Assembly (NCBI GenBank): GCA_938004375.1
Contig: CALKWH010000227.1
Span: forward strand, 1-35,186
DNA: 35,186 bases
Direction of reading: 5' to 3'
From: an uncultured Pseudomonadota bacterium
Lineage (GTDB): Bacteria > Myxococcota_A > Polyangia > HGW-17
The translations under genes and the position numbers were made by a program. The notes under the pieces were generated by a model that ran no database searches, was not told where the DNA came from, and saw only the letters and a list, made by a program, of their open reading frames with translations. Below are positions 1 through 35,186 of this stretch, in pieces. Numbering within the stretch: the first letter of the stretch is position 1; every line of letters begins with the position of its first letter.

Positions 1-45
1 CCACCGAGATCTACACTCTTTCCCTACACGACGCTCTTCCGATCT
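1..45 (+). other. Illumina P5/Read-1 adapter (artefact)
   Basis: The first 45 bases are the inner part of the Illumina P5 flow-cell sequence joined directly to the TruSeq Read-1 primer site, ending in GCTCTTCCGATCT. No i5 index lies between the two parts, so this is a single-index design. This is library DNA, not genome. Biological sequence starts at about 46. Confidence 0.98.
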
Positions 46-91
46 ACGTTATTCCCGATAGCAACTTCGGGGCGCCGGGTCGACGCCTTTT

Positions 92-97
92 TATTAT
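92..97 (+). promoter_or_regulatory. Candidate -10 box upstream of ftcD
   Basis: TATTAT matches the sigma70 -10 consensus at 5 of 6 positions and sits in a short AT-rich patch in otherwise GC-rich DNA. It would start transcription near 104, just upstream of the Shine-Dalgarno of the gene at 124. No convincing -35 box is visible 17 bases upstream. With only about 45 bp of genomic sequence before it, this is tentative. Confidence 0.3.
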
Positions 98-123
98 GTA
101 CGGCGCCCATGCAAGGAGTCCCC

Positions 124-1167
124 ATGCAGACCATCGTCGAATGCGTTCCCAACTTCTCCGACGGCCGCAACCCCGAGGTCCACGCCGCGATCGGCCGGGC
201 CATCGAGTCCGTGCCCGGCGTCCGCCTCCTCGACGTGGACCCCGACGCGTCCTACAACCGCGTGGTGGTGACCTTCGTGGGGGAGAAGGACGCCGTGGTC
301 GAAGCCGCCTTCCGGGCGACCGAGGTCGCGGTGAGGATGATCGACATGCGCGAACACCACGGCGAGCACCCGCGGTTCGGCGCCATCGACGTGTGCCCGT
401 TCATCCCCGTGCGGGGGGTGACCATGGCCGACTGCGCCGAGCTCGCCCGCCAGTACGGGCGGCGGACCGCCGAGGCGTTCGACGTGCCGGTCTACCTGTA
501 CGAGCAGGCCGCCGCGAAGCCCGAACGCAAGAACCTGGCGAAGGTCCGCGAGGGCGAGTACGAGGGCCTCCCCGAGAAGCTGGCCAACCCCGACTGGGCG
601 CCGGACTTCGGGCCGGCGAGGTTCGTCCCCACCTTCGGCACGGTGGCCACCGGCGCGCGGTTCTTTCTGGTCGCCTACAACGTCAACGTGGACACCCCCG
701 ACGTGGCCGCCACCGACCACGTGGCCCTGGGCCTGCGCCAGCTGGGCCGCCCGAAGATGACCCCCGAGGGCGAGTTCGTGCTCAACGCCGCGGGCAAGAA
801 GGTCTTCACGCCGGGCAAGCTACGCATGGTCAAGGCCATGGGCGTGCCCATCGAGGACGGCCGGCGCACGCAGATCTCCATGAACCTGAACAACTACCTC
901 GTCACGCCGCCCCACGTGGCCTACGAGGAGGCCGTGGCCGAGTGCGCCGCCCACGGGCTCAAGGTGACCGGCTCCGAGGTCGTCGGCCTTTTGCCGGCCG
1001 CGCCGCTGATGATGGCCGCCCACTGGGCGCTTCGCCGCGAGGGCAGGACCGCCCGCGGCCTTTCGGATCGCGAGATGGTGCAGGTCGCGGCCGACTACCT
1101 GAAGTTGTCCGACTACAAGCCGTTCGACGCGCAGAAGAAGGTCATCGAGTTCGCGGTCGAGGACTGA
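124..1167 (+). CDS. ftcD: Glutamate formimidoyltransferase
   Basis: This 347-residue cytoplasmic enzyme transfers the formimino group of N-formimino-glutamate to tetrahydrofolate, giving glutamate and 5-formimino-THF, a late step of one histidine degradation route. The N-terminus MQTIVECVPNFSDGRN and the motif DASYNRVVVTF (residues 41-51) are typical. HHGEHPRFG carries His82, at the same position as the catalytic His82 of the animal enzyme. An ATG at 109 would add five residues, but the Shine-Dalgarno AAGGAG (113-118) lies inside that extension and 5 bp before the ATG at 124, so 124 is the start. The protein matches only the transferase half of the animal bifunctional FTCD. The cyclodeaminase half is the next gene. 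No histidine-degradation genes such as hutH or hutU are in the window. Confidence 0.95.
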   Translation: MQTIVECVPNFSDGRNPEVHAAIGRAIESVPGVRLLDVDPDASYNRVVVTFVGEKDAVVEAAFRATEVAVRMIDMREHHGEHPRFGAIDVCPFIPVRGVTMADCAELARQYGRRTAEAFDVPVYLYEQAAAKPERKNLAKVREGEYEGLPEKLANPDWAPDFGPARFVPTFGTVATGARFFLVAYNVNVDTPDVAATDHVALGLRQLGRPKMTPEGEFVLNAAGKKVFTPGKLRMVKAMGVPIEDGRRTQISMNLNNYLVTPPHVAYEEAVAECAAHGLKVTGSEVVGLLPAAPLMMAAHWALRREGRTARGLSDREMVQVAADYLKLSDYKPFDAQKKVIEFAVED

Positions 1168-1203
1168 CCCCGCAATCGCACATGAGGCGGGGCGCTTCCC
1201 CGC
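1168..1203 (+). promoter_or_regulatory. Overlapping alternative hairpins before fchA
   Basis: CCCCGC (1168-1173) and CCCCGC (1198-1203) are both perfect complements of the single GCGGGG at 1187-1192, so two mutually exclusive stems are possible. The second stem, with loop CGCTT, ends directly against the Shine-Dalgarno AAGGAG (1204-1209) of fchA. The first begins right after the ftcD stop codon. The pairing is seen in the sequence. A role in translation control or coupling is inference. Confidence 0.4.
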
Positions 1204-1217
1204 AAGGAGTTTTCACA

Positions 1218-1871
1218 ATGGCACAGAACCCCCTCGCTTCCTATCTGGCGAACCTCCCCGTGGCCTGCTTCATCGAGAACGTCGCGGCCAAGAGCCCGGC
1301 CCCCGGCGGCGGCTCGGTGGCCGCCCTCTCCGGCGCCCTCGGGGCCGGCCTGGGCGCCATGGTCTGCCGCCTGACCATCGGCAAGAAGAAGTACAAGGAC
1401 GTGGAAAACGAACTGCGCGCGGCCGAGGAGAAACTGGCCCCGCTCGTGGAGCGCCTGCGCGACCTCGTGGACGAGGACACCTTCGCGTTCAACGACGTCA
1501 TGGCCGCCTTCGACCTGCCCCAGGACACCGAGGAGCAGAAGGCCCAGCGTCAGGCCGCCGTCGAGACCGCCACCCTCGCCGCCGCCGCCGTGCCCTGGAA
1601 GGTGATGCAGGCCGCCGACGAGGCGCTCGCCGCCCTCGTGGTCGTGGCCGAGAAGGGCAACCTGAACTCGGTGTCCGACGCCGGCGTGGCCGCGCTGTCG
1701 CTCTCGACCTGCTTCCACGGCGCCCGCATGAACGTCGAGATCAACCTCAAGGATCTGCCCGCGTCCTTGCAGAAGGACGAGATGACCGCCGGCGTGGCCC
1801 GCCTGGCGGAGCCCTTCGACGCCCGCTGCCGGGCGATCCTGGACACCGTGGCCGCCCGGATGCGCGGATGA
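1218..1871 (+). CDS. fchA: Formimidoyl-tetrahydrofolate cyclodeaminase
   Basis: This 217-residue protein of the FTCD_C family converts 5-formimino-THF to 5,10-methenyl-THF with release of ammonia, directly using the product of the preceding gene. The hallmark is the N-terminal glycine-rich stretch AKSPAPGGGSVAALSGALGA (residues 24-43), followed by a helical body that includes the typical region NLNSVSDAGVAA. Length fits stand-alone bacterial cyclodeaminases. The start has AAGGAGT 8-9 bp upstream. The stop overlaps the next start as ATGA (1868-1871), so the hydrolase downstream is probably translationally coupled. In animals this and the previous domain form one polypeptide that channels polyglutamylated folate; here they are separate. 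Confidence 0.93.
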   Translation: MAQNPLASYLANLPVACFIENVAAKSPAPGGGSVAALSGALGAGLGAMVCRLTIGKKKYKDVENELRAAEEKLAPLVERLRDLVDEDTFAFNDVMAAFDLPQDTEEQKAQRQAAVETATLAAAAVPWKVMQAADEALAALVVVAEKGNLNSVSDAGVAALSLSTCFHGARMNVEINLKDLPASLQKDEMTAGVARLAEPFDARCRAILDTVAARMRG

Positions 1872-2725
1872 AGCAGGGCACCTTCACCGCCCGGGACGGC
1901 ACGCTGCTCGCGTGGCAGCGCACCGGCGCCGGGCCCGACGTGGTCATCGCCAACGGCCTGGGCGGCTCGATCCCCGCGTGGCGGCACGTCATCGCCGCCC
2001 TCGAGGACCGGTACACCGTCACCGCCTGGGACTACCGGGGCCTGTTCGCCTCCCACCGGCCCGCGGACCTGGCGTCGGTCACCGTGGAGCGGCAGGCCGA
2101 CGACTGCGAGGACCTGCTGGAACTGTTCGGCATTCAAAAGGCCGTCTTCATGGGCTGGAGCTACGGCGGGCAGGTGCTCGTCGAGCTCTACCGCCGGCGC
2201 CCCGACGCCTTCTCGGGGTTGGTGCTGCTCAACGCCATGGTGGGCCCCGCCTCGGGGAGCCTGCGCCTGCCGCAGTTGTGCGCGCCGCTGTTCACCCACG
2301 CACTCCAGTTCTGGGCGCCGTTCTGGAAGCTGGCGGCCCCGCTGGCGGACCGCGTGATCCGCTCCGGCGCGGTCCTGTCGTTCATCAAGAACAGCGGCCT
2401 GGTGGGTCCCGAGCTCGACGAGGACGTGTTCCGCGAGATCGCCGAGAAGTTCGTCAACATGGACCACGAGGTGTTCCGCGCCACCCTCGAGAGCGCCGAG
2501 CGCTACGACGGCCGCGACGTGCTGCCCCTGATCCGCGTCCCGGTGCTGGTCGTCTCCGGCACCCGCGACTTCATCGTGCTGCCCCAGACCACCCGCGAGC
2601 TGGCCCGGGCCATCCCCGGCGCCCGCCTGGTGTTCATCCCCAAGACCTCCCACTACACCGCGGTGGAGCGGCCGGCCGAGGTCGCCGCCGAGATCACCGC
2701 CTTTCTTGCCTCCCTGGAAGCGTGA
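1868..2725 (+). CDS. Alpha/beta hydrolase
   Basis: This 285-residue single-domain alpha/beta-hydrolase has the nucleophile elbow GWSYGG (Ser98), a VSGTRDFIV segment carrying the likely catalytic Asp, and TSHYTAVERP carrying the likely catalytic His near the C-terminus. The oxyanion region reads NGLGGS near residue 30 in place of the more usual HGxP. A lid region spans about residues 130-200. No signal peptide is seen, so it should be cytoplasmic. The substrate cannot be read from sequence; the family includes esterases, lactonases and C-C hydrolases. It overlaps fchA by four bases and surE starts 4 bp after its stop, so it belongs to the same transcription unit. Confidence 0.85.
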   Translation: MKQGTFTARDGTLLAWQRTGAGPDVVIANGLGGSIPAWRHVIAALEDRYTVTAWDYRGLFASHRPADLASVTVERQADDCEDLLELFGIQKAVFMGWSYGGQVLVELYRRRPDAFSGLVLLNAMVGPASGSLRLPQLCAPLFTHALQFWAPFWKLAAPLADRVIRSGAVLSFIKNSGLVGPELDEDVFREIAEKFVNMDHEVFRATLESAERYDGRDVLPLIRVPVLVVSGTRDFIVLPQTTRELARAIPGARLVFIPKTSHYTAVERPAEVAAEITAFLASLEA

Positions 2726-2729
2726 ACCG

Positions 2730-3497
2730 ATGCAGCAGAAGACCATCCTGATCACCAACGACGACGGCATCCACGCCGCCGGCATCCCCCCCCTCGTCGA
2801 GGCCTTTGCCGCCTCGGGCGCCGACGTGTGGGTGGTGGCCCCCGACCGGGAGCGCAGCGCGGTGAGCAACGCCATCACCCTGCGCGAGCCGCTGCGGCTC
2901 CACGAGGTCGGTACCCGCCGGTACGCCTGCTCGGGGACGCCGGTGGACTGCTCCTACATGGGCATCGTCCACGTCGTGCCGCGCCGCCCCGACCTGGTGG
3001 TCTCGGGCATCAACAACGGCTACAACCTGGGGACCGACGTGTTCTACTCGGGCACCGTGGCCGCCGCCGTCGAGGCCTCCTTGCGCGGGGTCCCGGCGAT
3101 GGCCGTGTCCTCGATCCGGGGCGCGGGCGCCGAGCACCTGCGCACGGCCGCCGGCCTGGTGGTGCGCCTCGCGCGGCTGATCCTCGACTGGCCGCCCACG
3201 CGGCACCCTTGGGTCTACAACTGCAACATCCCCCCGGACCCCGGGCGCGTCGAGCTCACGACCCCCGGCATCCGCCACTACCACGACGAGGTCATGGTCC
3301 GCTACGACCCCAAGGGGGAGCCGTACTACTGGATCGGCGGGCCCATCTCGCCGGACCACGGCAACCTCGAGGGGGGGGAGTTCGCCGCCCTGGACGCCGG
3401 GAACGTCAGCCTCTCCCCGCTGTGCTTGTCCTTCACGCCTCCGGACGACGAGTGGGCGCGCGTGCAGGAGGCCCTGGCCCGCGAGTGGCGGCCATGA
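2730..3497 (+). CDS. surE: 5'/3'-nucleotidase SurE
   Basis: This 255-residue enzyme is a metal-dependent phosphatase of the SurE family that removes phosphate from nucleoside monophosphates and short oligonucleotides, linked in other bacteria to stationary-phase survival. The metal site is visible as ILITNDDGIHA (Asp11, Asp12), the conserved Ser in DRERSAVSNAITL, and Asn in VSGINNGYNLG. YSGTVAAA and PAMAVS are also family-typical. ATG at 2730 was chosen because it places the first beta strand right after the start. GGAAG lies about 10 bp upstream inside the end of the hydrolase gene. The stop overlaps the next start (ATGA at 3494-3497). Confidence 0.95.
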   Translation: MQQKTILITNDDGIHAAGIPPLVEAFAASGADVWVVAPDRERSAVSNAITLREPLRLHEVGTRRYACSGTPVDCSYMGIVHVVPRRPDLVVSGINNGYNLGTDVFYSGTVAAAVEASLRGVPAMAVSSIRGAGAEHLRTAAGLVVRLARLILDWPPTRHPWVYNCNIPPDPGRVELTTPGIRHYHDEVMVRYDPKGEPYYWIGGPISPDHGNLEGGEFAALDAGNVSLSPLCLSFTPPDDEWARVQEALAREWRP

Positions 3498-4447
3498 GCG
3501 GCGCCGCCTGGCGAAAGCGGGGGGGGATCGCCCTCAAGGGGGTGCTCATGGGTGCCGCCGACGTGGTGCCGGGCGTCTCCGGGGGCACCATCGCCTTCGT
3601 CACCGGGATCTACGACCGCCTGCTGGCGGCCATCTCGACCTTCGACCTCGCCTGGTTCCGGTCGTTCTTCACCGGCCGCTTCAAGGAGGCCTTCGGACGA
3701 ATCCCCTGGGGTTTTTTGCTGCCCCTGGTGGCCGGCATCGCCTTCTCGATCTTTTCGCTGGCCCGCGGGGTGTCCTGGCTGCTGGAGCACCAGCCCCGGG
3801 AGTTGTGGTCGTTCTTCTTCGGCCTGGTGCTGGCCTCCACCTATGTGGTGGCCGCTGGGATCCGGTCCCGGGGTCCGGGCTTCTGGGCGTGGCTCGCGGC
3901 CGGGACCGTCGGCGCCTATTTGCTGGTGGGCCTGATCCCGGTGGCCACCCCCACCACCTTCTGGTTCACCTTCCTGTCCGGCGCGGTGGCCGCCACCGCC
4001 ATGATTCTGCCCGGGATCTCCGGGTCCTTCATATTGGTGCTGCTCTCCCAGTACCACCGCATGCTCGAAGCCGTGAAGGGGCTGGATCTCTACGTATTGA
4101 TCTTTTTCGTCTCCGGGGCCTTCGTGGGGTTGATCTCCTTCTCCCGGATCCTGAAGTGGCTTTTGGGGAGATTTCACCTGCAGACGCTGGCGGTTTTGTG
4201 CGGTTTCATGCTCGGATCCCTGCGCAAGGTGTGGCCCTATCAGGAAGTATTGGAAAGCACCCAAATTCATGATAAAGTCGTTGTCCTCAAAACCCGGAAC
4301 ATCCTGCCAGACGGCGGAGGCGAAGCGGTTTTGCATGGTGCGCTGATGATCTTTGGATTCCTGGTGGTCCTGGGAATCTCGGCCCTGGCCAAAAGGGAGG
4401 CCCTCAAGGCGAGGGCACAAAGGATAGAGGAACCGACCCATGACTGA
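3494..4447 (+). CDS. DUF368 family membrane protein (PopT-type polyprenyl-phosphate transporter)
   Basis: This 317-residue integral membrane protein has the DUF368 hallmark near its N-terminus, GAADVVPGVSGGTIAFVTGIY (listed here at about residues 19-38), and the related internal motif MILPGISGSFILVLL in the second half, which suggests an internal duplication. Several hydrophobic segments follow, with a basic C-terminal tail. Members of this family (PopT) have been shown to help return undecaprenyl phosphate across the cytoplasmic membrane for cell-wall and polysaccharide synthesis. I assign the same role by homology. The start overlaps the surE stop, and its own last 8 bp overlap apt, so it is tightly embedded in the operon. 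Confidence 0.85.
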   Translation: MSGAAWRKRGGIALKGVLMGAADVVPGVSGGTIAFVTGIYDRLLAAISTFDLAWFRSFFTGRFKEAFGRIPWGFLLPLVAGIAFSIFSLARGVSWLLEHQPRELWSFFFGLVLASTYVVAAGIRSRGPGFWAWLAAGTVGAYLLVGLIPVATPTTFWFTFLSGAVAATAMILPGISGSFILVLLSQYHRMLEAVKGLDLYVLIFFVSGAFVGLISFSRILKWLLGRFHLQTLAVLCGFMLGSLRKVWPYQEVLESTQIHDKVVVLKTRNILPDGGGEAVLHGALMIFGFLVVLGISALAKREALKARAQRIEEPTHD

Positions 4448-4967
4448 GCCCATCGCGATGATCGCCGCGGCCATCCGTCCGGTGCCCGATTTTCCGAAGC
4501 CCGGCATCCTGTTCCGCGACATCACCACCCTGCTGCTGGATCCCGGGGCCACTGCCGCCGCCCACGGGCTGCTCGTGGCGCGGATCCGGCAGTTGAAGCC
4601 CACGCACATCGCCGCGATCGAGAGCCGCGGCTTTCTGTTCGGCGCCCCCGTGGCCGCCGAGCTGCGGCTGCCCCTGTGCATGATCCGCAAGCCCGGCAAG
4701 CTGCCCGCTGCCACCGTGCGGGAGACCTACGACCTGGAATACGGATCCGACGCCATCGAGATCCACCAGGACGCGTTGAAGCCCGGGGACCGCGTGGTCG
4801 TGATCGACGACCTGCTCGCCACCGGCGGGACCGCCGCCGCGGCCGGGCGGCTGGTGCATAAGTGCGGAGCCGAAGTGGCCGGCTTCGCCTTCGTGGTCGA
4901 GCTCAAGGATCTCGGTGGACGGGAGAAGCTCCTGTCTGCACCGGTCGTTTCACTCGTGATGTATTGA
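4440..4967 (+). CDS. apt: Adenine phosphoribosyltransferase
   Basis: This 175-residue purine salvage enzyme converts adenine plus PRPP to AMP. The N-terminal PDFPKPGILFRDIT, the middle AIESRGFLFGAPVA, the RKPGKLP loop and the PRPP-binding motif VVVIDDLLATGGT (about residues 119-131) are all those of Apt. Length is normal. It starts inside the last codons of the DUF368 gene, 8 bp before that gene's stop, and a GGATAGAGG sequence upstream can serve as the ribosome site. It is the last clearly metabolic gene of this operon. The next gene follows after 16 bp with its own strong Shine-Dalgarno. Confidence 0.95.
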   Translation: MTEPIAMIAAAIRPVPDFPKPGILFRDITTLLLDPGATAAAHGLLVARIRQLKPTHIAAIESRGFLFGAPVAAELRLPLCMIRKPGKLPAATVRETYDLEYGSDAIEIHQDALKPGDRVVVIDDLLATGGTAAAAGRLVHKCGAEVAGFAFVVELKDLGGREKLLSAPVVSLVMY

Positions 4968-4983
4968 TCAGCAGGAGGTATCC

Positions 4984-5310
4984 ATGTCCGCCGAACTCGA
5001 TGAACTGACAGTCAACTACGAAGAGGAAGGCCGCCTGGTCCGCAAGGAGCTCGAGCGCGTGTTCCTGTCCAAGGGCGCATGGGCGACCGTGCTCTTCCGC
5101 TACCAGGAGCTGGACCCGAAGACGGAGACCTACCGGGCCCCCAAGGCCATGATCGTGCGCTTCCGCAAGGTCAAGGGCGTCTACCGCAAGCAGACCAGCT
5201 TCAACTTCAGTTCCCCCAAGCAGGCGCTGGCCATCGCCGAGATCCTGCAGAAGTGGTTCGTCAACGCGCCGGAGACCGAGGCGGAGCACGAAGAGGAGCA
5301 TGCCTCCTGA
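4984..5310 (+). CDS. Small conserved hypothetical protein
   Basis: This 108-residue soluble protein is preceded by a strong AGGAGG 6 bp before the ATG, so it is probably well expressed. It is mixed charged, with an acidic N-terminus, a central beta-rich stretch (WATVLFRYQELDPKTETY, then APKAMIVRFRKVKGVYRKQ) and an acidic tail ending EAEHEEEHAS. It resembles uncharacterised deltaproteobacterial proteins in pattern, but I cannot name a family. It ends overlapping the next start by 11 bp. No signal peptide, membrane segment or catalytic motif is visible. Confidence 0.75.
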   Translation: MSAELDELTVNYEEEGRLVRKELERVFLSKGAWATVLFRYQELDPKTETYRAPKAMIVRFRKVKGVYRKQTSFNFSSPKQALAIAEILQKWFVNAPETEAEHEEEHAS

Positions 5311-5800
5311 GGAGGTCTCCACGGGTGCCCTCCGGCACCTGCGCATCCGGCTGCTGCCGGAGCTGGCCGGCCGGGCGCGACGTATCGCGCGCCTCCGGGG
5401 CGAGCTCGACGGGTTGACGGAGCTCGCCGCCCGGCTCGACGGACAGGCGCGCGCGCTCATCCTCCAGATGGAAAGGGAGTCAGCGGCCCTGTGGGGCAGG
5501 GGACCGTTCTCCGGGGCCGCCCTGGCCGGCAGGGACCGTCACCTCGCGCGGCAGCGTGCGCGGCTCGAGGAGTTGGCCGGCGCCCGTCGACACGCCCTGG
5601 AGCGTCGCGCCGGAGTCGAGGCGGCGCTCGCGGCCTGCCTGAAGGAGCAAGCCGGTTGTCAGGTCCGCCTGGACGTACTCGACGACCGGCTCGCCGAGGT
5701 TCGGGCGATGCTGGCTCGGCGCCGCGACGACGCCAGGCTCGAGGAGCTCGTCGAGGATTGCGCCTCCCGGTCCGTCGGGTTCGGTCGCCGGGTTCCATGA
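5300..5800 (+). CDS. Coiled-coil protein, possibly FliJ/SctO-like
   Basis: This 166-residue protein is almost entirely helical and very rich in Arg, Ala, Leu and Glu, with long heptad-like stretches from about residue 15 to 150 and a C-terminal region RLEELVEDCASRS. The ATG at 5300 overlaps the previous stop, and GAGGAG precedes it closely. Length, charge pattern and coiled-coil content match the FliJ/SctO stalk proteins of type III secretion ATPases, and a FliI/FliH pair lies about 12 kb away in this window. FliJ-type proteins have almost no diagnostic sequence motif, so this is only a suggestion. Any small coiled-coil protein would look similar. High GC could also favour a chance reading frame, but position and ribosome site argue for a real gene. 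Confidence 0.55.
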   Translation: MPPEEVSTGALRHLRIRLLPELAGRARRIARLRGELDGLTELAARLDGQARALILQMERESAALWGRGPFSGAALAGRDRHLARQRARLEELAGARRHALERRAGVEAALAACLKEQAGCQVRLDVLDDRLAEVRAMLARRRDDARLEELVEDCASRSVGFGRRVP

Positions 5801-5806
5801 TAGTTC

Positions 5807-5836
5807 TTGCGGACCATGGTCGGGATCTGCTAGAAG
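5807..5836 (+). promoter_or_regulatory. Candidate promoter for the aminotransferase gene
   Basis: TTGCGG (5807-5812) and an extended -10 TGCTAGAAG (5828-5836, hexamer TAGAAG) are separated by 18 bp. Transcription would start near 5843, leaving a leader of about 95 bases before the ATG at 5939. The matches are moderate. Confidence 0.35.
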
Positions 5837-5938
5837 GGGTCCGAGAAGGGACGGGTTGACGCCCGCGCCGTTTCGATGCCGAACCCCCTGGAACGAAATC
5901 TCTTCGAACCACACGCCAACTGAGAAAACGAGGGAATC

Positions 5939-7153
5939 ATGCAGGTTGCACACCGGATCCGTTTCGTCACCGACTCCCCCACGCTCGCGATCACCGCCCG
6001 CGCCAAGAAGATGAAGACCGAGGGGAAGGACGTGATCAGCCTGTCCATCGGCGAGCCCGACTTCCCGACCCCGGAGAACATCGTGACCGCGGCCAAGCTC
6101 GCCCTGGACCGCGGCGCCACGAAGTACACGCCCGCGGCCGGCATCCCCGAGCTGCGCGAGGCCGTCGCGAAGGCCATCGCCCAGTCCCACGAACTCCCCG
6201 GTATCACCGGCGAGCACGTGATCGTCTCCGCGGGCGCCAAGCACAGCATCTACAACGCGATGATGGCGATCCTGAACCCCGGCGACGAGGTGATCATCCC
6301 CGCGCCCTACTGGCTGTCCTACCCGGTGATCGTCACGCTGGCCTCGGGCATCCCGGTGTTCGTCCCCACCACCCTCGAGGAGCGCTTCGTGCTCTCCCCC
6401 GAGAAGTTGCGGGCCGCCATCACCCGCCGCACGCGGATGATCATCCTCAACAACCCGAGCAACCCCACCGGCAGCGTCTACAACCGCCGCGAGATCAAGG
6501 CTCTGTACGACGTCATCCTCGAGTACCCGAACATCATGGTGCTCGCCGACGACATCTACGGGAAGCTGATCTACGGCAACGGGAAGTTCTGCTCCGGCGC
6601 CTCGTTCTCCGACGAGGCCGCGAAGCGCACGATCGTGATCGACGGCGTCTCCAAGTCCTACGCCATGACCGGCTGGCGAATCGGCTTCTCGGTAGCCCGG
6701 CGCACGGTGACCAAGGCCATGGCCCACATCCAGAGCCACACGACCTCCAACCCCACGACCGTCGCCCAGTATGCCGCCCTCGAGGCGCTCACCGGCCCCC
6801 AGGACGCCGTGGACGCCATGCGCCAGGAGTTCAACGTGCGTCGGCAGTTCATGTTCAAACAACTCTCCGGCGTGCCCGGCTTCGAGTTCCACCAGCCCCG
6901 CGGCGCCTTCTACGTGCTGCCGCGCGTGACCAACATCCTGGGCAAGATTACACCCGACGGGGGCCTGCTGCGCAACGACGTGGACGTGGCCAACTACCTG
7001 CTCGAGCGCGCGCTGGTCGCGCTGGTCCCCGGGACGCCGTTCGGCGCGCCGGGCCACATCCGCCTGTCCTACGCGCTCAACTGCGAGCGCATCGAGGCCG
7101 CCGTCACCCGCATCGGCGAGGCCGTGTCCGTCCTGCGCGATCCCGGCGCGTGA
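5939..7153 (+). CDS. Pyridoxal-phosphate aminotransferase, aspartate type (class I)
   Basis: This 404-residue cytoplasmic enzyme is a fold-type I aminotransferase close to the bacterial aspartate transaminases of subgroup I-gamma. Visible markers are SLSIGEPDFPTPENI, TKYTPAAGIPELREA, the NNPSNPTGSVY motif with the substrate/cofactor Asn, the Asp and Tyr in LADDIYGKLIY, and the Schiff-base lysine Lys239 in SKSYAMTGWRIG. FGAPGHIRLSYA near the C-terminus carries the Arg expected to bind the substrate carboxylate. GAGGGA lies just upstream of the ATG. It probably transfers amino groups between aspartate and 2-oxoglutarate; prephenate or other side activities are known in this subgroup and cannot be excluded. 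It stands alone on the plus strand and converges on alaS. Confidence 0.9.
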   Translation: MQVAHRIRFVTDSPTLAITARAKKMKTEGKDVISLSIGEPDFPTPENIVTAAKLALDRGATKYTPAAGIPELREAVAKAIAQSHELPGITGEHVIVSAGAKHSIYNAMMAILNPGDEVIIPAPYWLSYPVIVTLASGIPVFVPTTLEERFVLSPEKLRAAITRRTRMIILNNPSNPTGSVYNRREIKALYDVILEYPNIMVLADDIYGKLIYGNGKFCSGASFSDEAAKRTIVIDGVSKSYAMTGWRIGFSVARRTVTKAMAHIQSHTTSNPTTVAQYAALEALTGPQDAVDAMRQEFNVRRQFMFKQLSGVPGFEFHQPRGAFYVLPRVTNILGKITPDGGLLRNDVDVANYLLERALVALVPGTPFGAPGHIRLSYALNCERIEAAVTRIGEAVSVLRDPGA

Positions 7154-7173
7154 TTGCGTTCGTCCCCGGGTAG

Positions 7174-7211
7174 CCCGACCGTCCCCGGTCGGCCCGACCG
7201 TCCCCGGTCGG
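7174..7211. terminator. Tandem duplicated hairpin between convergent genes
   Basis: A 19-bp unit that is itself a hairpin (CCGACC, loop GTCCCC, GGTCGG) is repeated perfectly twice back to back, 7174-7192 and 7193-7211. It is flanked by GGTAGC and GCTACC, which can pair as an outer stem. It lies between the convergent stops at 7153 and 7230. It lacks a run of T on either side, so it is not a textbook intrinsic terminator, but position and symmetry fit a bidirectional transcription barrier. Confidence 0.5.
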
Positions 7212-7229
7212 CAAGCTACCTTGGGCTAG

Positions 7230-9881
7230 CTACGAGAGAAGGCTGATCAGGCGGTTCTTCGCGGTTTCGAGCAGCATGGGGACCTTCCCGGGGTCGCGTC
7301 CGCCGCCCTGGGCGAAGTCCGCGCGGCCGCCGCCGCGCCCACCCACCTGGGCGGCGAGCTCCTTGAGCAGGTTGCCGGCGTGGACGGCCTGGACCCCCGC
7401 CGAGGCGAAGGTGATCAACGCCAGGCCGTCGTCCTTGTCCGGGACCACCAGCAGGCCGGCGCAGCGTCGCGCGTCGGAGCGCAGCTCGTCGGCCAGGCGG
7501 GCGGCGCCCTCGCGGTCGAGCTCGGCGAACCAGGCCACGACCACGTGCACGTCCCCGATCGCGTGGGCCTGCGACCACAACTGGTCCCGCAGATCCTTCA
7601 CGCCCGCGGTGGCCTTCTTGGCCTGCTCGGCGCGCAGTTCGTCGATCTGGGAGAGGAGCTTCTCGAGGCGGCCGGGCACCTGCTCGGGGGGGACCTTGAG
7701 CGTGCGCGCCGCCTCGGAGAGCGTCGCGCGCAGCCCCTGGAAGTGGGCCAGGGCGCCGTGGCGGGTGACGGCCACGATGCGCCGCACGCCGGCGGAGAGG
7801 GCGCCCTCCTCCAGGATGGCGAAGGCGCCGAGCTGGCCGGTGGCCAGGACGTGGGTGCCGCCGCAGAGCTCCTTGGAGAAGTCGCCCGCCGAGACCACGC
7901 GGACGCTCTCGCCGTACTTCTCCCCGAAGATGGCGGTGGCGCCGGCGGCCTTCGCGGCGTCGAGCTCCATCACGTCCACCCGGACCGGCGCGTTCTCGAG
8001 GATGCGCTCGTTCACGATCCGCTCGAGCTCGGCGAGCTCCTCGGGCGTGGGACGGGATGGATGGGTGAAGTCGAAGCGCAGGCGCCCGGGCTCCACCGAG
8101 CTGCCCTGCTGCTGGGCGTGTTCGCCGAGCACCCGGTGCAGCGCGTGGTGCAGCAGGTGGGTGGCGGTGTGGTTGGCCATGGTGTCCAGGCGGCGCGCAC
8201 GATCGACGCGGGCGGTGACCTTCGCGGGCGGCTCCGGCACGCTCCCGGCGCCCAGCCGGCCCTCGTGGAGGATGTAGTCGCCGAACCGGCGGCAGCCGGT
8301 GACCTCGAACGAGAAGCCCTCGCCCTCGATCACGCCCGTGTCCCCGATCTGGCCGCCGCCCTCCGGGTAGAAGGGGGTACGGTCGAGCACCAGCACGGTG
8401 CCGTCGCTGACCAGCGCCAGCGGTGTGGCATCGCACACGGTGCCGTGGTCCGCCGCGCTCCCGTCGTGGGGGTAGCCCACGAAGGCGGAGGCGGGGATCC
8501 CCTCGAGCGCCTCGAGGGACAGCGTGGTGTAGACGCGTTTTTTCCCTTCGCTGGCCTTCTCGTGGTCGGCCTCGGCCGCACCCCAACCCGCGTCGTCCAC
8601 CTGCAGGCCGCGCTCCCGGGCCATCAGGTCGATCAGATCCCGCGGGAACCCGTAGGTGGCGTACAACTGGAAGGCCCGCGCGCCGGCGATGACGCTGGTG
8701 CCGGCCGGCAGCTCGGCCGCCAGCTCCTCGAAGCGGCGGATGCCCTGCTCGATGGTGCGGCCGAAGGCGGTCTCCTCGCTGGTGAGCACGGCCTGCACGT
8801 GGGGCAGCCGCTGGCCCAGCTCGGGGAAGATGTCGGCGTAGATCCCGGCGACCGTGGGGGCGAGCCGTCCCAGGAAGGGCTCGGACAGGCCGAGGAACTG
8901 CCGGCCGTAGCGCACCGCGCGGCGCAGCAGCCGCCGCAGGACGTAGCCGCGGCCGGTGTTCGAGGGGGTCACGCCGTCGGTGAGCGCCATGCCAAGCGTG
9001 CGGGCGTGGTCGGCGATCACCCGGAAGGCGATGTCGGTCTTGAGATCCGCGCCGTAGGCGATGCCGCAGAGCTCGGTCAGCCGGTCGAAGAGCGGGGAGA
9101 ACAGGTCGGTGTCGTAGTTGCTCAGTTTCCCGTTCCACACGCCCACCAGGCGCTCGAAGCCCATGCCGGTGTCCACGTGCTTCGCGGGCAGCGGCTCGAG
9201 GTGCCCGTCGGGGAGCCGGTTGTACTGGATGAACACCAGGTTCCAGACCTCCATGTAGCGGGCGCAGTCGCCGTTGACCCGGCACACGTGTCCGGTCACG
9301 CCGGGCCGGTCGCAGGCGGCCGGCCCGCGGTCGATGTGGATCTCGGTGCACGGGCCGCAGGGGCCGGTGTCCCCCATCTCCCAGAAGTTGTCCTTGGCGC
9401 CGCAGTAGAGCAGGTGGCCCTCGGGGACCTTCACGCGATCACGCCAGATCCCGGCGCTCTCCTCGTCGCGGGGGACCTGGGCGTTGCCCTCGAACACGGT
9501 GACGTACAGCCGGTCGGCGGGCAGCTTCGCCACCCGGGTCAGGAACTCCCAGGCCCAGGCGATGGCGTCTTCCTTGAAGTAGTCGCCGAAGGACCAGTTG
9601 CCCAGCATCTCGAAGAACGTGTGGTGGTAGGTGTCGATGCCGACCTCCTCGAGGTCGTTGTGCTTGCCCGACACCCGGATGCACTTCTGCGTGTCGGCCG
9701 CCCGGGTGTAGGCCCGGGAGCCGGTGCCCAGGAACACGTCCTTGAACTGGTTCATGCCGGCGTTGGTGAACAGCAGCGTGGGATCGTCCTGGGGGAAGAC
9801 CGGGGCCGACGGCACGACCCGGTGGCCGCGCTGCGCGAAGAAGTCGAGGAACAGTTGGCGGATTTCAGAGGCGGTCGTCAT
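7230..9881 (-). CDS. alaS: Alanyl-tRNA synthetase
   Basis: This 883-residue enzyme charges tRNA-Ala. Domains in order: class II catalytic core at the N-terminus (TNAGMNQFKDVFLG; HHTFFEMLGNWSFGDYFK as motif 2; TGMGFERLVG as motif 3), a tRNA-recognition helical region, the editing domain with the metal-binding HTATHLLHHALH and the later CGGTHV, and a C-terminal DHHA1-type region ending in GGRGGGRADFAQGGG. Its length is that of typical bacterial AlaRS. The ATG at 9881 is chosen because AGGAAAG lies 7 bp upstream and MTTASEIRQLFLDFF is the usual N-terminus; an ATG further upstream at 9947 would overlap the preceding ychF-like gene. It is 28 bp downstream of that gene and probably cotranscribed. 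Confidence 0.97.
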   Translation of the reverse strand: MTTASEIRQLFLDFFAQRGHRVVPSAPVFPQDDPTLLFTNAGMNQFKDVFLGTGSRAYTRAADTQKCIRVSGKHNDLEEVGIDTYHHTFFEMLGNWSFGDYFKEDAIAWAWEFLTRVAKLPADRLYVTVFEGNAQVPRDEESAGIWRDRVKVPEGHLLYCGAKDNFWEMGDTGPCGPCTEIHIDRGPAACDRPGVTGHVCRVNGDCARYMEVWNLVFIQYNRLPDGHLEPLPAKHVDTGMGFERLVGVWNGKLSNYDTDLFSPLFDRLTELCGIAYGADLKTDIAFRVIADHARTLGMALTDGVTPSNTGRGYVLRRLLRRAVRYGRQFLGLSEPFLGRLAPTVAGIYADIFPELGQRLPHVQAVLTSEETAFGRTIEQGIRRFEELAAELPAGTSVIAGARAFQLYATYGFPRDLIDLMARERGLQVDDAGWGAAEADHEKASEGKKRVYTTLSLEALEGIPASAFVGYPHDGSAADHGTVCDATPLALVSDGTVLVLDRTPFYPEGGGQIGDTGVIEGEGFSFEVTGCRRFGDYILHEGRLGAGSVPEPPAKVTARVDRARRLDTMANHTATHLLHHALHRVLGEHAQQQGSSVEPGRLRFDFTHPSRPTPEELAELERIVNERILENAPVRVDVMELDAAKAAGATAIFGEKYGESVRVVSAGDFSKELCGGTHVLATGQLGAFAILEEGALSAGVRRIVAVTRHGALAHFQGLRATLSEAARTLKVPPEQVPGRLEKLLSQIDELRAEQAKKATAGVKDLRDQLWSQAHAIGDVHVVVAWFAELDREGAARLADELRSDARRCAGLLVVPDKDDGLALITFASAGVQAVHAGNLLKELAAQVGGRGGGRADFAQGGGRDPGKVPMLLETAKNRLISLLS

Positions 9882-9909
9882 GTCGTCTTTCCTGTGGGGT
9901 CGTTGAATG

Positions 9910-10956
9910 TCAGACGTTGAAGCGGACGTGCAGGATGTCGCCGTCACGCACGATGTAGTCCTTGCCCTCGAGGCGGAGCTTGCCCCGCTTCTTCAGTTCG
10001 GCCTCGTTGCCGTTCACCTCGACGATGTCGTCGTAGGTGAAGACCTCGGCCCGGATGAAGCCCTTCTCCAGGTCGCTGTGGATGGCGCCCGCGGCCTGCT
10101 TGGCGGGGGTGTTCTTGCGGATGGTCCAGGCTCGCACCTCGTCCGGCCCCACGGTGAAGAAGCACATGAGGTTCGCCAGATCGTAGGCCGCTCGCAGCAG
10201 GCGTCCGGAGAGCTTCTCGGGCAGCCCCAGATCCGCGAGGAAGAGCTCCTGATCCTCGGGGGCGAGCCGGGAGATCTCCTCCTCCACGCGGGCGGAGAGC
10301 AGGAACGGACGCACCCCGTGGTGCTCGGCGAGGCGCTCGAGGCCCTCGCCCGGCTTCTCGGAGAGCCGGGCCTCGTTCACGTTGATCGCGGCCAGGGCCG
10401 GCTTCTGGGTGAGGAAGGCGAAGCCGCGCAGGGCGTTCTCCTCCTCGGCCGTCAGCCCGAAGGTGCGCAGCGGCAGGCCCCCCTCGAGGTGGGGCAGCAG
10501 GCGCTCGACGAGGGCGAACAGCCGGGTGTCCTTGGCGGCCGCGGGCACCTTGCGCTGCTTCTCGAGGTACTTGGTCACGTGCTCGAGGTCGACGATGACC
10601 ATCTCGGTGAGCAGGTTCTCCAGCTCGCCCACGGGGTCGGGCGTCGCGCCGTCGGCCGAGAAGGCGCCCACGAGCAGCACCAGCATGTCCATGGACTTGG
10701 CCTCCTGCACGTTGGACAGGGCCTTCTTCTCGCGGCTGGCGGCCGGGAAGTCCGAGAACACGAGCTCGGCGTGGATGGTCTTTTTGGGCGAGTAGAGCCG
10801 GGTCAGCACGTCCAGGCGCGGGTCGGGGACCTTCACGGTGCCCAGGTGGGTCTGCTGGCGGTCCCCGGAGAAGCCGGTGGGGACGTCGAAGCCGGTGATG
10901 GCGTTGAACAGCGTCGTGGCGCCGGCGTTTTCGTAGCCGTACAATCCGATTTTCAT
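9910..10956 (-). CDS. YchF/OBG-family protein with degenerate nucleotide-binding site
   Basis: This 348-residue protein aligns along its length with YchF, the OBG-family ATPase. The C-terminal TGS region (about residues 263-348) is well kept, including EVRAWTI, AAGAIHSDLEKGFIRAEVF and GKDYIVRDGDILHVRFNV. The N-terminal G domain is altered. Walker A reads GYENAGATT (residues 7-15), with Ala13 where the phosphate-binding Lys should be. The G3 region reads SDFPAASREKK instead of a DxxG motif. The G4-like NVNE (192-195), which gives YchF its ATP preference, is intact. Normal ATP hydrolysis is therefore doubtful. The gene is full length with no frameshift, and it lies between a secreted-protein gene and alaS on the same strand. 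It may be a non-catalytic paralogue, with a normal ychF elsewhere in the genome. Confidence 0.85.
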   Translation of the reverse strand: MKIGLYGYENAGATTLFNAITGFDVPTGFSGDRQQTHLGTVKVPDPRLDVLTRLYSPKKTIHAELVFSDFPAASREKKALSNVQEAKSMDMLVLLVGAFSADGATPDPVGELENLLTEMVIVDLEHVTKYLEKQRKVPAAAKDTRLFALVERLLPHLEGGLPLRTFGLTAEEENALRGFAFLTQKPALAAINVNEARLSEKPGEGLERLAEHHGVRPFLLSARVEEEISRLAPEDQELFLADLGLPEKLSGRLLRAAYDLANLMCFFTVGPDEVRAWTIRKNTPAKQAAGAIHSDLEKGFIRAEVFTYDDIVEVNGNEAELKKRGKLRLEGKDYIVRDGDILHVRFNV

Positions 10957-10986
10957 GGGTCGATCCGTCTGTGAAAGGTGAAAGGG

Positions 10987-11682
10987 TCAGAACTCAAACG
11001 AGGTCCCCAGCACGAAGGGCGCGGGCACGCTGGTGCCCGGCCCGATCAGGGCGACGCCCGTGTCGGGACCGGTCAGGCGCCGGGTCGAGGGCTCGTCCTT
11101 CTGGGCGACGTACAGGCGCGCCAGCTCCTTGTTGTACTGCCAACTCATGATCGGGGCGTAGATCATGTCGGCCACCCAGAAGGTCGCATAGAGGGCGACG
11201 CCGATGTAGAACTTGTTGATGTTGGCGTCGCGCTGGTCCCGCTCGAGGTTGAAATACGAATAAATGAAGTACGTGCCGACCCCCTGGCCGAGGGTGATGA
11301 TGAGGCTCTCGATCTTGCGGTCGGCGTAGAGGGAACCCAGGCCGGCCGGGATGGCCGCGAAGTAGTACTTCGAGTCCTTGAGCATGTCCTCGTCGCCCTG
11401 CTGCTCGAAGTACTTGTTGAGGAAGGTCGCGGTCAGGCCCCAGGCGCCCGTGGAGAAGGCCAGGAACCAGGCCTGCATGGGTTTTTTGGTGTTCTCGAGG
11501 TAGATGTTGTTGCGGCCCTCGGCCATGAAATTGGCCGGCGCCATCTCCCACCAGGCCTGCTGGGACCGGCCGAGCTCGGGCAGGAAGGGGACCGACAGGT
11601 TCAGTGGTTCCGTGGCGTGCGCGGGGACGGCCCAGGTCCAGAGCACGGATACGAGGAGCAACGAGGTGAGGTGAGATTTCAT
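10987..11682 (-). CDS. Hypothetical secreted or membrane protein
   Basis: This 231-residue protein starts with a clear signal peptide, MKSHLTSLLLVSVLWTWAVPAHA, given here only to residue 20 as MKSHLTSLLLVSVLWTWAVP and followed by a likely AHA cleavage site. The mature part has aromatic, moderately hydrophobic segments (around YYFAAIPAGLGSLY, LGQGVGTYFIYSYF and FYIGVALYATFWVADMIY) that could span a membrane. The last residues read APFVLGTSFEF, ending in Phe, as many outer-membrane beta-barrel proteins do. A GGGAGG ribosome site precedes the ATG at 11682. I do not recognise the family. It is the first gene of a minus-strand row with the YchF-like gene and alaS. Confidence 0.75.
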   Translation of the reverse strand: MKSHLTSLLLVSVLWTWAVPAHATEPLNLSVPFLPELGRSQQAWWEMAPANFMAEGRNNIYLENTKKPMQAWFLAFSTGAWGLTATFLNKYFEQQGDEDMLKDSKYYFAAIPAGLGSLYADRKIESLIITLGQGVGTYFIYSYFNLERDQRDANINKFYIGVALYATFWVADMIYAPIMSWQYNKELARLYVAQKDEPSTRRLTGPDTGVALIGPGTSVPAPFVLGTSFEF

Positions 11683-11706
11683 GGAGCCTCCCAATTCGTG
11701 GGGCGA

Positions 11707-11735
11707 AGCATACTCCGGACGGTGAAAAAAGTCCA
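11707..11735 (-). promoter_or_regulatory. Candidate promoter of the secreted-protein gene
   Basis: On the minus strand TGGACT (11735-11730) and TATGCT (11712-11707) are separated by exactly 17 bp, each matching the sigma70 consensus at 4 of 6 positions. Transcription would start near 11700, about 18 bases before the ATG. This would make 11682-7230 one unit ending at alaS. Confidence 0.4.
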
Positions 11736-11738
11736 TAC

Positions 11739-13670
11739 TCATGGAAGATCGCGGTCGAGGTCCGCTTCGAGCTCCCGCCAGGGGTCGTTCTCCGGAGCCA
11801 GGATGCGCGCCCGCCGAACCGCGCGCCGGGCCTCCAGGAGCAGGGGACGCCGCCGCGCAGGGGGGGTCCGCGCCGAGAGGGCCAGCGCGCGGTCCGTGAG
11901 GGCCAGCAGGGCGTGGAGCCGCGGGTCGGAGCCGTCCCGTGCGAGGGCCCTCACCAGGATCAGCCGGGCGTTCTCGTGGCGCAGCCAGGCGGCCTCGAGG
12001 CGTGCGGCGACCAGGGCGACGGCGCCGAGCTCGGGGGACACCGCGTGGGCCAGCGCCGAGAACCGGGCGGCCGCGGTCAGGTTCCCGTTGTGCAGGAAGA
12101 CCTCGCCCCAGGCGGCCAGGAGCCGGGCCGTGTGCCCGCGGACGAAGGAAGGCTGCCGGCCCACCGGGGACAGCAGGGCGCGGGCGAGCCCGTCCAGGTG
12201 CGGCGCCGGATCCGGCAGCCGGTCCAATGGCACGAGGCGGCCGGCCAGCGGGGTCACCGGGTCGAGGCCCCAACCGGGAGGCAGCCGGTCGACCAGCAGG
12301 GGGGACCACAACTCCCCGGCCTCGACGGGGATCGGGCCGCGGCCGGCGACCACCAGGCGCAGGTCCCGCGGCCGGTGACCGAGCAGGGCGCAGGCCGCCT
12401 GCCATTGTCCCCACTGGTCGACGGGGAGCCGCAGGACGGCTCCGCCGGGCAGCGTCGCCGCGGTCTGGAGGGCCCAACGGGGGCTGGGGGCTTCCAGGTG
12501 GAAGCGCTCGCCGCCATCGGAGAGCCAGGTGGACAGCGGTCCCACGAGCAGCAGGAACCACACGAAGCCTTTACGCGCCAGGGGTTCGGCCAGTTCGTCC
12601 GCCACCAGCGAAACCCCCCGGGCGCAGGAGATCCACAGGGCGGCCGAGAAGAGCCACCCCGTCTGGGCCAGGCCCAGGGAGCCCGGCATCATCCACAGGG
12701 ACCAGGCCCACTCGGCCAGGCCCAGCCCCAGCAACACGTAGAACTTGCTGTCGCCCGGTCGCCAGTGGCCGCCGACCCGCGGCCAGAGGCCGGCGAGGAC
12801 CAGGGGTAGCAGGATGATCGGGATCGAGTCGCCCAGGTGGTCGAACTGGTGGAGCAGGTCGGGCCACCAGACGAATGCGTGCACCGAGGCGATCCGCGGC
12901 CCCGCGAGCTCCAGCTCCGGGCCCATGGACAGGGTCGAGATCCACCCGGACCAGTGTGCGCCGTCGGCCAGCGCGGGTCCGAAGCGGTGGGCGGTCAGGG
13001 GGATGGCGATGGCCACGGTCGCCCCCGCGAGCCAGAACAGGGGGGTCGCCAGCACGGCGGTCCGATGGGAGAAAAAGGACCAGAGCAGGTAGGCCAGAAA
13101 CGGCACCAGGAGCAGGCGGAACACCGGATGCGTCCCCGTGAAGCCCAACCCCAGCACGAAGGCGGCCGCCCATAACCTTCGCCCGTCGGCCAGCGGCCAT
13201 TCGAGGAGGCGCAGCACGGCGACCACGCACAGCAGGGTGACCGGGATCGGTGAAAAGAAGAACGTGTTACGGAAGAAAAGAACGCCCGCGAACAGACCCA
13301 ACGGGGGCAGCACGGCCGCGAACCGGTCGGCGATCAGTTCCTGGCTCAGCCGGGCGAAGTGGTACAACGCGAGGGCCATGATCGCGCCGTTGAGGACCAG
13401 CAGGCGTCCGCCGGGGGAACCGAAGGGCACGAGGCCCGCCCAGGCCGTCAACTGGTGGAGCAGCGCGTGTCCCGGCATGGGGCCCGTCCCCATCCGCACC
13501 GCCGCCGCGGCCAGCTCTCCGCTTTCGGCGGCGTTGTCCTGGAACAGGGCGACGAAGAACAGCCAGTAGCCGCCGACGATGGTCAGGGCGGTCGCCCGGG
13601 GCTGTCGGAGCCGGGTCAGCAGCCGCGAGAGAAGGGGCTCGTTGCGGGCGTCATCGGGCGCGGGAGGCAA
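11739..13670 (-). CDS. DUF2723-like multi-pass membrane protein (GT-C type glycosyltransferase candidate)
   Basis: This 643-residue protein has about ten hydrophobic segments in its first 420 residues and a soluble, Arg/Ala-rich helical tail (about 520-643) that looks TPR-like. The first extracytoplasmic loop reads NAAESGELAAAAVRMGTG (residues 46-63) and MPGHALLHQL, matching the DUF2723 pattern of an acidic residue, SGEL and a downstream PG/H. Related GT-C proteins transfer sugars from polyprenyl carriers in the periplasm. That role here is inference. The start is TTG at 13670, with GGAG 10 bp upstream and no in-frame ATG nearby. It is the last gene of a three-gene minus-strand operon, 43 bp after the PASTA gene. 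Confidence 0.7.
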   Translation of the reverse strand: MPPAPDDARNEPLLSRLLTRLRQPRATALTIVGGYWLFFVALFQDNAAESGELAAAAVRMGTGPMPGHALLHQLTAWAGLVPFGSPGGRLLVLNGAIMALALYHFARLSQELIADRFAAVLPPLGLFAGVLFFRNTFFFSPIPVTLLCVVAVLRLLEWPLADGRRLWAAAFVLGLGFTGTHPVFRLLLVPFLAYLLWSFFSHRTAVLATPLFWLAGATVAIAIPLTAHRFGPALADGAHWSGWISTLSMGPELELAGPRIASVHAFVWWPDLLHQFDHLGDSIPIILLPLVLAGLWPRVGGHWRPGDSKFYVLLGLGLAEWAWSLWMMPGSLGLAQTGWLFSAALWISCARGVSLVADELAEPLARKGFVWFLLLVGPLSTWLSDGGERFHLEAPSPRWALQTAATLPGGAVLRLPVDQWGQWQAACALLGHRPRDLRLVVAGRGPIPVEAGELWSPLLVDRLPPGWGLDPVTPLAGRLVPLDRLPDPAPHLDGLARALLSPVGRQPSFVRGHTARLLAAWGEVFLHNGNLTAAARFSALAHAVSPELGAVALVAARLEAAWLRHENARLILVRALARDGSDPRLHALLALTDRALALSARTPPARRRPLLLEARRAVRRARILAPENDPWRELEADLDRDLP

Positions 13671-13713
13671 GGCAGGTATTCTCCGGTGAAAGACGGCCGG
13701 CGAAGGCCGGGGG

Positions 13714-14475
13714 TCAGTCTTCGACGTACTGGACGCGGAAGTCCACGGCGGTGCCGGGATCGACCTGCTTGCCGCCCTCGGGCGTGGTGCCGTAGATGTA
13801 GCCGTTGCGCTGGTCCGAGACGTCGACGAAACGGACCCGGCCGAGCTTGAGCCCCAGCTTCTCGAGCTCCTCGGTGACCTCCTTCTTGTTGAAGTTCTTG
13901 CCCTTGTAGTCCGGCACCGTGGGCGTGGCCGGGGCCTGGGCCACGACCAGCTCGATAGGGGCGCCCGAGGTGGCCGTCTGGCCCGGCTCGATGCCCTGGC
14001 TGAGGATGGTGTCCGGCGTCGCGTTCCGGTCCTCGCGGGGCTTGATCTGGACCACCAGCCCGAGCTTCTCCAGCTCGGCGCGGGCGGCGGTCACGTTCTT
14101 TCCGACCACCAGCGGGACGGCAGCGGGCGGCGGACCCGAGGAAACCTCGACCACGATGGGCTGGCCGACGACGATCATCGACCCGGCCAGGGGCGTCTGG
14201 GTGTGGATCAGTCCGGCGGCCACGGAGGGGTGGGGGGTGGTCTTGGAGAGCGACAGCAGCAGGTTCTTCTCTTTCAGGATGATCTTGGCGTCGTCCGGGC
14301 GCAGGCCCAGCACGCGCGGCACCTCGACGGGGCCGGGCGCCTCGGCCGCCTTGGTCTCGGGGCGCGATGGCTTCAGATGGGGGACCAGCCAGATCTGCAG
14401 GGCGACGAAGGTGAGCGCCGAGGTGATCAACGAGGTGGTCACGGACAGGGCGATGACGCTGGAAGTACGGCTCAT
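13714..14475 (-). CDS. Membrane-anchored protein with three PASTA domains
   Basis: This 253-residue protein has an uncleaved N-terminal anchor (about residues 7-32, cytoplasmic side short) followed by three PASTA domains at roughly 50-115, 118-184 and 188-253. Each starts with a VP..G pattern (VEVPRVLGL, AAVPLVVGK, PTVPDYKGK) and ends in a beta strand after a Pro/Gly turn. PASTA domains bind peptidoglycan fragments or act as spacers in Ser/Thr kinases and penicillin-binding proteins. No kinase or transpeptidase domain is attached here, so it is a stand-alone envelope protein facing the periplasm. AGGAG precedes the ATG. It lies 19 bp after the putative lipoprotein gene and 43 bp before the DUF2723-like gene. 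Confidence 0.88.
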   Translation of the reverse strand: MSRTSSVIALSVTTSLITSALTFVALQIWLVPHLKPSRPETKAAEAPGPVEVPRVLGLRPDDAKIILKEKNLLLSLSKTTPHPSVAAGLIHTQTPLAGSMIVVGQPIVVEVSSGPPPAAVPLVVGKNVTAARAELEKLGLVVQIKPREDRNATPDTILSQGIEPGQTATSGAPIELVVAQAPATPTVPDYKGKNFNKKEVTEELEKLGLKLGRVRFVDVSDQRNGYIYGTTPEGGKQVDPGTAVDFRVQYVED

Positions 14476-14494
14476 GGGCGGCTCCTGGGGGCTC

Positions 14495-14947
14495 CTAGAA
14501 CGACACGTCGTCGCACTGCCCCGTGGACTGGATGTAGAGGAAGGCGCGCTGGCAGGCCTTGGTCACGGCCAGCTCCTCTTCCTCTTCCTTGTGGCTGTTC
14601 TGCCATTCCGGCAGGCTCTGTCGGGCCAGCTCGCAGGCCCGACGCAGTTGGGCCGACTGCCGCTTCTCGGCACACCCGCACACCATGCGGATGTATCGAT
14701 CGCACAGCGGCACGACGGTTCCCGTTGTGGCGGGGTTCCGGGCGGTCCCCATGGAGTCTTCGCCGTCGGGGGGCGGGTCCTGGCCGGTCGCGGGAGTCGG
14801 ATTCGCCGGCTGTTCCACCACCGCCGGTGGAGGTGCGGGAGGTTCCTCGCCGTGTCCGGCGCCGTCCTGGCCGCGGCCGCAGGCGAGGGCGAGCCACGCC
14901 CAGAGAAGGAGGGCGGCTCGGTGGGGCGGGGTGAACGGGTTCGACAT
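14495..14947 (-). CDS. Cys-rich putative lipoprotein
   Basis: This 150-residue protein begins MSNPFTPPHRAALLLWAWLA and continues to an LALAC-type lipobox with Cys near residue 23. The box is imperfect because Ala, not Leu, is at -3. A Pro-rich linker follows (about 30-65), then a compact C-terminal domain with six cysteines (CDRY, CGC, RRAC, KAC, GQC), probably three disulfides, and a run of five Glu. No family recognised. An upstream ATG at 14977 is less likely because it overlaps the candidate -10 box and has no ribosome site; GGAG precedes 14947 at 11 bp. It heads the operon with the PASTA and DUF2723-like genes. Confidence 0.65.
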   Translation of the reverse strand: MSNPFTPPHRAALLLWAWLALACGRGQDGAGHGEEPPAPPPAVVEQPANPTPATGQDPPPDGEDSMGTARNPATTGTVVPLCDRYIRMVCGCAEKRQSAQLRRACELARQSLPEWQNSHKEEEEELAVTKACQRAFLYIQSTGQCDDVSF

Positions 14948-14975
14948 CGGGATCACGGCTCCGGGTTCGCGCCCC

Positions 14976-15003
14976 ATTATTCAAAATTCGGCGTCGAATG
15001 CAA
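14976..15003 (-). promoter_or_regulatory. Candidate promoter for the lipoprotein-PASTA-DUF2723 operon
   Basis: On the minus strand TTGCAT (15003-14998) is followed after 16 bp by AATAAT (14981-14976), which matches the sigma70 -10 at 5 of 6 positions. Transcription would start near 14969, about 22 bases before the ATG at 14947. It lies back to back with the plus-strand promoter at 15008-15037. Confidence 0.4.
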
Positions 15004-15007
15004 CAGC

Positions 15008-15037
15008 TTGAAGCCTTAACGTCGTTTCTGATAGGAT
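15008..15037 (+). promoter_or_regulatory. Candidate promoter for the cyclic-nucleotide-binding/NtrC operon
   Basis: TTGAAG (15008-15013) and TAGGAT (15032-15037) are separated by 18 bp. Transcription would start near 15044, leaving an 18-base leader that contains AGGAGG. It is the plus-strand half of a divergent intergenic region (14948-15061). Confidence 0.45.
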
Positions 15038-15061
15038 GCCTGGTCCGTGTAGGAGGTCTCC

Positions 15062-15553
15062 ATGGCGGCTGCGGAAATCGATCCGCGCATCTTGCAGAAG
15101 GTCATCTGCCTGCAGAACAGCTCGTTCTTCAACAACCTTCCCTTCGAGCTGCTGTTGGAGATCGCTCGGCTGGGCGAAGAGGTGCACCTGTCCAGCCAGG
15201 AGACCCTGTTTCAGGAAGGGGAGCCCGCCGATGGACTGTATTTTGTTCTCAGCGGTGAACTGGAGGTACGCATGGGGGGGGCCTGCGTGAACCGGCTCAC
15301 CGACGGCGCCGTGCTCGGCGAGATCGCCCTCCTCGACGGCGGCGTGCGCACCGCCAGTTGCGTCTCCCGCGGCAACCTGCTGCTGTTGCGGTTCGAACCC
15401 ACACTCTTCGACGAGATCGTCGAGGACTACCCCGAGGTCGCGCGCCGCGTCCTGTCCACTCTCGTGGAACGCTTCCGCGGCATCGGCGTGCAGTTGGACG
15501 TCCCCGCGGAGCGAGCTCCGCAGGAAGGCGCGACGTGCAGTCCCGTGTCCTGA
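15062..15553 (+). CDS. Cyclic-nucleotide-binding domain protein without output domain
   Basis: This 163-residue protein consists of one CRP-type cNMP-binding domain (about residues 20-140) with the usual order of FFNNLPFELLLEI, the GEPADGLYFVLSGELEV beta-roll turns and the phosphate-binding cassette GEIALLDGGVRTAS, whose Arg and Glu are those that grip the cyclic nucleotide phosphate in CRP. No helix-turn-helix follows: after the helix VARRVLSTLVERFR there is only a short polar tail. It is therefore probably a ligand sensor that acts on a partner. AGGAGG precedes the ATG. The next gene, an NtrC-type regulator, starts inside its last 19 bp, so the two are probably translationally coupled. Confidence 0.9.
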   Translation: MAAAEIDPRILQKVICLQNSSFFNNLPFELLLEIARLGEEVHLSSQETLFQEGEPADGLYFVLSGELEVRMGGACVNRLTDGAVLGEIALLDGGVRTASCVSRGNLLLLRFEPTLFDEIVEDYPEVARRVLSTLVERFRGIGVQLDVPAERAPQEGATCSPVS

Positions 15554-16986
15554 TCATCGACGACGACGAAACGCTGCAGCGCGCCTGGACCCATTTTCTC
15601 AAGAAATTCCAGATCGCCCAGGCCTACAACTTCGAGGACGGCCTGCGCATGTTCACCGAGACCGATCCCGACATCGTGCTGTTGGACATCGTGCTGCCCG
15701 ACGGCAGCGGGCTGGACTTGCTCCACGCGTTCAAGAGCGCGCGGCCCCAGGTGCCCGTCGTGGTGATCACAGGGCAGATGGACATGCAGCTGGCCACGGC
15801 CGCGGTGAAGGGGGGCGCGTACGATTTCCTGACCAAGCCCGTGGCCGCCGAGCGCCTGCGCGTCACCATCGACCGCGCCTCCGAGACCGCCCGCCTGAAC
15901 CGGGAGGTGCGCACGCTGCAGACCGAGAAGCTGCTCGAGAGCCTGCAACAGAGCCCGCTGGTGGCCACCAGCCCGGCCATGCAGGAGGTGCTCGGCGTGA
16001 TCCAGTCGGTGGCCGCACGGCAGACCACGGTCCTGCTGCTGGGCCCCTCGGGGGTGGGCAAGACCCGCCTGGCCCGGATGATCCACCAGTTGAGCGCCCG
16101 GCGCGCCCGGCCGTTCGTCGAGGTCAACCTGACGACCATCAACGAGGGCATCCTCGAGAGCCAGTTGTTCGGGCACGTCCGGGGCGCCTTCACCGGGGCC
16201 GTGCGCGAGAACCAGGGGCTGCTGAGCGCGGCTGACGGTGGCACCATCTTCCTGGACGAGATCGGGGAGATCCCGCCCGCGGTGCAGGTGAAGCTGCTGC
16301 AGGTGCTCCAGGACCGCGTGTTCTACCCCGTGGGCGCGACCCGGCCCCAGGAGGTCGACGTGCGGGTGGTGGCGGCCACCATCCGGGACCTGCAGGCGCT
16401 GGTCCGTGCCGGCCGCTTCCGGGAGGATCTCTTCTACCGGCTCAGCGTCTTTCCCGTCACCGTGCCGCCCCTGTGCCAGCGCAAGGCGGACATCCCCCAA
16501 TTGGTCCAATTGGTGGTCCGCAAGATCTGCCTCAAGGAGAACCAGCCCGTCAAGGAGGTCAGCCCGGAGTTCCTCCAGATGGTGGTGGATCAGCCCTGGC
16601 CGGGGAACGTCCGCGAGCTGGAGAACGCGGTGGAGTACGCGATCACCGTGGCCCAGGATCGCGCGCGCCTCGAGGTGTCCGACCTGCAGGCCTACCTGCG
16701 GAACTTCACCAACCCGGGTCCCGGCACCGCCGGCGGGGAGCGCACCGTGGCGCTGCCTTCCCTGGAGAGCGAGATCTCCCTCGACGAGCACCTGGACACG
16801 GTGGCCCGGGAACTGATCGCCTACGCCATCGCCCGCGAGAACGGCAACGTAACGCGGGCGGCGGCCCGACTCGGCCTGTCGCGGCGGCGCATGGCGCTGT
16901 ACATGGGACGGCTGGGTCTGAGCGCACCCAACCCGCGGGGGCGGCCCCGCGCACCATCGTCAGGAGTGAGACATGGACAAGGATAG
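15535..16986 (+). CDS. Sigma54-dependent response regulator, NtrC family
   Basis: This 483-residue transcription activator has a receiver domain (about 1-120; acidic pocket DDDE at 9-12, phospho-acceptor Asp51 in VLLDIVLPDGSG, Thr79, Lys101 in FLTKP), an AAA+ sigma54-interaction domain (about 140-370; Walker A GPSGVGKT at 170-177, the sigma54-contact loop GAFTGA at 217-222, Walker B GGTIFLDEIGEI, arginine-finger region REDLFYRLSVFPV), and a Fis-type helix-turn-helix at the C-terminus (NVTRAAARLGLSRRRMALY). All key residues are intact. The region after Walker A reads VEVNLTTINEGILESQLFG, less conserved than the usual VNC version. The start is GTG at 15535 with AGGAAGG 8 bp upstream. No histidine kinase is adjacent; a cNMP-binding protein precedes it. 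Confidence 0.95.
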   Translation: MQSRVLIIDDDETLQRAWTHFLKKFQIAQAYNFEDGLRMFTETDPDIVLLDIVLPDGSGLDLLHAFKSARPQVPVVVITGQMDMQLATAAVKGGAYDFLTKPVAAERLRVTIDRASETARLNREVRTLQTEKLLESLQQSPLVATSPAMQEVLGVIQSVAARQTTVLLLGPSGVGKTRLARMIHQLSARRARPFVEVNLTTINEGILESQLFGHVRGAFTGAVRENQGLLSAADGGTIFLDEIGEIPPAVQVKLLQVLQDRVFYPVGATRPQEVDVRVVAATIRDLQALVRAGRFREDLFYRLSVFPVTVPPLCQRKADIPQLVQLVVRKICLKENQPVKEVSPEFLQMVVDQPWPGNVRELENAVEYAITVAQDRARLEVSDLQAYLRNFTNPGPGTAGGERTVALPSLESEISLDEHLDTVARELIAYAIARENGNVTRAAARLGLSRRRMALYMGRLGLSAPNPRGRPRAPSSGVRHGQG

Positions 16987-17212
16987 GAGTCGTTCTGGCA
17001 GGGACGTCGGCCGGTCGTCGGAGGCCGAGCGTGACAAGGTGGCGGTGAAGATCACCTACGACACGCACAAGCGGCTCAAGCTGCTCGCCATCGTCGAGGA
17101 CCGGTCCGTCCCCGACATCATCGAGGAGCTGGTCCGGGAACGCTACGGGAAACGACAGAAGGAGATCGAGACGCTGATCAAGCTGGCGGGGAACCCCACC
17201 AAGGTGATCTGA
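16973..17212 (+). CDS. Small ribbon-helix-helix-like protein
   Basis: This 79-residue protein starts with a charged tail, then has VAVKITYDTHKRLKLLAIVE followed by DRSVPDIIEELVRERY. A short strand, a helix, a turn and a second helix in this spacing is the pattern of ribbon-helix-helix DNA-binding proteins. The C-terminus continues as a helix, EIETLIKLAG. AGGAG lies 7 bp before the ATG, and the start overlaps the end of the NtrC-type gene by 14 bp, so it is the third gene of that operon. A role as a DNA-binding accessory regulator is inference. There is no toxin-like partner next to it, so an antitoxin role is less likely. Confidence 0.7.
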   Translation: MDKDRSRSGRDVGRSSEAERDKVAVKITYDTHKRLKLLAIVEDRSVPDIIEELVRERYGKRQKEIETLIKLAGNPTKVI

Positions 17213-17226
17213 CGGCGCCGGTCAAG

Positions 17227-17260
17227 TCGATTTCGATTTCGATTTCGATTTCGATTTCGA
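17227..17260. repeat. TCGATT hexanucleotide microsatellite
   Basis: Five perfect copies of TCGATT plus a final TCGA lie in the 67-bp gap between the convergent stops at 17212 and 17280. The tract is AT-rich compared with its surroundings. It is perfect, so it is probably young or prone to slippage. Confidence 0.95.
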
Positions 17261-17279
17261 CAAAAGACCCTCCCGGAGT

Positions 17280-18596
17280 TCAACTCCTGATCAGGTCTTC
17301 CAGCCGGCGCCAGGTCTCCTCGAAGGTGGCGGCCTCGGGACCCTGCCGCAGGAAACCGTCCAGCCGGTCGGCGCGCGCCAGCGCCTCATCGAGAAGGGGA
17401 TCGGCGCCCGGGGTGACGGCGCCCACGCGCAGCAGATCCCGGGCGGCGGCCCGGGCGCCGAGCCAGGATCGCACGCGGCGGGCGAGCTCCTGACGCCCGT
17501 GTCCCGCCGCCCTCCCGGACATGCGCGAGAGGCTGCGGGGGATGTCCAGGGCGGGGTAGTGTCCCACCTCGGCCAGCTCCCGGGACAGCACCAGGTGTCC
17601 GTCGAGCAGACCCCGCACCTCGTCGGCCACCGGTTCCTCCAGGTCGCTCCCTTCCACGAGGACCGTGTAGATGCCGGTGATCGAGCCGGTCTCCTGGTTG
17701 CCCGCGCGCTCGAGGAGGCGGGGGAGTCCGGCGAAGACCGAGGGCGGGTAGCCGCGGCGCGCCGGGGCCTGCCCCATCTGCAGGTGGATCTCGCGCAGCG
17801 CGCGGGCCATCCTGGTGAGGGAGTCCACCAGCAGCAGCACGTGGTTCCCGCGGTCGCGGAACCACTCGGCGATGGACGTGGCGCAGAGGGGGGCCAGGGC
17901 CCGCACCAGCGCGGGCTGGTCCGAGGTGGCCACCACCAGGACACAGGACGACCGGTCGGCTTCGGGCAGGTTGTCGTGGAGGAACTCGACGACCTCGCGG
18001 CCGCGCTCGCCCACCAGGCAGACCACGGTGACGTCGGCCTCGGCCTGGCGCGCCAGCTGGCCCATCAGGTGGCTCTTGCCCACCCCGGAGCCGGCGAACA
18101 GTCCCACGCGCTGCCCGCGGGCCAGCGTGCAAAGACCATCGATGGCGCGGATCCCGGTCACGAAGGGGCGGTCCGCCAGGGGGCGGGCCAGCGGGGAGGG
18201 AGCGGGCGCGTCATAAGGGAGCCTGTCCCCGGTCAGGTCCGGGCCGCCGTCCATGGTCCGTCCCAGGCCGTCCAGGACGCGGCCGAGCAAGCCCCGGGAC
18301 GCGATGACGCCAAAGGGGATCCCGGGGCGCACGCTCCAGCGGGGCCCGAGGCCGGTGAGGGGACCGACGGGGCTGCACCACACGTCCTCGCCGTCGAAGC
18401 CCGTCACCTCGGCCGGCAGCCCGGGGCCGCCGTCGGGCGGGACCAGTTCGACCCAATCCCCCATGCGCGGCTCGGGCAGGCGGACGCGCACCAGGCAGCC
18501 CTCCACGCCGCACACGCGGCCCAGGACGGAAGGCCCCGTCAACCCGGAGGCCGCGCGCTCGGCCCGTTCGAGGAGTTCATCAAGGTCGGTCTTCAT
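17280..18596 (-). CDS. Type III secretion / flagellar export ATPase (FliI/SctN family)
   Basis: This 438-residue ATPase has the complete T3SS ATPase signature: an N-terminal beta domain (about 20-90), Walker A AGSGVGKS (168-175), VCLVGERGREVVEFL, Walker B HVLLLVDSLTRMARALREI, then PARRGYPPSVFAGLPRLLER, GSITGIYTVLVEGSDLEEPV and GHYPALDIPRSLSR. It would form a hexamer at the inner-membrane export gate and unfold or release substrates from chaperones. F1 beta/alpha subunits and Rho lack this combination. Length is normal. It starts inside the last 17 bp of the FliH-like gene, so the two are coupled. No other flagellar or injectisome gene is adjacent, so I cannot say which apparatus it serves. 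Confidence 0.93.
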   Translation of the reverse strand: MKTDLDELLERAERAASGLTGPSVLGRVCGVEGCLVRVRLPEPRMGDWVELVPPDGGPGLPAEVTGFDGEDVWCSPVGPLTGLGPRWSVRPGIPFGVIASRGLLGRVLDGLGRTMDGGPDLTGDRLPYDAPAPSPLARPLADRPFVTGIRAIDGLCTLARGQRVGLFAGSGVGKSHLMGQLARQAEADVTVVCLVGERGREVVEFLHDNLPEADRSSCVLVVATSDQPALVRALAPLCATSIAEWFRDRGNHVLLLVDSLTRMARALREIHLQMGQAPARRGYPPSVFAGLPRLLERAGNQETGSITGIYTVLVEGSDLEEPVADEVRGLLDGHLVLSRELAEVGHYPALDIPRSLSRMSGRAAGHGRQELARRVRSWLGARAAARDLLRVGAVTPGADPLLDEALARADRLDGFLRQGPEAATFEETWRRLEDLIRS

Positions 18597-19293
18597 GAAA
18601 CACCTGCTCCAGGTCCCGCTCCCACGCCGCGGTCAGGGAGGCGAGGCGCGCGTCCACCCGCACCGAGGGGGTCTCGAGGAGGACCTCCCCTGCCTCCAGG
18701 GTGTCGTCGCCGCGTGCGTCGAGCTCAAGGCCGTCACGGTCGCGGCGGACGCGCTCCAGCAGGGCTGCCACGCGTGCGGCGTCCGCCGGATGATGATGCA
18801 CGGTGAGGGTCAACGCCGGACGCAGCCGGTCGATCAGGCCCAGCAACCAGTCCCGCCAGGCGTCGGGGTCCAGGGTCACCTCCCGACCCAGGGCGGCGGC
18901 GGCGAGCCGGGCCGCGATACGGGGGACGCGGCGGACCAGCTCCTCACGGATGGCCGCGAGCTCGAGGGCGTGTCTCCGCTCCAGCTCGTCGAGCCGCTCG
19001 ACGGCGCCGCGGCGGGCCTCCTCCATCCCCAGGACGAGGCCCTCCCGGCGGGCGGCGGCACGCTCATGCTCGAGCGCCAGGCGCTCATGCTCGAGCGCCA
19101 AGCGTTCGGCCTCGAGCGTCGCGCGCTCGTCCTCGAGCGCCAAGCGTCCGGCCTCCAGATCCCGCAGGGCGTCGATACCGGCGGGTCCCAGGCGCAGGGG
19201 CCACGGGCGCAGGGAGAGCTCTCCGGTCACCAGTTCCACGGGGTTCACCCGGGTCACCGGTTCGGTGCGTTCGTCCAGTTCGTCGGAGCTCAT
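18580..19293 (-). CDS. FliH/SctL-like stator protein of the type III ATPase
   Basis: This 237-residue protein has an N-terminal tail, a long coiled coil (about residues 44-118) and a globular C-terminal part. The C-terminal segment LEAGEVLLETPSVRVDARL (199-217) is the characteristic FliH/SctL motif, and TLTVHHHPAD matches the strand before it. FliH-type proteins dimerise, bind FliI and hold it at the export gate. The coiled coil contains four consecutive seven-residue units of the type LALEHER. The ATG overlaps the stop of nadA (ATGA, 19290-19293), so translation is probably coupled to nadA upstream and to the ATPase gene downstream. Confidence 0.85.
   Translation of the reverse strand: MSSDELDERTEPVTRVNPVELVTGELSLRPWPLRLGPAGIDALRDLEAGRLALEDERATLEAERLALEHERLALEHERAAARREGLVLGMEEARRGAVERLDELERRHALELAAIREELVRRVPRIAARLAAAALGREVTLDPDAWRDWLLGLIDRLRPALTLTVHHHPADAARVAALLERVRRDRDGLELDARGDDTLEAGEVLLETPSVRVDARLASLTAAWERDLEQVFHEDRP
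19060..19143 (-). repeat. 21-bp repeat encoding heptads LALEHER
   Basis: Four consecutive 21-bp units encode LALEDER, ATLEAER, LALEHER and LALEHER (residues 51-78 of the FliH-like protein). The last two units are identical in protein and differ in DNA only at the joining codon, which suggests recent unit duplication. The length of seven keeps the coiled-coil register. Confidence 0.85.
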
Positions 19294-20222
19294 GGGATCG
19301 CCAGCATCCGCTCGATGGCCCCGCGGGCGGCCTCGGCGACTTCGGGGGCCACGGTCACCCGGTGCTGCAGGTGCAGCAGGGCGTCGCGCACGTGGACCAG
19401 GCGGGTCATCTTCATGTTGGCGCAGACCAGGTCGGGGCCGGCCGGGATCAGCACGAGATCGGGGCGGGCCGCCTGCAGCCGGTTGATCATGCCCACCTCG
19501 GTGCCCAGGATCACGGTGGTTCCCTGGGGCAGGCCGGCGATCCGGCGGAGCATGCCGCCGGTGCTCTCGACGAAGTCGGCGAGCTCGCAGACGGGGAGAT
19601 CGCACTCGGGGTGGACCATCACGACGGCGTCGGGGAACTGCGCGCGCCGGCGCCGCAGATCCTCGGGGAGGATGCGCTGGTGGACCGGGCAGAAGCCAGG
19701 CCAGAAGACCACGTCGCGGTCCAGGTCCCGGGTCACCCATTCGCCGAGGTGACGGTCGGGGACGAACAGGATGCGGCGATCAGCGGGCAGCGACTCGACG
19801 ACCCCCCGGGCGTTGGCGCTGGTGCAGCAAACGTCGGAGAGGGCCTTGATCTCGGCTGTGGAGTTCACGTAGGTCACGGTGATCGCGCCGGGGTTCCCGG
19901 CCTGGAAGGTGCGCAGCTCGTCGGGCGTGATCATGTCGGCCATCGGGCAGCCGGCCTCGGGCACCGGCAGAAGGACCGTGCGGCCAGGAGCGAGGATGGC
20001 CGCGGTCTCGGCCATGAAGTGCACGCCGCAGAAGACGATCACGTCCGCCTCGGTGGCCGCGGCGCGGCGCGACAACTCCAGGGAATCTCCGGTGAAGTCG
20101 GCGATGTCCTGGACCTCGGCCAGCTCGTAGTTGTGGGCGAGGATCACGGCGTTGCGTTCGGAGCGCAGCCGGGCGATCTCCTCGATCAGGGCGGGGACTT
20201 GGGGCGGTACCGATGAGGACAT
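19290..20222 (-). CDS. nadA: Quinolinate synthase
   Basis: This 310-residue [4Fe-4S] enzyme condenses iminoaspartate with dihydroxyacetone phosphate to quinolinate in de novo NAD synthesis. It shows the three-fold repeated NadA plan with the three cluster cysteines in VIFCGVHFMAETA-type context (here VIVFCGVHFMAETA), in KALSDVCCTSANA, and in LVCANMKMTRL. AHNYE, TGDSLELS, VYVNS-type (TYVNSTAEIK), HPEC and TEVGMINRL are also present. ATG at 20222 is preceded by AGGAG. No nadB or nadC is in the window. Unusually, it is fused by a 4-bp overlap to a type III secretion FliH/FliI pair downstream. Confidence 0.96.
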   Translation of the reverse strand: MSSSVPPQVPALIEEIARLRSERNAVILAHNYELAEVQDIADFTGDSLELSRRAAATEADVIVFCGVHFMAETAAILAPGRTVLLPVPEAGCPMADMITPDELRTFQAGNPGAITVTYVNSTAEIKALSDVCCTSANARGVVESLPADRRILFVPDRHLGEWVTRDLDRDVVFWPGFCPVHQRILPEDLRRRRAQFPDAVVMVHPECDLPVCELADFVESTGGMLRRIAGLPQGTTVILGTEVGMINRLQAARPDLVLIPAGPDLVCANMKMTRLVHVRDALLHLQHRVTVAPEVAEAARGAIERMLAIP

Positions 20223-20277
20223 GACGTCTCCTGGGGGGTGGACCCGGGGCCGTTCTTGGCACACCGGAAAGGAGAAA

Positions 20278-21231
20278 TCAAGGGGGGAGATCCCGGCGGC
20301 AGGCGAAGCGCGCCGCGCCCGCCGTGCGCAGCGGGGGCACGGCCTGCTGGCAGGCGTCCTCCCGGAAGGCGCACCGGGGCGCATAGGGGCAGCCCGACAC
20401 GCCGGGGCCGGGCAGGGCGGCCGCGCCCGCGGGGGGGAGCCGGCCCTCGGAGGCCTCGAGCAGGTCCCGGGTGTAGGGGTGGCGGGGCCGCAGGAAGACC
20501 TCGTCGGCGGGCCCGGCCTCCACGAGGCGGCCCGCGTAGAGCACGGCCGCGTGGTCGCACAGTTGGGAGACCAGGGGCAGGTCGTGGGAGATGAACACCA
20601 GGGTGAGCCCGGTCTGTTCATGCAGCTCGAGCAGGAGGGACAGGATCTGCCCCTGCACCGAGAGATCCAGGGCCGCCGTGGGTTCGTCGGCGATGAGCAC
20701 CTCGGGGGACAGGGTCATGGCCCGGGCGATGGCCAGGCGCTGGCGCTGACCGCCGGACATGCGGCGCGGGTGCGTCCCGAGGGCGGCGGGATCCAGCCCC
20801 ACCTGCTTCAGCACCTCCCGGCACCGCTCCAACCGCCGTCGTTCGTCGGTCCACCCATGGATGACGAGGGGTTCCTCCAGGACCCGCCGAGCGTCGAACC
20901 GCGGATCGAAGGACGCGATGGGGTCCTGGAACACCGGTTGGACGCGAGCGCGCAGCCGCCGCAGTTCGGTGCTCCCGAGGCCGGCGATCGGCCGGCCGAA
21001 CCAGCGGACGGTCCCCGCGTGCAGGGGGATCAGCCCGAGGAGCGCGCGCATCAGGGTGGACTTGCCGCTGCCGGACTCCCCGACGATGGCCCAGCGCCGG
21101 GCGCGCTCCATGACCAGGGAGACGTCATCGAGGGCGCAGCGGGCGGCGCCCGGAAAGCGGACGGTGCCGCCGGTGAGCTCCAGGGGCGGGGGTTCCTTCG
21201 ACGGGGACGCGGCGGCGGGGACCTCGGACAT
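20278..21231 (-). CDS. Oligopeptide/dipeptide-type ABC transporter ATP-binding protein
   Basis: This 317-residue ABC ATPase is of the OppF/DppF subfamily. It has Walker A GESGSGKST, the Q-loop VFQDPIASFDPRF, signature MSGGQRQRLAIARA, Walker B EVLIADEPTAALD and switch His in FISHDLPL. The C-terminal extension has RHPYTRDLL and the cysteine-bearing CPYAPRCAFREDACQ, the Fe-S/oligopeptide-type tail of this subfamily. It would power peptide or nickel import, but no permease, solute-binding protein or second ATPase is adjacent. The ATG at 21231 has no convincing Shine-Dalgarno, so the true start could be internal (the fold begins near residue 16). It is 55 bp upstream of nadA on the same strand. 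Confidence 0.9.
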   Translation of the reverse strand: MSEVPAAASPSKEPPPLELTGGTVRFPGAARCALDDVSLVMERARRWAIVGESGSGKSTLMRALLGLIPLHAGTVRWFGRPIAGLGSTELRRLRARVQPVFQDPIASFDPRFDARRVLEEPLVIHGWTDERRRLERCREVLKQVGLDPAALGTHPRRMSGGQRQRLAIARAMTLSPEVLIADEPTAALDLSVQGQILSLLLELHEQTGLTLVFISHDLPLVSQLCDHAAVLYAGRLVEAGPADEVFLRPRHPYTRDLLEASEGRLPPAGAAALPGPGVSGCPYAPRCAFREDACQQAVPPLRTAGAARFACRRDLPP

Positions 21232-21384
21232 GACGGCCGCAGTCTACGTCGTTTTCAACGTATTGCGAAAAAACCGCTTCCATAATCTTGATCATTTCCT
21301 CCTTTCCCGAATCATGCTAAAAACACTGGGCCAAATGGGGCGTGCATATTTTTGCTCGTGGGTCCTGACCTCTGGAGGAGTTCG
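21232..21384. promoter_or_regulatory. AT-rich divergent intergenic region
   Basis: This 153-bp stretch separates the divergent ABC ATPase and OmpA-family genes and is clearly more AT-rich than the rest of the window. A CATAAT (21281-21286, 5 of 6 to the -10 consensus) and an extended-type TGCTAAAAA (21315-21323) are present, but no -35 at proper spacing pairs with either. Promoters for one or both genes should lie here; I cannot place them exactly. Confidence 0.4.
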
Positions 21385-23439
21385 ATGTTGAAGTTTTCTT
21401 GCCTATCCAGCCTGCTGATCACCGTGCTTGGCTTCTCGTCCGTCTCCCACGCCGCAGAGCCGGCGACCCCCGCGCCTGCGAACGAGGTGGTCACGCCGTC
21501 CGATCCGATCACGCCCCTGTCCACCCTCGCGGCGGGCACCGGCCTCTTCCAGACCCTCACGGCTGTCCCCGGGACCCCCTGGACCTTCGGCCTCGCCCTC
21601 CACATGGAGTTCTTCCGGTACGGCGATTTCCTGGTGGCCGGCCAGCACGAGACGAACACCCGCACCGCCGGCGGCGTGCACTTCCACATGTTCTTTCCAC
21701 GGTCCGTCGAGGCTTTCGCCACCATTTATTCGATGAGCAATATCAACGAGCGTGATCATCTGGCCGGCACCGGGGAGCCTTCCACGCAGATGGCGCTCGG
21801 GGATCTGCTGTTCGGCGCCAAGTACAGCCACCGGGTCACCCCCTTCCTGAACGTCGGCGGCGCCCTGGTCGGCCGGCTGTACTCCGGCATGGCCGCCCCG
21901 GGTCCGGACCTGTCCGCCACCTCCGCCGGGCTCCACCTGCTCGCCTCCCTCGACGGTCGGGTCCTGGCCCCGAAGGCCCCGTTCCCCTTCCTCGTGCATC
22001 TGAACCTGGGGTACGTGTACGACGGCTCCTCCCGGCTGCTCGGCGACGTGCCGCGCTCGGCCGACTTCGCCACGGTCGAACCCCTGTACGGTTACATGGT
22101 CCAGGAGTTTGCCCTGGGCGTCGCCCAGAGCCGGGTCCAGTTCAGCCTCGGCTTCGAGGCGCCGCTGCGCGTGAAGGGGACCGTCGTCAGCCCGGTGGTG
22201 GAGTACGGCTTCCGGTTCTTCACCGACGGCGCCGACGACACGCTCATGGGCTGGCGCAACCGCGTGGCCGTGAACGGCAACGTGGCGGCCGACGACACCT
22301 TCTCCCAGAACCTGACGCTGGGCGTGCGCTGGCACGTGACCCGCCAGGTGGCGTTGTCCGCCGGCGTGGATCTGGCGCTGGACTATCCGGGTTTCGCCGT
22401 GGCGCCCCCGCAGCCGGTGTACAACGTGTTCGCCATGCTCTCCTACCAGGCCGCCGAGGCCCCGGGGCCCTGCGTCCCCGTGGTCCGCGAGGTGGTGAAA
22501 GAGGTCGACCGCACCCCCGTGGCCGAGCCCATGGGCACCATCCGCGGGAAGGTCACCGACGAGCAGGGCGCCCCGCTCGAGGGCGCCACCGTGGACTTCG
22601 TGGGCACGCAACTGCCGCGCCAGGCCACCGACGCCCAGGGCGGGTTCACCTCGATCCCGGTCAAGCCGGGCAACTACACCGTGCGCGTGGGCAAGAAGGA
22701 CTTCCACGACCAGGAGCTCCCGGTCGCCGTGGTGCGCACCGACGCCCCCACCGAGATCCAGATGAAGCTCAGGGCGAAAGGACCCGAGCAGTGCTCGGTC
22801 TACGTGTTCGTCAAGGACGATGCGGGTGCGCCGGTGGGCGGGACCCTCAAGGTGCAGGGCAAGACCATGGATGAGAAGGACGTGTCCCTGGACGCGACGC
22901 TGTCGGCCGAGGGCAAGGCCGAGGTGAAGGTGTTCCCTGGCGCGTACGAGATCGTCTACAGCGAGCCCGAGCATCTCACCCGCTCGGCCACCGTGACGCT
23001 GCCCAAGTGCACGGCCACCCCCGTCGAGTTGGTGGTCAAGAAGAAGCCCGCCAAGTCCACCGCCACCATCAACCGCAAGCAGCGGCAGATCACCATCACC
23101 GAGCGCATCCAGTTCAAGCTCGACAGCGCCGAGCTGCTCGCCGAGAGCCTGATCATCCTCGACGAGGTCGCCGCGCTGATGATCGACAACCCCGAGATCC
23201 TCGAGCTCGAGATCCAGGGCCACACCGACGACAAGGGCAAGGCCGACCACAACCTCAAGCTCAGTCAGGATCGCGCCGACGCCGTACGCGCCTACGTCAT
23301 CACCCAGGGCGTCAAGGGTGAACGCCTGACGGCCAAGGGGTACGGGCACACCAAGCCGCGGTTCGCCAACATCAGCACCCGGCTGCGGGAGAAGAACCGC
23401 CGCGTGGAGTTCAAGATCAACAAAATGAAGGAAGACTGA
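21385..23439 (+). CDS. OmpA-family outer membrane protein with regulatory-like beta-sandwich domains
   Basis: This 684-residue protein has a signal peptide (first 22-24 residues, ending SVSHA), a beta-barrel-like region with alternating aromatic strands (about 40-370), a short linker, a carboxypeptidase-regulatory-like domain starting GTIRGKVTDEQGAPLEGATV (about 382-455), a second similar beta-sandwich (about 470-550), and a C-terminal OmpA peptidoglycan-binding domain (about 565-684) with FKLDSAELLAES, EIQGHTDDKGKADHN and KGYGHTKPR. The conserved Asp and Arg that bind diaminopimelate lie in HTDD and LREKNRRVEF. It should tether the outer membrane to peptidoglycan. GGAGGAG precedes the ATG at 21385; earlier in-frame starts lack one. 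It heads a long co-directional row. Confidence 0.9.
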   Translation: MLKFSCLSSLLITVLGFSSVSHAAEPATPAPANEVVTPSDPITPLSTLAAGTGLFQTLTAVPGTPWTFGLALHMEFFRYGDFLVAGQHETNTRTAGGVHFHMFFPRSVEAFATIYSMSNINERDHLAGTGEPSTQMALGDLLFGAKYSHRVTPFLNVGGALVGRLYSGMAAPGPDLSATSAGLHLLASLDGRVLAPKAPFPFLVHLNLGYVYDGSSRLLGDVPRSADFATVEPLYGYMVQEFALGVAQSRVQFSLGFEAPLRVKGTVVSPVVEYGFRFFTDGADDTLMGWRNRVAVNGNVAADDTFSQNLTLGVRWHVTRQVALSAGVDLALDYPGFAVAPPQPVYNVFAMLSYQAAEAPGPCVPVVREVVKEVDRTPVAEPMGTIRGKVTDEQGAPLEGATVDFVGTQLPRQATDAQGGFTSIPVKPGNYTVRVGKKDFHDQELPVAVVRTDAPTEIQMKLRAKGPEQCSVYVFVKDDAGAPVGGTLKVQGKTMDEKDVSLDATLSAEGKAEVKVFPGAYEIVYSEPEHLTRSATVTLPKCTATPVELVVKKKPAKSTATINRKQRQITITERIQFKLDSAELLAESLIILDEVAALMIDNPEILELEIQGHTDDKGKADHNLKLSQDRADAVRAYVITQGVKGERLTAKGYGHTKPRFANISTRLREKNRRVEFKINKMKED

Positions 23440-23470
23440 GCGCGCTGCGACGCGCAGGAGGAATCGAAAC

Positions 23471-23821
23471 ATGGCGCAACAAAACGTAGTCATCAAGGCG
23501 TTACCGTGGCTGGCCACCATCTTCACGGCGGCCATCCTGCTCATCGCGACCGTCACGTTCGACGCCGCCCGCTGGGGGCAGGTGTGGCCGGCGATCCCGA
23601 TGGCCCTGTTCTTCTCGCTGGCGATCCAGGCGGCGGCCACCGACATGACGGGCTGGATGCCCGGGGCGGCCTTCCTCGGCACCCTGTTCCTCTTCTGGCT
23701 GCTGTCCAGCCTCGAGATCATGCCTTTCGGCAAGAGCTGGCCGTTCCTGCTGCTGGTCGCCGGGCTGCTGGTCGTGGTGGGCATCATGCTCTCGAAGAGC
23801 GCGAAGAACGCGAAGGAATAG
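23471..23821 (+). CDS. Small four-helix membrane protein
   Basis: This 116-residue protein has four hydrophobic segments, around LPWLATIFTAAILLIATVTF, WPAIPMALFFSLAIQAAA, AAFLGTLFLFWLLSSLEIM and WPFLLLVAGLLVVVGIML, and a basic tail KSAKNAKE. No family recognised. CAGGAGG lies about 8 bp before the ATG, and a short GC-rich hairpin (GCGCG/CGCGC) precedes that. It follows the OmpA-family gene by 31 bp and precedes a helical soluble protein by 22 bp. Small membrane proteins like this accompany SPFH or PspA-type proteins in other bacteria, which is why the context is notable, but function is unknown. Confidence 0.75.
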   Translation: MAQQNVVIKALPWLATIFTAAILLIATVTFDAARWGQVWPAIPMALFFSLAIQAAATDMTGWMPGAAFLGTLFLFWLLSSLEIMPFGKSWPFLLLVAGLLVVVGIMLSKSAKNAKE

Positions 23822-23843
23822 TCAAGCGAAAAAGGAGTTTCCC

Positions 23844-24329
23844 ATGGCAGTTTTGGACTACATCATCCCAGGATACAAGGGCTACCGTCAGCGCACCGAG
23901 AGCCGCGGCACCGACAGGGCCTTTCGCGACTACATGACCTCCAAGCTCAAAGAGTCCCACGACCTGCTCGAGCAGTTGAAGATGCAGATCTCCATGGACA
24001 TCTCCAAGATGGATCTGCTCACCGACGCCGAGCAGGCCACCGCGCTCCTGACCAAGGTGCGGGATCGGCTCCGCTGGGCGAACCAGGGGTTCGCGGGGAA
24101 CCTGTTCGGCAGCTCCGAGGAGACCGAGGCGATCCAGGCCGTGGAGAAGTTCGACCAGGAGCTCGAGGGGCTGCGCGCCAACGTCGCGACCCAGTTGCAG
24201 AACCTGGCCAACGCCGTGCTCTCGTCCGAGAACCCCAAGCCCCTGTTTTTCCAGTTGACGGGGGCGCTGCGGCAGATGGACAGCCACCTCAACGAGCGGG
24301 AGAACCTCATCCGCAAGTTGTTGCATTGA
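23844..24329 (+). CDS. Helical hypothetical protein (IIPGYKGY type)
   Basis: This 161-residue soluble protein begins MAVLDYIIPGYKGYRQRTES and is then nearly all helical, with two or three long amphipathic helices (about 25-60, 65-90, 105-160). The start, a short amphipathic segment ending in PGYKGY followed by a charged helix, is a pattern I associate with small proteins found near membrane-stress genes, but I cannot name a family with confidence. AGGAG precedes the ATG. It lies between the four-helix membrane protein and the SPFH protein, so the three genes are probably one functional group. The amphipathic N-terminus could dock it to the membrane; this is inference. Confidence 0.7.
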   Translation: MAVLDYIIPGYKGYRQRTESRGTDRAFRDYMTSKLKESHDLLEQLKMQISMDISKMDLLTDAEQATALLTKVRDRLRWANQGFAGNLFGSSEETEAIQAVEKFDQELEGLRANVATQLQNLANAVLSSENPKPLFFQLTGALRQMDSHLNERENLIRKLLH

Positions 24330-24434
24330 GGCGGGACCCTTTTCCACTTGCGCCGGCGGCGGCTTTGATGCTTTGATCCGTCGGCGGAGAAACCCAGACG
24401 ACGCGAGGCCGAGGTCCTCGGGTTGGAGGCAAGA

Positions 24435-25751
<1,317 letters not shown>

Positions 25752-25781
25752 TCCGATCTTCGTCACCCCTGGAGGCTTTCC

Positions 25782-26489
25782 ATGACCAGCGTTTCCAATC
25801 TCGTCGCTTCCGTCCTGTATCAGGGTGTGCCCATCGCCCAGAACCTCCCGTTCTCCGAGGTGTCCATGGAGAACGCCGTGGTGGAGATGCCGGATCCGCT
25901 CCCGGTGGCCACCGAGTTGGAGCTCCGGGTCGACCATCCCGACGGCCACGCGCTCGGCAGCGCCGTGGTGACCCGGGTCCGCGAGAGCCGCGGCGCCGGG
26001 GAACCGGGCAAGATGCACCTGAAGTGGGTGGAGTTCTCCGACGCCGACTTCACCCGGCTCTCGGGCTGGGTCCTGGCCCCGGGCGAGGTGGCGCCCCCGA
26101 AGCCCACGCACGAGGCGCCGCCGGCCGTCGAGGCACCGCCGGTGGAACAGGATCCGCCGGCCGTCGAGGCACCGCCGGCCGTCGAGGCACCGCCGGCCGT
26201 CGAGTCCGCGCCTGCGGAACCCGACCCGTCTCCCGAGGCAGGCGTGCCCGCTCCGGTCACCGACGAGGCCGAACGCACGATCCCCATCGATCCGGGCGCC
26301 ACGGCCGTGGACCTGGCCGCGATCCCGGATCCCCCTCACGAGGAAGCCCCCCCCGTTGAGACCGACACCATCGAAGGTGGCGAGGAGATCTCGGTGGTCG
26401 AAGAAGGTGGCGGGGACGCCGGCGGCGGGGACGCCGGCGGTGGCGAAGAAGGCGGGAAGAAGCGTCGTCGGCGCACCAAGAAGAAGTAA
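25782..26489 (+). CDS. PilZ-like protein with PPAVEA repeats and basic tail
   Basis: This 235-residue protein has a beta-rich N-terminal domain (about 5-100) with the overall layout of a PilZ domain: a first strand, NLPFSEVSMENAVVEM, a conserved-looking LELRVDHPDG, and HLKWVEFSDAD. The RxxxR and DxSxxG c-di-GMP motifs are not clear, so it may not bind the nucleotide. A Pro/Ala/Glu-rich linker with five PPAVEA-type units (about 113-142) follows, then an acidic stretch, a Gly-rich segment and a very basic end KKRRRRTKKK. GGAGG precedes the ATG. The tail could bind nucleic acid or anionic lipid. It lies 30 bp after the SPFH gene and 6 bp before the LD-carboxypeptidase gene. Confidence 0.65.
   Translation: MTSVSNLVASVLYQGVPIAQNLPFSEVSMENAVVEMPDPLPVATELELRVDHPDGHALGSAVVTRVRESRGAGEPGKMHLKWVEFSDADFTRLSGWVLAPGEVAPPKPTHEAPPAVEAPPVEQDPPAVEAPPAVEAPPAVESAPAEPDPSPEAGVPAPVTDEAERTIPIDPGATAVDLAAIPDPPHEEAPPVETDTIEGGEEISVVEEGGGDAGGGDAGGGEEGGKKRRRRTKKK
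26118..26207 (+). repeat. 18-bp tandem repeat encoding PPAVEA
   Basis: Five consecutive 18-bp units start at 26118, 26136, 26154, 26172 and 26190. Units 1, 3 and 4 are identical, unit 2 is diverged (PPVEQD) and unit 5 ends differently. The perfect identity of the third and fourth units suggests recent expansion. Confidence 0.9.
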
Positions 26490-26495
26490 CTCCCG

Positions 26496-27365
26496 ATGCC
26501 CCTTCTGCCCGGCGTCGTCTTTCCCTCCAGCCCACCGTCTCCCGAAGCCCTCGACGCCGGGCTGCGCCTGCTCCCTCCCCACCGGATTTTCAAGCCCGAA
26601 CCCGGATCCTGGCCCTTCCTGGCCGGCGACGACGACGGCCGCACCGGGAGCGTGTGTGCTGCCCTTCGCGACCCGGAGGTGGGGATCCTCGTCGCCGCCC
26701 GCGGCGGCCATGGGGCCCTGCGCCTGGACCGGGATCGCGTGCTCGCCACCCTGCGCAAGCACCCGAAGCCCCTCGTGGGCTTCTCGGACGTCACCGCGCT
26801 GCATTTCCTTTGGCAGGTCGCCGGGGTTCCCTCGATCTCGGGGCCCAACGTGACCCAACTGCCCCTGCTCCCGCCGGACCATCTGGACCGCTTCCTTCGG
26901 CTCTTCGAGGGGCGGCTGCCGCTTCTGGACGTCGGCTTGACCCTGCACGGGGACGCCCCCGAAGCGGTGATCGAGGGTCCCCTGGCCGGCGGCAACCTGA
27001 CGGTGGCAGCCTCGGCCGCGGGCACGCCCTGGAGCACCCCGTTCGCCGGACGCATCGTCCTGCTCGAGGAAGTCCGTGAGGCCCCGTACCGGTTGGACCG
27101 CCTCCTCTGGCAGCTCTTCGCGGCCACCGATCTGGCCCGGGCGGCGGCTTTGGTGTTCGGCGAGTTCACCGAGTGTCCCGCGTTCGAGCTCGAGCTCCTG
27201 CTGGCCACCTGCCGCCGGTTCGCGCCCGGCCTCCCGCTGGCCTCCGGCTTCCCCGCCGGGCATGGTCCGCGCAACTTCGCCTTCACCTGCGGGGCCGTCG
27301 CCCGCCTGGACCTTCGCGCCGGTCGGCTGACGCAGCCCGAGAGCCGGTTCCCCGGGCCGCCATGA
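26496..27365 (+). CDS. ldcA: LD-carboxypeptidase (peptidase family S66)
   Basis: This 289-residue serine peptidase is of the LdcA/MccF family, which removes the terminal D-alanine from muropeptide tetrapeptides during peptidoglycan recycling; some members instead inactivate microcin C-like compounds. VAARGGHGALRL and GFSDVTALHF (nucleophile Ser in GFSD), LLEEVREAPYRLDRLLWQL (catalytic Glu) and GFPAGHGPRNFAF (catalytic His) are all present in the right order. It has no signal peptide, as expected for the cytoplasmic recycling enzyme. The N-terminus is shorter than usual: the family's first strand-turn is reduced to VVFPSSPPSPEAL. Its stop overlaps the start of the CHAT gene (ATGA, 27362-27365), so the two are coupled. 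Confidence 0.88.
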   Translation: MPLLPGVVFPSSPPSPEALDAGLRLLPPHRIFKPEPGSWPFLAGDDDGRTGSVCAALRDPEVGILVAARGGHGALRLDRDRVLATLRKHPKPLVGFSDVTALHFLWQVAGVPSISGPNVTQLPLLPPDHLDRFLRLFEGRLPLLDVGLTLHGDAPEAVIEGPLAGGNLTVAASAAGTPWSTPFAGRIVLLEEVREAPYRLDRLLWQLFAATDLARAAALVFGEFTECPAFELELLLATCRRFAPGLPLASGFPAGHGPRNFAFTCGAVARLDLRAGRLTQPESRFPGPP

Positions 27366-28912
27366 GGCTCCAGGTCCAACTCCTCGACGGGCGACTGCAC
27401 TTCACCCTCCCGGGGACCGGAGAGGGGCCGTGGAGCTCCGACTGGCCCGAGGCGCGCGCGCGCACCCTGTGCGGTGAGCTGCGCTCCCTCGCCCACCGCA
27501 AGGTCCATGGCGACCCGGGCCCCGCCACCGCCGGCCAGTTCGAGGCCCTGTCCCGCGCGCTCTCCGGCCTGATCCTGCCTTCGGAGGTGGCCGCCCGGCT
27601 GCGGGGTGCCGACGGTCTCCTGGCCCTGCTGGTCGATCCCGCGCTGCAGGAGCTCCCTTGGGAGTGGCTGCACGACGGGGACGACTTCTGGTGCAGGCGC
27701 TTCTCCATCGGACGGGTGGACCGTCCCCGCGCGGCTCCCTCCCTGCGAGAACCCGTGCGGCCCGTGCGCATGCTCGTCGTGGTCTCGGACCCCGACCGGG
27801 ATCTGCCAGGGGCCCTGCCCGAGGCGCGTCGCCTGGTGCGGGCGCTGGACCGCGAGCAGGCCTACGCCGCCCGGCTGATGGTGAACCCCACCATCGAGGA
27901 GTTGATCAAGAACTTCAACCAGAACGCCGTGGTGCACTACGTGGGACACATGCGCTCGGTGTCGGGACCGGACGGTCTGCAGCCGGCCTGGCAACTGAAG
28001 AACGGCACCTTCGGCGTACCCGAGATGGCGGCCTGCTTCTTCGGCGGCTGCCGCGTGCGGCTGGTGTACTCCAACGCGTGCCCCGGGCTCGCCATGGACC
28101 CGGCCGCCGCCGCCATCTGGCCCCGCGCGTTGCGGGGAGCGGGCGTGCAGGCGGTGATCTCGACGCTCATGGACGTTCCGGACCGCTCGGCCGTCGAGAT
28201 GTCGGCCGGCTTCTACGAGGATCTGGCCTCGGGCAAGAGCCTGGGCGAGGTGCTGACCCTGGCCCGGGAGCGGGCTCGCACCCGCCTCGACCCCGGCGAC
28301 CTCACCTGGATGCTCCACGCGCTCCACGGGGACCCGGACCAGGTGCTGCTGCCGGTACGCTCCACCCTGGAGAACGGCGCCCGCCTGCGGGTCTCCGGGC
28401 CGATCCCCTACAAGGCGCCGCTGGCCCCCGCGCCCCCTGTGCGGCGCGCCTGGCGCCGGTTCGAACTCGCCTTGTTCTTCGCCCTCGTGCTTCTGACCGC
28501 CGGTCTACTCACCCGCCCTCTGTGGGACCGGCAGGAGGCCTTGAGGCCGCCGCCCCTGGGCGCCGGGATCGAGTCGTTCTCGGGCCGGATCCTGTTCACC
28601 GGCTTCGAGGGGGGAGAGGTCCCCTTCGACACCGACACTCTGGCCGCCGAGCAGTGCTTCATCCGCTATCTCACGGCCATGCCCGGCGTGCGGCTGCAGG
28701 ATGGCCGCGAGCCTGTTGGAACTTCGCCCACTCCCTACATGGAAATTGGCGGCCGCGTGGTCGCAGTCGGCGGGGAGGCCCGGATCCTGCTCATGGTGAA
28801 ACGAACCTCGGACCGCGTGGTGCTCTATGCCGATGACTTTGCCCTGCCGCTCTCGGACGAGACGGCCTGCGACCGGCTCGCGGACTGGATCCGGCGGCGT
28901 TTCGAGTTGTGA
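27362..28912 (+). CDS. Membrane-anchored CHAT-domain protease-like protein
   Basis: This 516-residue protein has an N-terminal region (1-95), a CHAT caspase-like domain (about 95-335), a basic stretch and one transmembrane helix (about 367-384, ELALFFALVLLTAGLL) and a C-terminal domain of about 130 residues. CHAT markers are LPWEWLHD (98-104), the catalytic His in VVHYVGHMR (His196, or less likely His192), catalytic Cys240 in VRLVYSNACPG, and LRGAGVQAVISTLMDVPD. The layout puts the protease in the cytoplasm and the C-terminal domain in the periplasm. CHAT proteases act as effectors in bacterial defence or stress cascades; target unknown. No TPR repeats are fused, unlike many CHAT proteins. 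It overlaps the LD-carboxypeptidase gene by 4 bp. Confidence 0.88.
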   Translation: MRLQVQLLDGRLHFTLPGTGEGPWSSDWPEARARTLCGELRSLAHRKVHGDPGPATAGQFEALSRALSGLILPSEVAARLRGADGLLALLVDPALQELPWEWLHDGDDFWCRRFSIGRVDRPRAAPSLREPVRPVRMLVVVSDPDRDLPGALPEARRLVRALDREQAYAARLMVNPTIEELIKNFNQNAVVHYVGHMRSVSGPDGLQPAWQLKNGTFGVPEMAACFFGGCRVRLVYSNACPGLAMDPAAAAIWPRALRGAGVQAVISTLMDVPDRSAVEMSAGFYEDLASGKSLGEVLTLARERARTRLDPGDLTWMLHALHGDPDQVLLPVRSTLENGARLRVSGPIPYKAPLAPAPPVRRAWRRFELALFFALVLLTAGLLTRPLWDRQEALRPPPLGAGIESFSGRILFTGFEGGEVPFDTDTLAAEQCFIRYLTAMPGVRLQDGREPVGTSPTPYMEIGGRVVAVGGEARILLMVKRTSDRVVLYADDFALPLSDETACDRLADWIRRRFEL

Positions 28913-28991
28913 CCTCGGACCCCAAGAAAGCCCTTGCAAATCTCTGGTTTTGTTCTAAGTTCGCGGCGACCGTGGGACCCTCCCTCTCCCG

Positions 28992-29804
28992 ATGAGGGTC
29001 GCGGGTCTGCCGGTCGCTCACTTTCCCATGCTCGCGTGGCCGCACCCCTTCTCCTATTTCCCCGTCACGGACTCGACCAGTGCCGTCCTCAAGGCGTGGG
29101 TTCAGGACGACCGGTCCCTCCCCGGCGCCGTGGCCGCCGGCGAGCAGACCGCAGGACGGGGGCGGGGGGACAACGTGTGGCGCTCGCCGTCGGGGGGGTT
29201 GTACCTCTCGGTGGCCATCCCCGTGGCCGATCCGCCGCTTTTGCACCTGATCGGCCCGTCCATCGGGGTCGCGGTGGCCCGCTGGCTGCAGGAGCGCTTC
29301 GGGGTCGGGGTCCGGCTCAAGTGGCCCAACGACTGGCTGATCGAAGATCGCAAGCTCGGCGGCCTGCTCCTGGAGCTGGTGCGGGCGCCCCGGGGCCAAC
29401 TGGCGGTCATCGCCGGCCTGGGCCTGAACGCGCTGGCCACGCCCCAGGTGCCCGATCGCCGCGCCTTTTTGCCCACTTCTCTCGCGGAGTGGACCGACGT
29501 GACCGACCTGCAGTTGGAGCCGCTGGCCCGGGAGCTCGCGGTCGTGGTGCTCGAAGCCGGCCAGGTGGGCGCCGCCCGGGAGCCCGTGCTGCGCGCGGCC
29601 ATGAAGGACCTGAGTTGCACGCTGGGCCGGCCCGTGTCGGTGCTCGTGCCCGGCGGCGAGCTCGTGAGCGGGCTGGCCGTGGACTTCGGTCCGGACTTCT
29701 CGCTGTGCGTGCGGACCGGCGACCGGGTCGTGCGGGTGCAGGCGGGTGATTGTTTCCATGAGATGGTGACCGGCTCCCCGGAGCCGACGAACGAAGGAGG
29801 CTGA
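28992..29804 (+). CDS. birA: Biotin-protein ligase (without DNA-binding domain)
   Basis: This 270-residue ligase activates biotin with ATP and attaches it to a carrier-protein lysine. The biotin-adenylate loop reads AGRGRGDNVWRSPSGGLYLS, followed by LKWPNDWLIEDRKLGGLLLE and VIAGLGLNAL. The C-terminal SH3-like domain carries RPVSVLVPGG and VQAGD. There is no N-terminal winged helix, so it is monofunctional and not a repressor. ATG 28992 or the Met at 29028 could be the start; neither has a good ribosome site. A weak TTGCAA (28934-28939) with TCTAAG 14 bp later may be its promoter. It is directly followed by oadG, oadA and oadB, whose product OadA is its obvious substrate. Confidence 0.92.
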   Translation: MRVAGLPVAHFPMLAWPHPFSYFPVTDSTSAVLKAWVQDDRSLPGAVAAGEQTAGRGRGDNVWRSPSGGLYLSVAIPVADPPLLHLIGPSIGVAVARWLQERFGVGVRLKWPNDWLIEDRKLGGLLLELVRAPRGQLAVIAGLGLNALATPQVPDRRAFLPTSLAEWTDVTDLQLEPLARELAVVVLEAGQVGAAREPVLRAAMKDLSCTLGRPVSVLVPGGELVSGLAVDFGPDFSLCVRTGDRVVRVQAGDCFHEMVTGSPEPTNEGG

Positions 29805-29807
29805 ACG

Positions 29808-30086
29808 GTGTCACAGGCATTCGTACTCACTGGTTTGGGAATGAGCATCGTCTTCATCGTGCTCGCGCTGACCTACGGCAGCATCGTGGTGCTGGGTTTC
29901 ATGGAGCGGCGCTTCGCGATCCCTGAGTCGGTCGCCACCGCCCCGGTCTTCTCCCCCGTCGCGCCCGCGGACACCGGGCTCACCCCCGAGGAGGAGGCCG
30001 CCATCCACGCCGCCATCTCCCACCACACCGGCATGGCCCCCGAGACATTTCAAACCCGGATTACCCCGGTCAAGAAGGAGTCGTAA
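29808..30086 (+). CDS. oadG: Sodium-pump decarboxylase gamma subunit (OadG family)
   Basis: This 92-residue protein has a single N-terminal transmembrane helix (about residues 5-31, LTGLGMSIVFIVLALTYGSI and following) and a polar cytoplasmic tail with EEEAAIHAAISHHTG and a C-terminal TRITPVKKES. This is the pattern of OadG, which holds the carboxyltransferase subunit to the membrane subunit. The start is GTG at 29808, three bases after the birA stop, with GGAGG about 8 bp upstream inside the birA end. It sits 3 bp before oadA. Confidence 0.88.
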   Translation: MSQAFVLTGLGMSIVFIVLALTYGSIVVLGFMERRFAIPESVATAPVFSPVAPADTGLTPEEEAAIHAAISHHTGMAPETFQTRITPVKKES

Positions 30087-30089
30087 ATC

Positions 30090-31871
30090 ATGGTGAAGAT
30101 TACCGAGACCATCCTGCGGGACGCCCACCAGTCCCTGATCGCCACCCGCCTGCGCCTCGAGGACATGCTCCCCGCCCTCGAGCTGCTGGACAACCTGGGC
30201 TACCACAGCCTGGAGGTGTGGGGCGGCGCCACGTTCGATTCCTGCATGCGGTTCCTCGCCGAGGATCCCTGGGAGCGGCTGCGGACGATCCGCCGTGCCG
30301 TGAAGAAGACCAAGCTTCAGATGCTGCTGCGCGGCCAGAACCTGGTCGGCTACCGGCACTACGCCGACGACGTGGTGGACCGCTTCGTCGAGCTCGCCGC
30401 GAAGAACGGCATCGACATCTTCCGCATCTTCGACGCGCTCAACGACACCCGCAACATGGAGCAGGCCATCCGCGCCGCCGTGAAGACGGGCAAGCACGTC
30501 CAGGGCACGATCTCGTACACGCTGTCGCCGGTGCACACCGAGGACGCGTTCGTGAAGTTCGCCGGCGAGCTCAAGGCGCTGGGGTGCCACTCGATCTGCA
30601 TCAAGGACATGGCCGGCCTGCTGGATCCGGCCGCCTGCACCAGCCTGGTGTCGCGCCTGAAGAAGGAGGTCGCCCTCCCCGTGCAGGTGCACACCCACTG
30701 CACCTCGGGCCTGGCCCAGATGACCTACTACGCCGCCGCCGCCGCCGGCGCGGACGTGGTGGACTGCGCGCTGTCGCCGTTCTCCGGCGGCACCTCCCAG
30801 CCCCCCACCGAGAGCGTGGTGTTCGGCTTCGCCGGCACCCCCCACGACACCGGCATGGACCCCGCCGCGTTCAAGCCGCTGACCGCCGTGTTCAAGGACG
30901 TCCGCAAGAAGTATGACTCCATGGTCAGCCCGATCTCCGAGCGGGTGGACGTGGACGTGCTGATTTACCAGATCCCGGGCGGCATGCTCTCGAACCTGGT
31001 CAGCCAGCTCGAGAAGCAGAAGAAGCTGGACCGCTACGAGGACGTGCTCCTCGAGGTGCCCCGCGTGCGCACCGACATGGGCTACCCGCCCCTGGTGACC
31101 CCCACGAGCCAGATCGTGGGCACCCAGGCGGTGATGAACGTCATCGCCGGCGAGCGCTACAAGATGATCACCAAGGAGACCAAGGAATACGTGCGCGGCA
31201 TGTACGGGCGCACCCCGGCCCCCATCTCCGCGGAGATCCGCAAGATGATCATCGGCGACGAGCCGGTGGTCGACGGCCGCCCGGGGGATCACCTCAAGCC
31301 CGAGCTGCCCGAGATCCGCACGAAGTACAAAGACCTGATCAAGAAGCCCGAGGACGAAATATCCCTCGCGCTCTATCCCGAGGTCGCCGCCAAGCTGCTC
31401 TCGGGCACGGCCGAGGCCGAGCCCATGCCGGGCGTCAAGGCTCCCGTGGCATCTTTGCCGGCCCCTGCGCCCGCCGCCCCGTCTCCCGCGCCCGCGGCGG
31501 CCGGTCCCGGTCGCTACCAGGTGCAGGTCAACGGCCGCGTGTTCACCGTCGACGTGGCGCCCCTGGCCGCGGGGGCCGCGCCCATGGCCATGCCCGTGAC
31601 CACGGCGCCAGTCGCCCCGGCGTCCTCGCCGGCCCCGGTCGCGGCCGGTCCCGCCGGTGGGCGTCCGCTGCCCAGCCCGCTGCAGGGCACGGTCTTCAAG
31701 ATCCTCGTCAAGGTCGGCGACCGCGTGGAGCCCAACCAGAAGGTCCTGATCCTCGAGGCGATGAAGATGGAGAACGAGATCACCGCGCCTTTTGGCGGGG
31801 TGGTCCGTCAGATCCTGGTCAAGGAGGGACAGGGTGTGGACTCCGACGCGCCCCTGATGGTGCTCGAATAG
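30090..31871 (+). CDS. oadA: Oxaloacetate decarboxylase alpha subunit (carboxyltransferase plus biotin carrier)
   Basis: This 593-residue subunit transfers the carboxyl of oxaloacetate to its own biotin. It has a TIM-barrel carboxyltransferase domain at the N-terminus ([55 protein letters not shown] with metal-binding His residues), a conserved carboxylase domain (about 300-460), a Pro/Ala linker (about 450-530, with one short beta segment [16 protein letters not shown] inside) and a biotinyl domain with EAMKMEN, biotinylated at about Lys559. AGGAG precedes the ATG. The segment inside the linker looks like a partial or extra lipoyl-like strand pair seen in other OadA proteins. Pyruvate or methylmalonyl carboxyltransferases are less likely because oadG and oadB flank it. 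Confidence 0.95.
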
Positions 31872-31881
31872 GAGGTCTGCC

Positions 31882-33042
31882 ATGCATGGCGTCGAACAAG
31901 TCATCCAGTCCATGGGCTTCATGAACCTCACGTGGGGTCATGTGGCCATGCTGAGCGTCGCCCTGATCCTGCTGTACCTGGGCATCGTGCGCGGCTTCGA
32001 GCCGCTGTTGCTGATCCCCATCGCCATGGGCGTCATTCTCACGAACATCCCCCTCGCCGACGTCATGGCCCACCCGGACCTGACCAAGCCCTTCGTGCCA
32101 TCGGAGCTCAACTCCTGGGGCGTGGTGTACGTCGTCTACTTCTGGGGCATCAAGTCCGGGTTGTTCCCACTGCTCATTTTCATGGGCGTGGGCGCCATGA
32201 CCGACTTCGGGCCGCTGATCGCCAACCCCAAGACGATCTTCCTGGGCGCGGCCGCCCAGTTCGGCATCTTCGGCACCCTCATCGGCGCGGTGGCCCTGGG
32301 CTTCCCCATGAACGAGGCGGCCTCCATCGGCATCATCGGCGGCGCCGACGGCCCCACGGCCATCTTCACCACCACCAAGCTGGCCCCGCACCTGTTGGGT
32401 CCCATCGCGGTGGCCGCGTACTCCTACATGGCGCTGGTGCCCATCATCCAGCCCCCGATCATGCGCCTTTTGACCACGAAGAAGGAGCGCGCGGTCCGCA
32501 TGGAGCAGCTGCGCACGGTGAGCAAGCGGGCCAAGATCATCTTCCCGATCATGGTCACCCTGGTCACCATCGTCCTGATCCCGGACGCCGCCCCTTTGGT
32601 GGGCATGCTCATGTTCGGAAACCTGGTGAAGGAGGCCGGCGTGGTCGACCGCCTGTCCAAGACCGCCGCCAACGAGTTGATCAACATCGTCACCATCCTG
32701 CTGGGCGTGTGCGTGGGCGCCACCATGAGCGCGGAGACGTTCATCAACGTGAAGACGATCAAGATCGTCGTCCTCGGGCTCATCGCCTTCTCCGTCGGCA
32801 CTGCCGCGGGGCTGCTCTTCGGCAAGCTCATGTGCTGGTGGACCGGCGGAAAGGTGAACCCGCTGATCGGCTCCGCCGGTGTCTCCGCGGTGCCCATGGC
32901 CGCCCGCGTCTCCCAGAAGGTCGGCCGCGAGACCGACCCCAACAACTACCTGCTGATGCACGCCATGGGTCCCAACGTGGCCGGTGTGCTCGGCTCGGCC
33001 ATCGCCGCGGGCGTGCTCATCGCGGTGGTGGGCGGCGGTTGA
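31882..33042 (+). CDS. oadB: Sodium-pumping decarboxylase beta subunit
   Basis: This 386-residue integral membrane protein decarboxylates carboxy-biotin and couples it to outward sodium transport. It has about nine to eleven hydrophobic segments, the conserved [10 protein letters not shown] (Asp156 corresponds to the essential Asp203 of Klebsiella OadB) and [20 protein letters not shown] with the functional Ser and Asn residues of the second conserved region. The end reads [14 protein letters not shown] precedes the ATG 10 bp after oadA. With birA, oadG and oadA it completes a full sodium-translocating decarboxylase module. Confidence 0.95.
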
Positions 33043-33048
33043 CCATCC

Positions 33049-33064
33049 GGGCACGTTCGTGCCC
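33049..33064. terminator. Palindrome after oadB
   Basis: GGGCAC-GTTC-GTGCCC is a perfect 6-bp stem seven bases after the oadB stop, followed by CTCAGG and a weaker GC stem (CGGGC/GCCCG). There is no T run. It could end the birA-oadGAB transcript or be a copy of a small palindromic repeat, since a near-copy lies at 33141. Confidence 0.45.
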
Positions 33065-33140
33065 TCAGGTGGCGGGCTGACGCCCGTCTCAGGCCGCGAC
33101 AGGCCTTCGAGGGAGCGTCCTTCGCAGGCTGCGCCGGTCC

Positions 33141-33173
33141 GGGCACTTTGTGCCCTCAGGCCACGAAGTGGCC
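33141..33173. repeat. Second copy of the palindrome, followed by another hairpin
   Basis: GGGCAC-TTT-GTGCCC (33141-33155) repeats the palindrome at 33049, both preceded by TCC and followed by CTCAGG. It is directly followed by GGCCAC-GAA-GTGGCC (33159-33173), a perfect 6-bp stem with 3-base loop. The pair lies 16 bp before the maf start. The arrangement looks like a small family of palindromic intergenic repeats. Confidence 0.6.
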
Positions 33174-33188
33174 GGAAAGCCAACCCCT

Positions 33189-33758
33189 ATGCGTCTGATC
33201 CTCGCCTCCGCGTCCCGATACAAGCGTGAGGCCCTCGAGCGCCTCGGGCTCCCGTTCGACTGCGAGGCCCCCGACGTCGACGAGACGCCGCTTCCGGGCG
33301 AGGCCCCCGAGACCCTGGTGCTGCGCCTTTGCGAGGCAAAGGCCCGCGCCGTCTCGGCCCGGTGCCCCGCCGCGCTGGTGATCGCTGCAGACCAGGTGGC
33401 CGAGCTCGACGGGATGATCCTGCACAAGCCCGGCACCCCCGAGCGGGCCCGGGTCCAGCTCGCGGCCATGGCCGGGCGCACCCACCGGCTCCTCACGGCC
33501 GTGGCCGTGACCGACGGCGCGCGCCTCGAGCGCCGCCTGGACGTGCACGTGCTGACCATGCGCCCGCTCTCCCGGGAGGCCATCGCGCGCTACGTCGCCC
33601 GGGACAACCCGGTGGACTGCGCCGGCGCCTACAAGATCGAGCGCGCGGGCATCGCGCTGTTCGCCTCGGTGGTGGGCGCCGATCCCCAGGCCATCGTCGG
33701 CCTGCCGCTGATGTCGCTGGTGGACCTGCTCGCCCGATTCGGGGTCGAGCTGCCTTGA
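33189..33758 (+). CDS. Maf-family nucleotide pyrophosphatase, YceF type
   Basis: This 189-residue enzyme hydrolyses the alpha-beta phosphate bond of a nucleoside triphosphate. The N-terminus MRLILASASRYKREALERLG has the Maf SxSxxR motif; the catalytic Asp is in VIAADQVAELDG, and KPGT and CAGAYKIE are family-typical. The DQVAELDG form, with Gln after the Asp, points to the YceF group, known to act on 7-methyl-GTP, rather than the dTTP/UTP group which has DTVV. It removes modified nucleotides to keep them out of nucleic acids. The start at 33189 has only a weak GGAA site; the upstream in-frame codons lie in the palindromic repeat region and are not coding. Confidence 0.92.
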   Translation: MRLILASASRYKREALERLGLPFDCEAPDVDETPLPGEAPETLVLRLCEAKARAVSARCPAALVIAADQVAELDGMILHKPGTPERARVQLAAMAGRTHRLLTAVAVTDGARLERRLDVHVLTMRPLSREAIARYVARDNPVDCAGAYKIERAGIALFASVVGADPQAIVGLPLMSLVDLLARFGVELP

Positions 33759-33774
33759 TCGCCGGAGGTTCCCC

Positions 33775-34104
33775 ATGTGGACCGTCGCCCTCCTCGTCGC
33801 CTCCAACGTCTTCATGACCTTCGCCTGGTACGGGCACCTGAAGTTCAAGAGCTCGCCCCTGATGCTGGTGATCCTGGTGAGCTGGGGCATCGCCTTCTTC
33901 GAGTACTGCCTGCAGGTGCCCGCCAACCGCCTCGGCCACGGCCGCTTCAACGCCGCCGAGCTCAAGACCATGCAGGAGGTCATCACCCTCCTGGTCTTCT
34001 CGGTCTTCTCGGTGGCCTACCTGAAGGAGAGCCTGCGCTGGAACCACCTGGTGGGCTTCGGCCTGATCATCCTGGCGGTGTTTTTCGTGTTCAAAAAATG
34101 GTGA
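33775..34104 (+). CDS. DUF486 family small membrane protein
   Basis: This 109-residue protein has four hydrophobic segments and the DUF486 pattern: VFMTFAWYGHLKF near the start, SWGIAFFEYCLQVPANRLGH in the middle and MQEVITLLVFSVFSVAYLKE, then WNHLVGFGLIILAVFFVFKKW. The family belongs to the drug/metabolite transporter superfamily and resembles half a transporter that would dimerise. Substrate is unknown. GGAGG precedes the ATG, 17 bp after the maf stop. A hairpin follows right after the stop, so it probably ends this unit. Confidence 0.9.
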   Translation: MWTVALLVASNVFMTFAWYGHLKFKSSPLMLVILVSWGIAFFEYCLQVPANRLGHGRFNAAELKTMQEVITLLVFSVFSVAYLKESLRWNHLVGFGLIILAVFFVFKKW

Positions 34105-34108
34105 TAGG

Positions 34109-34127
34109 CAGAACCGAGGCGGTTCTG
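34109..34127 (+). terminator. Hairpin terminator after DUF486 gene
   Basis: CAGAACCG-AGG-CGGTTCTG is a perfect 8-bp stem with a 3-base loop, 5 bp after the stop codon, followed by TTTGCGAATTCTTT. It is a plausible intrinsic terminator with an interrupted T tract. Confidence 0.6.
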
Positions 34128-34168
34128 TTTGCGAATTCTTTGGATTCGTCCATGGTTGGGGTCATGCA

Positions 34169-34184
34169 GAACCGGGGACGGTTC
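34169..34184. repeat. Diverged duplicate of the 34109 hairpin
   Basis: GAACCG-GGGA-CGGTTC repeats the hairpin at 34109 with a shorter stem; both are preceded by GCA and followed within 14 bases by TGGATTCGTC (34141-34150 and 34188-34197). So a unit of hairpin plus decamer occurs twice in about 90 bp. Confidence 0.6.
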
Positions 34185-34296
34185 CTATGGATTCGTCAAC
34201 CGGTGGCGCGAGGGGCATACCTCTGATATGGTGAGCGCCAGGTCGGCGGCGATCGCGGGGGTTCCCGCCGGGCGCCGCGCCGGACAAGGAGTCAGC

Positions 34297-35141
34297 ATGA
34301 AATCCCAGGTTTTCCGTTTTTGGTTCGCCAGTGTCCTGCTCCTGTCCGTCGTCGCGGGCGCCTGCGACGACGACCCGAAAAACAACAATGACAACGCGAA
34401 CAACGTCAACAACGTCAACAACACGAACAACGCGGTGTGCGGCAACGACCTGCGCGAGACCGGCGAGGCCTGCGACGGCGCGGACCTGGGCGGGGCCATC
34501 TGCGCGAGCCTGGGCCAAGGCTTCACCGGCGGCACCCTCGCCTGCGACGACGGGTGTTCGCTCGACACCTCGGGGTGCACCACGGGCTGCACCGACGCGT
34601 GCACCCTGGACGTGACGCGCTGCGACACCGCGGGGACCGCGCTGGAGACCTGCGTCACGGGAGCCTCGGGCTGCACCGAGTGGAGCGCCGATCCCTGCCC
34701 GGGGACCACGCCCGCCTGCGCCGTCGTGGACGGCGCCCCCGCCTGCGTGACGGGTTGTCCCACCACCTTCACCTTCACCCCGGGGGTCGCCGTGGGTGCC
34801 ATCAAGATCCCCGGCGAGTGGCAGGGCTTCGATACGGCCACCGCCCCGCAGATGACAGGCCCCGACGCCCAGGGCCGGTACACCGCCACCGTGGAACTCC
34901 CGGTGGGCCTGCACGCCTATAAACTGTTCATCCAGGGGGGCGGCGGCCTCCCCGGGTGCGCCGACGACGGCGCGGGGAACGCCTGGTGCCTGGATCCGGG
35001 CCAGGTGCGCCGCAAGTACGTGGGTGGCGTCGAGAACTCGGCCGTGCTCGTCGCCGATTGCCGTCTCCCGTCCCTGCGGGTGGACGACCGGTCGACCACC
35101 TGGGACGGCACCGCCGGCGGCTTCACCGCGCAGCTCTCCTT
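34297..35141 (+). CDS. Lipoprotein with Cys-rich repeats and starch-binding-like domain (3' end missing)
   Basis: The open frame starts at ATG 34297 (AAGGAG 5 bp upstream) and runs without a stop into the right adapter, so at least 281 residues are coded. It has a signal peptide ending VVAGAC (Cys23 lipobox, imperfect), an Asn-rich linker (about 29-46), a CGND..ETGEACDG..LGGAICASLG Cys-rich unit (48-94) common in Myxococcota-type surface proteins, a second Cys-rich part (98-154), then a beta-sandwich (about 155-215; VGAIKIPGEWQGFD, YTATVELPVGLHAYKLFI) resembling CBM48/CBM20 starch-binding domains. This domain usually precedes an alpha-amylase-type catalytic domain, which is missing here because of the contig end. 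Probably exposed on the cell surface. Enzyme activity cannot be stated. Confidence 0.8.
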
Positions 35142-35186
35142 AGATCGGAAGAGCACACGTCTGAACTCCAGTCACCGAATACGATC
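35142..35186 (+). other. Illumina Read-2/index adapter (artefact)
   Basis: The last 45 bases begin with AGATCGGAAGAGCACACGTC and continue as the TruSeq index adapter. After its GTCAC comes an 8-base index CGAATACG and then ATC, the first bases of the P7 part. This is library DNA, not genome, and it truncates the lipoprotein gene. Confidence 0.98.

Follow-up and report, generated by a model that had tools for sequence, protein, structure and literature searches.

A conserved, modular gene row in an uncultured myxococcal bacterium brings together an SPFH/zinc-ribbon protein, an LD-carboxypeptidase and a membrane CHAT protein

Overview

A row of six genes in an uncultured myxococcal bacterium is read here, with about even confidence, as an envelope-homeostasis cluster in which three older modules have been joined: a platform, muropeptide recycling and a membrane-anchored predicted protease. 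The row occupies positions 23471-28912 on the plus strand of the window, which is the whole stretch of 35,186 nucleotides that was analysed (Table 1). It is not an obligate unit, as its three modules (gyk-SPFH, PilZ′-LdcA and CHAT-TM) also occur apart. The argument draws on gene content, gene order, conservation, predicted folds and aligned catalytic residues. No description of this gene set was found in the literature, as judged on titles and abstract openings.

Table 1. Features of the row and its flanks (window coordinates)
Feature	Position	Strand	Basis
OmpA-like outer-membrane protein gene	21352..23439	+	PF00691 1.3e-17, PF13620 3.8e-17
tm4, four-helix membrane protein	23471..23821	+	four hydrophobic segments
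gyk, small four-helix-bundle protein	23844..24329	+	AlphaFold2 mean pLDDT 87
Conserved non-coding element, 105 bp, gyk-SPFH gap	24330..24434	+	conservation vs L002
SPFH (Band_7_1, YdjI type) protein	24435..25751	+	PF13421 9.8e-47, DZR 3.2e-17
PilZ′, probable divergent PilZ domain protein	25782..26489	+	alignments A7, A9; reciprocal profile matches on PilZ domains
LdcA, S66 LD-carboxypeptidase	26496..27365	+	PF17676 1.3e-25, PF02016 4e-16
CHAT-TM	27362..28912	+	CHAT domain at the N-terminus, His196/Cys240 dyad, single TM (about 366-384), probable PelC/TolB-N-like domain at the C-terminus, probably periplasmic
birA, biotin-protein ligase	28992..29804	+	TIGR00121 110.9 bits, cut-off 83.1
oadG-oadA-oadB, sodium-pumping decarboxylase genes	29808..33042	+	profile matches; oadG by position only

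Layout and extent of the row

All six reading frames are open, and their re-derived coordinates match those of the initial annotation, which had placed six genes on one strand with gaps of 22, 105, 30, 6 and −4 bp. Its domain assignments for SPFH, LdcA and CHAT were likewise recovered as Pfam matches, and the hydrophobic segments number four in tm4 and one in CHAT. The GC3 of the six genes ranges from 0.85 to 0.95. The limits drawn around the row contain the six genes but proved too narrow, since an OmpA-like gene upstream and birA-oadG-oadA downstream travel with it in several relatives.

The OmpA-like gene ends 31 bp upstream of tm4, and the ATG at 21385 is a more likely start than position 21352. 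Its product carries a signal peptide (recognised by eye), a CarboxypepD_reg domain and an OmpA domain at the C-terminus. On the other side, birA comes after CHAT in G001-G004. The oadA product scores 810 bits on PRK09282 (cut-off 402) and 754.4 on TIGR01108, just below the cut-off of 756.5, while oadB scores 525.2 on TIGR01109 (cut-off 190.6). Rfam gave no match anywhere in the window.

The gap between gyk and SPFH is a possible internal promoter or leader. It is 76.2% identical to the corresponding gap of the close relative L002, as against 42-50% for three other gaps; in ompA, tm4, gyk and SPFH, third codon positions are 65-70% identical to L002. Neither a sigma-70-like nor a terminator-like site was found in it.

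Conservation and modularity

The order OmpA-tm4-gyk-SPFH is kept in all seven close relatives (L001-L007), always with the OmpA-like gene directly upstream of tm4, and ldcA-CHAT is kept in six of the same seven, which supports a conserved row. In four relatives the row continues into birA-oadG-oadA. The order persists despite deep divergence from L003 (25% identity for CHAT, 35% for LdcA). Furthermore, synteny holds in relatives of 40-65% GC against 69% in the window, which makes a chance gene order unlikely.

The genes gyk and SPFH are adjacent in 19 of 19 genomes examined. The other modules move more freely. The PilZ′-LdcA pair stands separate in G010 and G425, two genomes in which all three modules are present and unlinked. 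The initial annotation had suggested that the row may be one system and had named scattering of the genes in related genomes as what would refute it. Such scattering is found in G008, G009, G010 and G425, four of the 11 class-sample genomes that carry gyk, and in a fifth, G007, CHAT lies elsewhere; a single dedicated system is not supported.

Co-occurrence may also reflect shared descent, since the class genomes with gyk may all belong to a single clade. Ten of these eleven entered the sample through gyk, and the sample frequencies, which include the ten entry genomes G001-G010, are uncorrected for that or for phylogeny. The Fisher value of 3e-15 from this sample likewise includes the entry genomes and ignores kinship. 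The large-scale genome searches scored a share of the first-look candidates (up to 5 or 12 per genome), so that absences in them are soft. Alignment A1 was built from the window sequence and 25 homologues out of 39.

The SPFH module

The SPFH protein is of the YdjI kind, as first proposed: a Gly/Pro-rich linker leads from the SPFH domain to six CxxC motifs at residues 357-429, which make up three C4 zinc ribbons. All 21 relatives searched have exactly one PF13421 match each. The neighbour of SPFH, gyk, is also found as a single match per genome (12/12) and has an N-terminal PGYKGYR motif that is invariant in a 42-row alignment. It resembles the NCBIfam family LIMLP_15305 weakly (28.8 bits against 210); no PDB structure matched it convincingly, nor did Pfam show a PspA match. 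The third protein, tm4, is weakly LiaI/LiaF-TM-like by sequence and a possible anchor. It reaches E 0.013 and 16.8 bits on LiaF-TM, and its relatives L012 and L009 match LiaI-LiaF-like_TM1 at 2.7e-5 and 0.003 (best 24.6 bits), all under the Pfam cut-off of 27.

Two systems of Bacillus subtilis invite comparison. YdjI is the SPFH/zinc-ribbon platform of pspA-ydjGHI (PMC8581546), and that paper reports YdjG/H to be linked to cell-wall synthesis; PMC11237479 describes a zinc ribbon on the Bacillus SPFH protein. The row shares with Psp/YdjI-type systems an SPFH domain of PF13421 that is followed by zinc ribbons at the C-terminus, its gene lying beside those of a helical partner and a membrane protein. 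In contrast to pspA-ydjGHI, the row has no gene for a PspA partner (PF04012), gyk, a small bundle of four helices, does not match PspA, tm4 lacks a TPM or zinc-ribbon match, and LdcA and CHAT are added. The LiaI-LiaH pair is similar in that a small multi-TM protein adjoins a small helical cytoplasmic protein, and tm4 relatives are weakly LiaI-LiaF-like. However, tm4 stays under the Pfam cut-off, Pfam does not identify gyk as LiaH/PspA, and no LiaFSR genes occur among the Pfam families of the row.

At E 1e-5, PF04012 has no match in 8 of the 11 gyk-bearing class genomes (G001, G002, G003 and G005-G009), where MAG gaps are possible. It matches in G004, G010 and G425, on contigs other than that of gyk. 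As PspA is thus also present in three of the eleven, gyk is not a strict replacement for it.

PilZ′ and LdcA

PilZ′ consists of a probable divergent PilZ domain, an acidic Pro-rich linker and a conserved basic tail (KKRRRRTKKK). It had been called PilZ-like, and although it gives no direct match to PF07238, the assignment as a divergent PilZ is supported by an eight-row profile: searched against six genomes at E up to 0.01, it hit 14 loci that are not part of the row, and 13 of these are PF07238 matches as well. The tail stood as described and occurs in 6/6 complete proteins counted, and also in L111 and L112. PilZ domains bind c-di-GMP through the motifs RxxxR and D/NxSxxG, both of which are absent from PilZ′ in alignment A9 (eight rows, by eye).

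The identification of an LD-carboxypeptidase is supported. LdcA has both S66 domains (N and C), without a hydrophobic segment, and aligns to 1zrs over residues 7-272 with the motifs GFSD, LEEV..APYR and GHG. The Ser/Glu/His triad of S66 LD-carboxypeptidases is aligned in the row protein, at what we take to be the residues forming it in 1zrs. It resembles the LdcA structures 1zrs/1zl0 (PA5198) in these motifs, and differs in the operon position of its gene beside PilZ′ and CHAT and in its score on the PRK11253 equivalog (103 bits, cut-off 378). LdcA is probably a housekeeping enzyme, because no second S66C gene was found in any of the seven relatives.

The CHAT-TM family

CHAT-TM was described as a membrane-bound CHAT protein, and the evidence agrees: PF12770 matches at 73.4 bits (cut-off 24), one hydrophobic segment is present and a His/Cys dyad is aligned. 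H196 and C240 are invariant in alignments A2, A4 and A5 and align with separase and SAVED-CHAT; the truncated L004 row of alignment A3 was left out of this assessment. In a pattern check of 19 sequences, all showed the GH motif and 17 the Cys motif, which the pattern missed in G387 and G401. Sequence and model together point to a separase-like fold with a His/Cys dyad, a predicted peptidase.

The solved structures nearest in fold include Craspase/Csx29 and SAVED-CHAT. Compared with these peptidases and separase, CHAT-TM is short, has no TPR or SAVED match, and adds a TM helix and, towards the C-terminus, a probable PelC/TolB-N-like domain. Foldseek with the whole model, which gives no match ranges, returned PelC (1.6e-4), TolB (3.0e-3), GNA1162 (3.6e-3) and CsgG (4.3e-3); we infer that the PelC-like match falls on residues 409-514. 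This domain is probably periplasmic, with a weak positive-inside signal (4 K/R before the TM, 3 after). DdvA (8rot/8rw5), by its PDB title a transmembrane anti-sigma factor, differs from the row CHAT, in which Pfam found no anti-sigma domain and whose CHAT part is predicted to be cytoplasmic.

Across 19 genomes the neighbour of CHAT-TM is ldcA in 6, dapL in 4, folK in 7, Rrf2 in 1 and unclear in 1, so that 17 have ldcA, dapL or folK. The gene is linked to DAP/peptidoglycan genes in the relatives that abut ldcA or dapL, although the DapL of all four dapL-CHAT genomes scores below the stricter TIGR03540 equivalog cut-off (510-540 vs 593). Eight of the 19 genomes, including all seven folK cases, have no gyk among the matches listed. 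In the CHAT tree, which leaves out G004 (partial, one in-frame stop), G413 (partial), G431, P0003 and P0004, neighbour contexts cluster with three changes, the least possible number. The ldcA-linked rows do not form one clade (two changes), but branches are long and these rows may still have a single origin.

Interpretation

The envelope-homeostasis reading would work as follows. Gene tm4 would anchor an SPFH/zinc-ribbon oligomer to the inner membrane, so that tm4-gyk-SPFH forms a membrane platform, and gyk would be a small peripheral partner of SPFH, roughly in the position of PspA/LiaH in the YdjI and LiaI systems of Bacillus. PilZ′-LdcA would supply the muropeptide-recycling LD-carboxypeptidase of the cell with a tethering or regulatory partner, where PilZ′, with its folded domain, acidic spacer and basic tail, may hold LdcA at the membrane or platform. 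CHAT-TM would act in the cytoplasm as a separase-like cysteine peptidase, with its single TM helix as anchor, and its PelC/TolB-N-like domain may read the periplasm and control when a cytoplasmic protein is cleaved. In this scheme the anchoring, the topology, the partnerships and the gating are inferred.

A simpler account, which we consider possible and clearly less probable, is that the genes are neighbours and no more: SPFH module, LdcA pair, CHAT-TM and birA-oadGAB would each be a housekeeping unit with no relation to the others, made adjacent in one lineage and co-inherited, sharing at most a transcript, with the role of CHAT-TM lying elsewhere. The changing partners of CHAT-TM, the sole S66C gene in relatives, the biotin ligase and sodium pump that come next and the minimal changes in the CHAT tree all fit it. 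However, the order survives the divergence seen in L003 and a GC range of 40 to 69%, the CHAT gene overlaps by 4 bp with ldcA in the row and separately with dapL in G008, G010 and G425, and G010 and G425 retain all three modules though unlinked.

The initial annotation suggested an envelope-damage sensing system in which platform and muropeptide processing control the protease. As an explicit switch, both would directly gate CHAT, which would cleave the basic-tailed PilZ′ or another operon product. We regard this as unlikely. The ldcA-CHAT overlap is in its favour, and the CHAT profile aligns the separase stretch LWDVTDK, presumably close to where a basic P1 residue is accommodated in its pocket, with TLMDVPDR, while the row PilZ′ has a conserved K/R run. 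Yet G007, G010 and G425, in which CHAT lies outside the row, have the basic tail too, so that the tail is not specific to this arrangement, and LdcA looks housekeeping. That the row serves in conflict or abortive infection, CHAT being the effector, is very improbable: it is suggested by the Craspase/Csx29 and SAVED-CHAT folds, but PADLOC gave no convincing defence match among the six proteins (the one match, of gyk to LmuA, is weak at 0.0082), housekeeping genes surround the row in the relatives read, and Pfam shows no mobile-element family among its proteins.

Significance

Returning to the envelope-homeostasis reading, the row points to a Myxococcota version of the SPFH/zinc-ribbon platform without adjacent PspA and with a defined small partner, gyk. 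It also points to a compact CHAT family in which the peptidase part is constant and the periplasmic part varies. In a bolder form, which we hold to be a long shot, this caspase-like family with exchangeable periplasmic domains would be the proteolytic output of the SPFH platform, wired to DAP/peptidoglycan metabolism through LdcA or DapL, and periplasmic or muropeptide signals would trigger the cutting of a cytoplasmic regulator such as PilZ′. If true, this would be a bacterial envelope-to-protease pathway, of which no description was found. Should the protease prove to be linked to the state of the cell wall, it would reveal how caspase-like enzymes of bacteria work beyond immunity.

Organisation of the gene row

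The row comprises six forward-strand genes, coding for a four-helix membrane protein (tm4), a small helical PGYKGYR protein (gyk), an SPFH protein of the YdjI type, a basic-tailed protein (PilZ'), an LD-carboxypeptidase (LdcA) and a membrane-anchored CHAT protein (CHAT-TM). ORF positions bear out the places and gaps that the initial annotation had given, and domain searches agree with its families: Band_7_1 with three zinc ribbons for SPFH, S66 LD-carboxypeptidase and CHAT. The membrane nature it had assigned is matched by hydrophobicity counts (four hydrophobic segments in tm4, one in CHAT). The gene 31 bp upstream codes for an OmpA-like protein, and birA, oadG, oadA and oadB follow downstream with gaps of 79, 3, 3 and 10 bp, respectively. 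The nearest relatives bearing names are Deltaproteobacteria/Myxococcota MAGs, including HGW-Deltaproteobacteria-22.

Features in and around the row
Feature	Position	Strand	Remarks
Dipeptide/oligopeptide ABC ATPase gene	20281-21231	-	divergent from OmpA gene; best PRK11308, 258 bits, below cut-off of 408
Non-coding element between gyk and SPFH	24330-24434		105 bp; conserved; gap equally long in L001 and L002
oadG-oadA-oadB, sodium-pump decarboxylase genes	29808-33042		after birA

Of the five relatives in which this upstream region is visible, four also have the divergent ABC ATPase gene: it adjoins the OmpA gene at loci L001 and L002, with one gene in between at L003 and L006. L007 does not have it there. 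It could belong to murein-peptide uptake.

LdcA aligns with 1zrs across the catalytic positions. Of 19 genomes, 18 have it as their sole S66C match, and genome G145 gave none. Judging from sequence, the fourth protein probably carries a divergent PilZ domain, followed by a linker rich in acidic residues and a tail of basic ones, the tail being present in all six complete copies counted; c-di-GMP motifs are not visible in the alignment. Gyk is a predicted four-helix bundle for which structure comparison gave no convincing solved relative. PF13421 has one match per genome in 21 genomes, and a search for PspA drew a blank in 8 of the 11 class genomes that carry gyk.

Conservation and modularity

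A gyk profile scan yielded 12 loci, all with SPFH directly 3' of gyk. The order OmpA-tm4-gyk-SPFH is retained at seven (L001-L007), with PilZ' after SPFH at all six whose contig is long enough. In genomes G001-G006 ldcA adjoins CHAT; the two overlap by 4 bp in the window and in five of these genomes, G005 having instead a 15-bp gap. BirA-oadG-oadA follows the row in G001-G004, is not downstream of it in G005, and the G006 contig stops after CHAT. Since GC ranges from 0.40 to 0.65 at the conserved loci against 0.69 in the window, and CHAT identity falls to 25% among relatives keeping the order, the arrangement is old rather than recently copied.

The neighbourhood conservation on which the initial annotation staked its proposal holds for these loci, but the modules stand apart in G008-G010 and G425, and CHAT alone does so in G007. 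In G007 the row ends at LdcA and CHAT lies elsewhere, after an Rrf2-type regulator. At this place (L034:10721-13278) a PilZ-domain gene (PF07238, 1.1e-9) and the regulator directly precede CHAT-TM. G010 has PilZ'-LdcA as its own pair with a 4-bp overlap, gyk-SPFH on a different contig and CHAT overlapping dapL; G425, which came from the search with CHAT, shows these three units apart as well. G008 and G009 possess the core and dapL-CHAT, LdcA not adjoining PilZ', and G009 carries a truncated PilZ'-like gene elsewhere. A PF01553 acyltransferase lies 3' of the tm4-gyk-SPFH core at L008, L009 and L010, with a diacylglycerol kinase 5' at L009.

Six distant relatives of gyk (identity 24-29% for the four alignable) adjoin SPFH as well, and five of these pairs stand behind a zinc-ribbon protein of ~550 residues (by eye in G356). 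This protein has two zinc-ribbon-like sites (L041, L043, L044, L045, L046); no Pfam family above cut-off and no hydrophobic segment were found in the copies at L041, L043, L044 and L046. Gyk and SPFH are thus neighbours in every one of the 19 genomes examined, and the remaining genes differ by lineage.

The CHAT-TM family

CHAT-TM has matches in 25 of 289 class genomes at E 1e-30; with E < 1e-80, 19 are left. In these 19 the neighbour is folK (7), ldcA (6), dapL (4), Rrf2 (1) or unclear (1). All seven folK genes exceed the HPPK cut-off; all four dapL genes exceed that of PRK09276 but fall below the TIGR03540 equivalog cut-off. A DapL gene lies within ~5 kb of folK-CHAT in G387, G401 and G413. 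CHAT-TM stands behind folK at L094 and L096-L101, with plsY (PF02660) near by in G387 and G390. The folK neighbourhood is a housekeeping context for a caspase-like protein. In the CHAT tree contexts cluster, yet ldcA-linked rows do not form one clade.

All 11 gyk-bearing genomes of the class sample fall among the 19 with CHAT-TM, a co-occurrence that shared ancestry may explain. None of the six distant gyk genomes shows CHAT-TM: at E 1e-10 five are without a match, and the CHAT matches of G302 are weak only. Matches in G011 and G012 are likewise only weak.

The gap before SPFH

The gap between gyk and SPFH is 76% identical to that of L002, compared with 42-50% for three other measured gaps and 65-70% at third codon positions of ompA, tm4, gyk and SPFH. 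Because it is more conserved than either, SPFH-PilZ'-LdcA-CHAT may be started separately at this point. Searches revealed no sigma-70-like site between 21200 and 29850 and no member of an Rfam family anywhere in the window.

Functional interpretation

In B. subtilis, one study (PMC8581546) describes YdjI as dependent on the membrane proteins YdjG/H and as recruiting PspA; cells without YdjG/H mislocalise cell-wall synthesis. Another (PMC11237479) describes PSP operons that include band-7 and zinc-ribbon partners. By analogy with YdjI-YdjG/H, tm4-gyk-SPFH would constitute a membrane platform. LdcA would serve muropeptide recycling and CHAT-TM would be a membrane-bound peptidase, its periplasmic part a putative sensor. 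A link among the three is suggested by their being joined in one lineage and co-occurring when unlinked. The muropeptide-controlled protease of the initial annotation is possible but unsupported. A search of paper listings found no description of this gene row. The row is real and conserved, and its best reading is that of a modular cluster for envelope homeostasis.
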